Assembly: GCF_000024205.1 (NCBI RefSeq) | Contig: NC_013216.1 | Location: 2,728,001 to 2,792,000, forward strand | Length of the DNA stretch: 64,000 nucleotides | Source of the DNA: Desulfofarcimen acetoxidans DSM 771 | Lineage (GTDB): Bacteria; Bacillota; Desulfotomaculia; Desulfotomaculales; Desulfofarciminaceae | Reading direction: 5' to 3' | In this document: positions 1 to 64,000 of the stretch, one piece after another | Layout of the letters: every line of letters begins with the position of its first letter | Position numbering within the stretch: position 1 is the first letter of the stretch | Translations under genes and position numbers: made by a program | Notes under the pieces: model-generated | What the model was told of the DNA's origin: nothing | The model's database searches: none | The model's input: the letters and a program-made list of their open reading frames with translations, nothing else

Positions 1-2
1 GG

Positions 3-617
3 AGAGTGCTTTCAAGTCCATGGCCGGATCGCATAGAAATTCTAAACATTATGAAATTATCGGAACAGACTTACAAAGTTATAGGTAACATCATTGATAT
101 AACCAGCGTGGAGAAAGTAAACGGCGGTACTGCCGCAAAGCAGCCAATTACTCTAGTAGTAGAAAAAATCGAAAATCGTTGGGTTATTAATGCTGTAACC
201 CTCGGTACCTACGAGCAAACAAATTCAATTGTGTATAAAAATACACAATATGGCTTTAACTTTTCATTGCCCGTTAGTTGGAATGGTTATTCGATTGTAA
301 CCAACAAATGGGAGGGTCTTGCTATAGGAAATGGTGAGACTGTTGAAACTGGTCCGATGATCTCCATCAGACACCCTCAATGGACTTCTGAAAACCGGCG
401 ACAAGATATCCCCATCATGATATTTTCACTCAATCAATGGGACTCACTTCAGCAGGAAAAATTTCATATTGGTGCGGCACCTATTGGGCCAAAAGAACTT
501 GGTCGTAACACCAGATATGTTTTCGCTCTTCCTGCACGTTATAACTTCGCATTTCCGCCAGGATATGAAGAAGTGGAAAAAATCTTAGAAAGTAATCCTC
601 TTCAAGCGAACGAATAA
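3..617 (+). CDS. Hypothetical protein, 5' end cut by the window edge
   Basis: The frame is open at the left edge. A GTG at position 6 could start it, but no ribosome-binding site can be seen, so the real start probably lies outside. The visible ~204 residues form two parts: an N-terminal ~65 residues ending near VINAVTLG, and a C-terminal part beginning YKNTQYGFNFSLPVSW with hydrophobic/aromatic alternation suggesting a beta-rich fold. No catalytic motif is seen and I do not recognise the family. It is followed by a hairpin terminator and lies inside the element that ends in spoIVB, so it is probably cargo of that element. Confidence 0.55.
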   Translation, partial: RVLSSPWPDRIEILNIMKLSEQTYKVIGNIIDITSVEKVNGGTAAKQPITLVVEKIENRWVINAVTLGTYEQTNSIVYKNTQYGFNFSLPVSWNGYSIVTNKWEGLAIGNGETVETGPMISIRHPQWTSENRRQDIPIMIFSLNQWDSLQQEKFHIGAAPIGPKELGRNTRYVFALPARYNFAFPPGYEEVEKILESNPLQANE

Positions 618-691
618 CAAAGAAATATCCTAAAAAACAGTTATTCAATTTAACAACTTAAGGTTTTATTAGTAAACATTTTTAGCATAAT

Positions 692-733
692 GCTTAACAC
701 ATACTATTTTAAAATATGTGTTAGGCATCTTTT
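692..733 (+). terminator. Intrinsic terminator after the first gene
   Basis: A 12-bp stem (692-703 with 715-726, one G-T pair) and an A/T-rich loop are followed by a short T-rich tract (728-734). It lies 75 bases after the stop of the preceding plus-strand gene. Confidence 0.55.
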
Positions 734-859
734 ATTTGTATTATGAAATATTTTTCCATTCTGCCTGGGTTCTCGGTACGTCTTATACTCTGGTATTTCT
801 CCGTTTATAGAAATAGCCGGTCCCTCGCAACTACCGCCCCATGAATTGATTTTACCGGA
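704..859 (-). pseudogene. Possible remnant of a coding sequence
   Basis: On the minus strand about 50 codons stay open after a stop at 860-862. They read as protein-like sequence (motifs WGGSCEGPAISING and IPEYKTYR) but have no start codon or ribosome-binding site. It may be the 3' end of a decayed gene inside the element, or chance. The family is not recognised. The rest of 734-1085 is AT-rich and holds only the leader of the recombinase gene. Confidence 0.2.
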
Positions 860-1085
860 TTATATTCACCCTCAAAGTGTTAATTATGTTTCTCCTTAAT
901 AATTTCTTTCCTTTCGTGCTTCCATTGTTCAGCTACTATTGCAGCAGACATATATATTAAATATTTTTTTTGAAAGTTAGATAATTCACCTATAACAGAC
1001 AATCTTTTCACCACCTTATTGAATATTTCCCTGAAATATACTAAAATATTTATTAAGTTTAGATAAAGGAGGGAGAACGATTATA

Positions 1086-2897
1086 TTGTCAAGCCCCCAA
1101 CAACCTAGTGTTCCACTCAGTGATGATTATTTAATAGCTATTTATCTTCGTGTTTCTTCTGATGAACAGGCTAAAAGTCAACAGGGCTTGCAAGGTCAGC
1201 TATATTCTTGTGAAGATTTTATCAGAAATAAATTTCCCAACTCAAAAATAATTGAAGTTTATTCTGATGAAGGTATTTCGGCGGATAAGACTGAAATACA
1301 TGAACGATACGAATTAGCACGTATGTTGGTAAATGCTCGAAAAGGATTATTCAATACGATAGTAGTATTTAAACAGGATAGAATAGCTCGTAATAATTTA
1401 CAATGTGAATTTATTTGCAATCAATTAGATTTAATTTCCGTACCGATATGGGAAGCTGATAATAGTAAAAAATTGAATCAGGCCTCACCCCAGGATAAAT
1501 TTTTTCGTCAACTATTGGCTTCATTTGCTGAACTGGAAGTTGAAAACACCAGAACTCGTATTAAAGCAACAAAAAAGGGGCAAAAGGCTGCCGGACAATT
1601 TTCCGGAGGTGATTTACCATACGGTTTTAGATGGGATAAAGATAACAAAAAAATCATTGAGGTTGATGATGAAATAAGGATATGGCTTCAGATTATTTAT
1701 AAATATCTTGTTGAAAACAAAGGCTCTGTAGTTATTTCAAATGAACTAAATAAGGCAGGAATACAATTTAGGACCGGTCACAAAACAAGAAATGGCTCTG
1801 AGTTTTCCAAATGGGATAAAAACAATGTTCTAAGCTTGCTTAGAAATCCAATACTAACTGGGCACCTGCCCAATAATGTATTAAACCGATATGTAGATGC
1901 GGACGGAAAACGTCGAGTATCAAAAGTTAAGCCAAGAAATATTGTACTGCAAAAAACACCTTTGTTAAGGGAAATAATTCCCTTGGACTTATGGTACCGA
2001 ATAATAGATAAGATGGAATCCAAGACAAACCAAAAAATACCCCCAAGATCCATGTCTACATCCTGGCTCCTATCCGGTTTATTAAAGTGCAGCTGTTGCG
2101 GTGCAACGATGATTGCCAAAGATACGGGAAAGAAGTCTAAAAGTTCGGGTGAGACGTACAAATATTACAAATGTCCCAACAATTCATGCACTTCTCCCTG
2201 TCGCTCTATAAGAAAGAACGAAGTTGAATTAGCTGTTATAAATGAATTATTTGGAAGATTAGATTTTATTAGCGATAACACTGATACTGTTAAGAAAATA
2301 GCACTAAAGAAAATTAAAAATGACTATGACTTTGTTGATAATAGTATTGATGCAATTAAAGCAGAAATAATTGATTGGAACGCTCGATTAAACAAAGCCC
2401 AGAAAGAATATGACGAAGGCAGATGGGAACCCGAACTATATCAGGAGGAAGTAAAAAGATATAAAAAAATAATCGAAGAAAGAAAGCAAATATTACAAAA
2501 TAAACAGCTTGAACTAGAAATCAAGATGCACGAGTTTCAAAATATAGAGGCTACATTAAACACTTTAAAATCTTTAAAAGACGGTTTGGAAAATACTAAT
2601 AAAGAATTTAATCAAAAGAAACGAGCAATATTACTTACGCTTATTAACTATGTCATAATTGAGAATGGTAATCCCCATATTTATTTAAGAGCTGAAACCG
2701 GTATAGATATTCCGGAATACTTAAGATGCACTTTAGATGACTCGATGCAAGTTGTTTTTGGGGAGATAATAGCCGGGGAATTAGAAGTATCTGCAACCAG
2801 TTGCCAGTGGGTATCTTCGGATTTACAAAGACATGGGTTATCGCACCAACAAATTTATTATTTTGAATTATCGGGCTGCCACTCATCCCTTGAATAA
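1086..2897 (+). CDS. Large serine recombinase (site-specific integrase)
   Basis: Catalyses integration and excision of the element that interrupts spoIVB. The 603 residues show an N-terminal resolvase domain (about 15-165) with the catalytic Ser24 in YLRVSS, a recombinase domain (about 175-300), a zinc ribbon (about 333-372; CSCCG then CPNNSC and C) and a long charged coiled coil (about 420-510), the usual order for large serine integrases. The start is TTG at 1086 behind AAAGGAGGG at 1065-1073. The last ~25 codons lie inside spoIVB on the opposite strand, so the junction falls within this gene's 3' end and its C-terminus would change on excision. SpoIVCA of the Bacillus skin element is the closest functional parallel by family. 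Confidence 0.93.
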   Translation: MSSPQQPSVPLSDDYLIAIYLRVSSDEQAKSQQGLQGQLYSCEDFIRNKFPNSKIIEVYSDEGISADKTEIHERYELARMLVNARKGLFNTIVVFKQDRIARNNLQCEFICNQLDLISVPIWEADNSKKLNQASPQDKFFRQLLASFAELEVENTRTRIKATKKGQKAAGQFSGGDLPYGFRWDKDNKKIIEVDDEIRIWLQIIYKYLVENKGSVVISNELNKAGIQFRTGHKTRNGSEFSKWDKNNVLSLLRNPILTGHLPNNVLNRYVDADGKRRVSKVKPRNIVLQKTPLLREIIPLDLWYRIIDKMESKTNQKIPPRSMSTSWLLSGLLKCSCCGATMIAKDTGKKSKSSGETYKYYKCPNNSCTSPCRSIRKNEVELAVINELFGRLDFISDNTDTVKKIALKKIKNDYDFVDNSIDAIKAEIIDWNARLNKAQKEYDEGRWEPELYQEEVKRYKKIIEERKQILQNKQLELEIKMHEFQNIEATLNTLKSLKDGLENTNKEFNQKKRAILLTLINYVIIENGNPHIYLRAETGIDIPEYLRCTLDDSMQVVFGEIIAGELEVSATSCQWVSSDLQRHGLSHQQIYYFELSGCHSSLE

Positions 2898-4077
2898 TAC
2901 CTCCTGTTTTTTCTAAAAGCTTTTTATCTGTAATTCTGACAACCAGTCCCTTACCGTCAGGCCTGGCCTGTGGAGCAACTTCTTCGATATTAATATCAAA
3001 ACTTTCTATCTTGTTGTTTTCCAGTACGGTTAAAATTTTTGCCGGTCCTTCCTTTACCTGATTAGACATAGCTGCCGGCAGGGGCTTAGAATAAATTGGG
3101 TTAGTTATATCATTTTTCAATTTTCCGCTAATTCCAAATTGAGTATTTTTCATTATACTCCCCAATAAATCGCTATCTCCTTTAAAAACTCCAATTTTTT
3201 CTCCGGGTTGCCCCTTTTTACCTGGCCTAATGTTTTCTATCATGGCTGATACAATTTTTCCGTCTGCCAGGTCAATTTTTTGTGAGGTATCTATATCCGT
3301 AATTACATGTCCCAGTGCACCGTATCTCATACTTTGGGGTTCATAAAAAGTCAGAGTACCGACACCTGCTACACTGTCCCGTATAAATAATCCAATTCTG
3401 TAATGACGTGTCTCATGGCAGTATGCCGGGCTAACTGTAGTTTTAAAAATATGGCCGTCTCTCTTAACTTCCAAAACAGCTTTTTTACCGGCCTGACCGG
3501 CTTTTTCAATCTCTTCACGCATTTGAAAATCAGTTTTTATGACGTTATTATTTACTTTGAGAATAACGTCTCCTACCTCTATCCCGGCATCTTCGGCCGG
3601 ATTTTTTGTATGGCCTTCCTTATCCGTCACAGAAGACTTTCCTACTACAATCACACCTTGCGAGTGTACTAAAACACCAATAGAATGCCCTCCCGGTATT
3701 ACCTGAACCGGTGCAACTACATTAACTACCATCTGGCGAAGAGGAATCATGCCAAATAATTTAAAATTCAAGAAAAACTCTTCTGAGGCAGACAGGGCCA
3801 GAGATGTTTCTGAGGATGTTTTTTTAAGCAATAATGAACTGTCAGCAAGTGTTTTGCCTTTATAATTAATTTTTCCTGAATCTTTAGATTGAACATCAAT
3901 TTCTAAATTATTAAGCACATTTTTGGGAAATAATAAATCCAACTTTAACGGTTCACCTTTAGCGATCATCTGGCGGGAAGGTATGCTTGAAACTTTTTGT
4001 GCCATAGTGCCAATACATAAAATTGTCACTAAGACTAAAAAAAGACCGGTTACTTTTTGCCGGGTCATTTTCCGCAC
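2653..4077 (-). CDS. spoIVB: SpoIVB peptidase, 3' end replaced by an integrated element
   Basis: SpoIVB is a forespore-secreted S55 serine protease that signals activation of sigma-K in the mother cell. An N-terminal membrane anchor (LFLVLVTILCIGTMA), a PDZ domain (around GIEVGDVILKVN) and the S55 protease domain with the GMSGSP active-site motif are visible. The start is GTG at 4077, behind GGAGG with a 6-base gap; upstream in-frame codons have no such site. Homology stops at 2821, about 19 residues after GMSGSP. The last ~55 residues down to 2653 come from the element, antisense to the recombinase. The product as it stands lacks the native C-terminal tail. recN lies upstream, as in other sporeformers. 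The missing 3' end should lie beyond the left edge. Confidence 0.9.
   Translation of the reverse strand: MRKMTRQKVTGLFLVLVTILCIGTMAQKVSSIPSRQMIAKGEPLKLDLLFPKNVLNNLEIDVQSKDSGKINYKGKTLADSSLLLKKTSSETSLALSASEEFFLNFKLFGMIPLRQMVVNVVAPVQVIPGGHSIGVLVHSQGVIVVGKSSVTDKEGHTKNPAEDAGIEVGDVILKVNNNVIKTDFQMREEIEKAGQAGKKAVLEVKRDGHIFKTTVSPAYCHETRHYRIGLFIRDSVAGVGTLTFYEPQSMRYGALGHVITDIDTSQKIDLADGKIVSAMIENIRPGKKGQPGEKIGVFKGDSDLLGSIMKNTQFGISGKLKNDITNPIYSKPLPAAMSNQVKEGPAKILTVLENNKIESFDINIEEVAPQARPDGKGLVVRITDKKLLEKTGGIIQGMSGSPIIQNNKFVGAITHVFVNPKIPTGNWLQILLIPRLLSPQKQLASSHLKCILSIPEYLYRFQLLNKYGDYHSQL
2812..2830. other. Inferred attachment-site junction of the element with spoIVB
   Basis: Reading the minus strand, SpoIVB sequence is normal through THVFVN (codons ending at 2821), where the family continues with Asp-Pro and a ~25-residue tail. 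Here it switches abruptly to unrelated codons from 2820 downwards. The crossover must lie near here. The core bases cannot be fixed without the other end, which is outside the window to the left. Confidence 0.6.
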
Positions 4078-4280
4078 GGTATCCCTCCTCGTGATATTAT
4101 CAATATTTAATTTTGTGTGTCTGTTTTTTAAGAATTTTTTCAAAAAACAATGCGTGACCACGTAAATTTAAGTTAACCAAAGATAAATTCAAATATTCCG
4201 ACCATTATTGTCGATAATTGCCGAGGCTTTAGTTTTACTTACCTCCAATGCTTTTGTTGCTTTTTTGTTCTAAACACAAA

Positions 4281-4305
4281 AAAAGACGAACTAAACTCGT
4301 CTTTT
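4281..4305 (-). terminator. Terminator between recN and spoIVB
   Basis: A perfect 9-bp stem (AAAAGACGA with TCGTCTTTT) and 7-base loop run into a T tract on the minus strand. It ends the recN transcript, so spoIVB probably has its own forespore promoter in 4090-4280. Confidence 0.8.
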
Positions 4306-4328
4306 AATTATAAGAAAATTTTATAATA

Positions 4329-6017
4329 TTATTTTTTATTTAATGACCTGTTTAACAATTGTTTGGCATGGTCTCTGGTTATAGACGTTACATTTTTACC
4401 ACCCAACATGCGGCTTAGTTCCTCGACTCTTTCTGTCATATTTAGTTCCCGGATATCCGTTACAGTCATATTATGCGTAAATTGTTTAACCACTTGAAAA
4501 TGTTTGGCAGCCAAACAGGCTATTGGAACAGCATGTGAAACGCATATAACCTGCCTCTGTTGGCTGAGATAGTCCAATTTTTCAGCTACCGCTTGCAATG
4601 CTCGTCCCCCTATACCGCTGTCTACTTCATCAAAAATCATAGTCGGAATTTCATCCATCTCGGCAAAAATTGATTTTAAGGCCAGCATAACCCGCGAAAG
4701 CTCGCCACCTGAAGCTATTTTTGCCAGCTGACGCAGCGGTTCACCTGGATTAGCTGTAAACAAAAATTCAATTTTGTCATGGCCGTTGAAACCCTGCGAG
4801 ACACGGGTTATTTCAACCTCTATTATGGCCGCCGGCATCTCTAAAGCATGCAGTTCTTGGGAAACAGCAGTTTGAAACTTGCGAGCTATCTTTTGACGTG
4901 ATTCAGACAACTGAACAGCAAGAGTAAGATATTCGCGTTCTGATTCTGAATTTAACTTAATAAGCTCGTCTATTTTTTCATGGCTATGTGCAATAGTATC
5001 TAATTCTTGTTCGGCTTTTTCCTGGAACTTCAATATTTCATCAACTGAATCACCATATTTATATTTTAATCTGTTAATTAAATCCAGCCTTTCCTCAACG
5101 GCTTGCAAGCGCTGGGGATTAAACTCTATATTATGCCTATAATTTGCTAAATCACGGGCCATATCTTCAATTTGATAGAGCATACTTTCCATAGCAGTTT
5201 TCATGTCTATAAAAGCTGCTCCATATTCCTGTAAGGTTTCCAAATTACTAACTGTTTTGCTGAGTTGTTCGGTTACAGCTCTCGTGCCGGAACTTCCCTC
5301 ATATAAATAATTGTAACTTTCGTTTATTAACCTGATAATTTTTTCAGCATTCAAAAGGATATTAAACTCTGCTGCCAGTTCCACATCTTCCCCCGGCTTT
5401 AACTGAGCTTTATTTATTTCCTCTATTTGATACAGCAGCATATCTGTTTTTTTTTGTTTTTCTTGTTCATCAAAGGTTAATTCTTTGCATTCTTTGTAAA
5501 CCATCTGCCAACTGCGATAAGCTTCCCCGGTTGCAGTCAGCAGGTCCAGGTGCTCTTTCCCGCCAAAAGCATCCAGCAGTTCCCTCTGCTTGTCTATATC
5601 CAATAAGGACTGCTGTTGGTGCTGCCCATGCATATCAATCAGGTATTTGCCTATTTCCCTGTAAATAGAAAGAACAACGCTACGCCCGTTAATACGGCAG
5701 AGGTTCTTGCCGCTCCGGTTAATTTCACGGGTCATAATTAATGTACCGTCTTCTTCCGGTTCTAACCCTGCTTCAATCAACAAGTTATTTATTCTGGGTA
5801 TATTATCAATGTAAAATTGAGTTTCCACCAGGGCCTTTTTTTGCTCGTAACGAATGGCTTCCGGAGAACATCTACCTCCCAGCGCCGCTGATAAGGCATC
5901 CAGGACAATTGATTTACCGGCTCCTGTTTCCCCTGTCAATACATTCAGCCCTCGGTCGAATTCCATCAACAGATTTTCTATAATCCCAAAATTTTGTACG
6001 GTTAAGGTAATTAACAT
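4329..6017 (-). CDS. recN: DNA repair protein RecN
   Basis: SMC-like ATPase of recombinational double-strand break repair. 562 residues, the usual length. Walker A GETGAGKS at residues 29-36, a long central coiled-coil region (about 150-390), the ABC signature region with SGGELSR, and Walker B ending IFDEVDSGIGG near the C-terminus. It follows argR by 4 bases, probably in one operon with argR, the methyltransferase and nadK, and is closed by a terminator at 4281-4305. Confidence 0.97.
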   Translation of the reverse strand: MLITLTVQNFGIIENLLMEFDRGLNVLTGETGAGKSIVLDALSAALGGRCSPEAIRYEQKKALVETQFYIDNIPRINNLLIEAGLEPEEDGTLIMTREINRSGKNLCRINGRSVVLSIYREIGKYLIDMHGQHQQQSLLDIDKQRELLDAFGGKEHLDLLTATGEAYRSWQMVYKECKELTFDEQEKQKKTDMLLYQIEEINKAQLKPGEDVELAAEFNILLNAEKIIRLINESYNYLYEGSSGTRAVTEQLSKTVSNLETLQEYGAAFIDMKTAMESMLYQIEDMARDLANYRHNIEFNPQRLQAVEERLDLINRLKYKYGDSVDEILKFQEKAEQELDTIAHSHEKIDELIKLNSESEREYLTLAVQLSESRQKIARKFQTAVSQELHALEMPAAIIEVEITRVSQGFNGHDKIEFLFTANPGEPLRQLAKIASGGELSRVMLALKSIFAEMDEIPTMIFDEVDSGIGGRALQAVAEKLDYLSQQRQVICVSHAVPIACLAAKHFQVVKQFTHNMTVTDIRELNMTERVEELSRMLGGKNVTSITRDHAKQLLNRSLNKK

Positions 6018-6021
6018 ATAA

Positions 6022-6480
6022 TCACCACCTGGTTATATCCTTTAGCCTGTTAATAATATCCAATACAGCATTTTTAGGTTTTACTACTATTAAAATGGTA
6101 TCATCACCGCCTACTGTACCGATTATTTCAGGAAAACCGGCGTTGTCAACAGCTGATGCTACACCCTGTGCTTCACCTGGAAGAGTTTTTATAATAACCA
6201 AATTTTCACTGAAATCGATAGATATCACAGAGTCCCGCAACAGTCTTTTTAACCTCTCATTATTTCGCACATTTGAGGCTTCCACGGCGGGAGCAGCATA
6301 TCTCTGAATACCGTTTTCGCCTGGCATTTTAATCAGTCCCAGTTCTTTGATATCCCTGGATATAGTAGCCTGGGTAACCGTGACATTAGCTTCGTGGAGG
6401 GCGTACACCAGATCGTCTTGTGTTTCAATAATCTGCTGGCTGACTATATCCAGAATCAATTTCTGCCGCTTGTTTTTCAC
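6022..6480 (-). CDS. argR: Arginine repressor ArgR/AhrC
   Basis: Hexameric arginine-dependent regulator of arginine synthesis and catabolism. 152 residues from the GTG at 6480, which sits 8 bases after GGAAGG; a TTG at 6501 is in frame but has no site of its own. The N-terminal winged helix (TQATISRDIKELGLIK) binds ARG boxes. The C-terminal domain (GTVGGDDTILIVV) binds arginine. Its start overlaps the end of the methyltransferase gene by 56 bases. The place between nadK and recN is typical for Firmicutes. Confidence 0.95.
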   Translation of the reverse strand: MKNKRQKLILDIVSQQIIETQDDLVYALHEANVTVTQATISRDIKELGLIKMPGENGIQRYAAPAVEASNVRNNERLKRLLRDSVISIDFSENLVIIKTLPGEAQGVASAVDNAGFPEIIGTVGGDDTILIVVKPKNAVLDIINRLKDITRW

Positions 6481-7054
6481 TTCTCGGACCTTCCTTTTCA
6501 ATAAGAATTAAGAACGGTGAGGGATTTTTCCGATTATAAAAATTAAGCTTGATGACATTATACAATTTATTATCCAATTTTGATACATATTTTTCAACGG
6601 CTGTGCACTCTTCCAGCGAGCCCTCGTGGCCGGTATAAAGCACAATGCTGATCCTTCCACCCGGCAACAGAAGTTCCATGGACTGACACAAGGCTGCCAG
6701 GGTTGACTCTGCTTTTGTTATAATGCTGTGATCCCCGCCAGGCAAGTAGCCTAAATTAAACATAACAGCATTAACCTTAACTTTAACCAGAGACACTAAA
6801 GCTTCGTGACTGGCCAGATAAAACTTGACGCGCTTATCTAAATGCCTCTGTTTAATCTTTTGCTCGGCAGCAGCTATGGCCTGTTCCTGAATGTCGAAAG
6901 CAAAAATCTGTCCACTTGGCCCTACCGAACTTGCCAAAAAAAGCGTGTCTTCCCCGGTACCAACAGTAGCGTCAATTGCTACAGACCCATCAAATAAGAT
7001 TTCTCCTATAAATATTTGAGCGATGCTGACTGCCCGCCTCCAGCTATTAAACAT
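6425..7054 (-). CDS. YtqB-like class I SAM-dependent methyltransferase
   Basis: 209 residues with the Rossmann motif I VAIDATVGTGEDTLFLA (about 25-41) and the acidic end of strand 2, FAFDIQ. The later motif NLGYLPGGDHSI matches the rRNA-methylase-like family (PF06962, YtqB). The substrate is not evident; some relatives have been tied to tRNA wobble-uridine modification. The stop of nadK (7047) overlaps this start (7054) by 8 bases, implying coupling, and the 3' end runs into argR. Confidence 0.8.
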   Translation of the reverse strand: MFNSWRRAVSIAQIFIGEILFDGSVAIDATVGTGEDTLFLASSVGPSGQIFAFDIQEQAIAAAEQKIKQRHLDKRVKFYLASHEALVSLVKVKVNAVMFNLGYLPGGDHSIITKAESTLAALCQSMELLLPGGRISIVLYTGHEGSLEECTAVEKYVSKLDNKLYNVIKLNFYNRKNPSPFLILIEKEGPRSEKQAAEIDSGYSQPADY

Positions 7055-7913
7055 CCGAACGCTCGCCTTCTTTCAATTTTTCACGCAGGACATCAAAAAA
7101 ACTTACATCCTTGAGCTTGATAAATTTTGCATTAAAGCTGGCCTTACTAATTAACACTTCATCATTTGGCTGCAGTTTGCAGCCATGCTGGCCATCCACC
7201 GTCAGCATAACCTCTCCCGGTTTATGGGGTATAAGCACTCTGACCAAATTATTTGCCGATATGACCATGGGTCTAGCAGTCAATGTGTGAGGGCAGATGG
7301 GGGTAATCAGCATTACCTCAAGATCAGGAGTAACCAAGGGGCCGCCGGCAGAAAGAGAATATGCTGTAGAACCGGTGGGAGTGGCTACAATCAACCCGTC
7401 CGCAGGGAAGGTTCCCACAAAATCTGAATTGACATAGGTCTCGAGAATTATTAAACGGGCAAAGGCACCCTTGGTAATTACTGCGTCATTAAGGCCTGAT
7501 ACCCTAACTACTGATTGACCGTTTCTGAAAACCCGTGCCTCTAACATCATCCGTTCTTCTATATTGTATTGGCCGGCCAGGAGCTTCTCCAGGCTGCTGG
7601 AAATATCGGGTATGTCTATTTCCGTTAAAAAACCCAAATGTCCCAGATTAATCCCAAATACCGGGATAGACAGCGGTGCCGCCAACCTGGTAGTTTGCAG
7701 CAAAGTACCGTCCCCACCAAACGTTATCAGACAGTCCGCATTTTTTATTATGCCGGAGGAATCAACAGCCAAATCCATCCTACCCAGTGTACGGGCAACT
7801 TGTGCATCTATTAATATTTTACAGGCACGCAATTCCAGCCAGTTTATAGTTTTCTGCACCAGTGAAATTACGCTTTTTTTACTTAGATTCACAGCCAAAC
7901 CGAAGGTTTTCAA
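7047..7913 (-). CDS. nadK: NAD kinase
   Basis: Phosphorylates NAD to NADP with ATP or polyphosphate. 288 residues from TTG at 7913, placed 7 bases after AGGAGG. The GGDGT motif (ITFGGDGTLL, about residues 65-75), the NE-type region INLGHLGFLTEID and GSTAYSLSAGGPLV are all present. It precedes the methyltransferase and argR in one run of tight overlaps. Confidence 0.95.
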   Translation of the reverse strand: MKTFGLAVNLSKKSVISLVQKTINWLELRACKILIDAQVARTLGRMDLAVDSSGIIKNADCLITFGGDGTLLQTTRLAAPLSIPVFGINLGHLGFLTEIDIPDISSSLEKLLAGQYNIEERMMLEARVFRNGQSVVRVSGLNDAVITKGAFARLIILETYVNSDFVGTFPADGLIVATPTGSTAYSLSAGGPLVTPDLEVMLITPICPHTLTARPMVISANNLVRVLIPHKPGEVMLTVDGQHGCKLQPNDEVLISKASFNAKFIKLKDVSFFDVLREKLKEGERSDV

Positions 7914-8013
7914 ACAAAATCCTCCTATCAAAACAAAAAGGCCCGGGCAGTTATAGTATAATTACTGACCCTGACCCTTTCTACGATAACTCTATGAATG
8001 TGCAAGTTGTCTT

Positions 8014-8823
8014 CTAACCAAAAAATTTATGCGCTTGTTCAACTATATAAGGTACGAGCTGTTCTATATCGGGTGGCAAAACATTTTTCTTCGTGAAATA
8101 TAGTAGGTACTCAATATTTCCTTCCGGTCCTCTTATCGGGGAAAAATCAAGGCCCAAGACAGACCAATTCAGTTCATTAACTACAGACAAAATATTAAAG
8201 ATTACATCTATATGCACTGAAGCTTCCCGGACAACACCTTTTTTACCTACTCTTTCCGGTCCTGCCTCGAATTGAGGTTTTATCAAAGCTACGCCTTCAG
8301 CATCAACTGCTGTCAGATGATCCACCTGTGCTAAAACCTTGGCCAGGGAAATAAAAGAAACATCAATAGTCACAAAATCAGGGATATGAGTAAACTTTTC
8401 GGATGACAAATATCTAATATTTGTACGTTCCAGTGAGACAACCCTTAGATCAGTGCGTAAACTCCAGGCTAATTGCCCATAACCAACGTCAACAGCATAT
8501 ACCAGTCGAGCTCCGTGCTGCAGCGCGCAGTCAGTAAAACCTCCGGTGGAAGCACCTACATCCAACACAATCCTTTCCCGCATATCTATTGAAAAAGCAG
8601 TGATAGCTTTTTCCAGTTTGAGGCCACCTCTGCTTACATACTTTAAAGCATTACCTCGCACTTCCACCTGAACACCGGAAGAAACTTGCGTGCCGGCTTT
8701 GTCCATACGCTGATCATTAACATAAATCAGCCCGGCCATAATTGCTGACCGGGCCTTCTCCCGACTCGGAAAAAAACCTTCCCTAACCAGAAAGTTATCC
8801 AGTCTTTCTTTATTGCGAGGCAA
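8014..8823 (-). CDS. tlyA: TlyA-family rRNA 2'-O-methyltransferase
   Basis: 269 residues: S4 RNA-binding domain (about 1-65) followed by an FtsJ-like methyltransferase with DVGASTGGFTDCAL (about 87-100) and the catalytic-lysine neighbourhood ALIKPQFEAG. The family methylates 16S/23S rRNA riboses and is sometimes annotated as a haemolysin. It lies 11 bases after dxs, as in many Firmicutes (yqxC position). Confidence 0.93.
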   Translation of the reverse strand: MPRNKERLDNFLVREGFFPSREKARSAIMAGLIYVNDQRMDKAGTQVSSGVQVEVRGNALKYVSRGGLKLEKAITAFSIDMRERIVLDVGASTGGFTDCALQHGARLVYAVDVGYGQLAWSLRTDLRVVSLERTNIRYLSSEKFTHIPDFVTIDVSFISLAKVLAQVDHLTAVDAEGVALIKPQFEAGPERVGKKGVVREASVHIDVIFNILSVVNELNWSVLGLDFSPIRGPEGNIEYLLYFTKKNVLPPDIEQLVPYIVEQAHKFFG

Positions 8824-8834
8824 AGCAGTCCCTC

Positions 8835-10736
8835 CTAATCAGCTATCAGCTTCAAGGTATTGCTTCTGTAACCTAAAAGCATATTTATTTCTTTGACCAG
8901 CCCTTCGGCAGTCAAACCGTAAATATCCCTGAGCAGCTTGGGATGACCGTGCTCGATAAAATTATCAGGTATGCCTATGCAATGAGTCCTTGTCTTTAAA
9001 CCGCTTGCTGTCAGCAACTCCAAAACAGAACTGCCAAACCCGCCGCTAAGCATATTTTCTTCCACAGTTACCAACAAATTCGTATTGGCAGCCAAATCCA
9101 AAATGCATTTTTCGTCTAAGGGCTTAATAAAACGCGCGTTAACAACGGCAGCGTCAACGCCCTGTTGAGCTAAAATTCTTGCAGCGTCTTCAGCTACCTT
9201 GACCATGTTGCCTATGGCAATTATGGCTATATTTTTTCCTTTACGAACAACTTCCGCCTGTCCAATAGGCAATTCCTTCATTTCTTTATCCAGAACGCAA
9301 CCGGTACCAATGCCGCGCGGAAAACGAAGAGCACACGGGCCCTGAAACTTTACTGCAGTATTCAACATATGTTGAAACTCATTTTCATCTTTAGGTGACA
9401 TAATTACCAGGTTAGGTATCGGGCGCAGGTAAGACAAATCAAATAATCCCTGGTGGGTAGCCCCGTCATCACCAACAATACCGGCCCTGTCAACAGCAAA
9501 AAGGACAGGTAAATTTTGTAAACATACGTCATGAATCACCTGATCATAAGCCCGCTGTAAAAAAGTAGAGTAAATGGCCACCACAGGTTTTAAGCCTGCG
9601 CATGCCATACCAGCAGCCAGAGTAACAGCATGACCTTCAGCTATTCCGACATCAAAAAAACGATCCGGATAAATATTGGCAAATTTTCTCAATCCTGTGC
9701 CATCCGGCATGGCGGCAGTTATAGCCTGAATTCTCCTGTCTGTTTCCGCCAGTTTGACAATTATATCCCCGAAAACTTCCGTATAGGTGACAGTCCCGGT
9801 ACTGTTGATCACATCACCTGTTTCTATCTTAAAAGGCCCCACCCCATGAAACTTATCAGCGTTGCTTTCTGCCGGCAAGTAACCCTTGCCCTTCTGAGTT
9901 TGAACATGTACCAATACAGGTCCTTTACAGGTTTTAGCCTGCTTTAAAAGATTAACAGTAGCCTGGTAATTATGCCCGTCCACCGGTCCCAAATAAGTAA
10001 AACCCAGTTCTTCGAAAAGCATGCCCGGTACTACCAGGTATTTAAAGCTGTCCTTTAATCTGTCTATGACTTTTAAAACCTTGGGACCAATATTAGGGAT
10101 TTTTAACAGCAGCTGTTCAACTTCATCCTTGCTTCTGGAATACATAGGATCAGTGCGAATCCGGCTTAAATAACCGGACATAGCACCTACGTTAGGAGCT
10201 ATTGACATTTCATTGTCATTTAATACGACTATAAGATCCTTCTTAAGATGCCCGGCATGGTTTAATGCCTCAAAGGCCAGTCCTCCGGTCATGGCACCGT
10301 CTCCGATTACGGCAGCCACTGAATGTTTTTCCTTTAGATAATCACGTGCTATCGCAAAGCCCAAGGCGGCAGAAATTGAGGTGCTGCTGTGGCCTGTGCC
10401 AAAACTGTCATAGGCACTCTCAATAAGCCTGGGGAAGCCGCTGATACCACCATACTGGCGCAGAGTGGAAAACCTTTCCTTGCGACCGGTTAACAGTTTA
10501 TGTACATAACACTGGTGTCCTACATCCCAAATTATTTTGTCTTGAGGTAAATTAAAAACCCGGTGCAATGCCAGTGTTAATTCAACTACACCCAAATTAG
10601 GCGCTAAATGACCACCGGTTTCTGATACCGTCTCAATTATTTTTTGACGTATTTCTCCAGCCAACTCATTAATTTGGCTATTATCCAGCAGTCGCAAGTC
10701 CTGGGGTGTTTTTATCATGGCTAATAAACCGTTCAA
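8835..10736 (-). CDS. dxs: 1-deoxy-D-xylulose-5-phosphate synthase
   Basis: Condenses pyruvate and glyceraldehyde 3-phosphate in the first step of the MEP isoprenoid pathway. 633 residues from TTG at 10736, 5 bases after GAGGTGG; this gives an N-terminus [13 protein letters not shown] like relatives, whereas the GTG at 10745 overlaps the ribosome-binding site. The thiamine diphosphate motif begins GDGAMTGG (about residue 150), and the transketolase pyrimidine-binding and C-terminal domains follow. ispA lies upstream beyond oapA and the OLE RNA. Confidence 0.97.
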
Positions 10737-10747
10737 AATTACCACCT

Positions 10748-11335
10748 CTATTTTTGCTTAGAACAACGGCTCTTTTTACCGATTTTAATACCGGTTATGC
10801 CTTCCCACCATGCCATTATGCGTCCTACCGAGAAAATAACTTCATTGGCATGTTCAATAGCATATTTTTTACCAATTGCTTTACTACTGACGGTTATCGA
10901 AGCGATAAAACCAGTTAATAAAATATTAAGAACAAACTGATCCCAATCGTGCCGGTAAGCATAAATTTGAGAAGCAAGAGCAATACCAAGTGCTCCTGCC
11001 ACCGTTCCGGTTATATCTCCGACTACATCGTTGCCTATATTAGCTACTTTATCGGCATTTCTGATTAGATTAACTCCTTGCTGAGAACCAGGCACACGCT
11101 TAGATGCCTTGGCATGAAACGGTGCCTCCGATGCCGCAGTAACCGCTACACCTATAATATCACCCAAAATATTTATTAAAATAATAACTAACAAAATGGC
11201 AAATGATACCACCAGGCTGTTTAGTTTTCGGGTTAAAGTTTCTGATATCAAAGAAAAAACCACTGCCAGAGTAAATGAAATAATCCCAATAATTATAATA
11301 TAACTTATTGAAACAGAGGATCTACCGTTGGACAA
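10748..11335 (-). CDS. oapA: OLE-associated membrane protein OapA
   Basis: 195 residues with about four membrane segments: two near the N-terminus ([38 protein letters not shown]), one to two in the middle and one about 135-155. A conserved cytosolic-looking stretch ([30 protein letters not shown]) sits between them. The start is TTG at 11335, 5 bases after GAGGTGG. In Bacillus halodurans the OapA gene follows OLE RNA and precedes dxs, exactly this arrangement. The known role is to hold OLE RNA in a membrane ribonucleoprotein linked to cold, alcohol and Mg stress. The assignment rests on synteny, topology and length. Confidence 0.82.
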
Positions 11336-11344
11336 AAAACCCAC

Positions 11345-11997
11345 CTCATGAGCGGAACATATATGTAATGGTCAGTGACAATAGAACGAGTAAATGTTGC
11401 GGCTTAGGTCCAGCAGGATTTCCCAAACTGTTGCCGGCTGTCGCCATACCGGCGGTTTCCCATTAAAACAGTTTCCGTTACGTCACCGCAAACGGGGCTG
11501 GATTGCCACTTAGTCCGCACTATAATCCCCGTTCTACCCAAGAGACAGCCTAGAAGTTTTCCTTAACAGAATAAAACCTTTTTCTATCCTCTTTTGCAGT
11601 AAAAGTTTCAACCCCCAGGAGATAAAGCACGGGCCCATGCCATATCTCCTGAAAAACAAGTATTCACCAGTACCGCTCAAGGCAGGCTACGCTGCACGCA
11701 GCTTTCACCACATGCAGGTTTATATCCCAAGCCATAGTTTGTGCATGCCCCACAGGGGACAGCCTCTCCACATACTTGGGTCTCCACGGAAGCAGGGTCA
11801 AGTCTGCATGCCATTGCAGGTTGCCCTCCCACCTTAACTCCCAGTACCAACCCCCAACTGGGCGTCAGCAGCCAGCACCAGGAACTTCATCGCTGTGCCA
11901 TTGGCGGATTTTTAGGCCCGCCTTCAAAAAAGGTCATCCTGACTAGGATACTGCGTCACTTACCAAATAAATTTTAACAAAATAAAAGATTTGCTAG
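11345..11997 (-). ncRNA. ole: OLE RNA (ornate, large, extremophilic)
   Basis: About 650 bases between ispA and oapA on the operon strand. There is no credible gene in either direction, yet the stretch is unusually G+C-rich for an intergenic region here and full of short complementary segments (for example the CAGGAGATA and TATCTCCTG arms at 11616-11652). A good promoter lies just upstream at 12004-12032. Known OLE RNAs are about 600 bases, lie between ispA and the OapA gene, and occur in anaerobic or extremophilic Firmicutes. The position, strand, size and partner gene all fit. The 5' end is estimated from the promoter and the 3' end from the oapA ribosome-binding site. Two short plus-strand frames inside it look like chance. 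Confidence 0.85.
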
Positions 11998-12003
11998 ATG
12001 ATT

Positions 12004-12032
12004 ATTATATCATATTTATATTTTAGTTACAA
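12004..12032 (-). promoter_or_regulatory. Sigma-A-type promoter for OLE RNA/oapA/dxs
   Basis: Minus-strand TTGTAA (12032-12027) and TATAAT (12009-12004) are separated by exactly 17 bases, placing a start near 11997. It lies between the ispA stop and the OLE RNA, so OLE can be made apart from read-through. Confidence 0.65.
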
Positions 12033-12116
12033 ATATTTTGATACTATTTGTAACTGTCCAAATTTTGTATAAGCATAATATATGAATTATGTTTACTTGA
12101 AAACGCTGCAAGGCAG

Positions 12117-13007
12117 CTAATGATCCCTGTTCACCACAAACTTAACCAGTTCTTTTAAAAAATTTGCCTTTTCACCAAATGGCTCAAGTGCATACAAAGC
12201 CTGTTCGGCGGAATAGCCGGCCAACCTGTAGGCTTCTTCCAGTCCGTACAGAGCCGGGTAGGTAGCCTTATTATTTTTTTCATCACTTCCTACCGGCTTG
12301 CCAGTCTTTTGCATATCTCCTGCCACGTCTAAAATATCATCAGTTATCTGAAAAGCCAAACCAAAGTGCTCTGCGTAATTTGTCAATGATTTCAGTTCTT
12401 CATCATCAGCACCTGACAAAACAGCCCCGGATCTGATAGCCGCCCGGAAAAGAGCCCCGGTTTTTTTAGTGTGTATATATTCCAGTGTACCGGCATCTAT
12501 CTCTTGATTAGCAGAAACTATATCTACAACCTGCCCGCCGATCAAACCGGTTGTGCCGGCCGCAGCGGAAATATCCGCAATTACCCTAACCACGTCTGCC
12601 GGAGCAATTCCATTTCTGCCCGACAAACCGGCTAACAATTGAAAAGACATGGTTAATAAAGCATCGCCGGCAAGTATGGCCATAGCCTCACCGAATACCT
12701 TATGATTGGTGGGTTTTCCCCGGCGGTAATCATCATCATCCATAGACGGTAAATCATCATGTATCAAGGAATATGTATGTATCAGCTCTAAAGCGCAGGC
12801 GGCAGGCATAACTTTATCGGCACTCCCACCCACTGCTTCCGCCGCAGCAATGAGCATCGCCGGTCTTAATCTTTTGCCCCCGGCAAAAATACTATAACGC
12901 ATAGCCCGGTGAATTATTTCAGGGCAACTGCTTTCCGGCAGCAAATATCGATTCAGCGCGGCATCGACCTGACCTGCTATTTTTTTCAATTCGTTTAGAA
13001 ATTCCAT
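12117..13007 (-). CDS. ispA: Polyprenyl (farnesyl) diphosphate synthase
   Basis: Head-to-tail condensation of IPP with allylic diphosphates. 296 residues with the first aspartate-rich motif in HDDLPSMDDDDYRRG (about 82-96), the chain-length region before it, and the second motif DDILD (about 222-226). GKRLRP near 45 binds IPP. Its ATG overlaps the xseB stop (TAATG). xseB-ispA-OLE-oapA-dxs form one isoprenoid/OLE operon. A short hairpin (GCTGC/GCAGC) follows the stop at about 12102-12117. Confidence 0.96.
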   Translation of the reverse strand: MEFLNELKKIAGQVDAALNRYLLPESSCPEIIHRAMRYSIFAGGKRLRPAMLIAAAEAVGGSADKVMPAACALELIHTYSLIHDDLPSMDDDDYRRGKPTNHKVFGEAMAILAGDALLTMSFQLLAGLSGRNGIAPADVVRVIADISAAAGTTGLIGGQVVDIVSANQEIDAGTLEYIHTKKTGALFRAAIRSGAVLSGADDEELKSLTNYAEHFGLAFQITDDILDVAGDMQKTGKPVGSDEKNNKATYPALYGLEEAYRLAGYSAEQALYALEPFGEKANFLKELVKFVVNRDH

Positions 13008-13258
13008 TAATCAAGACCCCCTTCGGAAAGGGTACCTGTTGCACGAACCAGTACCGGTTGACCTTGGCTGTCAGTTATTAAGCGGGAAATTTTCTTTTCT
13101 GCCTGTTCAAGTTTCTTATTGCAAACTTTTGATAAAGCTACTCCTTCAGCAAACAGTTCGAGAGCATTCTCTAAGGGCAGCTGGCCATTTTCCAGTTCCC
13201 TGACAATCACCTCTAACCTCGACAGTGCCTGGTCAAAATTCATTTCCCTGGTGGTCAT
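13007..13258 (-). CDS. xseB: Exodeoxyribonuclease VII small subunit
   Basis: 83 residues from the ATG at 13258, 7 bases after GGAGGGGG. The start further upstream would add residues without a site. Typical XseB features are FDQALSRLEVIVRELENG and LPLENALELFAEG, forming the helical hairpin that packs on XseA. Its partner xseA lies apart at 18548-19747, on the same strand. Confidence 0.93.
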   Translation of the reverse strand: MTTREMNFDQALSRLEVIVRELENGQLPLENALELFAEGVALSKVCNKKLEQAEKKISRLITDSQGQPVLVRATGTLSEGGLD

Positions 13259-13290
13259 TACATATCCCCCTCCGATTAACATGCGAAAAT

Positions 13291-13329
13291 AAGAAAAGAT
13301 CAAATCATTAAATGATTTGATCTTTTCTT
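13291..13329. terminator. Strong terminator hairpin downstream of fchA
   Basis: A perfect 18-bp inverted repeat (13291-13308 with 13312-13329) with a 3-base loop and A/T flanks can work on either strand. It separates the folD/fchA transcript from xseB, whose start lies 33 bases further on. Confidence 0.8.
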
Positions 13330-13369
13330 ATAACACAATCACAATAAAAATGTCAACCTAAAATAAATA

Positions 13370-14002
13370 TTATTTCATGCGCTCCTGTACAACAGTCAGG
13401 GCCATATCTTTTAATTTCTTGGCTTCCGCAACCAATTGGGCTTTTTCGGCCAGAACTTTCTGAACATACTGCTCATCTTTAATCATAGGAATATTAATAT
13501 CCGCACTTAAGAGAACTGCATTAACACATGATTCAGCCACATAGGCGGCAACACCGGCATCACTTATGGCCATTTTATTTCCTATAGTGGATAACTTCTC
13601 AGTAATGGCAAGGATTTGCAAGCATACGCGGGCTATTTCCATCGGTGTATCGGTAGCGCTCTTCAGTGCTTTTTGTACTGCTTCCGTACGGGTGGCCTTT
13701 TCCTCGTCAGTATTCTTTGGCAGCTGGTAGGCTTTCATAAAATTACTGAATTCCATCATATCTTCGTCAACCAGTTTTTCCAGCTTTTTAATAATAGCAT
13801 TAGCTTCGTCCAAGATAGCCTGAACCTGCGGCTCAACATCCTTGAACTTTTCTTTACCAACCGTAAGGTTGCAAACCATTGCAGTCATAGCCACGCCAAA
13901 ACAGGCTACCATAGCTGAAACACTGCCGCCACCCGGAGTAGGCGAGTTGGATGCGGAGACTTCGATCACTTCACGCAGGGTCTTATCAAAGAAAGCACTC
14001 AC
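13370..14002 (-). CDS. fchA: Formimidoyltetrahydrofolate cyclodeaminase family protein
   Basis: 210 residues of the FTCD_C family (start FFDKTLREVIE; PTPGGGSVSAMVA, about 21-33). The family forms 5,10-methenyl-THF from formimino-THF with release of ammonia; in acetogen-like anaerobes fchA is also annotated as methenyl-THF cyclohydrolase. Being directly next to folD supports a role in one-carbon folate interconversion (Wood-Ljungdahl methyl branch or purine supply). Good ribosome-binding site; ends at a strong terminator. Confidence 0.9.
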   Translation of the reverse strand: MSAFFDKTLREVIEVSASNSPTPGGGSVSAMVACFGVAMTAMVCNLTVGKEKFKDVEPQVQAILDEANAIIKKLEKLVDEDMMEFSNFMKAYQLPKNTDEEKATRTEAVQKALKSATDTPMEIARVCLQILAITEKLSTIGNKMAISDAGVAAYVAESCVNAVLLSADINIPMIKDEQYVQKVLAEKAQLVAEAKKLKDMALTVVQERMK

Positions 14003-14045
14003 AATAAAACCTCCCTATAACATTATATTTCACTGCGTACTAAAA

Positions 14046-14071
14046 GCCGCGAACCCATGAGGATCCGCGGC
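14046..14071 (-). terminator. G+C-rich hairpin between folD and fchA
   Basis: GCCGCG/CGCGGC arms enclose a 14-base loop; on the minus strand they are followed by TTTTAG. It may be a weak terminator or attenuator that reduces fchA expression from the folD transcript. I saw no THF riboswitch core in this 117-base gap. Confidence 0.4.
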
Positions 14072-14119
14072 AAGAATATCCCCGACAGTAAAAACTCTCA
14101 GGTTTAAGATTGTCCAAAT

Positions 14120-14983
14120 TTATTTCATTTCCAACTGCCACTTGGTGGCTTCCACTAAGTTCTTCATCAGCATAGCTGTTGTAGCAACACCTGCGCCACC
14201 CGGAACCGGAGTAATGTAAGCGGCTTTCTCAGAAGCGGCTTCAAATTCAACGTCACCGACAATCTTGTCGCCAACCTTGTTGATACCGATATCAATAACG
14301 ATAGCGCCCTCTTTAATCCATTCGCCCTTAACAATGCCGGGAACACCCACTGCTACAACAACAATTTCAGCATTGCCAACGTGCTGTGCAGTCAATCCGC
14401 GCTGGCCGGTAGCAATATGACAAATGGTAACTGTGCAGAACTCTTTTAATAACAACATAGCGGTAGGTTTGCCAACGATATCACTGTGGCCAACTACTAC
14501 AACTTCTTTACCATAGAGGTCAACACCGGTAGATTTGATCAACTCAACTGCTCCCGCCGGAGTGCAAGGAGCCAGGCGAGGTGCAAAGTAGGTTACCAAA
14601 CCAACGTTATGAGGGGTCATACCTTCTACATCCTTGGAATAAGCAATCTTCCACTGGGCGGCTCTGGCATCAATTTGAGCCGGCAGAGGCATTTGCAGAA
14701 TAATGCCTTTTACTTCATCATCAGCATTTAAGCCTTCAATGTATTTAATAAGTTCTTCCTGGGTTGTTTCAGCCGGAAGTTCACGGAGTTCATAACGGAT
14801 TCCCAGGGACTCAGCAACTTTTTTCTGAGCACCAGTATAAACTGCAGAAGCTGCATTCTCACCAACCTGTATGGCCACCAGGAACGGAGTAACGCCTTTA
14901 GCTTTTAATGCCTCTACCTCGGCACTTACTTCTACCTTAATTTTGTCAGCAATAGGTTTTCCTTTTAAAAGTTCGGCTGCCAC
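14120..14983 (-). CDS. folD: Bifunctional methylene-THF dehydrogenase/methenyl-THF cyclohydrolase
   Basis: 287 residues. The N-terminal domain contains the YTGAQKKVAESLGI motif (Tyr and Lys of the active site) and the QMPLPAQID loop; the Rossmann domain has VVVGHSDIVGKP and the C-terminus PVPGGAGVATTAMLM. It interconverts 5,10-methylene-, methenyl- and 10-formyl-THF with NADP(H). The start is GTG at 14983 behind AAGGAGG. It is divergent from rarA across 235 bases. Confidence 0.96.
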   Translation of the reverse strand: MAAELLKGKPIADKIKVEVSAEVEALKAKGVTPFLVAIQVGENAASAVYTGAQKKVAESLGIRYELRELPAETTQEELIKYIEGLNADDEVKGIILQMPLPAQIDARAAQWKIAYSKDVEGMTPHNVGLVTYFAPRLAPCTPAGAVELIKSTGVDLYGKEVVVVGHSDIVGKPTAMLLLKEFCTVTICHIATGQRGLTAQHVGNAEIVVVAVGVPGIVKGEWIKEGAIVIDIGINKVGDKIVGDVEFEAASEKAAYITPVPGGAGVATTAMLMKNLVEATKWQLEMK

Positions 14984-15049
14984 AAAAATTCCTCCTTATT
15001 GGTTTAATAATTGGTCTATTGTTTTATTCGTTGAAATTAGGAGACATTC

Positions 15050-15061
15050 CTGCTGAATAGT
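15050..15061 (-). repeat. Short relic ACTATTCAGCAG in the folD-rarA gap
   Basis: The minus strand reads ACTATTCAGCAG, the same 12-mer that begins the transposon-like relics at 41702 and 42460. It lies within 14984-15218, the divergent promoter region of folD and rarA, where I could not fix a convincing -35/-10 pair. Confidence 0.4.
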
Positions 15062-15218
15062 TGGAAAAATTAAAATTATTTTGCAAGGAAGATTATTTTG
15101 AATACATCAGTCGTTTAATGGCCTATAAAATACAGTTTGCTTTCTTGGCTGGAAAGTCCATTTTGTTTATGCTAGTATTATGTAAATGCAAATGAAGCAT
15201 CTGTCTGGAGGTTTCACA

Positions 15219-16487
15219 ATGAACCTTTTCGAACACGCCATGGAAAGAGACATGGCTAAAGCGGCCCCTTTAGCCGCGCGCATGAGGCCTAAAAGCCTGG
15301 AGGAATTCGAAGAGCAGTCAACAATTGTAGGACCTGGCACTACCCTCAGGCGTTCTATTGAAAACGACAGCCTGATGTCGATGATTTTTTTCGGGCCACC
15401 CGGTACCGGTAAGACTGCTCTGGCCAACATCATCGCCTCTATGACCAAATCACACTTTGAAACTATAAATGCTGTTATGGCCGGAGTGGGCGACATTCGT
15501 CGGGTAGTAGATGAAGCACAGAAAAGACGCTCTTACTACGGAGAAAAAACTGTTTTATTTATTGATGAAATCCACAGATTTAACAAAGCTCAGCAGGACG
15601 CTCTGCTGCCATTTGTAGAAAACGGCCTGATTACCCTGATCGGCTCCACCACTGAAAATCCCATGTTTTCAGTTAACAGGCCCATCCTGTCACGCTCGCA
15701 ATTATACCGCTTTGAACTTCTTTCCACGGAAGCCATTGTCCGGTTGCTGCAAAGGGCCTTGCAGGACCGCAACAGAGGGCTGGGTAATTATAATACCGGT
15801 GCCGATCCGGAAGCTCTTCCATACTTGGCCGAAATATCCAACGGCGACGCACGCGCTGCCTTAAATGCTTTGGAGTTGGCTGTAATAACTACTGTACCGG
15901 AAGAAAACGGCAGCCGCAAGCTGACACTGGCTACAGTACAGGAGGCACTTCAGAAAAGACTGCCTAAATATAATCAAAAAGATGAGCATTATGATGTGGT
16001 TTCTGCTTTTATTAAAAGCATGCGGGGTTCAGATCCGGATGCTACACTGTACTGGTTGGCCAGACTGCTTTATGCCGGTGAAGATCCGCAATTTATCAGC
16101 CGGCGGATCATGATTCATGCCGCTGAAGACGTGGGATTGGCAGATCCTCTGGCACTGGTGGTCGCTGCGTCAGCCGCCCAGTCCGTAGAAAGGGTGGGCC
16201 TGCCGGAAGCCAGAATCATTCTGGCGGAAGCAGCACTTTATATTGCCCGGGCACCTAAGAGCAACTCTGTTGTCAAAGGAATCGACAGTGCCATGGCAGC
16301 GGTAGAAAATAAGAGGCATGAACCGGTTCCCGCTCATTTAAGAGATGCCAGCTATAAAGGAGCCAAAGACCTCGGTCACGGCAAAGGCTATAAATACCCG
16401 CATGATTATCAAAACCACTGGGTTGAACAGGATTATCTGCCTGCCGGTCTGTCCGGGACAAAATTCTTCGAACCGCCGGAAAACTAA
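15219..16487 (+). CDS. rarA: Replication-associated recombination protein A (MgsA/RarA ATPase)
   Basis: AAA+ ATPase acting at stalled replication forks. 422 residues from the ATG at 15219, 8 bases after GGAGG; an upstream in-frame ATG lacks a site. Walker A GPPGTGKT at 59-66, Walker B FIDEIHRF, sensor GSTTENP, and the C-terminal MgsA domain (YHYPHDY-like end KYPHDYQNHWVEQDYLP). It is a single plus-strand gene between folD and the stalk-domain gene. Confidence 0.95.
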   Translation: MNLFEHAMERDMAKAAPLAARMRPKSLEEFEEQSTIVGPGTTLRRSIENDSLMSMIFFGPPGTGKTALANIIASMTKSHFETINAVMAGVGDIRRVVDEAQKRRSYYGEKTVLFIDEIHRFNKAQQDALLPFVENGLITLIGSTTENPMFSVNRPILSRSQLYRFELLSTEAIVRLLQRALQDRNRGLGNYNTGADPEALPYLAEISNGDARAALNALELAVITTVPEENGSRKLTLATVQEALQKRLPKYNQKDEHYDVVSAFIKSMRGSDPDATLYWLARLLYAGEDPQFISRRIMIHAAEDVGLADPLALVVAASAAQSVERVGLPEARIILAEAALYIARAPKSNSVVKGIDSAMAAVENKRHEPVPAHLRDASYKGAKDLGHGKGYKYPHDYQNHWVEQDYLPAGLSGTKFFEPPEN

Positions 16488-16696
16488 TATACCTGTAAAG
16501 CTAAAACTATTATTAATTGTATTATTTTTGCAAAAAATCAACAGTTATTATTGATACCTGAGTTAACCGTCGAGAAATTCCAATTTAATCACAGTTACGA
16601 TATACAAATTTTTCCTTATATTATATATTATAGTAATATTTCATTTAACCACCACATAAATATATATAGTATGTATTTTTTTTTGGGAGTGGTTAT

Positions 16697-17593
16697 GTGA
16701 AAAAGCCAATACTTATTTTTGTTCTATTAATCGCATGTTTTTTTAGCACCCTGGCCCCTCTTATGGCTGGTACAACCGCCAGACTTATAGTAAACGGCCA
16801 GGTTATTGAAGGAAGCTTTATTGCACAAAATGACAGCTTGCTGGTACCGTTAAGAAGCGTAATGGAAACTCTTGGGGCTTTAGTACTTTATAACGATCAG
16901 GAAAAATTAATTATGGCTAAAAAGGCGGATACGGTTATTGCCCTGCAGATAGGCAATAAGCTTGCAGCTGTTAATAACAAGCAGGTAACCCTTGACCAGG
17001 CGCCTTTTTTTTACCAAGGGCAGGTTCTCGTGCCACTGAGTTTTCTGGCCGGTGCTTTAAATACTCAGGTAAACTGGGATAAACAGGCTTCTACTGCTTA
17101 TGTTAATGCCGCCATAGAAGACAAGCTTTGCCAACCGGTTGACGAAAAAAACAAACAATTATTGTATAACCGGTTAGCAGAATTGGAGAACAGGTATTTT
17201 GAGATTAGATCCGGTCAAGGATACTCTGACCGGGAAGAAATAGCCAGCTTATTAACGGAAGTATTTGCTGATAGGGAAGTTGCCAGGGCATATGCTGATG
17301 AGAAGCAACTGTTTGCGGAAAGTTACAACAGCAGCGATATTTACCAGGGTGTTAGCAATGATTGGGTTGGCATAAACTGCGTTACCATGTTCACCCCCAG
17401 CAGTGAAATTCTGGTTTTGCAGTCCGCCCCTGATACTTTTGAGTTACTAGCAATTTGCCATTTGGATTTAGACAGTTTATTCGGCATAACCAAAACGACC
17501 CTTATTAAAAAGGGCGACAGCTTTAGACTGCTTCGAGAGGACTTTTACGCTGCAGCAGACATAGTTTGCCGGCAAGCATTGCCGGCTCAATAG
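16697..17593 (+). CDS. Secreted stalk-domain (copper amine oxidase N-terminal-like) protein
   Basis: 298 residues. Signal peptide at 1-25 (KKPILIFVLLIACFFSTLAPLMA), then a stalk domain repeat (about 28-140: LLVPLRSVMETLGA and VLVPLSFLAGALNTQVNWD), the typical PF07833 pattern in Firmicute exported proteins. The C-terminal ~150 residues are not recognised. The start is GTG at 16697 behind GGGAG. The role at the cell surface is unknown. Confidence 0.8.
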   Translation: MKKPILIFVLLIACFFSTLAPLMAGTTARLIVNGQVIEGSFIAQNDSLLVPLRSVMETLGALVLYNDQEKLIMAKKADTVIALQIGNKLAAVNNKQVTLDQAPFFYQGQVLVPLSFLAGALNTQVNWDKQASTAYVNAAIEDKLCQPVDEKNKQLLYNRLAELENRYFEIRSGQGYSDREEIASLLTEVFADREVARAYADEKQLFAESYNSSDIYQGVSNDWVGINCVTMFTPSSEILVLQSAPDTFELLAICHLDLDSLFGITKTTLIKKGDSFRLLREDFYAAADIVCRQALPAQ

Positions 17594-17616
17594 GCATTAC
17601 AAAATGAAAACTGTTT

Positions 17617-18531
17617 TTATGGCCTATCAATAGTATTTTTTTGCCGCCTGTTTTTTTTCTGTACTGAGGCCAGATAAATACTGAAGCTGATTAGCAAGAC
17701 CCCTGCCAGCATGCTGGCGTTAATTTCCTCATTCAGGTGCAGCCAGCCGGAAAAAACGGCTATAACCGGTACAAACATCAGAGATATGGAAGCCGCAGTT
17801 GTATCTATCCGAGAGAGAATAATAAACCAGGCTGTAAAACAAAAAGCTGAAGCCAGCACTCCACAGAACAATACTGAAAATACCGGCAGCGGCGCCCACA
17901 AAACCGGCTTGCCCCACTCCATAGCCAGCGCAGCCAGAGCGATGCCGGCAGTACCAAAAACCATTTGCCAGGTGGAAACCATTATCTTATCATGGCAATT
18001 AAATCTTTTTTTGATTATTATGTTTGCCGCTGCCCAGGACAGGGCTCCTAATATAATTAAACTTTCTCCCATTAGAACCTTAAGATTTTGCCGGTATACG
18101 ATATCCCAACCTAAAATCAGCAACAACCCCGAACTACCCAGGAGCAAGCTGCCGATTTTTCTTCCGGTTATCTTCTCCTGCAGGAAAAAGTAGGCTAAAA
18201 CCATACTCCAAATAGGCATCGTATACAACAAAACAGAGGACTTACCGGCACTGACAAAAACCATGCCATACATAAGTAAGGTAAAAGTAAGGGCTGTTTG
18301 CATTAAGCCTAAAAGTGCCAGGTAAGGCCAATCCTCATTTGCCGGCCTTAGTTTACTTCGCAATGACGAGATGAACAGCATAACCAGTGAACCTGCCGCA
18401 AAACGAAAGAAGGCAAAGGTAAACGGTCCCATATAATATAAGGAAACTTTCATAAAAATCCAGGCATAACCCCAGATAATTGTTATTAACAATAACATCA
18501 GCAACAAGCTAAACGGCATCTGATTTTCCAT
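17617..18531 (-). CDS. EamA/DMT-family transporter
   Basis: About 304 residues with ten hydrophobic segments arranged as two EamA repeats (first from IIWGYAWIFMKVS, second from SLIILGALSWAAANIIIKK). The family exports amino acids or other small metabolites; the substrate cannot be told. Starts at 18531 (ATG), 18537 (TTG) and 18519 (ATG, preceded by GAGGATGG) are all possible. It lies 10-30 bases after xseA and may be read from its transcript. The C-terminus is basic (KKNRRQKN). Confidence 0.85.
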   Translation of the reverse strand: MENQMPFSLLLMLLLITIIWGYAWIFMKVSLYYMGPFTFAFFRFAAGSLVMLFISSLRSKLRPANEDWPYLALLGLMQTALTFTLLMYGMVFVSAGKSSVLLYTMPIWSMVLAYFFLQEKITGRKIGSLLLGSSGLLLILGWDIVYRQNLKVLMGESLIILGALSWAAANIIIKKRFNCHDKIMVSTWQMVFGTAGIALAALAMEWGKPVLWAPLPVFSVLFCGVLASAFCFTAWFIILSRIDTTAASISLMFVPVIAVFSGWLHLNEEINASMLAGVLLISFSIYLASVQKKNRRQKNTIDRP

Positions 18532-18547
18532 CCTCAATATTATTATA

Positions 18548-19747
18548 TTACATCTTCTTTCTCACTTCACATAACAGTTTGCCATTTTTCAATTGTACAT
18601 CCAGCTTCTCCCCAATTTCTATTTGTCTGATATCAGAAATTATTTCTTTGCTGCCGTGTTCTGTACATATGCTGTAACCGCGTGATAGGGTAGCCAACGG
18701 GCTCAGCGCCTGTACTTGTCCGGCCAGCAGAGCCAATCGGTTGCGATCTCTGGCTATTAGCTCTTTTATCGCCTTATTCAGCCTCTCAGTTATTCGATCC
18801 ACTGCTTGCCCCCTGGTTTCGCAGATAACAGCAACAGGCTGCTGCATAACCCGGCTTTTCATAAAACGCTCCAGCTTACTCCGGTTAAGACTTATATCAT
18901 CCTGAACTGCATAATACAATCTCGCTCCGAGACTTTCCAGGTAGCGCTGCATTTCTATTTTATCCGGTACAACTATTTCAGCGGCAGCGGAAGGAGTAGC
19001 CGCCCTGACATCGGCTACCAGATCCGCAATGGTAAAATCAGTTTCATGTCCTACAGCGGAGATTACCGGGACATCAGACGCAAAGATACTGCGGGCCACC
19101 AACTCAGTATTAAAAGCCCAGAGTTCCTCAATTGACCCTCCGCCTCTGCCTACTATAATCACATCAATGCCACCAAGGCGATTTAACAGCTCAATACCCC
19201 GTGCTATTTCTGCCGGGGCGTCATTGCCCTGGACCGCTGCAGGCACCAGCACCATTTCCATACCTGGCCAGCGGCGTTGTATGATGCCGGTTATATCTCT
19301 GATAGCCGCTCCTACGGGAGAAGTAACTATAGCTACTCTACCAGGCAGCATGGGCAAGTTTTTCTTATGTCTTTTGTCAAACAATCCTTCATGCTCCAAT
19401 TTTTGCTTTAACTGCTCAAAGGCCACATACAATGCACCGATACCGTCCGGCTCCATTTCTTCAGCATATAACTGGTAAGCCCCGTCCCTTTCATAGACAC
19501 TGATATAGCCCCTTACAATAATTGACATACCATTTTCGGGGTTAAACAAAAGCCTGAGCGCCCTGGAACGAAACATAACTGTTTTTATAAGGCTGTTATT
19601 GTCTTTCAAAGTAAAGTAAAGGTGACCGGAAAAAGCTCTCTTAAAATTTGAGATTTCGCCCTTAACCCATATATTAGCCAATTTACTGTCGTTTTCCAGA
19701 TTATTTTTAATATAAGAATTTAATTCACTGACTGAAATAATACGCAA
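18548..19747 (-). CDS. xseA: Exodeoxyribonuclease VII large subunit
   Basis: 399 residues from TTG at 19747, 8 bases after AGGAG; this gives the family N-terminus LRIISVSELNSYIK, while longer in-frame starts add unrelated residues. N-terminal OB fold (IWVKGEISNFKRAFSGHLYF), catalytic core (AIVTSPVGAAIRDI, VIIVGRGGGSIEELWAFN, SAVGHETDFTIADLVADVRA) and a C-terminal coiled coil. It acts with XseB (13007-13258) in degrading single-stranded DNA; the two are usually adjacent but are ~5 kb apart here. Confidence 0.95.
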   Translation of the reverse strand: MRIISVSELNSYIKNNLENDSKLANIWVKGEISNFKRAFSGHLYFTLKDNNSLIKTVMFRSRALRLLFNPENGMSIIVRGYISVYERDGAYQLYAEEMEPDGIGALYVAFEQLKQKLEHEGLFDKRHKKNLPMLPGRVAIVTSPVGAAIRDITGIIQRRWPGMEMVLVPAAVQGNDAPAEIARGIELLNRLGGIDVIIVGRGGGSIEELWAFNTELVARSIFASDVPVISAVGHETDFTIADLVADVRAATPSAAAEIVVPDKIEMQRYLESLGARLYYAVQDDISLNRSKLERFMKSRVMQQPVAVICETRGQAVDRITERLNKAIKELIARDRNRLALLAGQVQALSPLATLSRGYSICTEHGSKEIISDIRQIEIGEKLDVQLKNGKLLCEVRKKM

Positions 19748-20177
19748 CACTACAACTCCTATATGATTATTCCTCATGTTTTTAGAATAGCAATCAATTC
19801 CCACTAGACACTCTTTTTGAAAGTTCAAACCATACTCTTGTTTATTAGTCAACAGAAATTTTAATATAAAATATGTAAATCTCAAATACCTAATTCTTTA
19901 AGCTTAATTCATAAATATCCTAACACATCTTATAGCTAAATTAAATCTCATCTTGAGGTCTTTAAACAATAATATGATAATATATGGCAATAATTAGTAA
20001 AACCATATGCACATTCCAGTCATATATTTCATAAAAATGTAACAACCACAATAAGGCTCCGGCGGTAAGTCTTTTGGTCTATCCATCTATTATTTTTGAT
20101 GATTTCATATGCTGCTCATAACCAACATGTCCCCATTCGAGATCAATTCGTTATATTTGTTTTTGGAGGAGATACAA
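19748..20177. other. Intergenic region between xseA and the next gene
   Basis: 430 AT-rich bases holding the xseA promoter region and the leader of the small gene at 20178. A short G+C-rich block sits at about 20053-20075 (GGCTCCGGCGGTAAG). I see no RNA family I can name and no credible gene. Confidence 0.4.
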
Positions 20178-20516
20178 ATGCCCTATCAATTTAACTGCTC
20201 TTTTCACTGTACAGAGCCAGAAAAAATTAATAGGATTACTTTTGCTATAATATGCAAAAGCAGTTTTATAGGCTACTTAAACGGAAAGGAAGTTGTCCGC
20301 AGCGATAAAATTTCTACAGAATGTAATTACATTGATTTGACTGACTATAAAAACAATTTACAGGTAGGAGATAATGAAATCCTTATTGAACTGCAACAAA
20401 TGGATTTTCAACAAATAGATACTCAGCAAATGAATTTAGCACAAATAGAACTGCGGCAGCTTCCCATTGCAGGTAAAGATCATATGCTGTTTATGGCAGA
20501 ATTAATTTTAGAATAA
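20178..20516 (+). CDS. Small protein with a galactose-binding-like beta-sandwich pattern
   Basis: 112 residues from ATG at 20178 behind GGAGGAG; an in-frame ATG at 20109 lacks a site. No signal peptide. The order of segments (FAIICKSSFIGYLNGKEV, then NYIDLTDYKNNLQVGDNEI, then ILIELQQ) resembles the lectin-like jelly-roll module of glycoside hydrolases, where an Asn-Gly turn and 'L..G.N.i' motif recur. The C-terminal third has repeats of the form QQ-I/M-D/N. No enzyme is attached. The function is unknown and the fold is an inference. Confidence 0.5.
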   Translation: MPYQFNCSFHCTEPEKINRITFAIICKSSFIGYLNGKEVVRSDKISTECNYIDLTDYKNNLQVGDNEILIELQQMDFQQIDTQQMNLAQIELRQLPIAGKDHMLFMAELILE

Positions 20517-20588
20517 TTTAGCACTATTGTAACAATTTTTACATCTAGTTGATATTATATATTAACTAAATAAAGGGGGTTTTAAAAT

Positions 20589-20873
20589 ATGGCTGAGAAG
20601 CACGAAGTTAAGGAAGAGCACAAGAAAAATGTCAAGAAAGAAAAAAGCCATAAGAAAATCAAAGACTTTAAGAGAAAAGATTTTATTGAAGATGAAAAAA
20701 TTAGTATTGTTTCTGACGTGCAAAATTTCAATGCGAAAAATATTAAAGGCACCCACCTGGTTGGTTTTGTTGACGTAGAGAAAATTTTCAGGATATCCAA
20801 AGAAAAAATCTTTTTGGAAAAGAAACTCCCGTTCTCTATCCTTATCTTGCAATTTAACGAACATAAATACTAA
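20589..20873 (+). CDS. Lysine-rich hypothetical protein
   Basis: 94 residues. The first ~45 are highly charged, with alternating Lys/Glu and no hydrophobic core (likely disordered); the rest (THLVGFVDVEKIFRISKEKI) looks foldable. The ribosome-binding site is AAAGGGGG with a fitting gap, and a clear terminator follows 10 bases after the stop, which supports a real gene. It lies 72 bases after the preceding small gene and may share its transcript. I do not recognise the family. Confidence 0.55.
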   Translation: MAEKHEVKEEHKKNVKKEKSHKKIKDFKRKDFIEDEKISIVSDVQNFNAKNIKGTHLVGFVDVEKIFRISKEKIFLEKKLPFSILILQFNEHKY

Positions 20874-20883
20874 TAAACTAAAA

Positions 20884-20912
20884 ACCCGTATCACCATAAT
20901 AGTGGTACGGGT
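20884..20912 (+). terminator. Terminator after the small plus-strand genes
   Basis: An 11-bp stem (ACCCGTATCAC with GTGGTACGGGT, one wobble) with a 7-base loop is followed by a T-containing tract. It may also serve the opposing nfnB transcript. Confidence 0.7.
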
Positions 20913-20997
20913 CTGCTCTATTTACTTATATTCTTCCGTGTAAATGGGGCCTGCGTTTTAGCTAAAGTATTTTGCGCCACCCCCATTTCCCATTAAC

Positions 20998-22407
20998 TTA
21001 CTTACTCAAATACTCATGCATGCTCTTGGCAGCTACTCTACCGGCACCCATGGCCAGTATAACGGTAGCAGCTCCGGTTACAACATCACCGCCGGCATAA
21101 ACTCCCGGCTTAGAGGTAGCTCCGGTAGCCGGATCAGCAACTATATTGCCGCGCTTGTTGGTTTCCAAACCCTCTGTGGTTTTCGGCACCAGCGGGTTGG
21201 GGCCCTGGCCGATAGCCACGACAACAGTGTCTACATCCATGATAAACTCGGAGCCTTTGATGGCAATAGGCCTGCGCCTGCCGGAAGCGTCAGGTTCACC
21301 AAGTTCATATTTCACACATTCCATACCTGTTACCCAACCTTCATCATTACTGATAACACGCACCGGGCTGGTCAGAAAAGCAAACTTGACTCCTTCTTCC
21401 TCAGCGTGCTCGGCTTCTTCATGACGGGCCGGCAACTCTTCTTTGGAACGGCGGTAAACGATCCAGGATTCAGAAGCACCCAGGCGCAAAGCAGTCCGGG
21501 CCGCGTCCATAGCCACGTTGCCGCCACCCAATACGGCCACCTTGCTGCCGACTTTAATAGGTGTATCATATTCAGGGAATTTGTAACCCTTCATTAGATT
21601 GGTTCTGGTTAAAAACTCGTTAGCGGAATATACGCCACAGGCATTCTCGCCCGGAATTTCCATAAAGTAAGGCAAACCGGCTCCTGTACCGATATACACG
21701 GCATCAAAGCCTTCTTCTTTCATTAACTCATCAATTGTTGCAAATTTGCCGACAACGGCATTAACTTCAATCTCTACACCCATTTTGCGCAGAGTTTCAA
21801 TTTCTGCCTGTACTATTTCTTTAGGCAGACGAAATTGCGGAATACCGTACATCAAAACACCGCCTGCTACATGCAGTGCTTCAAAGATAGTAACTTTATG
21901 ACCCAATTTGGCCAGGTCGGCAGCACAGGTTAAACCGCCCGGACCGGAACCGATAATGGCCACCTTCTTACCTGTAGAAGGTGCAATTTCCGGAACCTCA
22001 ATACCCTGGGTTCTCTCCCAGTCGGCACAAAATCTTTCCAAACGTCCGATAGCAACCGGCTCGTTTTTCTTACCTACAGTACAGTAACTCTCACACTGGT
22101 TTTCCTGCGGGCAAACCCTGCCGCATACAGCCGGTAAAGCGTTCTTTTCCTTCAGCTTCTTAATCGCTCCGGCAAAGTCACGCTCGGCAACCAGTTTAAT
22201 AAAATCAGGTATCAATACTTCCACCGGGCAGCCCTTCCGGCAAGGCTCCTTTTTGCACTGCAGGCAGCGTTGAGCCTCTAATACTGCTGTTTCCTCATCA
22301 AGGCCGAGAGCAACCTCTTCAAAGTTCCTGGCACGTACTGCTGCATCCTGATGCGGCATAGGATACTTAGTCGGAACAACCTTTTTAGATTTCTTTTCTT
22401 CAGTCAT
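20998..22407 (-). CDS. nfnB: NADH-dependent ferredoxin:NADP+ oxidoreductase, large subunit (NfnB)
   Basis: 469 residues from ATG at 22407, overlapping the nfnA stop (TAATGA) and placed behind GGAGG. The N-terminal Fe-S region has Cys motifs CLQCKKEPCRKGC and CGRVCPQENQCESYC; the FAD fold has GSGPGGLTCAADLAKLG, and the NADPH fold VLGGGNVAMDAARTA. The sequence is GltD-like, but the partner gene makes it the NfnB subunit: with NfnA it couples NADH, reduced ferredoxin and NADP+ by flavin-based electron bifurcation. In this organism type it supplies NADPH. Confidence 0.9.
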   Translation of the reverse strand: MTEEKKSKKVVPTKYPMPHQDAAVRARNFEEVALGLDEETAVLEAQRCLQCKKEPCRKGCPVEVLIPDFIKLVAERDFAGAIKKLKEKNALPAVCGRVCPQENQCESYCTVGKKNEPVAIGRLERFCADWERTQGIEVPEIAPSTGKKVAIIGSGPGGLTCAADLAKLGHKVTIFEALHVAGGVLMYGIPQFRLPKEIVQAEIETLRKMGVEIEVNAVVGKFATIDELMKEEGFDAVYIGTGAGLPYFMEIPGENACGVYSANEFLTRTNLMKGYKFPEYDTPIKVGSKVAVLGGGNVAMDAARTALRLGASESWIVYRRSKEELPARHEEAEHAEEEGVKFAFLTSPVRVISNDEGWVTGMECVKYELGEPDASGRRRPIAIKGSEFIMDVDTVVVAIGQGPNPLVPKTTEGLETNKRGNIVADPATGATSKPGVYAGGDVVTGAATVILAMGAGRVAAKSMHEYLSK

Positions 22408-23273
22408 TATTTGGCACCTCCGCAACCACAACTGCAGGTGCAGCTTTTATTAGTATATTTCTCTAAGGACTTCTGCTCTTCCTCTTTATAAATACGCCCT
22501 CTGCGCATCATTTCTTCAAAATCAACAGCATGAGCATCAAACTCAGGCCCATCCACACAGGCAAACTTGACTTCACCGCCGACAGTAACCCGGCAGCAGC
22601 CGCACATACCTGTGCCATCCACCATGGTCGAGTTCAAGCTGACTATAGTTTTTATACCGTATTCCCTGGTTAAGTTAGCTACCGCCCTCATCATTGGCAC
22701 CGGGCCGATGGCAATAACTTCAGCAATATTTTCTTTGCCTCTTTCATTAATAAGATCCAAAAGCTTATCTGTTACAAAACCCTTGCATACATAGGAACCG
22801 TCATCGGTAGTTACGCGCAGCTCTGTACAGGCATCCTTCATCCGATCTTCCCAGAAAATAAGATCCTTGCAGCGGCATCCCATAATTCCTATAACCTCAT
22901 TACCGGCTTCTTTTAAAGCCCGGGCAATCGGAAATACGGGTGCGATACCGACTCCGCCGGCTACACACACTACTGTACCATAGTTGTCAATATGAGAGGC
23001 TTCTCCCAACGGGCCAACAAAGTCAAGCATAGAGTCACCGGCATTAAGAGTAGCTAATTGTTTAGTGGATTTCCCCACTTCCTGGAATACAATAGTAATC
23101 GTTCCTTTTTCCCGGTCAAAGTCAGCAATTGTAAGCGGAATACGTTCTCCTTCTTCATGAATGCGCAGGATGATGAATTGCCCGGCTTTACATCTCTTAG
23201 CCACTCTGGGTGCCTCAATGACAAATTCATGAAGTGTGGGTACTAAAGTAATTTTGGACAATATTTTATACAT
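22407..23273 (-). CDS. nfnA: NADH-dependent ferredoxin:NADP+ oxidoreductase, small subunit (NfnA)
   Basis: 288 residues from ATG at 23273. N-terminal FAD-binding beta-barrel (RIPLTIADFDREKG), NAD-binding region (VVCVAGGVGIAPVFPIARAL), and the C-terminal [2Fe-2S] cysteines in GMCGCCRVTVGGEVKFAC. The tail carries an extra Cys cluster (SCTCSCGCGG). It resembles the dihydroorotate dehydrogenase electron-transfer subunit family; the overlap with nfnB points to the Nfn complex. Confidence 0.9.
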   Translation of the reverse strand: MYKILSKITLVPTLHEFVIEAPRVAKRCKAGQFIILRIHEEGERIPLTIADFDREKGTITIVFQEVGKSTKQLATLNAGDSMLDFVGPLGEASHIDNYGTVVCVAGGVGIAPVFPIARALKEAGNEVIGIMGCRCKDLIFWEDRMKDACTELRVTTDDGSYVCKGFVTDKLLDLINERGKENIAEVIAIGPVPMMRAVANLTREYGIKTIVSLNSTMVDGTGMCGCCRVTVGGEVKFACVDGPEFDAHAVDFEEMMRRGRIYKEEEQKSLEKYTNKSCTCSCGCGGAK

Positions 23274-23392
23274 GTGTCCCCTTATCCCTCCCCTAAAAAA
23301 TAATTGACAGAAAAAATTAATCATTTTAAATATTCGCTATTAAACATCTTACTCCTGCTCAATAATCCGGAAAAAGTGCGGTTTAAATAATA

Positions 23393-23443
23393 AAACGCCT
23401 TTTTCATGTAATGTCATTGGCTAAACACTTGTAAAAGGCGTTT
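23393..23443 (-). terminator. Terminator downstream of nusB
   Basis: An 11-bp inverted repeat (AAACGCCTTTT, 23393-23403, with 23433-23443) and a 29-base loop. It ends the nusB operon before the nfnA promoter region. Confidence 0.65.
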
Positions 23444-23475
23444 GATTTTTATAATAGCTTTTGTTTTCTTTCAAT

Positions 23476-23946
23476 TTATACTGATTCAATTGCCTGTGTT
23501 TCTTCCACAACGGCAGGTTTCTCTTCCGCACCGCCAGTCAGGTATTCATCTGGTTTTTGCACTACCTTCCCTATAATACCGTTAACAAATTTTCCGGATT
23601 CCTCTCCCCCAAAAATCTTGGCTAATTCTATCGCCTCATTGGCCGAAACATTTAGTGGAATATTATCTTCATAGAATATTTCATATAAGGCCATGCGTAT
23701 AAGGGTTTTATCAACATTGGCTATCCGATCCAAACGCCAGCCCTTGCTGATTTCAGAAATTACCCTATCTATTTCCTTAAGGTGGCCGAGGGTTCCAAAA
23801 ACCAGTTGTCTGGCAAATTCCATTATTGGCACCGGGCAGGTTGAATCTGCAACTGTATTTTTAAAAGCTTCTTCCGGATCAATACCGCCTACTTCTATCT
23901 GAAAGAGAATTTGCATAGCAATTTGCCGGCCTTCTCTCCTGCTCAT
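23476..23946 (-). CDS. nusB: Transcription antitermination factor NusB
   Basis: 156 residues. NusB fold with the N-terminal arginine-rich SRREGRQIAMQILFQIEVGG (binds boxA RNA with NusE) and C-terminal NVSANEAIELAKIFGGEESGKFVNGIIGK. The ~20-residue acidic C-terminal extension (GGAEEKPAVVEETQ) is longer than in Bacillus. It follows DUF2273, amaP and asp23, a standard Firmicute order. Confidence 0.96.
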   Translation of the reverse strand: MSRREGRQIAMQILFQIEVGGIDPEEAFKNTVADSTCPVPIMEFARQLVFGTLGHLKEIDRVISEISKGWRLDRIANVDKTLIRMALYEIFYEDNIPLNVSANEAIELAKIFGGEESGKFVNGIIGKVVQKPDEYLTGGAEEKPAVVEETQAIESV

Positions 23947-23974
23947 TTAGGTTCCTCCCTCGTTGTACTTAAAA

Positions 23975-24199
23975 CTAGCGTCGTTCCTTAAACATGCGGG
24001 ATAAATACTCGGGCCGTTCCAATTGCTCGTCCAATCTTTTTCCGGCATAGAAGCCAAACCCAACACACAAAGAAACAAAAACAGCTTTTAAAAGACCATA
24101 TGTAATAGCAAACCAACCAAAAATAAGTCCTAAAACCACTCCGACAATCTTTCCCCTGTGTTTATCCCATATATCTATAACGAGTTCATAATAGTTCAT
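23975..24199 (-). CDS. DUF2273 small membrane protein
   Basis: 74 residues with two adjoining membrane helices (about 18-52: IVGVVLGLIFGWFAITYGLLKAVFVSLCVGF, given here as one hydrophobic stretch in two halves) and a charged C-terminus (GKRLDEQLERPEYL). The family lies next to amaP/asp23 and is thought to act with the Asp23 envelope-stress proteins at the membrane. Tight spacing on both sides implies one operon. Confidence 0.85.
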   Translation of the reverse strand: MNYYELVIDIWDKHRGKIVGVVLGLIFGWFAITYGLLKAVFVSLCVGFGFYAGKRLDEQLERPEYLSRMFKERR

Positions 24200-24219
24200 C
24201 TACAACACCCCTTTAAAAA

Positions 24220-24756
24220 CTATTCTACACGGGGTTTATTAACTGCAAAACTCTCCACCAGGATTTTTACGTTATTTACAGTAATACCCGTTACTTCAAA
24301 AACATATTCTTTAATTTGTTCCTGCAGTAAGCCGGAAATTTGAGGCACATTAATATCAGGCGTTACTACAATTTCCATATACAAACTAATACCGGGGGGT
24401 TCAGCTACTATTTTGGGCTTAGCCTGGCGCACACCGGACATAAGCAATACCTTTTTTTCCACTAATCCTTCTATCGCCTGCAGTGATATACGTACCTCAC
24501 CTAAAGCATTATCATTTACAACAGCATGCTTGCCAGCCTTCTGATACTTTAAACTAACAAAAAACAGCCTTATTCCGGCAAGTATAAGAATTATCAGCAG
24601 GGCCGCCACTGTTTCCTTTTGCATCTGATTAATGCCGGATAGGTTGATCAGGTCAACAGGGTAACGCCAACCAGACAGAAAAGAAATGGATAAAATTATG
24701 ATAATGGTCAAGAGAAATGAGTACAAACCTAAAACGATCCTGTCAAAAGAGCCCAT
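24220..24756 (-). CDS. amaP: Asp23 membrane anchor protein AmaP
   Basis: 178 residues from the second ATG (24756), 6 bases after GGAGGG. Two N-terminal membrane helices (RIVLGLYSFLLTIIIILSIS; VAALLIILILAGIRLFF) and a C-terminal Asp23-like soluble domain (VVTPDINVPQISGLLQEQIKEYV). The family anchors Asp23 to the membrane in staphylococci. It sits between asp23 and DUF2273. Confidence 0.85.
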   Translation of the reverse strand: MGSFDRIVLGLYSFLLTIIIILSISFLSGWRYPVDLINLSGINQMQKETVAALLIILILAGIRLFFVSLKYQKAGKHAVVNDNALGEVRISLQAIEGLVEKKVLLMSGVRQAKPKIVAEPPGISLYMEIVVTPDINVPQISGLLQEQIKEYVFEVTGITVNNVKILVESFAVNKPRVE

Positions 24757-24792
24757 TTCCATCCCTCCTTCTAACGGAATTTAAATGCAAAT

Positions 24793-24815
24793 AGCCCCCC
24801 GCTAATCAGGGGGCT
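24793..24815. terminator. G+C-rich hairpin between asp23 and amaP
   Basis: A 7-bp AGCCCCC/GGGGGCT stem with a 9-base loop. The T tract follows on the plus strand, where no gene ends; on the minus strand the tail is weak, so partial termination or RNA stabilisation between asp23 and amaP is possible. Confidence 0.45.
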
Positions 24816-24839
24816 GTATTTTTTTGCTGCACAAGGTGT

Positions 24840-25199
24840 TTATGTTTCTCTGACACCTTCAACGGTAATATTAACAGCAGTAACTGCCAACCCGGTTATT
24901 TCTTCCACTCGCCTTTTTACTGCGACCTGAATATGAAAAGCAACATCCGGTATATTATAACCGTATTCAACCTGAACTTGCAGGGTAATAGCAACCAGAT
25001 TTTCTGATAGCTCTGCTTTTATTCCCTGTGTCAGACTTTTGAAATCAGATTGTCTAGGATTAGAACTACTGTTTATCCCGACCACACCTGAAATATCTTC
25101 TAATGCTTTACCGGCGATTACTCTAACCACATCACCTGATATTTTAATCGAACCCATTTTACTTTCTACGGGCTGGCTTACCTGGTAACCGGCTGTCAT
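24840..25199 (-). CDS. asp23: Asp23/Gls24-family envelope stress protein
   Basis: 119 residues of the Asp23 fold: GSIKISGDVVRVIAGKALEDISGVVGI and VQVEYGYNIPDVAFHIQ, then VKRRVEEITGLAVTAVNI. Firmicutes often carry it between accC and nusB. It probably forms membrane-associated assemblies with AmaP; the biochemical role in anaerobes is not established. Confidence 0.92.
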   Translation of the reverse strand: MTAGYQVSQPVESKMGSIKISGDVVRVIAGKALEDISGVVGINSSSNPRQSDFKSLTQGIKAELSENLVAITLQVQVEYGYNIPDVAFHIQVAVKRRVEEITGLAVTAVNITVEGVRET

Positions 25200-25237
25200 T
25201 TAGCATCCCTCTGATTATTAGAGTAGTTACTTATCTG

Positions 25238-26581
25238 TTAGATACCAATCCTGCGCTGAATAAAATTGGTGTAAATCTCGCCTTTTCTGAAGAAAGCATT
25301 GCCCAACACCTGCAAATGAAAGGGTATAATGGTAGACACACCTTCAATTACAAACTCACTCAAGGCCCGCTGCATCCGGACGATAGCTTCTTCACGGTCT
25401 TTTCCTAAAACGATCAGTTTACCGATCATGGAATCATAGTAGGGAAGCACAGTATACCCTTCGTATACAAAACTGTCCAACCTGACACCAGGCCCGCCCG
25501 GTGCTATATATTTGGTAATTTTGCCGGGGCTGGGCATAAAATTGCGAGCCGGATCTTCAGCATTAATACGGCATTCGATAGCCCAACCGCGAAACTGTAT
25601 GTCATCCTGCGTATAACCCAGAGGCTCTCCGGCAGCCAGCCTGATTTGCTCCTTAATTAAATCTATCCCCGTAACCATCTCGGTAACCGGGTGTTCTACC
25701 TGGATACGGGTATTCATTTCTATAAAATAGAAATTATTGTTGCGATCCAGCAAAAATTCTATAGTACCGGCATTATGGTAACCTACTGAGCGCGCAGCCT
25801 TCACGGCAGCTTCTCCCATTCTGCTGCGCAGCTCCGGTGTCAAAGCAGTAGATGGTGATTCTTCGATAACCTTTTGATTGCGACGCTGGATGGAACAATC
25901 CCTCTCACCCAAGTAGACAATGTTATCGAATTTATCTCCTAAAATTTGAAACTCAATATGGCGCGGCTCTTCCACATATTTCTCAAGATAAACATCAGCA
26001 CACCCGAAAGCAGACTGGGCTTCACTCTGAGCCGCCTGGATAGATCTCTCCAGATCATCTTTACTGTGAGCAACGCGCATACCACGGCCGCCGCCGCCGG
26101 CAGAGGCTTTAATCAATACAGGATAGCCCATTCCATTAGCCAGTTCCAGGGCTTCATTAATATCCTTAATAATGCTTTCCGTACCGGGAACAACCGGTAC
26201 ACCTTCTTTAATCATGGTTTCCCTGGCTACGGATTTATTGCCCATCATTTCAATAGCTTTAACGGACGGGCCGATAAAAGTTATTTTACAACTCTCACAC
26301 TTTTCCGCAAAACCGGCATTCTCTGCCAGAAAACCGTAACCGGGGTGTATAGCATCAGCCCCCGAGACAAGAGCGGCACTGATAATGTTAGCCTGGCTTA
26401 AATAACTTTTAGCAGGTTGAGGGGCACCGATACAATAAGCTTCATCAGCCAGTTTCACAGGCAAACTGTCCCGGTCAGCCTCGGAATACACAGCAACTGT
26501 TTTGATACCCAGTTCCCGGCAGGCCCTGATTATTCGTAAGGCGATCTCTCCCCTGTTGGCTATGAGTATTTTGTTGAACAT
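25238..26581 (-). CDS. accC: Biotin carboxylase subunit (AccC/PycA type)
   Basis: ATP-dependent carboxylation of the biotin carried by a BCCP domain. 447 residues: N-terminal domain ([20 protein letters not shown]), ATP-grasp domain with the glycine-rich loop [12 protein letters not shown], and the catalytic region [14 protein letters not shown]. It lies 41 bases after the carboxyltransferase-AccB fusion. No separate accB is seen in the window, so its substrate is most likely the BCCP domain of that fusion. The pair would then be a two-subunit pyruvate carboxylase or related enzyme rather than a classical acetyl-CoA carboxylase. Confidence 0.93.
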
Positions 26582-26622
26582 TACTAGTCACCTGTTCCTT
26601 TTAGTATATATCGTCTCTAAGG

Positions 26623-28497
26623 CTACTTAGCTTTTCTTAATTTAAATAATACCTGACCATATTCTACAGGCTGCTCGTTTTCTACGCAAATCTCATATAT
26701 CTCACCGGCAACCTCAGTCTTAATCTCATTAAAAAGTTTCATAGCTTCCAAGATACAAAGTATCTGCCCTGCTTCGACTTTATCACCCAGTTTAACATAG
26801 GGAGCCGCATCCGGTGAAGGAGCCTTGTAAAAAGTGCCGACCATTGGTGAAGCAACTTCCACCAGTTCACCGGGATCTACCGCTTCCACCGGTACAGACA
26901 GTTCCTTTTGGGGAGCTTCTACAGATAGATGTTCCATCAACAAAGTTGCCTGGCTTACGGCCACAGCTTTTTTAATAGCTACTTTCATCCCGTCGCTTTC
27001 CACGGTTAACTCAGCTATATCAGTTTCACCTAACAATTTAATTATTTCTTTAATATCTTGCAATTTCATCGGCTCATCTTCCTCCTTGCTTTCTTGAATC
27101 GTTTTCGGAACACCTTTAGCCGCAGGCTTAGCAGTTTTAATTTCCGGTACTACAAATTTTTCAGGATTTTTACGATAATCAAAAAACCTTCTGGCAACCT
27201 GTGGAAACATGGCGTAAGTAAGAACATCTTCCTCAGATTCAGCGATACCTTTACATTCTTCTCTCATTTTATCCATTTTTGGCTCAAGTAAATCAGCCGG
27301 GCGGCAAGCAATTAATTCTCTGTCTCCCAGCGCCTTTTTCATAACTTGCTCATCAATAGGAGCAGCGGGCCTTCCATAAGTACCCTGAATATAGCCCCTG
27401 ACTTCCTCCGGTATCAGCTTATAGCGCTCTCCCAACAAAACATTCAATACAGCCTGTATACCTACAATCTGGCTGGTAGGCGTTACTAACGGCGGGTAGC
27501 CGAGCTCTTTTCTTACTCTGGGGATTTCTTCTAACACCTCGTTTAATCTGTGTAATGATTTTTGCTCTTCCAATTGGGTAACCAGATTTGAAATCATGCC
27601 GCCTGGCACCTGATGTTCAAATACCCTCATATCATTAATTCTGGTAACGCCACGCTCAAAGCCCAGACGTTTACGAAGTTCTTCAAAATACTGTGATGCT
27701 TCAAAGAGCTGCTTAAGACTCAGCCCTGTATCATAAGGGGTATCTTTCAAGGCCCGCACTACGGTTTCCACCGGTGGCTGAGAAGAGCCAAAAGCCAGAG
27801 GCACTGAAGCAGTATCAATAATATCCGCACCTGCCTCAGCGGCTTTCAGGTAAGAACCGACGGCTAACCCTCCCACGTAGTGACAGTGCACCTGTACAGG
27901 TATATCTAATTTTTCTTTAATTGCTTTGACCAGTTCATAAGCTTTATAAGGTGCCAGCAAACCGGCCATATCTTTAATACAAATGGAGTCTGCGCCCATT
28001 TCGGTTAATTTCTCTGCTGTCTCCAAATAATGCTCCAGAGTGTGTACCGGGCTTACGGTATAACAAACGACTGCCTGAATATGCGCCCCGGCAGCCTTGG
28101 AAGCCTTAATCGGCATGGCTAAATTCCTGATGTCGTTTAAAGCGTCAAAAATACGCATGATATCAACACCGTTTTCAACAGCCTTATGACAGAAAGCTTC
28201 TACCACATCATCAGGGTAATTGCCGTAACCAACGATGTTTTGTCCCCGCAGCAGCATTTGCAGTTTTGTATTTTTGCAAATTTTCTTCAACTCGCGCAAT
28301 CTAACCCAGGGATCTTCGTTTAAATACCTGATGGCAACATCAAAGGTTGCACCGCCCCAAACCTCCAGCGAATGATAGCCTATAGAATCCAGTTTTTCCG
28401 CAATGGGTAGCATATCTTCCGTACGCATTCTTGTTGCCCAAAGGCTTTGGTGAGCGTCTCTAAGCGTTGTATCTGTGATTTTCACCTTTTGTGCCAT
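26623..28497 (-). CDS. Pyruvate/oxaloacetate carboxyltransferase fused to an AccB-like biotin carrier
   Basis: 624 residues. N-terminal 5S-type carboxyltransferase (TIM barrel) with DTTLRDAHQSLWATRMRTED at the start, the metal-binding HCHYVGG and a conserved C-terminal lid. After a Pro/Ala/Lys linker (about 445-475) comes what looks like a whole AccB protein from Met477 (MKLQDIKEIIKLLGETD), ending in the biotinyl domain with EAMK, biotin acceptor Lys587. Single-chain OadA/PycB proteins usually carry only the short biotinyl domain. A GGAGG lies 11 bases before codon 477, so free AccB might also be made. Probably anaplerotic with AccC. Confidence 0.9.
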   Translation of the reverse strand: MAQKVKITDTTLRDAHQSLWATRMRTEDMLPIAEKLDSIGYHSLEVWGGATFDVAIRYLNEDPWVRLRELKKICKNTKLQMLLRGQNIVGYGNYPDDVVEAFCHKAVENGVDIMRIFDALNDIRNLAMPIKASKAAGAHIQAVVCYTVSPVHTLEHYLETAEKLTEMGADSICIKDMAGLLAPYKAYELVKAIKEKLDIPVQVHCHYVGGLAVGSYLKAAEAGADIIDTASVPLAFGSSQPPVETVVRALKDTPYDTGLSLKQLFEASQYFEELRKRLGFERGVTRINDMRVFEHQVPGGMISNLVTQLEEQKSLHRLNEVLEEIPRVRKELGYPPLVTPTSQIVGIQAVLNVLLGERYKLIPEEVRGYIQGTYGRPAAPIDEQVMKKALGDRELIACRPADLLEPKMDKMREECKGIAESEEDVLTYAMFPQVARRFFDYRKNPEKFVVPEIKTAKPAAKGVPKTIQESKEEDEPMKLQDIKEIIKLLGETDIAELTVESDGMKVAIKKAVAVSQATLLMEHLSVEAPQKELSVPVEAVDPGELVEVASPMVGTFYKAPSPDAAPYVKLGDKVEAGQILCILEAMKLFNEIKTEVAGEIYEICVENEQPVEYGQVLFKLRKAK

Positions 28498-28556
28498 AAA
28501 AAACTACCCCCTCCTAACAAAAAGTTTATTACTAATGATTGACTAAAGATACAAGA

Positions 28557-28671
28557 AAGTCGTTTTAAACGACTTTCGAGCAGCCACAGGTACTCGTGCC
28601 CGGCGGAAATCATGCAGTACTGACATTAACTATCCGCAGAGCCATCATAAGCATAATTTTCTAGAGTAATA
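28557..28671 (-). repeat. Intergenic repeat, copy 1 (before the carboxyltransferase gene)
   Basis: On the minus strand it begins CTCTAGAAAATTATGCT and ends with the shared block GTGGCTGCTCGAAAGTCG followed by a perfect palindrome (AAAGTCGTTT and its complement). Copies 2 and 3 lie at 32644-32712 and 34335-34412. This copy lies between the spoIIIAH terminator and the ATG at 28497, so it would be in the leader of that transcript. It carries a ~40-base internal segment that copy 2 lacks. No known riboswitch consensus fits. Confidence 0.55.
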
Positions 28672-28676
28672 AAAAC

Positions 28677-28699
28677 TCAGGTTGCAGTTGACAACCTGA
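28677..28699 (-). terminator. Terminator between spoIIIAH and the carboxyltransferase gene
   Basis: An 8-bp stem (TCAGGTTG/CAACCTGA) with a 7-base loop is followed on the minus strand by GTTTTTATT. It lies ~120 bases beyond the spoIIIAH stop and probably ends the spoIIIA transcript. The rest of 28700-28817 is AT-rich, with TATAAT-like runs near 28750-28765 that may include a promoter. Confidence 0.65.
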
Positions 28700-28817
28700 A
28701 TAAAATACTATACTGTTCAATGCTTTCCTGTTCATAGTACAGTCTCTATTATATTATAATGTTATACTTTTGGAAATAGCATTGTAACAAGTATACAATA
28801 TATCATTATTATACAAA

Positions 28818-29459
28818 TCATGGTTTGGGAATAGTGACAACATTTTGTGCCGAAATCCCCGTACTGCGCGAGACTATATCGGAGATTCTGGCCGCATCCT
28901 CCGAGGTTATCTCTTCTGACTGCACAATTACGGTAACTGACTGGTTTTGCAAGAATACCACACAGTCCTTAAAACCCTTGGCCCGGATTAAATTTTCCAC
29001 TTCTGTCTCCTTGTTTATATTGCTGCTGATAACTAAAAGCTGGTCCTGAGCTTTTTGCCGGGAATCAGCCGAAGTTGCTTGATTATTTATAATTTCTCTC
29101 AATAACTCTACTCTTTGTCCGCGCATTTTTTCCCGCTGCAATCTATACTCCACAAAGAATTCAGATGTTTTCTTATTTTTATCTGTCAAAACATCTTTCA
29201 CTGCCTCATTATTACTTTGCTGCGGCTTTGATCCATTAACATTACCGGCAACACCAACATCGTTTGAATTTGTTTTAAATCCACCGGTATTATTGACCTG
29301 CAAGCTTGAACTATTATTATCTGCCGGAGCACTGACATGCCTGGATAAAAACTTGGATTGCCCGTTTAACCAACCCAGGCCGATCAAGCCGAGACCGACT
29401 ACTACCAGAGCTGCCAGACCCAGAGTACGCTTTTTTATCACTATTGATTTAAAATACAT
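28818..29459 (-). CDS. spoIIIAH: Stage III sporulation protein AH
   Basis: 213 residues from ATG at 29459 behind AAGGAAGG; longer in-frame starts read through the upstream gene. One N-terminal membrane helix (LGLAALVVVGLGLIGLGW), a linker rich in Asn/Ser, and a C-terminal YscJ/FliF-like ring-building domain (from EFFVEYRLQREK to NVVTIPKP). It sits in the mother-cell membrane around the forespore and binds SpoIIQ, forming the feeding-tube channel needed for sigma-G activity. Last gene of spoIIIA. Confidence 0.93.
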   Translation of the reverse strand: MYFKSIVIKKRTLGLAALVVVGLGLIGLGWLNGQSKFLSRHVSAPADNNSSSLQVNNTGGFKTNSNDVGVAGNVNGSKPQQSNNEAVKDVLTDKNKKTSEFFVEYRLQREKMRGQRVELLREIINNQATSADSRQKAQDQLLVISSNINKETEVENLIRAKGFKDCVVFLQNQSVTVIVQSEEITSEDAARISDIVSRSTGISAQNVVTIPKP

Positions 29460-29460
29460 A

Positions 29461-30084
29461 TTATTCACCTTCCTTTTTAGGCATAACTTGAACTTTGTGA
29501 GCTTCCACACCCAGAGCAACGCAGGTTGCTTCAAATAAACGGGCTTTAATCTCAGGTTCACCCGCACCCTGAGCAACTACCAGCACTCCGGCTATCTTGG
29601 GTGCGGACTGTTTGGTAGTAACAGGGATTTCATTGCCCTCGTTGCCATGAATTACAACTAACTGACCGTTATCGGTTGTTTCCGTCAATACTCTGGTGCC
29701 GCCGCTCTGGTCTTTTTCCTGAGTAGTTTTCTGACCGGAATTTGTGTTTATAGCATAGTCGGATTGACTGGAGGAAGCCAGGCGCACTGAGACCTCTACT
29801 TCTCCGGCACCCTCAATCTGCGCCAGCATCTGCCGAACTTTAGACGCCAGTTCTTCTTCTTCATTTGACATTTGTGATCCTGTTAAATAGTTATCTGGTT
29901 TTTTCTGACCGGTCAGATCTAAATTATTGTTAGAACTACCGGTTTGACCGGTTGGAGTCGCTTTATCGCCGGAAAAAACACTGCCCAGAATTATTAATAC
30001 TACTGCCAGTGCTGCAATGCTAAGCAAATAAGTTATCAATTTATTATGTTTTTTGAATAAAGGTATTTCAATATCAGTTTTCAT
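29461..30084 (-). CDS. spoIIIAG: Stage III sporulation protein AG
   Basis: 207 residues from ATG at 30084, 6 bases after GGGAGG. A membrane helix (LITYLLSIAALAVVLIILGSV) is followed by a ring-building domain (LASKVRQMLAQIEGAGEVEVSV to HKVQVM). In Bacillus it forms a large ring in the SpoIIIA-SpoIIQ channel. It overlaps spoIIIAF-end spacing and abuts spoIIIAH. Confidence 0.93.
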   Translation of the reverse strand: MKTDIEIPLFKKHNKLITYLLSIAALAVVLIILGSVFSGDKATPTGQTGSSNNNLDLTGQKKPDNYLTGSQMSNEEEELASKVRQMLAQIEGAGEVEVSVRLASSSQSDYAINTNSGQKTTQEKDQSGGTRVLTETTDNGQLVVIHGNEGNEIPVTTKQSAPKIAGVLVVAQGAGEPEIKARLFEATCVALGVEAHKVQVMPKKEGE

Positions 30085-30104
30085 TGTTATCCCTCCCGAA
30101 AAGA

Positions 30105-30761
30105 TTACTCCTGGCAACTGATTTTAACCTGATTGGGGGATAGGTTGTAGAAGCTTGCCACTGTCTCTTTGACTTCCTCAATTTCCTCGGTTTTCGGATT
30201 ATTCTTTAAGTTCGTGCTATTTACTTTTTCAACCTCATCGCTCTTTTCAGTTAATTGAATGTCCACAGGTTCAATCAAAGGATTTAGCTCTTCCTCGTTC
30301 TCAGATTTTTTTATTCTGGCAGTTACCGTCATGTTAATTTCCTGCAACTTTCCATAATCCTTATTCTGTGGATCATCCTGTATAGCCACATGAACTTCTT
30401 TAATAGAAAGCTGCCCGTTTAAAGAAGCAATAGCTGAAACCTGGTGTTCAAGCCCTTCCCTGTACTTATGCAATGCTTCCGACTGGTTTTGCCCGGCTAA
30501 CTGCTGTCCCGCTGCCATAATCTGTTTGGCTTCTTCCTGGTTAGCCGGTAAATTAGTGCTTGCCGGCAAGAATAAGTCTATATTTTGATGCAGCAACCCG
30601 GAACCGGTTTGTAAAAAAGAAACCAGTACTACCAACCCCATAATTACCTTAACATAACGTTTCATAATACCGGAGGGTAAAAGCATTTCTAAAAATACGG
30701 TTAAAACTACGATCAGAATGAGATTTTGCACCAGTGTTTTTATAGTCTCCACTTCAGCCAT
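30105..30761 (-). CDS. spoIIIAF: Stage III sporulation protein AF
   Basis: 218 residues. Two N-terminal membrane helices (LILIVVLTVFLEMLLPSG; VIMGLVVLVSFLQTG) and a C-terminal soluble domain ending SFYNLSPNQVKISC, the family pattern. The ATG at 30761 is very close to GGGGGG; the GTG four codons on (VETIKT) has better spacing. Channel component in the mother-cell membrane. Confidence 0.92.
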   Translation of the reverse strand: MAEVETIKTLVQNLILIVVLTVFLEMLLPSGIMKRYVKVIMGLVVLVSFLQTGSGLLHQNIDLFLPASTNLPANQEEAKQIMAAGQQLAGQNQSEALHKYREGLEHQVSAIASLNGQLSIKEVHVAIQDDPQNKDYGKLQEINMTVTARIKKSENEEELNPLIEPVDIQLTEKSDEVEKVNSTNLKNNPKTEEIEEVKETVASFYNLSPNQVKISCQE

Positions 30762-30767
30762 TCCCCC

Positions 30768-31961
30768 CTATCTCAGCATAACAGTAAGATCGCCCACTCC
30801 CACCACAATAACAATAGTGAAAAAGAACAATAGCCCTACTGTAGCAACCGCAGCAAAAACAGTTATCAGGCTGTTGCCCAAACCGTTTAAGCATTCGACC
30901 ATTTGCCCGTCATCAACCGGCTGCATTAAGGCAGCGGCTAATTTATAGATGAAAGCAACTGAAAGAATTTTTAACAGAGGAAAAATAGTTAGTATGAAAA
31001 CCATGATCAGCCCGGCTATGCCAACAGCGTTTTTTAACAGCATTGAGGAACTCACCACTGCTTCCAAAGCTTCGGAAAACATTCCGCCAACTACCGGTAT
31101 GAATGCGTCTGTGGCAAATTTGGCTGTCCGCAAAGCCACTCCGTCTGAAACAGCACCGGCCACTCCCTGTATAGCCAGTATACCCAGAAATATTGTTGAA
31201 AACATTCCCATGAGCAACATACCTGAGGTCTTCATTAAACCGGCCAGCTTGGATATTTGAAATTTTTCCGAAAGATTGCTTACAATACTCAATACAGCCG
31301 CAAAAAATATCAAAGGAAACACTATATTTTTGATTAAGGTACCAATGACACTTATGGAAGCCAGGATAACAGGTTGAGTAACGGCTGCTGTAGTAATGCC
31401 CCCCATGGCTGTCAGTAACGTCAGTAAGATGGGCAGCAATGCCTGCATAAAAATAACCATGTTTTCAATTGCCTGCCTGCCTGTGTTAACCACCAATCCA
31501 AAGGATGCTACAGCCAGAGTAATCAGCACCATATAACTTACCCCATAAGCCAGCAGCCCTGTAGTACCCTTGTCAAAAGCATCAATCAAATTCCTCAGTA
31601 CCGCACATATTATGGCCAGTACAATTAATTTTCCCAGTAAAGAAAGGTTGCCGACTACTTCACGAAACATGTATTTTAATAACTTATTAAATAGTTCTGA
31701 TGCTTTCCAATCCAGTTTACCGTTAAACAGCTTTATTACTGTTTCTTTAAAGTTAAAGTCCGGAACACAGCTTTTGATTTCAGCGTCCATTTGATTAACG
31801 AACTGTTCCAGCCGGTTCAAATCCAGAGAATTCAACTGTTTTTCTGCGCTGCTCTGACTAACGGGTTGTGCAGGCTGTTCTGGCAAGGCGGCTTGAGGGA
31901 ACAGTATTGTTACAAGAGCTAAACAAAACACGCAAGTTAGGCCGCGCAGTATGTTAAACAC
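30768..31961 (-). CDS. spoIIIAE: Stage III sporulation protein AE
   Basis: 397 residues from GTG at 31961, 8 bases after AAGGTGG. Signal-like N-terminus (ILRGLTCVFCLALVTILFP), then about seven to eight membrane segments (for example LSLLGKLIVLAIICAVLRN, AGLIMVFILTIFPLLKIL, the final VGLLFFFTIVIVVGVGDL). It is the polytopic core of the SpoIIIA complex and has been compared with permease folds. Confidence 0.94.
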   Translation of the reverse strand: MFNILRGLTCVFCLALVTILFPQAALPEQPAQPVSQSSAEKQLNSLDLNRLEQFVNQMDAEIKSCVPDFNFKETVIKLFNGKLDWKASELFNKLLKYMFREVVGNLSLLGKLIVLAIICAVLRNLIDAFDKGTTGLLAYGVSYMVLITLAVASFGLVVNTGRQAIENMVIFMQALLPILLTLLTAMGGITTAAVTQPVILASISVIGTLIKNIVFPLIFFAAVLSIVSNLSEKFQISKLAGLMKTSGMLLMGMFSTIFLGILAIQGVAGAVSDGVALRTAKFATDAFIPVVGGMFSEALEAVVSSSMLLKNAVGIAGLIMVFILTIFPLLKILSVAFIYKLAAALMQPVDDGQMVECLNGLGNSLITVFAAVATVGLLFFFTIVIVVGVGDLTVMLR

Positions 31962-31974
31962 ATATTATCCCACC

Positions 31975-32364
31975 TTAAGGAACCAGTTTTAATAATGCCT
32001 GCAAAACTGCTATAATAATTGGCACAGCCATAACCAGAACCAGTATTTTAGCAGCAAATTCTATCTTTGAGGCCAACGCGCTTTCACCGGAATCACGACA
32101 GATTTGAGCACCGAAATCTGCTATATAGGCAATACCGACTATTTTTAAGATTGTGCCGACATAGACCATACTGATATTGGCCTGTGCGGCCAAATCACGC
32201 AAGACATTAAAAACAGCTGAAATTTGACCGATTACAGTTAAAAACAGTAAAACACCTACACAAATACTAAGCATTAACGCTAATTCAGGTTTTTGCTGCC
32301 TTAATATTACTGCCAAAATAGCACCAATTAATCCCAGTCCAACAATCTGGATAATCTCCATCAC
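31975..32364 (-). CDS. spoIIIAD: Stage III sporulation protein AD
   Basis: 129 residues, three to four membrane helices (IVGLGLIGAILAVILRQQ; LMLSICVGVLLFLTVIG; ILVLVMAVPIIIAVLQALL). ATG at 32364; a second Met follows directly. It has clear similarity in pattern to SpoIIIAC upstream. Integral channel part. Confidence 0.93.
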   Translation of the reverse strand: MMEIIQIVGLGLIGAILAVILRQQKPELALMLSICVGVLLFLTVIGQISAVFNVLRDLAAQANISMVYVGTILKIVGIAYIADFGAQICRDSGESALASKIEFAAKILVLVMAVPIIIAVLQALLKLVP

Positions 32365-32410
32365 TCATCACCAGCCTAATCACAGAGCTAAACATCGTAG
32401 AAATACACTC

Positions 32411-32614
32411 TTAGAACAGCTTAAATACAGATTTTACCTGGTCAAAAAGCCCGCCCAACAGTTGAATAACCCAGGTCAGAGCTATCGCTACACCGGCCAG
32501 AGTAGCCAGCTGGGCCTGCTCCTCCTTGCCGGCATGCTTTAGCACAGAATGGAGTACTGCCGTAAGTATACCTATTCCGGCAATTTTGAAAATTAGATCA
32601 ATGTTGTCACTCAT
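32411..32614 (-). CDS. spoIIIAC: Stage III sporulation protein AC
   Basis: 67 residues, two helices (LIFKIAGIGILTAVLHSVL; LATLAGVAIALTWVIQLL) linked by a charged KHAGKEEQ turn, the standard SpoIIIAC form. Good ribosome-binding site (AAGGGGC). It is separated from spoIIIAB by ~90 bases that contain the second copy of the intergenic repeat. Confidence 0.93.
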   Translation of the reverse strand: MSDNIDLIFKIAGIGILTAVLHSVLKHAGKEEQAQLATLAGVAIALTWVIQLLGGLFDQVKSVFKLF

Positions 32615-32643
32615 TTGCCTGCCCCTTTCTTAACACTGCTTTA

Positions 32644-32712
32644 TATAACAGGAAAGTCTTCTTAAGCGACTTTCGAGCAGCCGTACTTGCCCATAGCATA
32701 GTTTCCTAGAGT
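32644..32712 (-). repeat. Intergenic repeat, copy 2 (between spoIIIAB and spoIIIAC)
   Basis: On the minus strand it begins at CTCTAGGAAACTATGCTATG and ends GGCTGCTCGAAAGTCGC, then a hairpin AAAGTC/GACTTT. GGAAA near one end pairs with TTTCC at the other. The TAG inside its CTCTAG is the stop codon of spoIIIAB, so the repeat begins exactly at that gene's end. It is the shortest of the three copies. Confidence 0.6.
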
Positions 32713-33224
32713 AGAATCAAAACTGTCACTATCCCGCCGAAAAAACCGAAATAATTCCATATTTTAACGTTAGACCCTGCCTCTGCTTCTGCTTTTTCCA
32801 TTTCAGCTCTTAACTGCTCTTGAGTCAGACACAGGTGTTTAATCTGATCTTCCCGGTCCGATACACCAAGCGTACTGCCAAAGTTACGTAGAATTAACAG
32901 GTCTGACCGGTTAAGAGAAGACTGCGGGTAAAAAACAGCCAGTGCTTTATCCCAGGCTTCTCCGGCAGTTTGACCGGTCATGCTGAGCAGTTCTTGCGAG
33001 GCTCTGAGAAATAAACCGGCCACATTTTTTTCACCGCAAGCTGCTGCGGAGTGCAGAGCCTGTGCCAGAGGTGACGCAGCGTAAGCTATTTCCGTTTCCA
33101 ACAGCTGCAAAGCAGATTGTATAGAACGCAATTCACCGGTACGACGTGTATAAGTGCGGGCTTTGACCAATCCTGCCATACCACAGGCAGATATAATAAT
33201 TATTGAGCCGAGAAGTTTTAACAA
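32706..33224 (-). CDS. spoIIIAB: Stage III sporulation protein AB
   Basis: 172 residues. N-terminal membrane helix (LLGSIIIISACGMAGLV), a helical soluble domain (ELRSIQSALQLLETEIAYA, fitting a type II secretion F-domain-like fold) and a C-terminal hydrophobic end (IWNYFGFFGGIVTVLILL). Its start overlaps the spoIIIAA stop by 7 bases. The stop codon lies in the repeat at 32644-32712, so the last residues (LILL) may have been set by that insertion. Confidence 0.92.
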   Translation of the reverse strand: MLKLLGSIIIISACGMAGLVKARTYTRRTGELRSIQSALQLLETEIAYAASPLAQALHSAAACGEKNVAGLFLRASQELLSMTGQTAGEAWDKALAVFYPQSSLNRSDLLILRNFGSTLGVSDREDQIKHLCLTQEQLRAEMEKAEAEAGSNVKIWNYFGFFGGIVTVLILL

Positions 33225-34255
33225 GTTTTCACCTCCAATAACTGCATGGTGCGACCGTCAATAATCTCTTCAATCGTTCCCACACCCCGGGTTCGACTCA
33301 AAATAATATAGCGGTCAATTGTTTTTAATTCTAAAAGATATTTTAAGGCCGGACGCTGAATAAGTTCCTTTATAGAAGCAGCATGAACAGTGGTAATAAC
33401 TTTAACCCCGGCATGAAAAACTTCCTCTAAGGCCCGTACATCCTCTGCCCTTCCTATCTCATCGGTGGCTATAACCTGCGGACTCATAGCTCGCAGCAGC
33501 ATGATCATTCCTTCTGCCTTGGGACAGGCGTCCAGCACATCAGTACGCAGTCCCACATCCTTTTGCGGCAAACCGTAATAACAGCCTGCCAGCTCTGAAC
33601 GCTCGTCCACCAATCCTACAGTTGTTCCCGGAAAGCTCAAAGAGGGTATACCGTTACTAATCTGCCTGACTAAGTCGCGCAAGAGAGTGGTTTTACCACA
33701 ACGAGGAGGGGAAACCAACAGTGTGTGCTTTACAGTACCCTTATCCCGGTCAATAACGTAAGGGATGAGTTTTGATGCAGCTCCCGGTATTTCTCTGGAT
33801 ACACGCATATTAATCGATGAAACATGCTTTATGGTTTTTACCCTGCCTTTTTCCGTTACTACTTTGCCGCACAAGCCTATCCTGTGACCTCCCGGCATAG
33901 TAATGTAACCGTTTTTCAACTCATCTTCAAGGGCATAAACAGATGAACCGCTGACCAGTTGAAGTACCTTCTGCATATCCTGAGGGGTAACCGAGAAAAT
34001 ATTTTCCCGGCAAACTGTCAATACACCCTTTTCAGTTATAAAACTGTCCTTGCCATCTATAACCAGGATTAGGGGAAGATTAAGTCTTAATCTTAATTCC
34101 TCTAATTTGCTTAACTGCTTTGATGGCAAAGATTCCAGCAAAACGCGAATACTTTCCGGCAGTACGGCCATAATATTTTCCATTTCAGCCCGACTTTGCT
34201 CAGTTTCTTTTTCCCATGCAGCTGTCTTGCTAATGTTTAAAATTTTACTGGCCAT
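33218..34255 (-). CDS. spoIIIAA: Stage III sporulation protein AA (secretion-type ATPase)
   Basis: 345 residues. Cytoplasmic ATPase related to type II/IV secretion ATPases, with Walker A SPPRCGKTTLLRDL, the region GLVDERSELAGCYYG, and Walker B/His box VIATDEIGRAEDVRAL and VITTVHA. The ATG at 34255 lies 9 bases after GGGGAGGG. First gene of the eight-gene spoIIIA operon, expected to be under mother-cell sigma-E; I could not fix that promoter by eye. Confidence 0.95.
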   Translation of the reverse strand: MASKILNISKTAAWEKETEQSRAEMENIMAVLPESIRVLLESLPSKQLSKLEELRLRLNLPLILVIDGKDSFITEKGVLTVCRENIFSVTPQDMQKVLQLVSGSSVYALEDELKNGYITMPGGHRIGLCGKVVTEKGRVKTIKHVSSINMRVSREIPGAASKLIPYVIDRDKGTVKHTLLVSPPRCGKTTLLRDLVRQISNGIPSLSFPGTTVGLVDERSELAGCYYGLPQKDVGLRTDVLDACPKAEGMIMLLRAMSPQVIATDEIGRAEDVRALEEVFHAGVKVITTVHAASIKELIQRPALKYLLELKTIDRYIILSRTRGVGTIEEIIDGRTMQLLEVKTC

Positions 34256-34334
34256 CGTCTTGTCCCTCCCCTATATTATTAATATAAATCATATTGGAAT
34301 TTTATACCTAAAAACTTTGTCGCTCTTACTTTTT

Positions 34335-34412
34335 AGATTTATAAGAAATTTGCCTTAAGCTACTTTCGATCAGCCACAGTCACTCGTATGGGTAAGCTAC
34401 GACTTTAAGGAA
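34335..34412 (-). repeat. Intergenic repeat, copy 3 (upstream of spoIIIAA)
   Basis: The minus strand reads GAGTGACTGTGGCTGATCGAAAGTAGCTTAAG in segments matching copies 1 and 2 (shared core GTGGCTG-TCGAAAGT-G). It is the most diverged copy, with a poorer terminal hairpin. It would lie in the leader or promoter region of spoIIIAA. Confidence 0.45.
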
Positions 34413-34434
34413 CCCAAAACGCTGCCATTACCAT

Positions 34435-34469
34435 TAAAAAAGTATACCGACACATGGTATACTTTTTTT
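34435..34469. terminator. Strong bidirectional terminator upstream of spoIIIAA
   Basis: The 13-bp stem AAAAAAGTATACC with GGTATACTTTTTT and its 7-base loop carries T/A tracts on both sides. It insulates spoIIIA from the helicase region. Confidence 0.8.
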
Positions 34470-34483
34470 AGCGTACTATGAAA

Positions 34484-34666
34484 TTATGAAACCACTATAA
34501 AATCCAATATCAATAACTTTAATGTATTTTTTTTCATTAACTCAAGGTTTATAGAAGTAACGAGTGCTGAATCAGCAACATAAAGAACTACTTTGCCAAT
34601 ATTTGGAGACGAGACCTTAGCCATTTCTTCAATCATATCTTTATTCCAGGTCTTAATATTGTCGTC
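34484..34666 (-). pseudogene. Fragment of an IS transposase (IS1634/IS4-like)
   Basis: About 60 minus-strand codons (TWNKDMIEEMAKV, then VVLYVADSALVT, then INLELMKKNTLK) match the internal region of the large IS1634/IS4-type transposases that contains the YVADSA strand. It lacks the start and C-terminus. Its right side joins the helicase gene directly: the last helicase codons (RRQY and stop) lie in the first 14 bases of the fragment. Confidence 0.6.
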
Positions 34667-37600
34667 TCAATATCAGACCTTTATACTCACCGATAAAGCC
34701 AATCCCCTGTAAAGCTTTTTTATAGGGGCTTTCCAAAGCCGGTCGGCCGTTAATGGATTCCACGACTATACTTTTTAATGGATTAAACTCACGCGTTAAG
34801 AGAGTCTTGCAAAAGGCAAAATACTCGGGTAAAGACGCATCATCGGGTCCGGCTTTGATCAAAAGCTCTTTGCCGTTACGTTTGGCCACCAATTTTAACC
34901 GGGTGCCGTGAAATACGACAAAATTGGTTGCTAAACGGGTGGGAAGGTCTTCGTCCAAACCGGGAAGTTTAAGACCGCAGGGCGATGCCGGATCGGCAGC
35001 ATTCAGCCAGTAAATACTTTTCTCGTTTAATCCTTTGTGCAATAGTCGGTTTGCTTCCCGGGAGGCAAACTGTAAACCAATGATTTGTGCAAAAAAATGC
35101 CCGGCATAAATCTCCCCGGAAAACTCCATGAGACGCAGCGTACGAAAAATCCGCCGCCACTGCATCTCGGGCAATTCCTGCTGGATCAGTTCGCGAAAAA
35201 GCACGCCATAACGGGAAAAAAGCTGGCGGATCCTTTCTTTGACCAGTTCCTCCCGCTCAATAGGATCCTTCTCTTCACATTCCGACAAGGCATACCAGTT
35301 GCCCTGTAAAGGACGCGAAGCAGACCAGCGGCTGTATCCGGAACGGCGGCCAAAACCATGCTTGCCTTCCACCTGGAGGGGTGTAAATTTGGTTAGGAGG
35401 CCCCTGCGTAACACGGCAAAACTATCGTTGGCAATATTGCCTTGCCAAACATGACGCCACAACCGTTGAGTCAGATCATCACTCGGTAAACCCGTATGCC
35501 GGCTGAGGGTAAAGAAATCGTATTTGCCCAATGGATCCGGAAAAAGATCCCGCGCCTGTACTTTATCTTCTGGTCCCTGCCCCTCTTCAGCGGGAGGGAA
35601 CAACTCCAAATCTTCACGCAAGCAAAAAACCACCCGCTTATTGCCGCGGCCGAACCAAACCAGATCACTGGTTTGCATGAGGCTATCCATCCAAGAGGTA
35701 TAATAGGTCTCCAGACGGGCTGGCAGGATTGCTTCCTCCCAAAGCTGGGCCTGGCTAATCAAGCCAAACAATTGTTCCAGGCGTGCTTGTAAATCTTCCA
35801 TGTTCGTTCCTTTTTCCACAACCCCCTGGTAGGTCGCCAAAAACAAGGGCAATGCCGTTACCGGCAAGGGCTTGTCCTCCTGCCGGCGTGCACGCCTGGC
35901 CATCGCAAACAAGCGCTCCAAATTTTCCCGCTCACATACCTCTGCTTCGCCGGCTTCCTGCGTAAACACATCCGCCACAATACATTCCTCTTTCAACAGG
36001 ATGGCCAACACCGCCGCAGAAACATTAACCGGCAGGCCAAGGCACCGGCTGACAAAATCCCGGGGCACGGGACCGTAGTAGGATAACCACTGGCTTACGA
36101 AGAGGGCGGTGTCTGTAACATCGCCGCCAAATTCCCCGGGTTCCGCAGCCGTCTCCTGTTCAAATAGGGCAGCAACCTTGCTCAAGCCCGCCGACATCTG
36201 ACTAACTGCCTGAGGGATTAAGGGGTGCAGGACAAGGTCGGAAAAGACGGCACCCAGGCAGGCAACTATCCTGGGCAGGATCTCCAGGGCACACAAGCCC
36301 GGCTGTTCCGCCCCCGGCAGATGAAGCCAGGCCAATTTGTCCCCCAGAGTGCGCTTGATCTTTTCTAAGGTTAACTTGTGATCGGCTGACTGGAGATCCC
36401 GTTCCATGGCGGCAAAGAGGGATGCCGCTTCATCGGCGGGAATAAAAAGGCGTTCTTTGATCCAGAGCAATAATTCCTCTCCGTCAGTGGGCGCATACCC
36501 CGGGGCGGTCCGCTTGAGTTTGCCGTTCAATTGCCGGACTAGGGCCTCCGGGATTTCGGGCCGTAAATGAGGTGAATACACCAGTTCTTTCAACAGCTCC
36601 CCGCTTAAACCCGACTGCCGATCAGAAAAAGGGGTATCGTCTTCATACATGTATTTATTGGTCTGGCGCCAGATCACATCAGACGCGAAGGGAGACGGTT
36701 GATGAGTAACCGTTTCACTTATTTTGATCCGGCCATCATTTATTTCATCCAACAGTTGCTTAACCATGTCTAAATCGAATTCGTCCTTCAGGCAGGTGCG
36801 CCAGGTCTCAATCATGATCGGAAAATCGGCATATGAGGAGACTGCTGCCTGCAATTTTTTGGCTCTGAGGCGGTTGAGCCATAAAGGCATGCGCTTTTTG
36901 AAATTGACTCTGGGCAGCAGCAAGGCAGTACCTGCGTTTTCCCGAAATTTAGCTCCAAAGAAACCCGAACTCTCCAGTTTGCCCCGCAAGAAATCCTCTA
37001 AATTTTGAGGTGAGACCAGGGAGAAAAGCTCTTGCAGCGCAAAACTGTGGGGCAGCATTAACATGATGCTATTGTTGCTGACATAAATCTCCAGGGGATA
37101 GCCGAACTTTTGCTCCCAGGCGGCAGCCAAACCCATGGCAAAAGGCCGGTTGACTTTGCCGCCCCAGAGGGTATGTACAATAACCTGTTTGCTGTCCGCC
37201 GTGTTCAGGGGGTCGGCAAAGTGTTCAATTAAAATATGATGACGATGGGGTAAGGGTTGGCCCGCAGCTTCTTTTTGCCGTTTGAGAAATTCAATAAGCC
37301 GTTCAACCGCATACACGGACCAAGTGTTTGGGGTCACCAGCTGATGCGCGAAGGAGTCTGTTTTCAGGTTTTGCTCCGCCTCTTCCAAAAAGAGGCCTAT
37401 TTTTTCGGAATAAAAGAAATCCCGGTTTTGCTCTTCCGCCCGCCAGAAGGGTATGATGTTGATTGTCTGAGCACCGGGAATCACTTCCACATCATTATGA
37501 GTAATGCACATAATCTTCCAGACCTGTGTACCAAGCATGAAGGTTTCGCCCACACTCCGCTCCCAGACAAACTCCTCGTCCAGCTCACCGATCTTAGCCT

Positions 37601-39161
37601 TGGTATCCAGCAGGCGGAGATCATAGTAACCCCGGTCCGGGATGGTGCCGCCTCCCAAGTAAACCAGGCGGGCCACCCCGTCACGGGCTTTGATTGTACG
37701 GTCAAGCTTATCCCAAATAATACGCGGTTTCAATTCGCGCAGGCGGGTATCCGCATAACGGCCCGCAAGCATTTCCAGCAACAGGTCATAACTCTTCCGG
37801 GACAGATTGCGATAAGGATAACTGGTCTTGAGGAAAGCATAAAGCTCATCCGCATCCCAGGTTTCAACGGCGGTCATGGATAAAAGCACTTGTGCCAGCA
37901 CATCCAGGGGTGCTTCAATAGGTGTGATTAGCTCAATCTCGACCGCGGGCAAGCTGCGTGAAACCACCGCGGCTTCCACAAAATCGCGCCCGCAAATGGG
38001 AAACAAAATTCCCCGGCTCACCTGGCCCACACTGTGTCCGGCCCGGCCGATCCTTTGGATGGCGGCAGTCAGCGAGGGCGGGGTTTGCACCAAAATTACC
38101 GTATCCAGTTTACCGATATCGATTCCCAATTCGAGGGAATTAGTGGCTACGATCCCTTTCAGTTCACCGTTTTTGAGTTTTTGTTCCACCGTTAGGCGGA
38201 GCTCTTTGGCCAGTGAACCATGGTGGGAATAGACCAGAGACTCACCAGCAGCATCATTGATATATCGGCTCAGTTTTTCTACGGCCCGGCGGTTGTTGCA
38301 AAACACCAGTGTGGCGATGTTTTCTTTAATCACCTTTGTCAAGACGGCAGCCAGAGCCTGCCAGAGGGCGTCCTGCTCTACCTCCTCCGCCCCGCCATTG
38401 TTCCGTTCAATAGCGTCAACGATTAAATTATAGTGTTTTTTTGCCGCAGATCTCAAGATAACCAGCGGCCGCTTTTGATACCGGCAATCCTCGCCGTCCC
38501 GACATGCTTTAAAACCGCCAACAAATTCGGCGACCGGTTCCAGAGGGCGAACCGTGGCAGATAGGGCGATCCTTTGGAATTCCCCCGCCAAAAGAACAAG
38601 CCGGTCCACTGCCGTGATCAGGTGGGTGCCCCGTTTGTTATCCAGAACTGCGTGGATCTCATCCAAAATAACCGTTTCCACTCCGCTTAAAATCAGGCGG
38701 TTGTTTTTGGAACTAAGCAGCAGATTGAGACTCTCAGGCGTGGTGATCAGGATCTCAGGCGGTTTGCGCAGCATCTGCCGTCGTTCGTTTTGAGGGGTAT
38801 CACCGCTGCGGGTGAGTACTTGAATAGGGGGAAACAGCTCACCGGCTTCTGCAAAATACGCCCGCAGCTCCTGAAGGGGCTGCAACAGGTTGCGCTGCAC
38901 ATCGTTGTTGAGGGCCTTCAGGGGCGAAACATACAAAACCCGTACCCGGCCAAGCGGCCAATCCCCGGTAATCAGCTTTTGCAGTGCCCAGAGAAAGGCG
39001 GTCAAGGTTTTGCCGCTGCCCGTGGGAGCTGTGATCAGGACGTGCTCGCCTTTGGTAATGCGAGGCCAGGCTTGGATCTGAATATCGGTAGGCTCGCCTA
39101 CCTTTTCGGCAAACCATTTGCGGATAAGTGGATGAAACAGAGAAAAAACCGAGTGTTTCAT
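34653..39161 (-). CDS. lhr: Lhr-type ATP-dependent helicase
   Basis: 1502 residues, about the length of E. coli Lhr. Helicase core with Walker A APTGSGKT (45-52), DEIH (167-170), the SATVRPL motif and the C-terminal RecA lobe (ATNSLELGIDIGKLD, IQRIGRAGHS). The Lhr winged-helix/beta-barrel region and the large Lhr C-terminal domain follow. Start ATG behind GGGGAG. By eye the gene is much richer in G+C than its neighbours, hinting at horizontal acquisition. The 3' end adjoins an IS fragment, so its last few residues may not be original. A role in DNA repair is inferred from the family. Confidence 0.92.
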   Translation of the reverse strand: MKHSVFSLFHPLIRKWFAEKVGEPTDIQIQAWPRITKGEHVLITAPTGSGKTLTAFLWALQKLITGDWPLGRVRVLYVSPLKALNNDVQRNLLQPLQELRAYFAEAGELFPPIQVLTRSGDTPQNERRQMLRKPPEILITTPESLNLLLSSKNNRLILSGVETVILDEIHAVLDNKRGTHLITAVDRLVLLAGEFQRIALSATVRPLEPVAEFVGGFKACRDGEDCRYQKRPLVILRSAAKKHYNLIVDAIERNNGGAEEVEQDALWQALAAVLTKVIKENIATLVFCNNRRAVEKLSRYINDAAGESLVYSHHGSLAKELRLTVEQKLKNGELKGIVATNSLELGIDIGKLDTVILVQTPPSLTAAIQRIGRAGHSVGQVSRGILFPICGRDFVEAAVVSRSLPAVEIELITPIEAPLDVLAQVLLSMTAVETWDADELYAFLKTSYPYRNLSRKSYDLLLEMLAGRYADTRLRELKPRIIWDKLDRTIKARDGVARLVYLGGGTIPDRGYYDLRLLDTKAKIGELDEEFVWERSVGETFMLGTQVWKIMCITHNDVEVIPGAQTINIIPFWRAEEQNRDFFYSEKIGLFLEEAEQNLKTDSFAHQLVTPNTWSVYAVERLIEFLKRQKEAAGQPLPHRHHILIEHFADPLNTADSKQVIVHTLWGGKVNRPFAMGLAAAWEQKFGYPLEIYVSNNSIMLMLPHSFALQELFSLVSPQNLEDFLRGKLESSGFFGAKFRENAGTALLLPRVNFKKRMPLWLNRLRAKKLQAAVSSYADFPIMIETWRTCLKDEFDLDMVKQLLDEINDGRIKISETVTHQPSPFASDVIWRQTNKYMYEDDTPFSDRQSGLSGELLKELVYSPHLRPEIPEALVRQLNGKLKRTAPGYAPTDGEELLLWIKERLFIPADEAASLFAAMERDLQSADHKLTLEKIKRTLGDKLAWLHLPGAEQPGLCALEILPRIVACLGAVFSDLVLHPLIPQAVSQMSAGLSKVAALFEQETAAEPGEFGGDVTDTALFVSQWLSYYGPVPRDFVSRCLGLPVNVSAAVLAILLKEECIVADVFTQEAGEAEVCERENLERLFAMARRARRQEDKPLPVTALPLFLATYQGVVEKGTNMEDLQARLEQLFGLISQAQLWEEAILPARLETYYTSWMDSLMQTSDLVWFGRGNKRVVFCLREDLELFPPAEEGQGPEDKVQARDLFPDPLGKYDFFTLSRHTGLPSDDLTQRLWRHVWQGNIANDSFAVLRRGLLTKFTPLQVEGKHGFGRRSGYSRWSASRPLQGNWYALSECEEKDPIEREELVKERIRQLFSRYGVLFRELIQQELPEMQWRRIFRTLRLMEFSGEIYAGHFFAQIIGLQFASREANRLLHKGLNEKSIYWLNAADPASPCGLKLPGLDEDLPTRLATNFVVFHGTRLKLVAKRNGKELLIKAGPDDASLPEYFAFCKTLLTREFNPLKSIVVESINGRPALESPYKKALQGIGFIGEYKGLILRRQY

Positions 39162-39262
39162 TAGAATCTCCCCTCAAAGTATACGGTGTAAGTTATAGCG
39201 AATCAGTGAACTTTCTTTGCATCGGTGATGAATGCCGGTATCATTTATGGAAGTCCGGGTGC

Positions 39263-39378
39263 GTATTAGTTTGCAGGGGGGGGAATAAGCCGAACTTCCG
39301 TACCTTGTCCGGGAGAACTGTCGATGATCATCTGCCCCCGGTGCAGTTTAACAATTTCATCACAAATAGACAAACCAT
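39263..39378 (-). pseudogene. Duplicated 3' end of a histidine kinase gene
   Basis: About 115 bases are nearly identical to the last part of the kinase gene at 50641 onward (50653-50766), including the blocks GAATAAGCCGAACTTCCGT and GCAGTTTAACAATTTCATCA. It codes the final G-box region of the kinase only and then breaks off next to the stop of the M56-amidase gene. A relic of duplication, not a gene. Confidence 0.85.
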
Positions 39379-39394
39379 AGAATTTTCAATTCCC

Positions 39395-41083
39395 TCACTT
39401 ATCCGTTGCGTCCATTTCATTTAGCACTTCTATTATTCCATCATATATCGCTTGCGCTGTTTTGACTCTGAATTCTCTTGTCATAAGCTTTTCTCGGTCT
39501 GATTTGTTGGTGATATAAGCTACTTGGGTTAAAACTGCAGGCATGTTCACCTGTTCCAGTATCTTAAATCTGGCATTACTTATTCCCAGGTCTATTGTAC
39601 CAAGTTTTTCCACCAGATTCGATTGGATAATTTGCGCTGCTTTTTCTCCGGTAATCCCATAACCGGCTTCATTACCAGAGTAATAATATTGAGTTTTGGT
39701 TCCATTTATTGCACTATCAGGATGCATATCATTATGAATACTGACTAACAAGGCGGCTTTACAGCTATTTGCAAACTCCACCCGCTTTTCCAGTTCCACT
39801 GTTCTGTCATCCTGACGGGTCATCACAACCTTTATGCCTGATTTTTTCAACAAATCAGATAGCAGAAGCGATATTTCCAGATTAAAATCCTTTTCTTTAA
39901 TCTCTATTGATTCAGGATCAGAAGTGTCAAAGGGATATGTACCTCCCCAATCATTTCCGCCATGACCGGGATCAATAACTACCATCATATCCTTTATATT
40001 TTCATTAAACATGCTGTTTCCATCACCTTTAAGAGTACTGCCATTTGCAATGGTAAAAGCTAGAGCTCCGATAATGATAAAGCTCAGGATAGCAAGGGCC
40101 GACAGTTTGTAGGAGCCTTTCCTAAACATTTTTATCATGGTGATTCTCCTCTCCATCTGCTTATTAGTTTCATTAAAACCAGCCAGGATTGATGGTGTGG
40201 AACGATTAGAGAATATACCGGCCAGTTTAAGAAGTGTATTTCCGTAAGGGATTACTGCGGACTCGCCCAATGTTTCCATTACATAAGCATCCGTAGCAAT
40301 CTCCCTGTCATATCTCATCTCCCTAATTGCCAGCCATACGAGAGGATTAAACCAGTGCAGTATGGCGGCCATTGCTGCGCACGAATTGTAGATGAGATCC
40401 TTTCTCTTATAATGAGCCAGTTCATGTAGCAGTACGTGTTCCAACTGATGATGATGTATTTGGCTGCAAATATCTTTGGGCAAATAGATACTTGGACTAA
40501 ATATACCGGCTATACAGGGACCACGAAAATATGAATCCAAATAAAGGGGAATATCCTTTTTGAGCCCTAATCTTACACAACATTGTTGCATTAGTTCAGT
40601 AATCTGAGGGTTATAATCTCTTTCAAATTCTTTACTCCGTCGTTTAAATTTTATGAGCATAATCGAAGCGAACAAGGCTATAGACGTAACCCCGGTAAGC
40701 CAAACTATACTGAGAAGGCCCAGGTTCCAGAGGGAATAATCTCTAGTTTTCTCTTTGTCGTAGTATTCTCCATCTAATTCTTGAAACTCATTGCTATTCA
40801 AATTTCCTGTTCTGAAGTAATCATCTGCTTGATTACTCATATACTCATGGGAATAATTAAATAATGGGTATATTTCGGGAAGAATACTGGTTAAACTATA
40901 TGGGCTTTCAATTTCGAAAGGCACCATAAGTCTGAGTAAAACGAGAAGCCACATCACATGATATACTCTGCCGGACAGGTAACTAGGTAAACACTTCTTG
41001 ACAATCAATAACAGTACGATTATGATGCTAGAAATCAATGAAGAATATAAAATATGAGAAAATATAATACTAAGCATCTCCAT
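39395..41083 (-). CDS. BlaR1-like M56 peptidase fused to an extracellular amidase-3 domain
   Basis: 562 residues. Membrane helices at about 10-28, 42-55, 122-146 and 326-346; between the last two is an M56 zinc protease with HELAH (220-224) and downstream glutamates in REMRYDREIATDAYVM. After the last helix comes an N-acetylmuramoyl-L-alanine amidase (amidase_3) domain, 366-560: zinc ligands His374 (DPGHGG), Glu397 (KEKD) and His450 (VSIHND) are kept. The catalytic Glu of the usual VEVGF motif is Gln520 here (TQVAYITN). So it is likely a cell-wall-ligand sensor built like BlaR1, with a weak or dead amidase as sensor. It follows the BlaI repressor gene in one operon. Confidence 0.85.
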   Translation of the reverse strand: MEMLSIIFSHILYSSLISSIIIVLLLIVKKCLPSYLSGRVYHVMWLLVLLRLMVPFEIESPYSLTSILPEIYPLFNYSHEYMSNQADDYFRTGNLNSNEFQELDGEYYDKEKTRDYSLWNLGLLSIVWLTGVTSIALFASIMLIKFKRRSKEFERDYNPQITELMQQCCVRLGLKKDIPLYLDSYFRGPCIAGIFSPSIYLPKDICSQIHHHQLEHVLLHELAHYKRKDLIYNSCAAMAAILHWFNPLVWLAIREMRYDREIATDAYVMETLGESAVIPYGNTLLKLAGIFSNRSTPSILAGFNETNKQMERRITMIKMFRKGSYKLSALAILSFIIIGALAFTIANGSTLKGDGNSMFNENIKDMMVVIDPGHGGNDWGGTYPFDTSDPESIEIKEKDFNLEISLLLSDLLKKSGIKVVMTRQDDRTVELEKRVEFANSCKAALLVSIHNDMHPDSAINGTKTQYYYSGNEAGYGITGEKAAQIIQSNLVEKLGTIDLGISNARFKILEQVNMPAVLTQVAYITNKSDREKLMTREFRVKTAQAIYDGIIEVLNEMDATDK

Positions 41084-41130
41084 TTATGGATATCCCCCCA
41101 GATTCTTGAACTTGTCTGGAGCACAAACGA

Positions 41131-41505
41131 CTATTTACGTTTCTTGCCTTCTAATAGGTTTTTAAGCTTGGCAATTTCCTCCTCGGACAAAGCCTTTTCC
41201 TCAATAAAGTTGGCAAAAAACATTGCTGCCGCGCCGTCGTACACCCTTTCAATAAAATTTTTACTTTCAGCCAACACGCATTCTTTCTCAGATATGGTTG
41301 GATAGTATACATAGCTGCGACTGGTTTTTTCATATCCTATTGCGCCTTTTTTCAGAAGTCTGTTGATAAATGTTTTTATAGTTTGGGGCGACCAGTCTTT
41401 TTTTTCAGACAGAGAGGCAATTATTTCTTCAGATGTCAGTGGGCTGCTCTTCCATATGACTTTCATGACTTCCCATTCTGAGTCAGATATCTTGGGGATA
41501 CTCAA
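41131..41505 (-). CDS. blaI: BlaI/MecI-family transcriptional repressor
   Basis: 124 residues from TTG at 41505, 7 bases after GGAGGG. N-terminal winged helix (ISDSEWEVMKVIWK, WSPQTIKTFINRLLKKGAIGYEK) and C-terminal dimerisation part with VLAESKNFIERVYDGAAAMFFANFIEE. Repressors of this family are cleaved after the partner M56 sensor is activated. The partner gene follows directly. Two TACA-NN-TGTA operators lie just upstream. Confidence 0.93.
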   Translation of the reverse strand: MSIPKISDSEWEVMKVIWKSSPLTSEEIIASLSEKKDWSPQTIKTFINRLLKKGAIGYEKTSRSYVYYPTISEKECVLAESKNFIERVYDGAAAMFFANFIEEKALSEEEIAKLKNLLEGKKRK

Positions 41506-41531
41506 GACGCTTCCCTCCAATGTCTATTGAT

Positions 41532-41582
41532 TACACATGTAAACTCTTACTACAGTTTACATGTGTAATCGTAAAAAGTCAA
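41532..41582 (-). promoter_or_regulatory. Promoter with two BlaI-type operators
   Basis: Minus strand: -35 TTGACT (41582-41577), 17-base gap, -10 TAAACT (41559-41554). Operators TACATGTGTA (41558-41567, over the -10 region and spacer) and TACACATGTA (41532-41541, just downstream of the start) form one long inverted repeat with centres 26 bases apart. TACA-NN-TGTA is the known BlaI/MecI half-site arrangement, so this operon should repress itself. Confidence 0.8.
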
Positions 41583-41760
41583 GCTTTATTATGGATCTTT
41601 CCCGTGGTATTGGCCATGACTCATAATGGTATGAATGAAAAATCAAAGGAAGCTGTGGCTAAAAATCTAATGAACGAACAGTTTTGACAAATTAAAACGT
41701 TACTATTCAGCAGAGTTTTGTACTTCTTTTTCTTGCACTGCCCGCCTTTGATCCCCTCGT
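41583..41760. other. Gap with a small relic and a transposon-end 12-mer
   Basis: Holds no convincing gene. A short plus-strand frame (about 41619-41688) is protein-like but lacks a ribosome-binding site. ACTATTCAGCAG occurs at 41702-41713 on the plus strand, matching the start of the relic at 42460. Confidence 0.35.
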
Positions 41761-42258
41761 TTAGTCTGCTAATTTGTATGACGGCGGATAATGTACCCAA
41801 CCCTTTGTCTTGCCGAATTTTACTAAGATATCGTATGCTTCTAACTCTGCAGAAAGAAAATCCGCAAATAATTTGCGTAGGGAGTCGTTGAGACATATGC
41901 TTATTGATTTTACATGAACTGAGAGAGCAGTTTGGCTAATGTCAAAGATTAGGCGAAAAATGTTTTCGTCTGTCAGCGTCATGGGTTCTGCCGGCTCTCT
42001 TAATGCTTTGCGGGGAGGTTGAGGAAAAGTTACCCTATAATTTTCCATTGCATCTTCTAACTTTGCAATGTTATCCTTTGTTAATTTTATACCTTGCTCC
42101 AGCACAAGTTTAAAATCGCCATCTTTAACGTAGTTCAAAAGCGCTTCGGTGACTTCCTGGACATCGTACCATGCTTGTAATTGTGTCCAAAGAGCATAAG
42201 ATTCGCCAACGTGTATGCTAGAATCAGCTTTTCCCGCGGAAAAGATTTTATCCAACAT
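41761..42258 (-). CDS. DUF3231 family protein
   Basis: 165 residues, all-helical, with the start FSAGKADSSIHVGESYALW, a middle LVLEQGIKLTKDNIAKLEDAM, and the C-terminal GWVHYPPSYK ending typical of DUF3231. Family members are common in sporeformers and resemble CotF-like coat proteins and ferritin-like helical bundles; full-length ones often hold two such repeats, here just one. ATG follows AAGGGGG. The role is unknown, perhaps spore-coat related. Confidence 0.75.
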   Translation of the reverse strand: MLDKIFSAGKADSSIHVGESYALWTQLQAWYDVQEVTEALLNYVKDGDFKLVLEQGIKLTKDNIAKLEDAMENYRVTFPQPPRKALREPAEPMTLTDENIFRLIFDISQTALSVHVKSISICLNDSLRKLFADFLSAELEAYDILVKFGKTKGWVHYPPSYKLAD

Positions 42259-42348
42259 TTCATGACCCCCTTAAAGTCGATTTTTAGATATCATATCCAA
42301 AATATAGGGTGTCAAGCATAGTAATAGCTGGATAAAAGTTGCGTCATA

Positions 42349-42419
42349 ACCTCATAGATTTTCCGATTATCATCATTGAAAAATCCGTGAGGTTTAATCT
42401 ATTGATAGGAGGTTTTGCT
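42349..42419 (+). promoter_or_regulatory. Leader hairpin before a truncated gene start
   Basis: AACCTCA/TGAGGTTT and GATTTTC/GAAAAATC arms (about 42348-42395) form an interrupted long hairpin. Then comes AGGAGG and ATG at 42420. It looks like the preserved leader of a gene whose body is gone. Confidence 0.4.
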
Positions 42420-42560
42420 ATGAGCAAAGTTGAGAAAGTGATATCATCTTTTAACGGTAACTATTCAGCAGGGAGTAGGGTGTGCTATGGTTGTTATCCC
42501 GGCGTAGTGACTGAGCGCAGGCTAACGGCTCTTAGACAGACTGTGGGTAACCGAACTTAG
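42420..42560 (+). pseudogene. Start of a lost gene joined to a transposon relic
   Basis: ATG at 42420 has an excellent ribosome-binding site (AGGAGG, 7 bases) and codes MSKVEKVISSFNGN. From codon 14 it runs into the relic beginning ACTATTCAGCAG at 42460, which supplies the rest of a 46-codon frame. The original product cannot be recognised. Confidence 0.45.
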
Positions 42561-42575
42561 TGTCCCGGTAGCGCA
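42460..42575 (+). mobile_element. Relic of an IS200/IS605-like element end, copy A
   Basis: About 115 bases match, in inverted orientation, the block 50530-50638: shared segments include CTATTCA at the edge, GGGTGTG and TATGGTT, GCGCAGG, and TTAGACAGACTGTGG followed by ACCGAACT. No transposase gene remains. The matching copy ends in a large hairpin like that of IS200/IS605 right ends, where TnpB guide RNA scaffolds lie. Confidence 0.5.
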
Positions 42576-42674
42576 CCCTGACACAATCTAAGATAACGCA
42601 CTTAAATATCTTGGAATTTACATTTGCGGATACATTTCTTTTATGTATGGGAAGAAAACAATGACGAATGCACC

Positions 42675-42714
42675 AGCAGAACGCCAGCCACAAAATCGTG
42701 ACTGGCGTTCTGCT
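42675..42714. terminator. Strong hairpin terminator downstream of hsdM
   Basis: A 17-bp stem (AGCAGAACGCCAGCCAC with GTGACTGGCGTTCTGCT, one wobble) and a 6-base loop are followed by TTTCCTT on the plus strand. It lies ~255 bases past the hsdM stop. In 42715-42969 I see a second, weaker inverted repeat (GTTACCCC/GGGGTAAC, about 42736-42777) and a short minus-strand frame with no support. Confidence 0.65.
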
Positions 42715-42969
42715 TTCCTTGTTACCCCGTACCGGTTACCCCCTCGGTTCAGTAATTGTACCTATGGGGGGTAACACTTTATTTATCTGGGGTTACAGGC
42801 TTTTTCTTCCCTATTCCCAGTCTATCACTCGGAGCGCAATCTAAACGATTTTGTTTAGATAATATAGCTCGTGGTATTCTAATTGTCTTTATTATCCATA
42901 GCGCAAGCGCTATCCAATTTTTTGTTGCCAGATTGTTGCCAGCATAATAAGCTTTCTGCATCTTCTGAT

Positions 42970-44724
42970 TCAAGGTAGCTCTGGCAAACCAAGTTCCTTC
43001 AAGAACTGATTATGCTTTGCCTTTGCCCTTTTTATGGCATCTTCAGTTTCGTCAAGTTTCTTTTTCACATCCGCAAGATCAACAATTTCTTCTTCCGCAG
43101 CTGTGCTCACATATCTTGATATGTTGAGATTGAAACCGTTCTTTTCAATCTCTTTCATTGACACGCGACGAGAATATTTCTTGTCCTCTTCTTTACGGAA
43201 CTGATAGGTGTCAACAATCTTGTCTATATGCTCAGGTAGCAAGATATTTTGACGTTTACCTTTATCAAAGTATTCGCTCGCATTAATAAATAGCACGTCG
43301 TCGAATTTCTTGCACTTTTTAAGCACAAGAATGCAAACCGGAATGCCTGTTGAGAAAAAGAGATTTGCGGGCAACCCAATAATAGTGTCGATATTCCCAT
43401 CTTCGAGTAGCTTCGTTCTGATTTTTTCTTCTGCACCACCACGGAATAAAACACCATGAGGCAAAATAATTGCCATCGTGCCTTCATCACTCAAAAAGTG
43501 GAATCCATGTAGCAGAAAGGCAAAGTCAGCCGCTGATTTTGGGGCAAGTCCATAACTTTTAAAGCGGAAATCTTCGGCCAGTGTATCGTTAGGCTCCCAG
43601 CGGTAGCTGAAAGGAGGATTTGCAACGACTGCGTCACATTTCAATTTTTTTGCCGGGTTCATCTCGTTTAAGATATCCCAATCATTCAACAGTGAGTCTC
43701 CGTGAAAGATTTGAAACTCAGAATCCTTAAATCTATGAAGAAGCATGTTCATGCGTGCAAGGTTGTAAGTTGTTATGTTCTTTTCTTGCCCATATATTTG
43801 ACTAATACTGTTTGGTTCAAGATGCTTTTTAACATTGATTAACAACGAAGCTGAACCACAAGCAAAATCCAACAAATTATTAATATATGGCTTTTTGCCT
43901 GTACTGGGATCTTGGCTATCAAGTATAACAATGCGCGACAGGATGTTGGAGATCTGCTGAGGAGTATAGAACTCTCCGGCTTTTTTACCCGAGCCTGACG
44001 CAAATTGGCCAATCAAGTATTCATAGGCATTTCCCAAAAGATCGGTTTCGTTAGTAAACTCAGAAAGCCCCTCGGCAATTTCAGTTATGATTGAACACAG
44101 CATAGTGTTGCGAGCTTCATAATTTCTTCCAAGCTTGTCGGAATCGAGATTGACTTCGGAAAACAAACCACGAAATGCGCTGTCAAAGGACTCATTTTCT
44201 ATAAACTTAAAACCGGCTTGCAAAGTTTGCAAAAGATACTTGCTTTGAGTGCGGGCTAATTCGTATATGTTGCTCCAAAGATAGTGAGGTTTGATTACAA
44301 AATGAACTTTACGACGCATTTGTTTTTCAAACGTCACAATTTGATCTAAATTTTTATTATACCAAACAATAAGCGGAGTTAACTTTTTACTTTCAAACAA
44401 TACAAGATGATCGTCAATCATCATATTTTTTACGTTTTCCTCTAATTCCTGTTTGATAAAATAATCCGTTACCTGTTCTTTCAATAGACTAATAGTCTCG
44501 TCTTGCTTGCCAGCATTATAAATACTTTCTATTTCATTTTCACATTGCAAATAATCGCTGCCAAGTTCTTTTTTTGCTGCTTCCTCATAATTGTCTGACA
44601 GATAGCGCAAGAAAAGAAAGGACAGCATATAATCACGGAAGTCATCGGGATTCATGGCCCCGCGCAGTTTGTCGGCTATAGCCCATAGGGTTGCGCCTAA
44701 TTGTTTTTGTTGTGTGTCGTTCAT
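42970..44724 (-). CDS. hsdM: Type I restriction-modification system, methyltransferase subunit
   Basis: 584 residues. N-terminal HsdM helical domain (KLRGAMNPDDFRDYMLSFLF), SAM motif I LLDFACGSASLL, catalytic motif IV NPPF followed by SYRWEPND, and the C-terminal coiled region KKKLDETEDAIKRAKAKHN. It makes N6-adenine marks with HsdS. The ATG overlaps the stop of the PrrC-like gene (ATGA), so translation is coupled. Here hsdM is the last gene of the locus (hsdR-hsdS-prrC-like-hsdM), an unusual order. Confidence 0.96.
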   Translation of the reverse strand: MNDTQQKQLGATLWAIADKLRGAMNPDDFRDYMLSFLFLRYLSDNYEEAAKKELGSDYLQCENEIESIYNAGKQDETISLLKEQVTDYFIKQELEENVKNMMIDDHLVLFESKKLTPLIVWYNKNLDQIVTFEKQMRRKVHFVIKPHYLWSNIYELARTQSKYLLQTLQAGFKFIENESFDSAFRGLFSEVNLDSDKLGRNYEARNTMLCSIITEIAEGLSEFTNETDLLGNAYEYLIGQFASGSGKKAGEFYTPQQISNILSRIVILDSQDPSTGKKPYINNLLDFACGSASLLINVKKHLEPNSISQIYGQEKNITTYNLARMNMLLHRFKDSEFQIFHGDSLLNDWDILNEMNPAKKLKCDAVVANPPFSYRWEPNDTLAEDFRFKSYGLAPKSAADFAFLLHGFHFLSDEGTMAIILPHGVLFRGGAEEKIRTKLLEDGNIDTIIGLPANLFFSTGIPVCILVLKKCKKFDDVLFINASEYFDKGKRQNILLPEHIDKIVDTYQFRKEEDKKYSRRVSMKEIEKNGFNLNISRYVSTAAEEEIVDLADVKKKLDETEDAIKRAKAKHNQFLKELGLPELP

Positions 44725-46040
44725 TCTTGTGCCTCCTGACCTTGTTCATCCATGAACAGATTTTGATTGAAATTGTTATCTTCTAAAAAGTTATTTAATA
44801 TTCTTTTAAAGTGATCCTTGTTCTCTTCGACCATTTCTTTGGGGTCGAAAAGGGAATAATTACCATGACTCAAAAGGTCGAGTATTCTTTTGTGCACAGG
44901 GTCATCCTCGTCCTCCCCTTTTCTTATGCACGAAGAAAAATGCGCAAAGCCATGAAAAGACGCGGTCTTTTCTAATATGTTTCTAAGGATATTAAAGTGA
45001 TATGTATACAACTCGCCTGTATCAGCTGCCTTTTTTAATTCCTTCAGCAACGCAACATGATGAAAAAACGGAGTTTTTCTTGTATCTTTAAGGATATATG
45101 TACCATTCGTAGTGTTTCTATGCAAAAACATTTGCTCAGCATTACTAATTTCATTGCATAAAACATTGAAAAACAATGCATGGTGCGACGATACAATTAC
45201 TTTGACGTCATTGTCGCTCATTAGCCTTGCCAAATGGCTTGCGACAGCAATAACATTATTGTCATCAAGCGAGGAAATCGGGTCGTCCACATAAATATAT
45301 TTTACCCAATTATACGATTCAACATTATCTACAACTAATTGGACAACGGCTAGGAAGAACCACCAAATGAAGATGTTTTCCTCCCCACGAGATATTTTTA
45401 TATTATCAACCCTTTGAGTGGTGCCAGAAATTAACGCATCTCTGAAAAAGCTAATTTCCCAACTCTCATAATTGATAGTAAAATCGAAATCTACATACCT
45501 ATGCAGCAAAGGGCGGATTCTGCTTTCCATTTCCAAATCTTTGAGTCCCGAAAAAAATCTGGAATTGCTATTTAGCTTTAACAGGCGCTCGGCGTCGTTA
45601 TCCAAATCATTATCCCAATAAAAAAGGTCTTCGGTAAACGCATTATAGTATAGCGTATCAGCCGTTTTCTCACCTGTCTCTTCAATAATCTGCTGCCCCA
45701 AAGATTTGAACTCCACAGAAAGCCTTGTCTTGCCTGTGCCGTTATAGGCAAACAATACAATATATTTCTTCTCTTCAAGCAGCATTCTTAAATACTTGGC
45801 TATATCTTTGAGCGAATCAAATTGTTTGTTGTTTTCTATTCTCTTAAGAACAAAATCCAATTTTGCAAGCAGCTCATCAGATAACCCCTCTTTCAAGCTG
45901 TATTGTTCCGCACCTCTTGGGCATTTATAATTGTCAGTAAACAGTTTTTTATATTGTTGGAAATTATCATTATTAAGCTTTTTGTTGGTAAGCTTTTTAA
46001 AATCCTCTTTCGAGAAAGCGGATGGGACGTTTATGCTCAC
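44721..46040 (-). CDS. PrrC-like anticodon nuclease (ABC-ATPase with RNase motif)
   Basis: 439 residues from GTG at 46040, overlapping the hsdS stop (GTGA). N-terminal ATPase: Walker A YNGTGKT at 99-105, signature-like ISRGEE at 216-221, Walker B IYVDDPISSLDD from 249, and switch His in SSHH at 284-287. After it, Arg353 and Glu357 (LRNILEK) and His392 (LLSHGNY) match the Arg-x3-Glu...His pattern of the PrrC anticodon nuclease (Arg320, Glu324, His356 in E. coli). PrrC cleaves tRNA-Lys when a phage blocks the associated type I enzyme. The position inside a type I locus agrees. The tRNA target cannot be told. Confidence 0.78.
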   Translation of the reverse strand: MSINVPSAFSKEDFKKLTNKKLNNDNFQQYKKLFTDNYKCPRGAEQYSLKEGLSDELLAKLDFVLKRIENNKQFDSLKDIAKYLRMLLEEKKYIVLFAYNGTGKTRLSVEFKSLGQQIIEETGEKTADTLYYNAFTEDLFYWDNDLDNDAERLLKLNSNSRFFSGLKDLEMESRIRPLLHRYVDFDFTINYESWEISFFRDALISGTTQRVDNIKISRGEENIFIWWFFLAVVQLVVDNVESYNWVKYIYVDDPISSLDDNNVIAVASHLARLMSDNDVKVIVSSHHALFFNVLCNEISNAEQMFLHRNTTNGTYILKDTRKTPFFHHVALLKELKKAADTGELYTYHFNILRNILEKTASFHGFAHFSSCIRKGEDEDDPVHKRILDLLSHGNYSLFDPKEMVEENKDHFKRILNNFLEDNNFNQNLFMDEQGQEAQE

Positions 46041-47245
46041 TCGCCCACCTCCTCAATAGAAGGGAACAGGCCTTGCATTAAGCCTTTTTTGTGGGTTCTC
46101 AGAGCCTCAAGCTTTTTGACTTGCCCGGCTATAAGGTCATCAATGCTGGAAAGACAATCAGCGATTTTCTGTTGTTCCTTTTCGCTCGGCAATGGAATGG
46201 GTATGATATCCAGCTTTGCTCTGTTCAATTTTGGCTGAGCCATGCCTGTAAGGAAGTCCTCCAAGTTAATGCTATTTATATAGTTTTTAACCATAACTTG
46301 TGTATTGCTATTTTGGAATTTGAGTACATGTGCATGATTGTTTACCCAAGTTTTGCCCGAAATACTAAATGCGATGGGATATGTACGCGCTACTAAATTA
46401 GCTCCATCTTCCGACACGCACAGTAATACTTCGTCAAAAATAAAACCGTCAACATAATCGACAATACCAGATGCACCATAATAAGGCGTAAAGCCTTTTT
46501 TTCTATCCTTCTCCGTTATTGGAATCCTTCTTGAATCCAAGTTTTCGCATACTTCACTCAATGGACTAATTACCCACTCTCCACTACCCCTAAACTCTGG
46601 GAACCTCCACTCAGGCAAAGTTTTCCCCTCGGCGGGAAACAGCTTCTGCATAAGCCCCCTTTTATGTGCTCCGAGAGCCTCAAGCTTTTTGTCTTCTGCG
46701 GCGATAAGGTCGTCAATGGAAGATAGGCAATCGGCGATTTTTTGTTGCTCTTTTCTATCCGGCTTTGGCAGCATTATAGCAGAGAACTGTCTATAACTTA
46801 CCATTTTACCATCTCTTATGCCCTCTAAGTCCTTATTTAGATCTTTTATAAATCTCCCCGTTTTAAAATAATGTTTGTAGTATTGATCAACAATTGGAAC
46901 CCTCTTGCGCAAAATAATATATGCCGGGCTACAAATACCATGATATAAAGAATATTCTATTCCGCCTTGAAAAGATCTTAGGCTAATGATGAAATCTCCT
47001 ATTTCCACAACCTTGTAACTTTCAAGGCTTTTATCCGTTACCGACACATTATAATCAATCTGATCTCTTGGGATGGCACCATGTTCCTGCGTTATGGCGA
47101 GAACCGGAAGATCAGAATTATGGTTCTTATTGCTAATGGGCTCAAATATTACATCTCCGGTTTCGAAGTTAATTGCGCCATTGATTGCAAATTCCGGGAA
47201 CCGTAGCCTCGGCACCAAAGCCGTTTTGTTATTATTCATATGCAT
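46037..47245 (-). CDS. hsdS: Type I restriction-modification system, specificity subunit
   Basis: 402 residues: two target-recognition domains (about 10-145 and 205-350), each followed by a conserved helical repeat (KEQQKIADCLSSIDDLIA, then KLEALGAHKRGLMQKLF or its variant), the normal HsdS form. Each domain reads half of the DNA target. The ATG at 47245 overlaps the hsdR stop (47232). Apparently intact, so modification without restriction is possible. Confidence 0.95.
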   Translation of the reverse strand: MHMNNNKTALVPRLRFPEFAINGAINFETGDVIFEPISNKNHNSDLPVLAITQEHGAIPRDQIDYNVSVTDKSLESYKVVEIGDFIISLRSFQGGIEYSLYHGICSPAYIILRKRVPIVDQYYKHYFKTGRFIKDLNKDLEGIRDGKMVSYRQFSAIMLPKPDRKEQQKIADCLSSIDDLIAAEDKKLEALGAHKRGLMQKLFPAEGKTLPEWRFPEFRGSGEWVISPLSEVCENLDSRRIPITEKDRKKGFTPYYGASGIVDYVDGFIFDEVLLCVSEDGANLVARTYPIAFSISGKTWVNNHAHVLKFQNSNTQVMVKNYINSINLEDFLTGMAQPKLNRAKLDIIPIPLPSEKEQQKIADCLSSIDDLIAGQVKKLEALRTHKKGLMQGLFPSIEEVGE

Positions 47246-47538
47246 TTAACCCCACAATCACACGCCCGCCTGCAAGCTTTTTCAGCAGTGGGATCAAGTC
47301 ATCCATCAGCTCAAGTTCTTTCTTTGTCCGGTCTCTCCAGGCAAGATTTAACGGAGCCAATAAATCACTCAGTTTTTCGCCATCAAAAATCATGCGTCCT
47401 ATAATTTCATTTACAAAGGTTTGCAACGATGCAGGCTGCAAACCGTGCTTTTCGGCTAGCGATGCCATTTCCTTTGCCGATTTTTCATCTTTGAATGCCT
47501 TATAGCCTTCTTTTATTGCCTTTTCGTCCAGGCCTTTT
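47232..47538 (-). pseudogene. hsdR: hsdR, 3' part, cut off by IS3 insertion
   Basis: Codes the C-terminal ~100 residues of HsdR (GLDEKAIKEGYKAF, ASLAEKHGLQPASLQTFV, MDDLIPLLKKLAGGR). It joins the piece at 48936 once the IS and one TTTT copy are removed (reading ...LEAGK then GLDEK...). This C-terminal domain contacts the methyltransferase core in type I enzymes. Confidence 0.88.
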
Positions 47539-47595
47539 ATAATGGACCCAGGAAATCGGACAACAAAAAGGTCGAATTTAAGATACAATTAAGAC

Positions 47596-47889
47596 ATGAG
47601 AAAAACATACACAGACACCTTCAAAGCTCAAATTGTTCTTGAGCTTCTGAAGGAAGAAAAAACAATTGCTCAAATTGCTTCGGAGTCGGGAGTTCACCCA
47701 ACTCAGCTTAAAAAATGGAAGACAATGGCAATAGACAAATTGCCAACCCTTTTTTCTGATGAGCACAGGGCAGCCAGAGCAGCAAAGGCAGCTGAGGAGA
47801 AGAAGGTTAACGAGCTATACGCCGAAATTGGTCGTTTAACCACGCAATTGACGTGGTTGAAAAAAAAATCTGGCATTAAATCTGACTAA
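47596..47889 (+). CDS. IS3-family transposase OrfA
   Basis: 97 residues: helix-turn-helix (FKAQIVLELLKEEKTIAQIA, SGVHPTQLKKWK) and a C-terminal leucine-zipper-like coiled coil (KVNELYAEIGRLTTQLTWLKKK). Binds the IS ends. It ends just after the A9 slip site, where a -1 shift gives the OrfAB transposase. Confidence 0.92.
   Translation: MRKTYTDTFKAQIVLELLKEEKTIAQIASESGVHPTQLKKWKTMAIDKLPTLFSDEHRAARAAKAAEEKKVNELYAEIGRLTTQLTWLKKKSGIKSD
47860..47868 (+). promoter_or_regulatory. Programmed -1 frameshift site (A9 run)
   Basis: Nine adenines in the orfA codons for Lys-Lys-Lys. Slipping back one base continues as KNLALNLTKEERLALVEPDN into orfB without a stop. This is the usual IS3 way of making the fused transposase. 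Confidence 0.75.
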
Positions 47890-47935
47890 AGAAGAGCGTC
47901 TGGCACTGGTAGAACCAGACAATAAAGAAATATCC

Positions 47936-48706
47936 TTGACTGCACAGGCTGACTTGCTGGGAATAAACCGGACAAGGATCTATTACAAGCCAGCACCTCC
48001 TTCCGCAGAAGAAATCGCCATTAGGCATCGCATTGACGAAATATATACACGGCATCCGTATTACGGTTCTCGACGTATTACAGCTCAATTATGCAGAGAG
48101 AACATACCCGTAAATCGAAAGAGGGTTCAGCATTATATGCGGGATATGGGATTAGCGGGTATTTGCCCAGGTCCCAACTTAAGTAAACGGAACACAGAGC
48201 ACCGTGTTTATCCGTATCTATTACGGGGTGTAACAGCCAACCACCCCAACCACATATGGGGTATTGATATTACATATATTCGCCTTAAAGAGGGGTGGAT
48301 GTACTTGGTAGCCATACTTGACTGGTTCTCCCGCTTCATTATAAGCTGGGAACTTGACCAGGTGTTGGAGATACCATTTGTTCTAGTAGCAGTTAAGCGG
48401 GCGTTGGATAAAAAAATGCCCCTAATTTGGAACAGCGATCAAGGTAGTCATTTTACGAGTCCGCAATACACACAACTTCTGCAAAACGCAGGTGTTCTGA
48501 TCAGTATGGACGGAAAAGGCAGAGCTATAGATAATATCTTTACAGAGCGGCTCTGGCGTTCAATTAAATATGAAGAAGTCTACCTGAACGATTACATGAG
48601 CCCCAGAGAGGCACGACGGGGGATCAGACGGTATATAGATTTCTACAACAACGAAAGGCCTCATCAGTCGCTGGATTACAAGACACCGTTTGAAATATAT
48701 TACTAA
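47936..48706 (+). CDS. IS3-family transposase OrfB (DDE integrase)
   Basis: 256 residues from the TTG shown; the frame continues upstream to about 47870 and is likely reached by -1 frameshifting. HTH_21 part (DEIYTRHPYYGSRRITAQL) and rve core with the three acidic residues in WGIDITYI, WNSDQGSHFTS and ERLWRSIKYEE. Apparently intact, so the insertion may be recent. Confidence 0.92.
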   Translation: MTAQADLLGINRTRIYYKPAPPSAEEIAIRHRIDEIYTRHPYYGSRRITAQLCRENIPVNRKRVQHYMRDMGLAGICPGPNLSKRNTEHRVYPYLLRGVTANHPNHIWGIDITYIRLKEGWMYLVAILDWFSRFIISWELDQVLEIPFVLVAVKRALDKKMPLIWNSDQGSHFTSPQYTQLLQNAGVLISMDGKGRAIDNIFTERLWRSIKYEEVYLNDYMSPREARRGIRRYIDFYNNERPHQSLDYKTPFEIYY

Positions 48707-48935
48707 TTAATTGATTAATTCGAAAGACCGACTGTGGACAGTGACGTCCTGTGGACAACCCTACCAGGTTGACCACAGGACTTGGACAACGCTTTCGCGT
48801 TGACCACACTGACCACAACCACGGCGATAAGAAGTAAAACATCATATCAATAATAAAACATCAAGGAAAAGAGAGGGGGTTCCCTTGGTATCTTAAATCA
48901 TAAAAAAATTTGTCTTGACCAAGGGGTCCACCTTA

Positions 48936-50440
48936 TTTTCCAGCTTCCAGCGTATTAATATACGCAATAATATCATCGCGCTCATCCATCATGTTTGAAT
49001 TTGAGCTAAGCAAACCAATGAGCTGTTCACGGCTCATTTTTTCTTTTTTAGGCACACCAGGTTGCGTATATTTTGAAATCAAAGACATGATATAGTCGTA
49101 ATCAATTATGGCAGAGGAAAACAGAACAAACTCGAAATTCAGCTGTTCAATAGCAGGGTTTTGCTCTTCAAAATCCTTGCGCTGTTGCGCTTTTAATTGT
49201 TGGGCAGTTTCAATATAAACACCACGGAAGGCACACAAAGTATCCTCCGGTAATAGCTCTTCAATCTTTACCACTTGCTCTTCTTTGATATCTGTATATT
49301 GGTCAAGCTGTGTTTTAAGGCGCTGAACCTCTTTGAATTTATTGATAAATTCGCCTCGTGCGGCATCTCCTTTAAGATTGCTTACTTGCTCAGGTTTACA
49401 CTCCAGACCTTGCGATTCCATAAACTTTTCAAGCTCGGAAACTGCTTTGTCCAGTTTATCTACGACAACGGGGGCTGGATCAACAAGCCAGATTTCTTTT
49501 GCTCTGCTGCTACTATCTTTTCCGGAGAACAGCGCAATTGCCTCATCAACATCTTTTTCCTGCCCTCTAAAGTCAAGAATATTACCATATGGCTTTGTGT
49601 CATTCAAGATGCGGTTTGTTCTTGAAAACGCTTGGATTAAGCCGTGCTGCTTTAAGTTTTTATCGACATACAGGGTATTAAGATATTTTGAATCAAACCC
49701 CGTTAAAAGCATATCCACCACAATTGTTATGTCAATTTTGTTTTTGTGAGGATAGTCCGAGTTGGGATATTTTTGGTCTTTGATGCGTTCTGTACATCCT
49801 GATAATACAAATCAAATTCATTAATACTGTGACTTGTGCCATACATCAAATTATAGTTATCCATAATGCTTTTAAGGGCCGCCTTTTTCTTCTCCGGCTC
49901 TTTTTCATTATCAGCTTTCTCCTGCTGTAAATCTTCTTGCAACTGCTTTACATCTTTGTTTCCTTCGGCTGGCGGAGAAAAAACGCAGGCGATATTCAGC
50001 GGCACAAAGTTCTCGCCCTCGTCCTTGCTGCGCTCGTCCTGCAATGATTTAAAGAGTTCAAAATACTCAATTGCATCGTTGATAGAAGCAGTCGCAAAAA
50101 TCGCATTGTATCGTCTACCGTTGGTAGCGGCGTCATGCTTCGAAATTATCGCTTCGACCACTGCTTTTTTACTCAGAACGTTTGGAGCTTTTGCAGCTTT
50201 TTTTACATCCTCTGGCTTAAAATAGTCAATGTGAAAGCGGAGCACATTGCGGTCATCAATGGCGTTTGTAATTGTATAGGTGTGCAGCTCCTTTTGGAAA
50301 ACATCTTCCGTTGTTACATAAGAGCCAACTGTACCATCAATTTTTTTGTAGGTAGCATTATCTTCAAATATTGGCGTTCCGGTAAAGCCAAAAAGCTGCG
50401 CCTTTGGCAAACATTTTATTAGTACACAAAACAAGGCCGC
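48936..50440 (-). pseudogene. hsdR: hsdR, middle part, with frameshift and missing 5' end
   Basis: Begins at LPKAQLFGFTGTPIFED, the mid-helicase motif of HsdR, so the endonuclease domain and first RecA lobe are gone. The frame breaks near 49784: QDVQN should continue with RIKDQKYPNSDY but one base is missing; the second frame then carries DITIVVDMLLTGFDS and AFSRTNRIL (motif VI) to 48936, where the IS3 element interrupts it. The right border is the IS200/IS605-like relic. Restriction activity must be lost. Confidence 0.9.
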
Positions 50441-50638
50441 CATTCATCCCACCACCTTAGAGGTGGGATGAATGGCGGGGTTTGGTTAAAACTAATGTTG
50501 CAATAAGGTAATAAAAGTATCATGCGCATTGAGGGACTCTTAGTTCGGTCCACAGTCTGTCTTAGAGTCGTCCTGCGCGAAGCACGGAACGAGAGGGGAT
50601 AACCATAACACACCCGTCTATGTATGTGAATAGTTACG
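50441..50638 (-). mobile_element. Relic of an IS200/IS605-like element, copy B
   Basis: On the minus strand it starts TAACTATTCACATA and ends in a large hairpin (50441-50483: about 17-bp arms of CCGCCATTCATCCCACC type with a 5-6-base loop), like IS200/IS605 right ends. No transposase remains in its ~200 bases. It matches copy A (42460-42575) in inverted order. It marks the break where the 5' half of hsdR was lost. Confidence 0.6.
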
Positions 50639-50640
50639 AT

Positions 50641-52041
50641 TTATTCTAAGTACATATTAGGTTGTAAGGGGAGAATAAGCCGAACTTCCGTCCCCTGCCC
50701 GGGAGAACTGTCGATGATCATATGCCCCCGGTGCAGTTTAACAATTTCATCACAAATAGACAAACCAATTCCACTGCCTGCTGATGATGTTTCTTTGTAA
50801 AATTTTTGTTTTACTTTAGGCAGAGCTTCATGGGGAATACCACTTCCGGTATCTGCTACAGTTATTTGGACATGATCTTCCCCGGACCGGGCGCTAAGGC
50901 TGACAGTTCCTCCGGAAGGAGTAAATTTGAGGGAATTATCCAGCAGATTAATAATAACTTGTTTTAACCTGTTGGGGTCTGCTTTAACCGACGGTAAATC
51001 CTGCGGGGTCTCGCATACTAGATGGACTCCTTGCCGCCGGGCTCTGGGATTCATTTGTTTTACAATAGAGTCCAGCAGTTCCTGCAGATGAACCGTATCC
51101 TGCTGCAATGTAATTTTTCCTGCAGATAGTCTGGAAAAATCCAATAATTCATCAAGCAGCAGGGTTAGCCGATCGCTCTCTCTTTCAATAATGTTCAGCC
51201 CATCATTTATTTCATCCACATTTTCCAATCCCCCGGCCCGGAGGGTTACCGCCCATCCTTTAATGGATGTTAACGGGGTACGCAGTTCGTGGGAAATGGA
51301 CGCAATAAACTGGTTTTTCAATTGCTCATAACGGACTATTTCTTCCGCCATATAATTTAACGTATCGGCCAGCTTACCCACTTCGTCATCATATTTTTTG
51401 ACAGCCCGGGCACTAAACCGGCCTGCGGCCATTTCCTCAGCCACCCGGGTAATTTTCTCCACCGGCCCGGTGATGGTTGCAGACAATAACACACTGACCG
51501 CTGTGGCCAAAAACACCACCAACAGCCCCACAGCAACCAGTATTAAAGCTGCGTTCCTGATAACCCCGTGTATCCCGGTAAGAGATGTTACAAAGCGAAC
51601 TGCTCCTACCACCCGAGCACCGGATTGCAGGGGATAGGCTACAGACATGGCCGGTTCGCCGGTAACAGGCAAGTTGCCCTGCCATTGCCCCAATTCTCCC
51701 GCCAGGGCCTTTTGAATATCGGCAAAAGACAATTTTTCTGCAACCGGTGTTCCCTGAGAGTCGGCCAGCACCATCCCCTCGGTACTTATAATTTGCACCT
51801 GTGCCGCAGTAGCTGAGGAAAAGCTATCCAAAAGGACCCCGGCTTCGCTTGGCAAATCTTTATAGGCCAGATAACGCGCATAAAAACTGCCTGCCACCTC
51901 TGCTTGTTTTTCCAGTACATCTATCACATTATCGAAATAATATTGTCTGATCCCTACCAGCAAGAAGGTATTCATTATGAATACTGTAAGTATAATTACC
52001 AGCAAGTAGCTGCCGACCAACCTTTTTTTAATGCCCTGCAA
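50641..52041 (-). CDS. Sensor histidine kinase (HAMP-HisKA-HATPase)
   Basis: 466 residues from TTG at 52041, 9 bases after GGAGG and overlapping the regulator's stop. First membrane helix (GSYLLVIILTVFIMNTFLL), an extracellular sensor (about 40-150), second helix (LILVAVGLLVVFLATAVSVLL), HAMP, the HisKA His in SHELRTPLTSIKGW (about residue 250), then the N, G1 and G2 boxes (NLLDNSLKF, DTGSGIP, GSGIGLSI). WalK/ResE-like. The last ~115 bases are duplicated at 39263-39378. Confidence 0.95.
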   Translation of the reverse strand: MQGIKKRLVGSYLLVIILTVFIMNTFLLVGIRQYYFDNVIDVLEKQAEVAGSFYARYLAYKDLPSEAGVLLDSFSSATAAQVQIISTEGMVLADSQGTPVAEKLSFADIQKALAGELGQWQGNLPVTGEPAMSVAYPLQSGARVVGAVRFVTSLTGIHGVIRNAALILVAVGLLVVFLATAVSVLLSATITGPVEKITRVAEEMAAGRFSARAVKKYDDEVGKLADTLNYMAEEIVRYEQLKNQFIASISHELRTPLTSIKGWAVTLRAGGLENVDEINDGLNIIERESDRLTLLLDELLDFSRLSAGKITLQQDTVHLQELLDSIVKQMNPRARRQGVHLVCETPQDLPSVKADPNRLKQVIINLLDNSLKFTPSGGTVSLSARSGEDHVQITVADTGSGIPHEALPKVKQKFYKETSSAGSGIGLSICDEIVKLHRGHMIIDSSPGQGTEVRLILPLQPNMYLE

Positions 52042-52741
52042 CTTTGCCCTCCTCCCGCCAGCGATAACCAACTCCCCAAACGGTTTCAATATAAACCGGT
52101 TTGGAAGGGTTGTCCTCAATTTTTTCCCGCAACCTCCTGATATGTACGTCTACAGTCTTAGGATCACCGACGAAGTCCTCTCCCCAGGCCAGATTCAACA
52201 GCCAGTCACGGCTCAAGGCCCGGTTGCTGTTTTCCAGAAAAATCTTCATCAGGCAATACTCTCGGGGAGTCAGATCCAATTCCTGATCATTTTTGCAAAT
52301 CAGCTGAGCCCTGTCATCAAGACGAAAGAGGCCTTGGCATATAATTTGACTGTTATCCGGTCGATCTGTTTGCATCCGCCTGAGAACGGCCCGAATCCTG
52401 GCCACCAGTTCCAGGGGATTGAATGGTTTCACCACATAATCGTCCGCTCCCAATTCCAGCCCCATTACTTTATCTATATCCTGCCCCCGGGCTGTCAGCA
52501 TAATCACCGCTATGCCGGGAGACTCGACCCGCAGCCGGCGGCAAACCTCAAGGCCGTCCATACCAGGCAGCATGATGTCCAGCACCATCAGGTGAGGGCG
52601 AAATGTCTTCGACCTGGTCAGGGCTTCTTTCCCGCTGACGGCCTCCATAACCTGAAATGAATTTCTCTCCAGGTTAATGGTAATAAACTGGCGGATGGAG
52701 TCTTCATCCTCCACCACAAGAATTCTTTCCTGCCCCTTCAC
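52028..52741 (-). CDS. OmpR/PhoB-family response regulator
   Basis: 237 residues. Receiver domain with the phosphoacceptor Asp55 (VLDIMLPGMDG), Lys in VVKPF, and a C-terminal winged helix (LTPREYCLMKIFLENSNRALSRDWLL; DVHIRRLREKIEDNP). Start GTG at 52741 behind GAGGTGG. It pairs with the overlapping kinase gene. The target genes are unknown; the lipoprotein gene directly upstream is a candidate. Confidence 0.96.
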   Translation of the reverse strand: MKGQERILVVEDEDSIRQFITINLERNSFQVMEAVSGKEALTRSKTFRPHLMVLDIMLPGMDGLEVCRRLRVESPGIAVIMLTARGQDIDKVMGLELGADDYVVKPFNPLELVARIRAVLRRMQTDRPDNSQIICQGLFRLDDRAQLICKNDQELDLTPREYCLMKIFLENSNRALSRDWLLNLAWGEDFVGDPKTVDVHIRRLREKIEDNPSKPVYIETVWGVGYRWREEGKVAGH

Positions 52742-52858
52742 TGCACCACCTCTTTCATGAAAACGGGAAAACCTGTGTGAAAAGCTATCTGCTTTTTAAG
52801 ACAGGATTTTCCACATAATAGTTTGTATAAGTAAACCAGCTTGTTAATTAACTACTTA

Positions 52859-54190
52859 TTATTTGTGACAATTTATAACTTTATCTAAAGCGCGCTGCAC
52901 CATAGGCTGCTCTGAATAGCCGGCGTAGTTGTACCGTTTTTCGGACTGCTTTATAAGCTCCAGTGATTTTTCATAGGCAGCCTTAGCCTTGTCAGTTTCC
53001 TTTAAGCCCGCATAGCTGTGCCCTAAAATAAGGTAGTACTTGTATGAGTTATCATTTTTCCGCTCCATCGCATTGGTTAAGATTGATCTGGCTTCTTCAT
53101 ATTTACCCAATTTGTTCAGGGCATCTCCCTTCATTATAAGCCAGTTTTTTAAGTCCCAGGAATCATCGGATTTTACAGATTCGCCTTTAGTGATAGATTT
53201 CAGGGCATCTTCGGGTAGATTGGCATTTAACTGTGCACGGGCCAGGAAAAGCCAGTAATATGGATCTTCGGGCATTTCTTTGACGTTCTCTTGGTAGAAA
53301 GCAACGAGTTTCTTATAATAGTCGGGGTAAAGGTCGTCGGCAGATGACAACACAGTGCCTGATCCAAACTTCTCCCAACGGTATATTGCACAATCCGGAT
53401 AATAGTGTTCTTCCCCGGAATCAGAATTATAGACTTTTTCTCCGCGGGAATCAAGATGGGACCACAGGGCCAGGGCTGCCTGTTGGCCAGTATCCTCTTG
53501 GTCAGTTGGAGCGAGGACTTCCATTTTCTCGTAACCAATGCCGTCGATACGGGTTAGGATACCCTGCCAATGCTCAAACTTGTCTAGGGCCTCGCCCTTG
53601 CTGCTGGTATCGTGACCCTGCCAGGCGAAGATGTCCACACCGTGATGCTTACCCACCCCGCCCAGGCTCCTTGCGTCCACTGTCCAACCCAGCAGCAGTT
53701 CCGGCCGGCCGTCCCCGGTGATATCGGCAAAGCTGGCATGGTCCAGGGCATATGCTAACGCATAGTTTAACTCCCAAACTTTTTGCCATTTGTGTTCCTT
53801 TTCCTGCAACAAAATTGCTCCCAATTTGCCCGGGCTTTGTCCCACACGGTAGGTAGCCAACAGTTCCGGCTTACCATCGCCATCCATATCCTGTTGCTGG
53901 ATGGCCTTTGCCCCGCTGGGATTTTTCGGTGTTTCCAACTTTGCTTCTGAGGGCAGAAATTTTTGTACAGCGGTATTCGCTTCACTTGCACTAATTGACC
54001 ATTTAATATCTCCGGGCTGGTCTACTTTCAGATCTCCTTCGCTGATGGATTTAACCACAATATTTTGGCTTTGCACACCAGTCACCCGGGGTGCCATAAT
54101 TAAACTCCCCGGTGACGGCAGTATGGAACAGCCGCTTATTAACAAGCCCCCTGATAGTAGTAACCCTGACATCAATATTTTCCATTTCAT
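52859..54190 (-). CDS. Lipoprotein with FG-GAP/VCBS-like and TPR repeats
   Basis: 443 residues. Lipoprotein signal with lipobox LISGC (Cys21). The middle (about 75-240) has repeated DMDGDGKPELL and DITGDGRPELL strands, the FG-GAP/VCBS calcium-type beta-propeller motif; the C-terminus (about 300-440) carries TPR helices (YWLFLARAQLNANLPEDALK, YLILGHSYAGLKETDKAKAAY). It may be a surface sensor or assembly factor. It lies 117 bases upstream of the response regulator on the same strand. Confidence 0.8.
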   Translation of the reverse strand: MKWKILMSGLLLSGGLLISGCSILPSPGSLIMAPRVTGVQSQNIVVKSISEGDLKVDQPGDIKWSISASEANTAVQKFLPSEAKLETPKNPSGAKAIQQQDMDGDGKPELLATYRVGQSPGKLGAILLQEKEHKWQKVWELNYALAYALDHASFADITGDGRPELLLGWTVDARSLGGVGKHHGVDIFAWQGHDTSSKGEALDKFEHWQGILTRIDGIGYEKMEVLAPTDQEDTGQQAALALWSHLDSRGEKVYNSDSGEEHYYPDCAIYRWEKFGSGTVLSSADDLYPDYYKKLVAFYQENVKEMPEDPYYWLFLARAQLNANLPEDALKSITKGESVKSDDSWDLKNWLIMKGDALNKLGKYEEARSILTNAMERKNDNSYKYYLILGHSYAGLKETDKAKAAYEKSLELIKQSEKRYNYAGYSEQPMVQRALDKVINCHK

Positions 54191-54333
54191 ATTTATTCCC
54201 CTTTCAACTCATTTTTTTGCTTGATTCTTCGGTACCGAAAGTTTCCTTAAGTATAAGCTCTTTAGAGAAAAAAAGGGTTATGGAAGGGTTAAAAATTGTT
54301 ACTAAAAGGTTACCAATAGAATCGGTAAAAAGA

Positions 54334-54454
54334 CCGACAGTTTGTAGGAGCCTTTCCTAAACATTTTTATCATGGTGATTCTGCTCTCCATCTGCCTATT
54401 AGTTTCATTAAAGCCAGTCAGGTTTGATGGTGTGAAGCGATTAGAGAATATACC
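54334..54454 (-). pseudogene. Fragment of a second M56/BlaR1-like gene
   Basis: About 120 bases are ~92% identical by eye to 40100-40219 inside the M56-amidase gene (blocks GACAGTTTGTAGGAGCCTTT and CCTAAACATTTTTATCATGG). It covers roughly residues 288-328 of that protein. Both edges end abruptly. A leftover of a second copy of the gene. The rest of 54191-54534 shows nothing else. Confidence 0.85.
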
Positions 54455-54534
54455 ACATTATCGTTTTTTATTTAGGCATAGCACGATATCTACCAAATGA
54501 CGGCTTTTTTCCTGGCAGAGTATTCGTTGTTGTG

Positions 54535-55629
54535 CTACACGTCTGTTGCCCTGAACGTATTGGTTTGTGTATTCGCTAATTCCTGCAATTTTCCAAAGAC
54601 TTGAGTATGACGTGGCTCATCTTTCAATGGTGCGTATTCCCTGTCAGTGAGAATGCTTTGTGCAAGAATTTTCTTGATATAGGAAGTATCGCTTAGTCCC
54701 TTCGTCAATCTGTTAAAGCAAGGATTGTTTGAATAGTCATATTTTAATTCCGCAATGCTCTGTGCATATTCCTCCAAGTAGTTAAGTGCGGTCTGCTTAT
54801 CTCCTCGGGAAACAAGTACTTTAATCATATCAGGGTAGGCGATTTCTTCTTTCATGCCAAATAGCTTTGCCATTTCAAAGTTTATTTTTGCAAGGGTATA
54901 GGCCGTTTCCATATCGTCACGTTCCCTGGCGTATGAGCATAAAACTCCCAGCGACTGGCTAACCCTTGAAATGTATCGTTGGAGGTTTTCTTGGGTCAGT
55001 TTTATTGCTTCGCCATGCTTTCCACGCAAAGCATAGATGGAGGGGTAGAGTGAATCGGGGTCTAACTTTTGGGAGGGCATTCCTTCAATTAGTTGCTCCG
55101 CCTTGTCAAGCTCACTTAGCATCGCATAGTAGCTAACTAAAATTGCTGTTGTGTGAAGGGCATACTTTGGGTGTCTGCTGGATAATACTTCTTCATAAAT
55201 ATGAACGGCATTCCGATAATAGGTTTGCATTTCTTGTTGGTCTATGCCCGACTTCAGAATCATAAAACTTTGAAACAGATTACCGAGATGAAACTTTAAG
55301 GGAATGCTGTTCGGGTATTCCTTTAGCACTCTTTGGCAGAATGACCAGCCCGCATCAAACCCCTCGGATTCGTAGACATGCATGGCATCTTTCGTAACCT
55401 TGTCCACTTCCTCATCGGAAAGCTCGTTTTGGTATGAAAGCAATTTGTCTACCGTGGTATTTAGAGCGCGCGCAATAGGAGAAAGCAACATAATGTCGGG
55501 ATATGTTGTGCCTGTTTCCCACTTGCTCACGGCTGGCGTAGAAACGCCTACTGCATTAGCAAGTTGTTCTTGCGTCCATAATTTTTCTTTGCGTTTTGCT
55601 GTGATAACTTCACCAATATTCAGCACCAT
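54535..55629 (-). CDS. XRE-family regulator with C-terminal TPR-like repeats
   Basis: 364 residues from ATG at 55629. Helix-turn-helix domain at about 3-62 (LWTQEQLANAVGVSTPAVSKWE, TYPDIMLLSPIARALNTTVDKLLSY) followed by ~300 residues of helical repeats (IYEEVLSSRHPKYALHTTAI, QTALNYLEEYAQSIAEL), an RRNPP-like layout in which a peptide might be sensed. No small peptide gene was seen beside it. It stands alone with a promoter region of ~230 bases upstream. Confidence 0.8.
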   Translation of the reverse strand: MVLNIGEVITAKRKEKLWTQEQLANAVGVSTPAVSKWETGTTYPDIMLLSPIARALNTTVDKLLSYQNELSDEEVDKVTKDAMHVYESEGFDAGWSFCQRVLKEYPNSIPLKFHLGNLFQSFMILKSGIDQQEMQTYYRNAVHIYEEVLSSRHPKYALHTTAILVSYYAMLSELDKAEQLIEGMPSQKLDPDSLYPSIYALRGKHGEAIKLTQENLQRYISRVSQSLGVLCSYARERDDMETAYTLAKINFEMAKLFGMKEEIAYPDMIKVLVSRGDKQTALNYLEEYAQSIAELKYDYSNNPCFNRLTKGLSDTSYIKKILAQSILTDREYAPLKDEPRHTQVFGKLQELANTQTNTFRATDV

Positions 55630-55871
55630 ATAATCATTCACTCCCTCAAAGATGTAAGCTTCTATATGCCTTCATCTTAATATGATAGCGTCACAAAAAC
55701 AATGGACGCGCATTTAACATAAGGGCAGAATTTATTAACTATTGGGAAATATGCTTTTTACATTATCTGTCTGCTGACTGTCTATCTCATTGTTTTATAT
55801 TCGGTGTCTGCTTCAATTGGGAGTAATTCAGCATTTACTTGGTATTGTATGCAAGCCAACGATGGGTAAAC

Positions 55872-56170
55872 TTAATATACTAAAATCTTTTCAGCAAATA
55901 ATATAAAATCTATCAAATGTTCCTCAATAATCTTTTTTACTATAATAAGGTTAATTGACTGGTAATCATGGACAGCAATATTTCGAAACCCCACCATAGC
56001 TTCCAAACGTAAAACCAACGAATCATCAATAATACCGTTTTTGTTTAATAACTTAAAGGCTTCGCGACTGCTTAGAGGTGATTGTACTGCCCTCGGGGTT
56101 TGACCCCGGAATCCTCTGGCTTTAGCCATGGGGAAAAATTCAACTTGTTAATAACCACATCATCCTTCAT
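55872..56170 (-). pseudogene. hepT: hepT toxin gene with its middle replaced by a foreign scar
   Basis: The start is right (ATG at 56170, MKDDVVINKL, overlapping the mntA stop) and the end is right (SREAFKLLNKNGIIDD, catalytic RNIAVHDY of the R-x4-H-x-Y motif, IEEHLIDFILFAEKIL). Between them ~65 codons are missing and replaced by ~70 bases (about 56065-56140) of palindromic sequence (CCCCATGGCTAAAGCC; CGGGGTCAAACCCCG) that puts a stop in the entry frame. The scar resembles IS200/IS605-type ends. Confidence 0.7.
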
Positions 56171-56571
56171 AGTTGCAATCCTCTTTCGAACAATTTATCC
56201 ATAATATTCCTCTTCTCTTCATTCAACCGGGCGTATTTCTTCAGGGTAACCATTTCAAATAACATACGTTTAGTTTCATTATCACAGTAAATAACCTTTC
56301 CAGTAGTAATTACTCGTGCCTGAAATACCGTGGAAGCAACCTCCAAATCCACCAAATCCACATCCCGCTATAAGAAACCGGCTAACTCTTGACCTGCCAT
56401 AAACACATCGTAAGCATTCAGTTTTTTTTCTGATAAAAAGGCTATATCAATATCACTTTCCGGCAACATCCTACCGGATAATCCAGACCCAAAAACAATA
56501 ATTAAGTAAGGTGATACCTGTTCCAGCAAATATCGTCTGATTAAATCAATTTCCTGCCGTCTCAACTGCAT
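56167..56571 (-). pseudogene. mntA: mntA antitoxin (nucleotidyltransferase) with an in-frame stop
   Basis: Minimal nucleotidyltransferase with the GS-x10-DxD motif (FGSGLSGRMLPESDIDI) followed by AGFL, then TAG at 56368-56370. The same frame continues with RDVDLVDLEVASTVFQA, normal for the family. In MntA-HepT systems MntA AMPylates HepT at the RxxxxHxY Tyr. With hepT also broken, the module is dead unless the stop is read through. Confidence 0.78.
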
Positions 56572-56715
56572 AACAATACCACCTTTAACACATTAAACAT
56601 ACTTGGTTTTTCCCATAATTTATACATACTACCATTAATACAAAATTCACACAACATCAAACAGAGCAACCGTGCATCATAGTGCAAGGCATATCCCCAT
56701 ATACCATTATTATAC

Positions 56716-56748
56716 AGTAGAAGGTTCATATTTTCCGCACCTTCTACT
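56716..56748. terminator. Hairpin in the 56572-56911 gap
   Basis: AGTAGAAGGT and ACCTTCTACT arms (10 bp, perfect) with a 13-base loop, then CAAAAA on the plus strand. It may end the transcript of the reductase gene weakly. The rest of the gap shows nothing I can name. Confidence 0.4.
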
Positions 56749-56911
56749 CAAAAAGATATAGTTATAGTCTCCTAATCATTTGCCGGTACCACCTAAATAT
56801 AAATTTTACCTATAAATCTACGGAAAGCTTCTGATCAAGCCCTTCATTACCACACTTCCCCTTCTTTTTAAGCATCTACAGAAGGTCCAGATCTAATCCC
56901 GCACAATTTAA

Positions 56912-57838
56912 TTATAGACTCTTCCGGTAATGCCGGTTCAGTTCGGAAGCATAATTTGCTCCCACTGTTGCAGCATTTTGGCCAAGCCATTCACTTAAAC
57001 GCGTCTTTCCAAGAGGAGGGTCTTTAGAAATCAAAAGGTTTGCCATTAAACCCTCCACCTCATCACGGGTTAGCACAACATCCCTGACAATTTTACCAAT
57101 CAATCCGGAAAGGAATAGCGCTAACCCCGGTTTCATGTGAATGATCCGGGTGTTAGCGCCTGTCTTGTCTCGTATAAGCTGCACCAATTCATTAAATGTA
57201 AATGTTTCCGGACCTACGGCATCCGTGATAATGTTCTCCTCTTTCCCGGCTGCGTTAACGATTAAATCAACCATATCTTCCACAAATACAGGTTGTATTT
57301 TGTAATCACCCGGCCCCGGAATTGCAAACAGAGGAAATCGCCTGAGCATCCAGGCAATGTTGTTTATAAGTATATCTTCATTGCCAAAAATAACAGTGGG
57401 CCGGATTATGGCGTAAGAAAGATTTGAATTGATAATAACCTTTTCCAGAAGTCCTTTCCCTTTAAAATAAGGGAGAGATGAATCCTCGGAAGCGTTGCTG
57501 ATACTGATATGCACAATTCTGCGGATCCCGGCCTTTTCAGCTGCTTTGACAAGAATTTTGGTATTGGCAACAGCCTTGTCGTAAGTAACAAGGCCGTAAG
57601 AAAAGCGAACCCAGTAGGTATTAATCAAAACTGTAGCTCCTTGTAAACTCTTTATTAGTTTGTCCGGATTCTCGAAGTTAAATGGAGCGATACTTACGTG
57701 ATTACCAAATGGATTGTGACGGTTGGGGTGTCCGGTAAGTGTTTTGACTCTCTTACCCTGAGAAAGAAGACGCCTGGTTATGTATTTACCGGTATAACCA
57801 AAAGCACCGGTTACCGCATACAATTCCGTATTATACAT
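56912..57838 (-). CDS. NAD(P)-binding atypical SDR/NmrA-like protein
   Basis: 308 residues. N-terminal Rossmann motif VTGAFGYTGKYITRRLL (10-26), variable middle with VHISISNASEDSSLPYFKGKG (where extended SDRs have YxxxK; here Tyr-Phe-Lys), and IIRPTVIFGNEDILINN. It resembles NAD-dependent epimerase/NDUFA9-like proteins. Substrate unknown. It lies 21 bases after the GbsR-like regulator gene and is likely its target or partner. Confidence 0.8.
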   Translation of the reverse strand: MYNTELYAVTGAFGYTGKYITRRLLSQGKRVKTLTGHPNRHNPFGNHVSIAPFNFENPDKLIKSLQGATVLINTYWVRFSYGLVTYDKAVANTKILVKAAEKAGIRRIVHISISNASEDSSLPYFKGKGLLEKVIINSNLSYAIIRPTVIFGNEDILINNIAWMLRRFPLFAIPGPGDYKIQPVFVEDMVDLIVNAAGKEENIITDAVGPETFTFNELVQLIRDKTGANTRIIHMKPGLALFLSGLIGKIVRDVVLTRDEVEGLMANLLISKDPPLGKTRLSEWLGQNAATVGANYASELNRHYRKSL

Positions 57839-57859
57839 CGTTTGCCCCCCTCTAAACGG

Positions 57860-58423
57860 CTATTTTTCATTTTTATCATGCTGCTTTCCCCCGGAAGCAA
57901 GCAGCTTAAACATCTCCACCACAGTTTTCAGTCGATCGGGGTTTATCGCCAAAACAGCCTCCACCACGCTGTCCAGTGTGCAATAAAACTCTTGCAGCAT
58001 CTGCAAACGCTTTATTACAATATCACGTTCCTCCGACGGAACCGCTTGTTTAGCCAATCGTGTACTCTCTTCCACCAGGTTAAAGGACTGATCAAATTCT
58101 GGTTTGTGCCGCAAGCCCAACACAGAGTGAGCAATTTTCCAAAAATCGGTTTCCACCTCAAAGAACACCCGGCGGTCCCCTTTCTGCCAGGAACGCCTTA
58201 CCATTCCCAACTGCTCCAATTGACGAACGGCAATACTGATATTCCCTTTTGTTACTTTCAATCTCTGTGCTAATTCTTCAAGAGATACCGGTTCGGCGCT
58301 AAGATATAATACTGCGTACATCTCACCAGCCGTTTTACCTAACCCCCAAAAGGCACTTTGGCGACCTAATGCCTGAATCAGAGAATCCCGGGACTGGGTT
58401 AGTTTTTCATCCACCTCAACCAC
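57860..58423 (-). CDS. GbsR/MarR-family transcriptional regulator
   Basis: 187 residues. Winged helix with AVLYLSAEPVSLEELAQRL, KVTKGNISIAVRQLEQLG and the wing VRRSWQKGDRRVFFEVE, then a long helical dimerisation end. GbsR-type proteins typically repress a neighbouring gene. GTG start at 58423. A 9-bp perfect inverted repeat lies 10 bases upstream. Confidence 0.88.
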   Translation of the reverse strand: MVEVDEKLTQSRDSLIQALGRQSAFWGLGKTAGEMYAVLYLSAEPVSLEELAQRLKVTKGNISIAVRQLEQLGMVRRSWQKGDRRVFFEVETDFWKIAHSVLGLRHKPEFDQSFNLVEESTRLAKQAVPSEERDIVIKRLQMLQEFYCTLDSVVEAVLAINPDRLKTVVEMFKLLASGGKQHDKNEK

Positions 58424-58433
58424 ACCTTTATAT

Positions 58434-58453
58434 CGTTTAGAAACTTCTAAACG
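58434..58453. promoter_or_regulatory. Candidate operator of the GbsR-like regulator
   Basis: CGTTTAGAA-AC-TTCTAAACG, a perfect inverted repeat of 9-bp arms just before the regulator gene, in the place of a self-regulatory operator. Confidence 0.6.
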
Positions 58454-58553
58454 AACTATATGATAACAAAAACATAAAGCAATTTCTTTTATTTGTCAAA
58501 CAATATTTTTACACTCAATTCCTTAGCGGATGAAAAATACGGTAAAATAAACG

Positions 58554-58614
58554 AAGAATGAGAAGTTTTTTCTTATTCACTATAATTCATTTTATTAATT
58601 ACCTTCTCATTCTT
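58554..58614. terminator. Hairpin with long loop
   Basis: Perfect 12-bp arms AAGAATGAGAAG and CTTCTCATTCTT are 37 bases apart, with T tracts after each arm, so it can end transcripts from both sides. It overlaps the end of the small minus-strand frame at 58599. Confidence 0.5.
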
Positions 58615-58733
58615 TTTTCCATTGTAATACTATACCTGATGCCGGTTTCTCTTATTTTCTTTTTGAGTAGATTTTTATTTTTCACATCCGGGCTTTCACT
58701 TATGGATTTTTGCAGGGATTCCATTTCAAGCAT
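58599..58733 (-). CDS. Possible small basic protein (44 residues)
   Basis: ATG at 58733 sits 6 bases after AGGTG; the frame (MLEMESLQKSISESPDVKNK... to MEKRMRR) is rich in Lys/Arg and reads like a short helical protein. An in-frame ATG at 58754 has no site. It follows the C45 acyltransferase gene by 60 bases and ends at a terminator-like hairpin. Not recognised; could be chance. The opposing plus-strand frame is less likely. Confidence 0.35.
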   Translation of the reverse strand: MLEMESLQKSISESPDVKNKNLLKKKIRETGIRYSITMEKRMRR

Positions 58734-58793
58734 ATTATTCACCTGCTTTAACATCTGCTGGATGACTTAAGGGGTATTGGGTTTGACCAATAC

Positions 58794-59861
58794 TTATAGC
58801 TTATATTCTAAATACTCATAATTGCATGGATTGCCATAGGCAATAAGCATTACCGCGTCTTCGGGAATCATTATAAAAGAAGCTAATGTCTTCGAGTGAA
58901 ACTGCGGCGGTTTTGTTTTATCAACATGTCGGCATATTGAATAGGGATAATTGTCATGATTTGCCAGGATATTCATCAACGTTTCCGGAGTGATTTGTCC
59001 ATAATATTCATTGATTAATTCTTTAATTGTTTCAACTCTTGCTAAGCTATCTGGTACGAATGCGTTAACCATATCTACTTTTTTAAATCTATCAGTAAGG
59101 TAGTGATTAGAATGTACTAACATATCTTTTTGGGGTAAGAGTACTTGGTAATCGTCCTGAATGCTTTCTATGCCAACCATTTCCCTTGTCACGGAAGCCA
59201 AATGATAATACCCAAGTCCACGGGCGCTTGTGCGAAGTATTTTCATGGCACCTTCAAGTGTTTTTTGCCTCATGGCCTTAGGCAGGTAACAACCTATAGG
59301 AATATTAAATAAGTAATTTTCAACTGTTGCCCAGGTACCGTTAGCACACATTCCAAAGCCATTTGAACTAAGGCTATATTCTACAATTCCCCATAGAACT
59401 AAGGAAAGCTGTTCTACTCCATCAGGATGAACTATTTTAAGCAGATCCATTGGACTTCCAGAAAGCCAGTCGATATTCTGTCCAAGAATAGTTTTTCCGT
59501 CTTTGGTTGCTTTTCCGGTAACGGCAAAAGATGTGCATAATCCGGAAATTTTATTATAATAAGCTCCTAAATCAAACCCACATTTTAGAGCAAATACTTC
59601 CTCAAAACTTACACCGGCACCATCTGCTTGCCCTTTTAACAAATCAATAAGGTCGGGATCAAAGTTTTTCACATTAGAGAGAAACTTCATGGAATTGGAA
59701 ATAATACTATCTATAGTTGTATTATTCATGAAGGATAATCCGCCAAATGTCAAATCCATGGCTTTAAGTATGTTTTCCTTACAACTCTCGCCGCACTGTA
59801 AACCAATCTCGTATGGAGTCCCCTTACACTCCACCACATTATATTTCTTAGCTTCTTTCAT
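58794..59861 (-). CDS. C45-family autoproteolytic acyltransferase/hydrolase
   Basis: 355 residues of the acyl-CoA:6-aminopenicillanate acyltransferase (peptidase C45) Ntn-hydrolase family. Expected nucleophile Cys109 in GLCTSFAV, freed by self-cleavage; conserved GKTILGQNIDW after it and SSNGFGMCANG later. No signal peptide. Natural substrates in Firmicutes are unknown (amide bonds of acylated compounds). It lies 3 bases after a TetR-family regulator gene. Confidence 0.85.
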   Translation of the reverse strand: MKEAKKYNVVECKGTPYEIGLQCGESCKENILKAMDLTFGGLSFMNNTTIDSIISNSMKFLSNVKNFDPDLIDLLKGQADGAGVSFEEVFALKCGFDLGAYYNKISGLCTSFAVTGKATKDGKTILGQNIDWLSGSPMDLLKIVHPDGVEQLSLVLWGIVEYSLSSNGFGMCANGTWATVENYLFNIPIGCYLPKAMRQKTLEGAMKILRTSARGLGYYHLASVTREMVGIESIQDDYQVLLPQKDMLVHSNHYLTDRFKKVDMVNAFVPDSLARVETIKELINEYYGQITPETLMNILANHDNYPYSICRHVDKTKPPQFHSKTLASFIMIPEDAVMLIAYGNPCNYEYLEYKL

Positions 59862-59864
59862 AAT

Positions 59865-60461
59865 TTATTCCCTCCTTCCCCTAATACCTAACAAATAATC
59901 CCTCCAAAAAGCTTTGATATATTCTTCTTTCCTCATTTCCGGAATTATCACCATCCCGTTTAAAAGTCCTTCCCTGATTGCCCAAAACGACATAGTCATT
60001 TTTTTGGCGTCATCACTTCGGATTAGACCCTGGCTTATCCCTGCTTCGAAAATTTCTACCATAGTTTGCTGAACAAATATATTACAGTTTTGTACGTGAG
60101 TAAAGAATTTCTCATATATTCCAGTGGGTGTGAAAAGCATAATCTGGTTCCAAAATGCTTGTACTTGCGGATTTCTAATGTAGTAAATAATATATTGTTC
60201 AAAAATATAATACAGTTTATCCTCAATTTCCATTTCCTTAGAATCATCTATAATTCTATTCATTAAGTTTACATACTCTTGAGACAGGTCTTCATAGACT
60301 GTAAAAAATAACTCCTCCTTTCCTTTAAAGTGAGCGTAAAGCGAAGCTTTTTTGATTCCTACTCCTTTAGCAATTTCATTCATGGTCGTACCTTCATAAC
60401 CCTTTTGGGCGAATAAAGAAAGAGCGATATTCTTTATTTTCTCCTTTGTTGAACTATCCAT
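59865..60461 (-). CDS. TetR/AcrR-family regulator
   Basis: 198 residues. N-terminal helix-turn-helix (KIKNIALSLFAQKGYEGTTM, NEIAKGVGIKKASLYAHFKGKEELF), then a ligand-binding helical domain with a TetR_C-like end (FWAIREGLLNGMVI). ATG at 60461. It overlaps the regulatory reach of the C45 gene and probably represses both. A palindromic operator lies in its promoter. Confidence 0.93.
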   Translation of the reverse strand: MDSSTKEKIKNIALSLFAQKGYEGTTMNEIAKGVGIKKASLYAHFKGKEELFFTVYEDLSQEYVNLMNRIIDDSKEMEIEDKLYYIFEQYIIYYIRNPQVQAFWNQIMLFTPTGIYEKFFTHVQNCNIFVQQTMVEIFEAGISQGLIRSDDAKKMTMSFWAIREGLLNGMVIIPEMRKEEYIKAFWRDYLLGIRGRRE

Positions 60462-60496
60462 ATATGAAGTGTGGCTCCTTAAATAATTAATTTACC

Positions 60497-60546
60497 AACC
60501 TATCGGAAGGTAGGTTCATCTTAACACTGACTTCCTATTTTGTCAA
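60497..60546 (-). promoter_or_regulatory. Promoter and operator of the tetR-C45 operon
   Basis: Minus strand TTGACA (60546-60541), 17-base gap, TAAGAT (60523-60518), a near-ideal promoter. Directly after the -10 lies AACCTA-n8-TAGGTT (60497-60516), a typical TetR-family operator, so bound repressor would block the start. Confidence 0.8.
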
Positions 60547-60664
60547 CTTAATCACCTTTCGAAACTTCATCAATGAGCATATATCCGGACCAAGCATTTG
60601 TACTAACAGTCATCTTCTAATAACCAACGACGAAATATAAAATGAATTATAAATTCCACAAAAA

Positions 60665-60707
60665 AATGCATTGGGGAAAAAAGCTCTGTTTTCTCAACCA
60701 ACGCATT
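60665..60707. terminator. Hairpin between the DUF3795 and tetR genes
   Basis: Imperfect arms AATGCATTGG / CCAACGCATT with inner GGAAAA/TTTTCT pairs form a long hairpin in the 60547-60814 gap. It probably ends the DUF3795 transcript. Nothing else is seen in this gap. Confidence 0.5.
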
Positions 60708-60814
60708 ATATATCTAATTGCCAAATTCTGTAAGTAAGCCCTGCCAACCATTTAGCGTTTCAATAATCACATTAAGCCTTTTCCGTAATCATTTCTAATG
60801 CATTATTTTGCCTA

Positions 60815-61342
60815 TCACTTCAATCCAGAGTGATGCCGGATGATTTTATCTTTGTGTAGATTCACAAATGTACAACTGGGAGTTGTACCGCATTTCCTGC
60901 ATGCTATGTCGTAGGCAGAATTTATTGTATGGCATTCGGGACATGAGTAATGCTCAATCATTTCCGTATACCATTTTTCATACCCGACTTCTTTAATTCG
61001 TTCATGATATTTCCATAATTCAGTTCGATGTGGCATGTCGGTTTGAAACACTTTCAATTCTTCACAAGGGTATTCATTACATTCGCCACAGAATTCCACC
61101 CCTTTTTCTGCAGCGCAGCTTGTCATTTTGCATCTGCTTCTACAGTAAATGCACCGTTTATCTGCCCGGCAACCTTCGCATGCCAATTCTTCAACCGGTA
61201 TCTGAAAACGTTCTGCAATTTCTTTAAGCCTTTCCGGATCTTCTTTCGTTCCGATAAATAAGGTACAAGCAGGACAAAACAACCCGCACACGGCAGTAAG
61301 CCGTTTGTCTGGAGCACAAATATTTTCGTTAGCACTTTTCAT
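60815..61342 (-). CDS. DUF3795 cysteine-rich protein
   Basis: 175 residues from ATG at 61342 behind GGAGG. Cys-rich core AVCGLFCPACTLF, CEGCRADKRCIYCRSRCKM, CGECNEYPC as in DUF3795, plus a C-terminal zinc-ribbon pair (CPECHTINSAYDIACRKCG). It probably binds zinc or an Fe-S cluster. The function is unknown. Confidence 0.8.
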   Translation of the reverse strand: MKSANENICAPDKRLTAVCGLFCPACTLFIGTKEDPERLKEIAERFQIPVEELACEGCRADKRCIYCRSRCKMTSCAAEKGVEFCGECNEYPCEELKVFQTDMPHRTELWKYHERIKEVGYEKWYTEMIEHYSCPECHTINSAYDIACRKCGTTPSCTFVNLHKDKIIRHHSGLK

Positions 61343-61883
61343 AAAATTTTCAGTCCTCCTTTGAATCAATTTGACTTAAATTCCTTGCCCTACTCCATCT
61401 CCTATTATGAAGTAATTTGCTTTCATTTTAATGACCTCTGTATTATAAGTTATTTATAAAAGATTAATTGTCCATTGGAATGAAGTATTAATGAAATTGA
61501 CCTCTCACTTAAGTTATTGACTATAATTTACCACACCTATCTATGAAATCCTTTATTTTTAAACAAAATATAGTTATAATCCTTTGAAGAGTTGAGCAGT
61601 GGCGATCTAGCCCTCGCCAGAGACAAGGGCGCAAGCCTTGGGGAACTTACAAAAACCGGCTTAAGAGTACCGCCATGTTTCATCCTTACGGTTGAGGTGT
61701 ACAGACGTTGTGTCCTTGCTGTTTATTTATCTGAATTGGACATTAATAATCTCTACGATTGAAGGACGTGACCGCTGAAAACGTCGTGAAAAATTTAAAT
61801 AACCCAAATATTTTTATACAAACACCCCTTAAACAAAAACCGTTGGATGTTTGTAAAAAATGACAGTATTGCTTTCTAATTGT
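61343..61883. other. Gap holding a PEP-synthase-like fragment
   Basis: 541 bases. Apart from the fragment at 61586-61762 it is AT-rich. No tRNA, no credible gene and no clear promoter could be seen. Confidence 0.4.
61586..61762 (+). pseudogene. N-terminal fragment of a PEP synthase/rifampin phosphotransferase-type gene
   Basis: 59 codons without a start: EELSSGDLALARDKGASLGE, then LTKTGLRVPPCFILTVEVYRR, matching the N-terminal nucleotide-binding region of PPDK_N proteins (usual form GGKGANLGEL, then VPPGF). It stops at TGA 61760. Only this stub of a ~800-residue protein remains. Confidence 0.65.
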
Positions 61884-62558
61884 TTACCAAATTAACGGGA
61901 TCAAGCGATAACGTGTCTTTAAGCAATACTCTTTGTACTCCGGAAGGTCCAAAACCAGCATCTTTTCTTCGTTTATAATCCTAAGTATATTTATCAGCAA
62001 GCAGAGAGAAAAAGGCATTAACGCCCAATAAGAACCAAGCGCTAATGGCGTGAACAAATACATTAACGACATCCCTAAATACATTGGATGACGAACTATA
62101 GCATAGGGACCACTCGTTATAACCTGTTGATTCTCTTCGACCCTGATGGTAGAATGAGCATAACTATTTTCCCTGAGAGTAAAGAAAATCAAGACATAGC
62201 AAAAGAAGACAATGACGTTCGAAATGATGATAATCGGATTAGATATAACCGACCAATGATAACGGAAATCAAAGCCGGAAATCAAGAGACCCACCAAATG
62301 TAAGACCAACAGCATGACAACCTTGCGAGTATCTTCTTTATTACCACGCTGCATTCGTTTTGATATAAGCTCAGGTTTTTTCTTTGAAAAATAAGCAATA
62401 GTAAAAATCGTTTGCGTAAAAAACCCAACCAAATAAACCCATGCTTCCCAGTACATTAGTGAACCTGCGGAAAGAAATAAGGTAACTCCCATTACAATTA
62501 TAAAGATTATGTTACCAAAATAAGCTTTAAACCTAGACTCTCTAGCCTTGCCTTTCAT
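61884..62558 (-). CDS. Isoprenylcysteine methyltransferase-like membrane protein
   Basis: 224 residues from ATG at 62558 behind AGGAGG. About five membrane helices, and the conserved C-terminal motif GPYAIVRHPMYLG with later EEKML and LPEYKEYCLKTRYRLIP, as in ICMT/phospholipid methyltransferase-like proteins (PF04140/PF04191 types). The bacterial substrate is unknown. It lies 47 bases after the MerR-type regulator gene, likely one operon. Confidence 0.82.
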   Translation of the reverse strand: MKGKARESRFKAYFGNIIFIIVMGVTLFLSAGSLMYWEAWVYLVGFFTQTIFTIAYFSKKKPELISKRMQRGNKEDTRKVVMLLVLHLVGLLISGFDFRYHWSVISNPIIIISNVIVFFCYVLIFFTLRENSYAHSTIRVEENQQVITSGPYAIVRHPMYLGMSLMYLFTPLALGSYWALMPFSLCLLINILRIINEEKMLVLDLPEYKEYCLKTRYRLIPLIW

Positions 62559-62605
62559 AGGACACACCTCCTGCTTTTTTTGAAACAAGTACTAAAGTAA
62601 TTGCA

Positions 62606-63457
62606 TCACCTGCGTTTTGTCTTCCTCTTACCACCAGTTTGTTGACCAATCTCGGAATTGATATACTGCTCGTAAAGCTGATAATACTTTTTCCGGGCTG
62701 GTGGGAGAACATCGATAATCATTTCATTACGTAGGCGCTGAAGAGGTTGGAATAGTCCGAATTGTTGGGTGAGCTCCGCTAACAAAGGTATACTTCCGAT
62801 AAATTCAGAAGTTTCTCGGGCGAGGTGTTCAATCTCAGGGTCATCTTCGGACAGTTGGTCTAGCCCGATAATACATGCTCCAAAGTCCAAAGCAATTTGA
62901 TACTCCTCGGGGTGTGTATTCCAAAACTCAGCCAGGGCCCGAAAAGCGTCGTGGTAATATTCGCTCCATTGGAAATCATCTATGATACCGTATAATTTTT
63001 GTTGCTGGTTGTAAATTTCCGGACAGGTTCGAGCATAGTTTTCAATCTGATCTGTTCCCAGGATCTTAGCCATCTTTTGAAAAGTAGGGGATTCTAAAGA
63101 GTCCTCATCTAGACATACCATGTCTTCACTTAGCAATCTTTCAATTTTTAACACTCGTTCTTCAAGGCTTTTTTTCTCACTTAGAAGCTCCGCTCGCAAG
63201 GACTGCAAGACTTCCCACAAGGTTCTGTGATTGTGTATATCTCCCATAATTTCTTTGATGCGTTTTAGATCCAGTCCCAGGTATTTTAATCGTTTGATTA
63301 GTCGCATACGAGTTAGCTCCGCCGGACCATATAGGCGGTATCCTCCGGGAGAGCGCTTTGGTTCTTGTAATAAACCAATCTGATGGTAATAGATAATGCT
63401 TTTTAATGTAGTCCCAGTTAATTTAGCAAAATCGCTGATTTTAATTTTATTTTCCAC
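62606..63457 (-). CDS. MerR-family transcriptional regulator
   Basis: 283 residues. Winged helix at 1-70 (KISDFAKLTGTTLKSIIYYH, SPGGYRLYGPAELTRMRLI), a coiled-coil linker (LRAELLSEKKSLEERVLKIERLL), and a ~170-residue helical effector domain of unknown ligand, with no metal-binding Cys pair. Its promoter has the 19-base spacer typical of MerR-activated promoters. Confidence 0.92.
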   Translation of the reverse strand: MENKIKISDFAKLTGTTLKSIIYYHQIGLLQEPKRSPGGYRLYGPAELTRMRLIKRLKYLGLDLKRIKEIMGDIHNHRTLWEVLQSLRAELLSEKKSLEERVLKIERLLSEDMVCLDEDSLESPTFQKMAKILGTDQIENYARTCPEIYNQQQKLYGIIDDFQWSEYYHDAFRALAEFWNTHPEEYQIALDFGACIIGLDQLSEDDPEIEHLARETSEFIGSIPLLAELTQQFGLFQPLQRLRNEMIIDVLPPARKKYYQLYEQYINSEIGQQTGGKRKTKRR

Positions 63458-63483
63458 CGCTAACCCACCTTTCCTTATTAAAC

Positions 63484-63514
63484 ATTATAAACCCTGCCCC
63501 AAGGGCAGGGTCAA
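63484..63514 (-). promoter_or_regulatory. MerR-type promoter with 19-base spacer
   Basis: Minus strand TTGACC (63514-63509) and TATAAT (63489-63484) are 19 bases apart. Between them lies the inverted repeat ACCCTGCCC-n3-GGGCAGGGT (63491-63511). A long spacer holding a dyad is the hallmark of promoters that MerR proteins twist into shape, so the merR-ICMT operon should be autoregulated. Confidence 0.85.
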
Positions 63515-63522
63515 CTTGATTT

Positions 63523-63871
63523 TCAAAATGTACCACATGCTGAAACGGGTGATGTGTACGGCTTTAATTCCATGGCGACTGAATTATTATGCGACGATTG
63601 CTGAAATCTCTTCATCTGCTCTACTTTTGATTTTGTTAAATAAGGAATGGTGCTGAGACTCTGTTTAATATTGGACCGCCTGTCTGTACAGTACCTCATA
63701 GATGCCACGAATTGCCCAACATAAGGGCAGCAGAAAAGGCAGTTTTTGCAGAAATGAGAAAAAGATAGGCATATGCTGCCTATCGGAGAGGAGAATTCGC
63801 AGTGAGTATTTCACCTTGGCCGCAGTGAAGCTGTCGCTGTCACGCTCCGCAACGATTGAAACCGTTTCCAT
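63523..63871 (-). pseudogene. Possible remnants of coding sequence
   Basis: Two minus-strand frames (63523-63708 and 63665-63871) have protein-like ends (PYLTKSKVEQMKRFQQS; LQKLPFLLPLCWAIRGIYEV) but overlap in different frames and lack ribosome-binding sites. They could be the ends of decayed genes. I cannot name a family. Confidence 0.2.
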
Positions 63872-63886
63872 GAAAACAGTAACTCT

Positions 63887-64000
63887 TTAGCCCTCATTAT
63901 CCGCATCTTTGCCACTATACAATACTCTTCTAACTTTCATTACATCATCAATAGCCACATAATAGACGGTAAAATTATCTATATAGATTCGATAATAAGG
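63887..64000 (-). CDS. RelE/ParE-family toxin, 3' end only
   Basis: 37 codons at the right edge: YYRIYIDNFTVYYVAIDDVM, then KVRRVLYSGKDADNEG and stop. The strand pattern with 'RI.IDN..V.Y' and 'VRRVLY..RD' is the C-terminal half of RelE/ParE type II toxins. The start and the expected antitoxin gene lie beyond the window. Confidence 0.72.
   Translation of the reverse strand, partial: PYYRIYIDNFTVYYVAIDDVMKVRRVLYSGKDADNEG

Follow-up and report, generated by a model that had tools for sequence, protein, structure and literature searches.

A full-length OLE RNA, its partner gene oapA and a conserved putative promoter in the isoprenoid operon of Desulfofarcimen acetoxidans

Described OLE particles and the D. 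acetoxidans locus

OLE is among the largest bacterial RNAs, and its biochemical job is still unsettled in the literature. In cryo-EM models, two OLE molecules are joined through the loops of P4, P5.1, P6.1 and P9 (PMC12265935). Full-length OLE RNAs have been delimited at 390 bits and ~600 nt with a model different from the one used here, and "variant 1" OLE RNAs have been described with a shorter P7–P9 and often no OapB site (both PMC11332333). By analogy with Halalkalibacterium halodurans and two Clostridium RNAs, the D. acetoxidans OLE RNA may be made in large amounts and fold into a dimer, which OapA, a protein related to the CNNM metal transporters, would anchor at the membrane. OapB would bind one OLE hairpin, while a k-turn would be bound by OapC and stem P6 by bS21. 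Such a particle would help the cell to meet cold, alcohol, magnesium and carbon-source stress.

Desulfofarcimen is the newer genus name for Desulfotomaculum acetoxidans. The species is mesophilic, spore-forming, obligately anaerobic and recorded as Gram-stain negative, with acetate, n-butyrate, ethanol and n-butanol as substrates (PMC3035247). We analyzed a 64-kb stretch of its genome (hereafter, the window), and it is nearly certain that the isoprenoid operon of this sequenced, Desulfotomaculum-type sulfate reducer contains a full-length OLE gene there, with oapA next in line. The window RNA is a complete, ordinary OLE of a known kind in a known setting, and what the preliminary description had claimed is both correct and already known. 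Compared with the OLE RNAs of H. halodurans and Clostridium acetobutylicum, it is alike in full model length, in secondary structure, in the conserved P4, P5.1, P6.1 and P9 loops and in having oapA directly downstream, whereas it differs from known OLE by a G at the k-turn base equivalent to U84 and by a putative promoter conserved in its order. Overall, the identity and structure of the RNA, the gene order, the presence of partner genes and the conservation of the promoter-like sequence before OLE are established here.

RNA structure and contact sites

Using cmscan, we located OLE (RF01071) at 11975–11359 on the minus strand, where 617 nt matched the model over its full length (1–616) with 502.1 bits and an E-value of 2.6e-144, against a gathering score of 50 bits. 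The preliminary description had proposed OLE for a structured-looking, gene-free gap of 650 bases and had suggested a covariance-model search, which bore the proposal out: RF01071 was the sole Rfam family to match at gathering score within the 64-kb window. The score also exceeds the published 390-bit line for full-length OLE, a line set with another model. The same search detected one OLE copy genome-wide (single contig of 4,545,624 bases) and none in 14 control genomes.

Next, we evaluated covariation in an alignment of 23 OLE RNAs, comprising the window, its sister genome (L043) and 21 relatives (of 34 with OLE). The structure was taken from Rfam and projected onto the window row of this sequence-based alignment, i.e., it was not derived from the 23 sequences. 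Paired cells made up 88.5% of the total, versus 38.4–46.2% when partners were slid by 1–3 columns, both sides had changed in 95 of 154 pairs, and none of 500 shuffles attained any of five covariation measures. P7 (66.7%) and the outer P9 (71.3%) were among the least well kept helices, which is partly an alignment effect, and a two-pair remnant at the P8 tip was hardly kept (10.9%). Covariation in these 23 sequences upholds the Rfam OLE structure. Two short open reading frames (66 and 78 aa) lie over OLE on the opposite, plus strand, as might be expected if the gap were coding sequence or just a plain untranslated leader; set against a full-length covariance match, covariation and the lack of any other Rfam family at gathering score, we gave this reading virtually no credence, dropped it on the strength of that match, and took both frames as spurious.

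Helix numbers were assigned from the helix order in the Rfam model and in PMC12265935. All four loop types of the published dimer contact are present in the window OLE, on the minus strand: the A-rich P4 loop region CCUAAAAAUCC (11906–11916), a dimer contact in the published structures, the P5.1 loop ACGCCCAGU (11857–11865), which would be the kissing-loop partner of the P6.1 loop CAAUGGCAUG (11807–11816), and the P9 loop palindrome GGGCCC (11631–11636), a putative symmetric kissing loop (roles from PMC12265935). The loop CGGUGACG of the hairpin after P12.2 (11481–11488, minus strand) was taken as P13 and would thus be the OapB site (site from PMC12265935). A k-turn, GC-GAUGAAG, at 11885–11893 on the minus strand is by analogy the candidate OapC site, in which the essential C85 (11892) is kept, whereas a G (11893) takes the place of H. 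halodurans U84. With this G, the U-G pair published for the C helix would be predicted to be lost; in H. halodurans, a U84A change weakened OapC binding, yet was tolerated in cells. Across 69 motif-matching loci, duplicates included, the base was T in 63, G in 4 (the window as L001, L043, L075 and L087) and A in 2. We also looked for the anti-Shine-Dalgarno mimic CCUCCU, which H. halodurans OLE carries in the right strand of P6 and the window OLE lacks; since the published H. halodurans P6 mutants M1–M3, in which CCUCCU is altered, still bind bS21, nothing was drawn from its absence.

Could this be a decayed OLE that has gone out of use? Its 502 bits lie a little below the best score in the order (551.6 bits), some P7 pairs are non-standard, and U84 is replaced by G. 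However, L075, L087 and the sister genome share this replacement, 140 of the 154 model pairs having letters on both sides are standard, and the conserved loops and partner genes have been kept, all of which makes decay very improbable.

Operon, OapA and a putative promoter

On the minus strand, the gene order is fchA-xseB-ispA-OLE-oapA-dxs-tlyA, reproducing the known OLE locus order xseB-ispA-OLE-oapA-dxs that the preliminary description had recognized; the frames after tlyA are, judging by their sequence, probably nadK, argR and recN. The flanking genes are ispA, encoding farnesyl diphosphate synthase (12117–13007, minus strand; NF045485, 382.9 bits, cut-off 275), and dxs, encoding 1-deoxy-D-xylulose-5-phosphate synthase (8835–10745, minus strand; TIGR00204, 884 bits, cut-off 466). 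Between the end of ispA at 12117 and the start of oapA at 11335 lies a gap of 781 nt, filled by OLE. A terminator candidate at 11356–11340, overlapping the oapA ribosome-binding site, was rejected (2 such sites found versus 1.6 expected; weak fold of −9.3 kcal/mol). Of 36 loci found by OapA, 34 have OLE immediately before the oapA relative, one of them (L022) cut by a contig end; the remaining two are uninformative on OLE, as their contigs reach only 131 and 296 nt upstream of the oapA match. In tblastn searches with the window proteins, ispA preceded and dxs followed oapA in 17 of the 36 (L002–L014, L018, L019, L023 and L024); elsewhere, the ispA or dxs side was missing, or the genes were different or too distant. 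One relative's OLE locus also carries, on its minus strand, a glmS ribozyme (RF00234, 75.5 bits; L025:1042–1194).

The gene after OLE falls in an open reading frame at 10748–11344 (198 aa) whose GTG start codon, at 11344, falls inside the ribosome-binding site. Since relatives and this site (Shine-Dalgarno region UGAGGUG, 11342–11348, minus strand) both point to TTG at 11335, that codon is the likely start, giving an oapA of 195 aa at 10748–11335 on the minus strand. In an alignment of 37 sequences, from which L033 was left out as a partial match, the motif EAPFHA and the DxxxD motif (D103, D107) were invariant in all 37; DxxxD is the motif that characterizes OapA in published work (PMC11332333). 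Above cut-off, neither Pfam nor NCBIfam gave a name to the 198-aa frame, and a PDB sequence search with OapA gave no match below E 0.5. Its AlphaFold2 model is helical (mean pLDDT 77.7), and the top PDB matches of that model were CNNM proteins (MtCorB; 7m1t and 7m1u) with probability 1.00, weak E-values of 0.022–0.26 and TM-scores of 0.50–0.55; the same CNNM match has been reported for H. halodurans OapA, and published work relates OapA distantly to the CNNM/MpfA metal transporters. While the predicted helices of the window protein overlay these CNNM structures, it is without a CBS or CorC_HlyC domain and without a significant Pfam CNNM match. The preliminary description had called the gene four-helix and OapA-like, and we identify the neighbor as OapA because of DxxxD, four hydrophobic segments (4–36, 33–71, 104–122 and 131–154) that agree with the four transmembrane helices of OapA, its conserved placement downstream of OLE and a predicted fold resembling CNNM, itself a weak match.

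A genome search for OapB and OapC, as proposed in the preliminary description, turned up candidate genes for both. The OapB candidate lies between map and infA (L040:1152–1433), and its best PDB match is 7k9b, "OLE-associated protein B" (E 1.4e-7). An OapC/YbxF-like protein is encoded between rpoC and rpsL (L038:1474–1722; PRK13602 at 88.8 bits, below the cut-off of 113, and the YlxQ family at 23.7), distinct from a separate YlxQ-like gene in L039. A bS21 gene is present as well. Alongside OLE and OapA, the genome encodes one MpfA-type protein (CNNM, CBS and CorC_HlyC; L042:1456–2796); this family is reported as less frequent alongside OLE, and the single copy falls within the usual range of none to one published for OLE-bearing species.

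The preliminary description had also placed a promoter, TTGTAA-17-TATAAT, just upstream of OLE, and it is found exactly there, in the extended form TTGTAA-17-TGaTATAAT (12004–12032, minus strand; TTGTAA at 12032–12027, −10 element at 12009–12004). It ends 28 nt before the start of the OLE model, and transcription would be expected to begin near 11997. Judged from this one genome, promoter-like sites in this region are little above chance (7 found versus 4.2 expected, sd 2.3). We therefore turned to 36 distinct loci, i.e., the window, L043, 15 relatives and 19 other genomes of the order, leaving out 18 distant loci, L052 (short flank) and 10 duplicates; only the best-scoring 30 of 101 OLE-bearing genomes gave loci, so the set leans towards well-kept copies. 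In 32 of the 36, a TATAAT lay no more than 70 nt upstream of OLE, versus 3.5 expected from dinucleotide shuffles, an excess that is not a probability since the loci are mutually related and not independent. The mean hexamer score was 10.0 of 12 versus 7.8, and TG preceded the −10 element of the best site in 33 of 36. In a first promoter test on 35 loci, only 3 of 18 more distant loci (L016, L020, L021 and L023–L037, whose taxonomic order is unchecked) had p ≤ 0.05, so the claim of conservation is limited to nearer loci. Taken together, the putative OLE promoter is more than chance and conserved among the nearer loci of the order, a conclusion that follows from conservation across loci and not from the single-genome scan.

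This conservation lends support to the earlier suggestion that the RNA may be made apart from ispA, and the promoter would let the cell produce OLE, plus oapA by read-through, independently of that gene. A genuine OLE RNA could instead arise only by processing of a long ispA-oapA-dxs transcript, with the upstream TATAAT idle, as the near-chance scan in the window genome and the H. halodurans cluster, published as one co-transcribed polycistronic RNA (cited in PMC12265935), would allow. Such co-transcription means that the promoter need not be the sole source of OLE RNA, but exclusive processing seems unlikely to us, given an extended −10 conserved in 32 of 36 loci and free-standing OLEs of relatives that have hairpins resembling terminators and promoter-like sites arranged in the same way. 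In the open literature searched, beyond whose scope lie the 2006 discovery paper and the 2023 review, we found no statement of a promoter of ole's own. The conserved promoter would be a modest addition to known OLE and a testable point on RNA made apart from ispA.

OLE across the order and a free-standing type

We then surveyed 113 genomes of the order. OLE was detected in 101, OapA in 100 and both in 96, with neither found in 8 (G040, G046, G047, G074–G077 and G110), OLE only in 5 (G010, G030, G032, G039 and G059) and OapA only in 4 (G044, G084 and G097, with oapA ≤250 nt from the contig start, and G106, partial); several of these exceptions sit at contig ends. In genus g38 (G074–G077, 92–96% complete), OLE and OapA were found in none of the four genomes, and a search for a CNNM (MpfA-type) protein gave no match in any of them, so a simple replacement of OLE by MpfA is a poor fit.

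In the genomes of family f5 and in G069, all beyond the window, OLE and oapA sit on separate contigs or the search returned no OapA. Nine genomes of the order carry such a free-standing OLE far from oapA, and these nine OLEs (L074 and L076–L083) form one clade with support of 100/100 and a stem of 0.53 in a tree of 33 whose bootstrap is not fully settled. In the four compared with the Rfam model (L074, L076, L078 and L083), only 2–5 nt stand in place of the outer P9 hairpin, and the loops of P5.1 and P13 are altered. All nine are preceded by a promoter-like site that scores 10 or 11 of 12, has its −10 element preceded by TG and ends 6–15 nt before the model start, and all nine are followed, a few tens of bases past the model end, by a hairpin and T-run, the hairpins being judged by eye. 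In the five genomes checked, the free-standing OLE lies 0.1–5 kb from rpmA. Three genomes with a displaced OLE (oapA loci L084, L085 and L086) still have oapA between ispA and dxs, with ispA-oapA gaps of 28, 283 and 55 nt. G031 has both types, an operonic one (L075, 518 bits) and a free-standing one (L074:3894–4489, 407 bits); the check for mis-binning, limited to rpmA count, GC, completeness and contamination, showed one rpmA, the same GC (50%) for the two stretches, and a genome 100% complete and 1% contaminated.

From these patterns, we consider it probable that in this order OLE is transcribed as a unit of its own within the isoprenoid operon, and that one lineage thereby gained a second, free-standing OLE type near rpmA. 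This type would carry its own promoter-like site and terminator-like hairpin, would have shed the outer P9 arm, which serves as a dimer contact in published work, and altered the P13 loop (the OapB site), and would have replaced the operonic copy in several genomes while oapA stayed. Since G031 keeps both, a single cell may contain two OLE particles side by side, or a mixed dimer. In the open literature searched, with key subscription papers beyond its scope, we found no statement of two OLE genes per genome or of a free-standing type. Though a modest addition to known OLE that lies outside the window, the free-standing type offers a natural test of which parts are needed, as it works, if at all, with the outer P9 hairpin missing and at a distance from oapA.

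The window's RNA is not of the variant 1 kind. The free-standing OLEs recall variant 1 in that the outer P9 hairpin is likewise missing, and the P13 loop altered, in the four inspected. They differ from variant 1 in scoring 399–448 bits, above the 390-bit full-length line that PMC11332333 drew with its own, other model.

Follow-up and report, generated by a model that had tools for sequence, protein, structure and literature searches.

What would an amidase domain do at the end of a BlaR1-type membrane protease once its catalytic residue has been replaced? The question is raised by a 562-aa protein with an ATG start, encoded on the reverse strand of Desulfofarcimen acetoxidans DSM 771 at 39395..41083 of the 64,000-nucleotide stretch analyzed here (the window, in whose numbering all positions without a locus prefix are given). 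A first-pass annotation had described a BlaR1 layout with a BlaI partner and an amidase fold in the sensor position, and each of these elements holds. Pfam identifies a Peptidase_M56 domain (E 6e-54) at residues 11-317 (40133..41053, reverse strand), which also aligns with BlaR1, and an Amidase_3 domain (E 9e-48) at residues 368-551 (39431..39982, reverse strand) in the C-terminal sensor place, while the adjoining gene encodes a Penicillinase_R/BlaI protein (E 2e-36); all three matches lie well over the Pfam cut-offs. The full-length AF2 model has a mean pLDDT of 77, with the amidase and M56 parts mostly above 85 and weak stretches at the first extracellular loop (EL1), the autocleavage loop and the interdomain linker, and Foldseek matches it both to amidases and to the BlaR1 cryo-EM structures. 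EL1 (putatively residues 57-118; 40730..40915, reverse strand), positioned by analogy with BlaR1, is predicted to be disordered, and its EYYDKEK motif is invariant except for the first residues among the four close orthologues.

Two neighboring features of the locus are recorded here in passing. The sequence directly after the sensor gene (39266-39382, reverse strand) encodes what is left of the C-terminal part of a histidine kinase (GLSICDEIVKLHRGQMIIDSSPGQGTEVRLI, HATPase_c E 1.4e-6), the remainder of the kinase being missing. Upstream of the module, an HsdM-like Type I methylase gene beside an AAA_13 ATPase gene (42970-46040, reverse strand) likely represents a restriction or defense locus.

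When the sensor domain is aligned with the amidase structures of CwlV (1jwq), Clostridium difficile CD2761 (4rn7), AmiC2 (5emi) and Cwp6 (5j72), H374, E397 and H450 coincide with the zinc ligands, and Q520 (codon 39524..39526, reverse strand) falls exactly at the position of the conserved catalytic Glu, with no gaps nearby, just as had been proposed from the sequence of the window. The domain thus has the fold and the three zinc ligands of the Amidase_3 family and lacks the catalytic Glu of the last motif, and in the four alignments no neighboring Glu appears to take the catalytic place. It also carries D452 at a site that is invariantly Asn in ordinary amidases. Modeled in isolation, the domain reaches a mean pLDDT of 93.5 and a Foldseek TM-score of 0.92 to CwlV (target-normalized). 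In the CwlV, CD2761, AmiC2 and Cwp6 structures the catalytic Glu holds the zinc-bound water (PMC8496864). The E199A mutant of CwlD is nonfunctional at normal protein level, and zinc-ligand mutants lose zinc and destabilize the complex with the partner protein (PMC8496864); the loss of Glu and retention of the zinc ligands in fusions such as this one follow the same split. Chance or a sequencing error at codon 520 can be ruled out because the orthologues lack the Glu as well, the three nearest having Ala and that of Geosporobacter having His. The sole close candidate for a compensating Glu, E510, was also rejected: outside the window protein and its three close orthologues, which share this Glu, the fusions carry Thr, Lys, Asp or Ser at the position, so it is not a general substitute.

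The transducer half, judged by alignment to Staphylococcus aureus BlaR1 (8exp), looks functional and fits the BlaR1/MecR1 receptor family. HELAH 220-224, D229, E261, D265, Y280 and R312/R313 correspond to BlaR1 H201, E202, H205, D210, E242, D246, Y261, R293 and R294, and F303 in the autocleavage loop aligns with BlaR1 F284, a hydrophobic P1' residue; the catalytic, supporting and autocleavage-loop roles of these residues are taken from the S. aureus protein (PMC9834060). All ten functional positions compared, F303 among them, are invariant across the nine fusion proteins described below. The blaI gene (41131..41505, reverse strand) lies 47 bp upstream of the sensor ORF and probably starts at the TTG at 41505 rather than at 41520, because GGAGGG immediately precedes the former and the orthologues are 124 aa long. 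Its product has Asn-Phe at the BlaR1 cleavage position, as does the repressor in every fusion locus where BlaI could be read.

Two operator boxes, TACACATGTA (41532..41541) and TACATGTGTA (41558..41567), stand 26 bp apart, the second overlapping a promoter-like TTGACT-17-TAAACT (41554..41582, reverse strand) that matches at 9 of 12 positions, such sites being no commoner than chance regionally. The D. acetoxidans genome contains a single exact box pair (TACANNTGTA), the one at the promoter of the module itself, and similar pairs (exact or with one to two mismatches) are found upstream of blaI in related loci, including those of M56 relatives with other sensors. A wider regulon was considered and rejected: the strict pair is single in the genome, the other five single boxes are mostly intragenic, and a reversed control pattern gives three. 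Because the pair sits only at the module's own promoter, the genome-wide operator-pair search reveals no output gene in D. acetoxidans beyond the module itself. At Clostridium thermocellum BlaI targets two neighboring inverted repeats seem to be strictly required (PMC8457756), which together with the single pair found here suggests that the D. acetoxidans regulon may be the module operon alone.

In two orthologue loci (L074:9064-11175 and L015:2691-4050) the region of the blaI operator is flanked by genes of Cu_amine_oxidN1 type whose transcription runs away from it; they are assigned by Pfam in the former and apparently broken in the latter. An operator of this type also accompanies close M56 relatives (L017:5001-7217 and 7718-9976; L018:319-2652) that have long C-terminal regions, two of which were scanned and gave no Pfam match. 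The BlaI proteins of these relatives carry Lys-Phe, not Asn-Phe, and the relatives are other sensor swaps.

Besides the window protein we found eight further M56-Amidase_3 fusions, a type of protein for which the literature searched contained no published description. Three genomes of the same order, one of them Desulfotruncus arcticus, encode fusions 74-78% identical to the window protein with an adjacent BlaI; Geosporobacter ferrireducens encodes a full fusion with an adjacent BlaI at about 45% identity; and another class of the phylum contributes L023, L024 and L025, all with an adjacent BlaI, and the partial L026, whose contig stops before BlaI. Two more candidates (L013 and L014) were left unscored, their contig ends preceding the sensor. 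The distribution is patchy: of the 113 genomes of the order that were searched, just four, that of the window included, have a full fusion. None were found in two further classes (26 and 83 genomes), no plasmid record covered 80% of the protein, and viral contigs contained only distant M56 proteins and not the fusion.

All nine fusions retain the three zinc ligands. The Glu site is occupied by Gln in the window protein, Ala in each of its three nearest orthologues, His in Geosporobacter (L016), Asp in L025, Asn in L026 and Glu in L023 and L024, whereas it is Glu in 28 of 28 ordinary amidases (25 full-length solo proteins from the same genomes and three from the PDB). The first-pass annotation had suggested surveying such fusions for joint loss of the Glu; the loss is indeed frequent (seven of nine fusions, or about four of six lineages), but it is not universal, as L023 and L024 show. 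Fisher's exact test gives p values of 3e-6 by sequence and 3e-4 by the six fusion lineages, which are to be read as indications rather than strict probabilities because the solo amidases were not thinned. Site 452 follows a similar pattern, being Asn in all 28 ordinary amidases and Asp or Glu in seven of the nine fusions. L024 retains both the Glu and Asn452 and, on its sequence, may hydrolyze peptidoglycan. Since two members keep the Glu, the architecture does not depend on losing it, and some fusions may be active or bifunctional. In L024 and L025 the fusion is followed in the same direction, after gaps of 80 and 193 bp, by a gene for a secreted SH3/Cu_amine_oxidN1/Amidase_3 protein with an intact Glu, hinting at control of an autolysin by the module. 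L023 (L077:5433-7586) has a DUF881 domain (E 3e-41) at residues 575-714, after the amidase, making it a three-domain M56-Amidase_3-DUF881 protein.

The repeated loss of the cutting residue with the zinc site kept suggests, at the level of sequence, that a wall-cutting enzyme became a wall sensor, and we lean toward describing the window protein as a hydrolase turned peptidoglycan receptor in a BlaI-controlled two-gene module, where it would trigger BlaI cleavage. The amidase domain very probably does not cut peptidoglycan: with the general-base Glu gone and the zinc and fold retained, the extracellular domain would bind its substrate uncut. Peptidoglycan or one of its fragments is, we think, a fairly probable ligand, in the form of the MurNAc-L-Ala of peptidoglycan strands or of soluble muropeptides, the fold being what points to peptidoglycan binding. 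Occupancy of the sensor would be relayed across the membrane to the protease, as in BlaR1 with a beta-lactam, and the cytosolic gluzincin site would cut BlaI at Asn-Phe; we infer both the direction of this signal and the cleavage. The operon would thereby be derepressed and, in the two relatives with a secreted downstream amidase, probably that gene too.

Retention of the zinc ligands in all fusions, of Glu in L023 and L024 and of an acidic Asp in L025 would also be expected of a membrane-tethered, very slow amidase, in which slow zinc-only turnover would be the signal in the manner of the BlaR1 acyl-enzyme, BlaR1 being known to sense through acylation of its sensor (PMC9834060). This is unlikely, however, given that the Ala of three orthologues and the Asn of another are unable to serve as a general base, that CwlD E199A is nonfunctional (PMC8496864) and that Asn452 has been lost as well.

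The fusions further differ from solo amidases around the active site. A rim insertion at 384-391 is specific to the fusion clade, and Y383, K396, N460, T496 and R530 are invariant among fusions but not among solo amidases. Such features could mark a partner-binding module on which, for example, a hydrolase or an activator docks as GerS does with CwlD, the signal then being a protein, and structures of complexes with protein partners do exist for the Amidase_3 proteins CwlD and LytH (7rag, 7tj4); yet the fusion loci have no conserved companion gene except BlaI, and we hold this to be quite unlikely. The same rim, conserved along with the substrate-side fold, also speaks against a domain whose three-ligand site would be a sensor for zinc or another metal within a metal-responsive BlaI system. 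That explanation would account for the invariant zinc ligands, and it could draw on the relationship of BlaI to the copper repressor CopY and on CwlD, which is zinc-loaded only when with its partner (PMC8496864), but inspection by eye found no recognizable metal transporter or chaperone gene directly adjoining the fusion loci, and we consider it improbable.

The history of the fusions can be followed in the amidase-domain tree, where they form one clade (support 100/100) with three membrane-anchored proteins, L019, L027 and L028, that are without M56 and keep the Glu. L019 and L028 start with an apparent M56-domain tail (RRIxxxK...SY) and the region before the amidase domain of L027 is interrupted by stops, so all three look like shortened fusions. 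The Glu-site trait changes four times on this tree (three to four times over bootstraps), which probably corresponds to three or four losses of Glu; we read these changes, whose counts alone carry no direction, as losses rather than gains because all outgroups have Glu. The most economical history has an active amidase fused once to the protease, after which Glu was lost repeatedly in the proteins with the protease attached; a single fusion is consistent with the M56 tree but is not proved by it. Among the four close orthologues dN/dS is 0.17-0.33 in the amidase part, similar to the M56 part and indicative of purifying selection, so losing its Glu has not led the amidase domain into decay. It is accordingly very doubtful that D. 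acetoxidans harbors a decaying module with a jobless sensor and a Glu lost through decay, as its own operon being the only visible target, the kinase remnant after the gene and the patchy distribution (four of the 113 genomes in the order, that of the window included) might suggest, for dN/dS is about 0.2-0.3 in both domains and the fusions keep the zinc ligands, protease residues, BlaI site and operators. The fuller account, in which a single fusion of an amidase to a BlaR1-type protease was followed by several independent losses of hydrolysis under continued constraint on the zinc and substrate sites, amounting to a recurrent conversion of enzyme to peptidoglycan receptor signaling via BlaI proteolysis, stands in our judgment at an even balance.

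Peptidoglycan hydrolase domains have been linked to M56 before, in the M23-M56 architectures, but there the domain is an M23 peptidase and not an amidase, and the section of PMC9662197 cited here notes it as a domain combination only, describing neither a role in signaling nor any catalytic loss. Like the Amidase_3 N-acetylmuramoyl-L-alanine amidases CwlV, CwlD, AmiC2 and LytH, the window protein has the fold and zinc ligands; it differs from them in the replacement of the catalytic Glu and the invariant Asn, in its fusion to a membrane protease and in the clade-specific rim insertion. The regulatory arrangement resembles that of C. thermocellum BlaI_0696 and BlaI_1845, which have paired inverted-repeat sites at regulated promoters and regulons of one or a few operons including their own module (PMC8457756), albeit with another operator sequence and with no sensor domains described in the sections consulted. 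Bacillus licheniformis likewise has a BlaI system that answers a peptidoglycan-derived dipeptide, but that dipeptide is cytoplasmic and binds BlaI/MecI itself (PMC3305447), whereas here contact with the wall is proposed to occur outside, via the receptor.

The closest parallel remains BlaR1/MecR1 with BlaI/MecI. The systems share an M56 transmembrane gluzincin with matching catalytic, autocleavage-loop and arginine residues, a BlaI Asn-Phe site with an operator at the repressor's promoter, and an extracellular C-terminal sensor derived from an enzyme fold. They differ in that the sensor here is a zinc amidase fold and not a penicillin-binding one, with no transpeptidase match in Pfam, that no beta-lactamase or mecA gene is adjacent, and that the window protein falls below the NCBIfam cut-offs, reaching 191 bits where the generic BlaR1 model requires 400. 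If the proposed reading is true, the module would be a direct bacterial wall sensor beyond the beta-lactam context. The repeated loss of Glu would provide a built-in control, allowing fusions with and without this residue to be set against each other. The 2023 paper on the BlaR1 structure (PMC9834060) names as outstanding the question of how the signal passes from outside to the protease inside, and a natural sensor swap on a conserved transducer offers a second system, with a noncovalent ligand, in which BlaR1 signal transfer can be tested.
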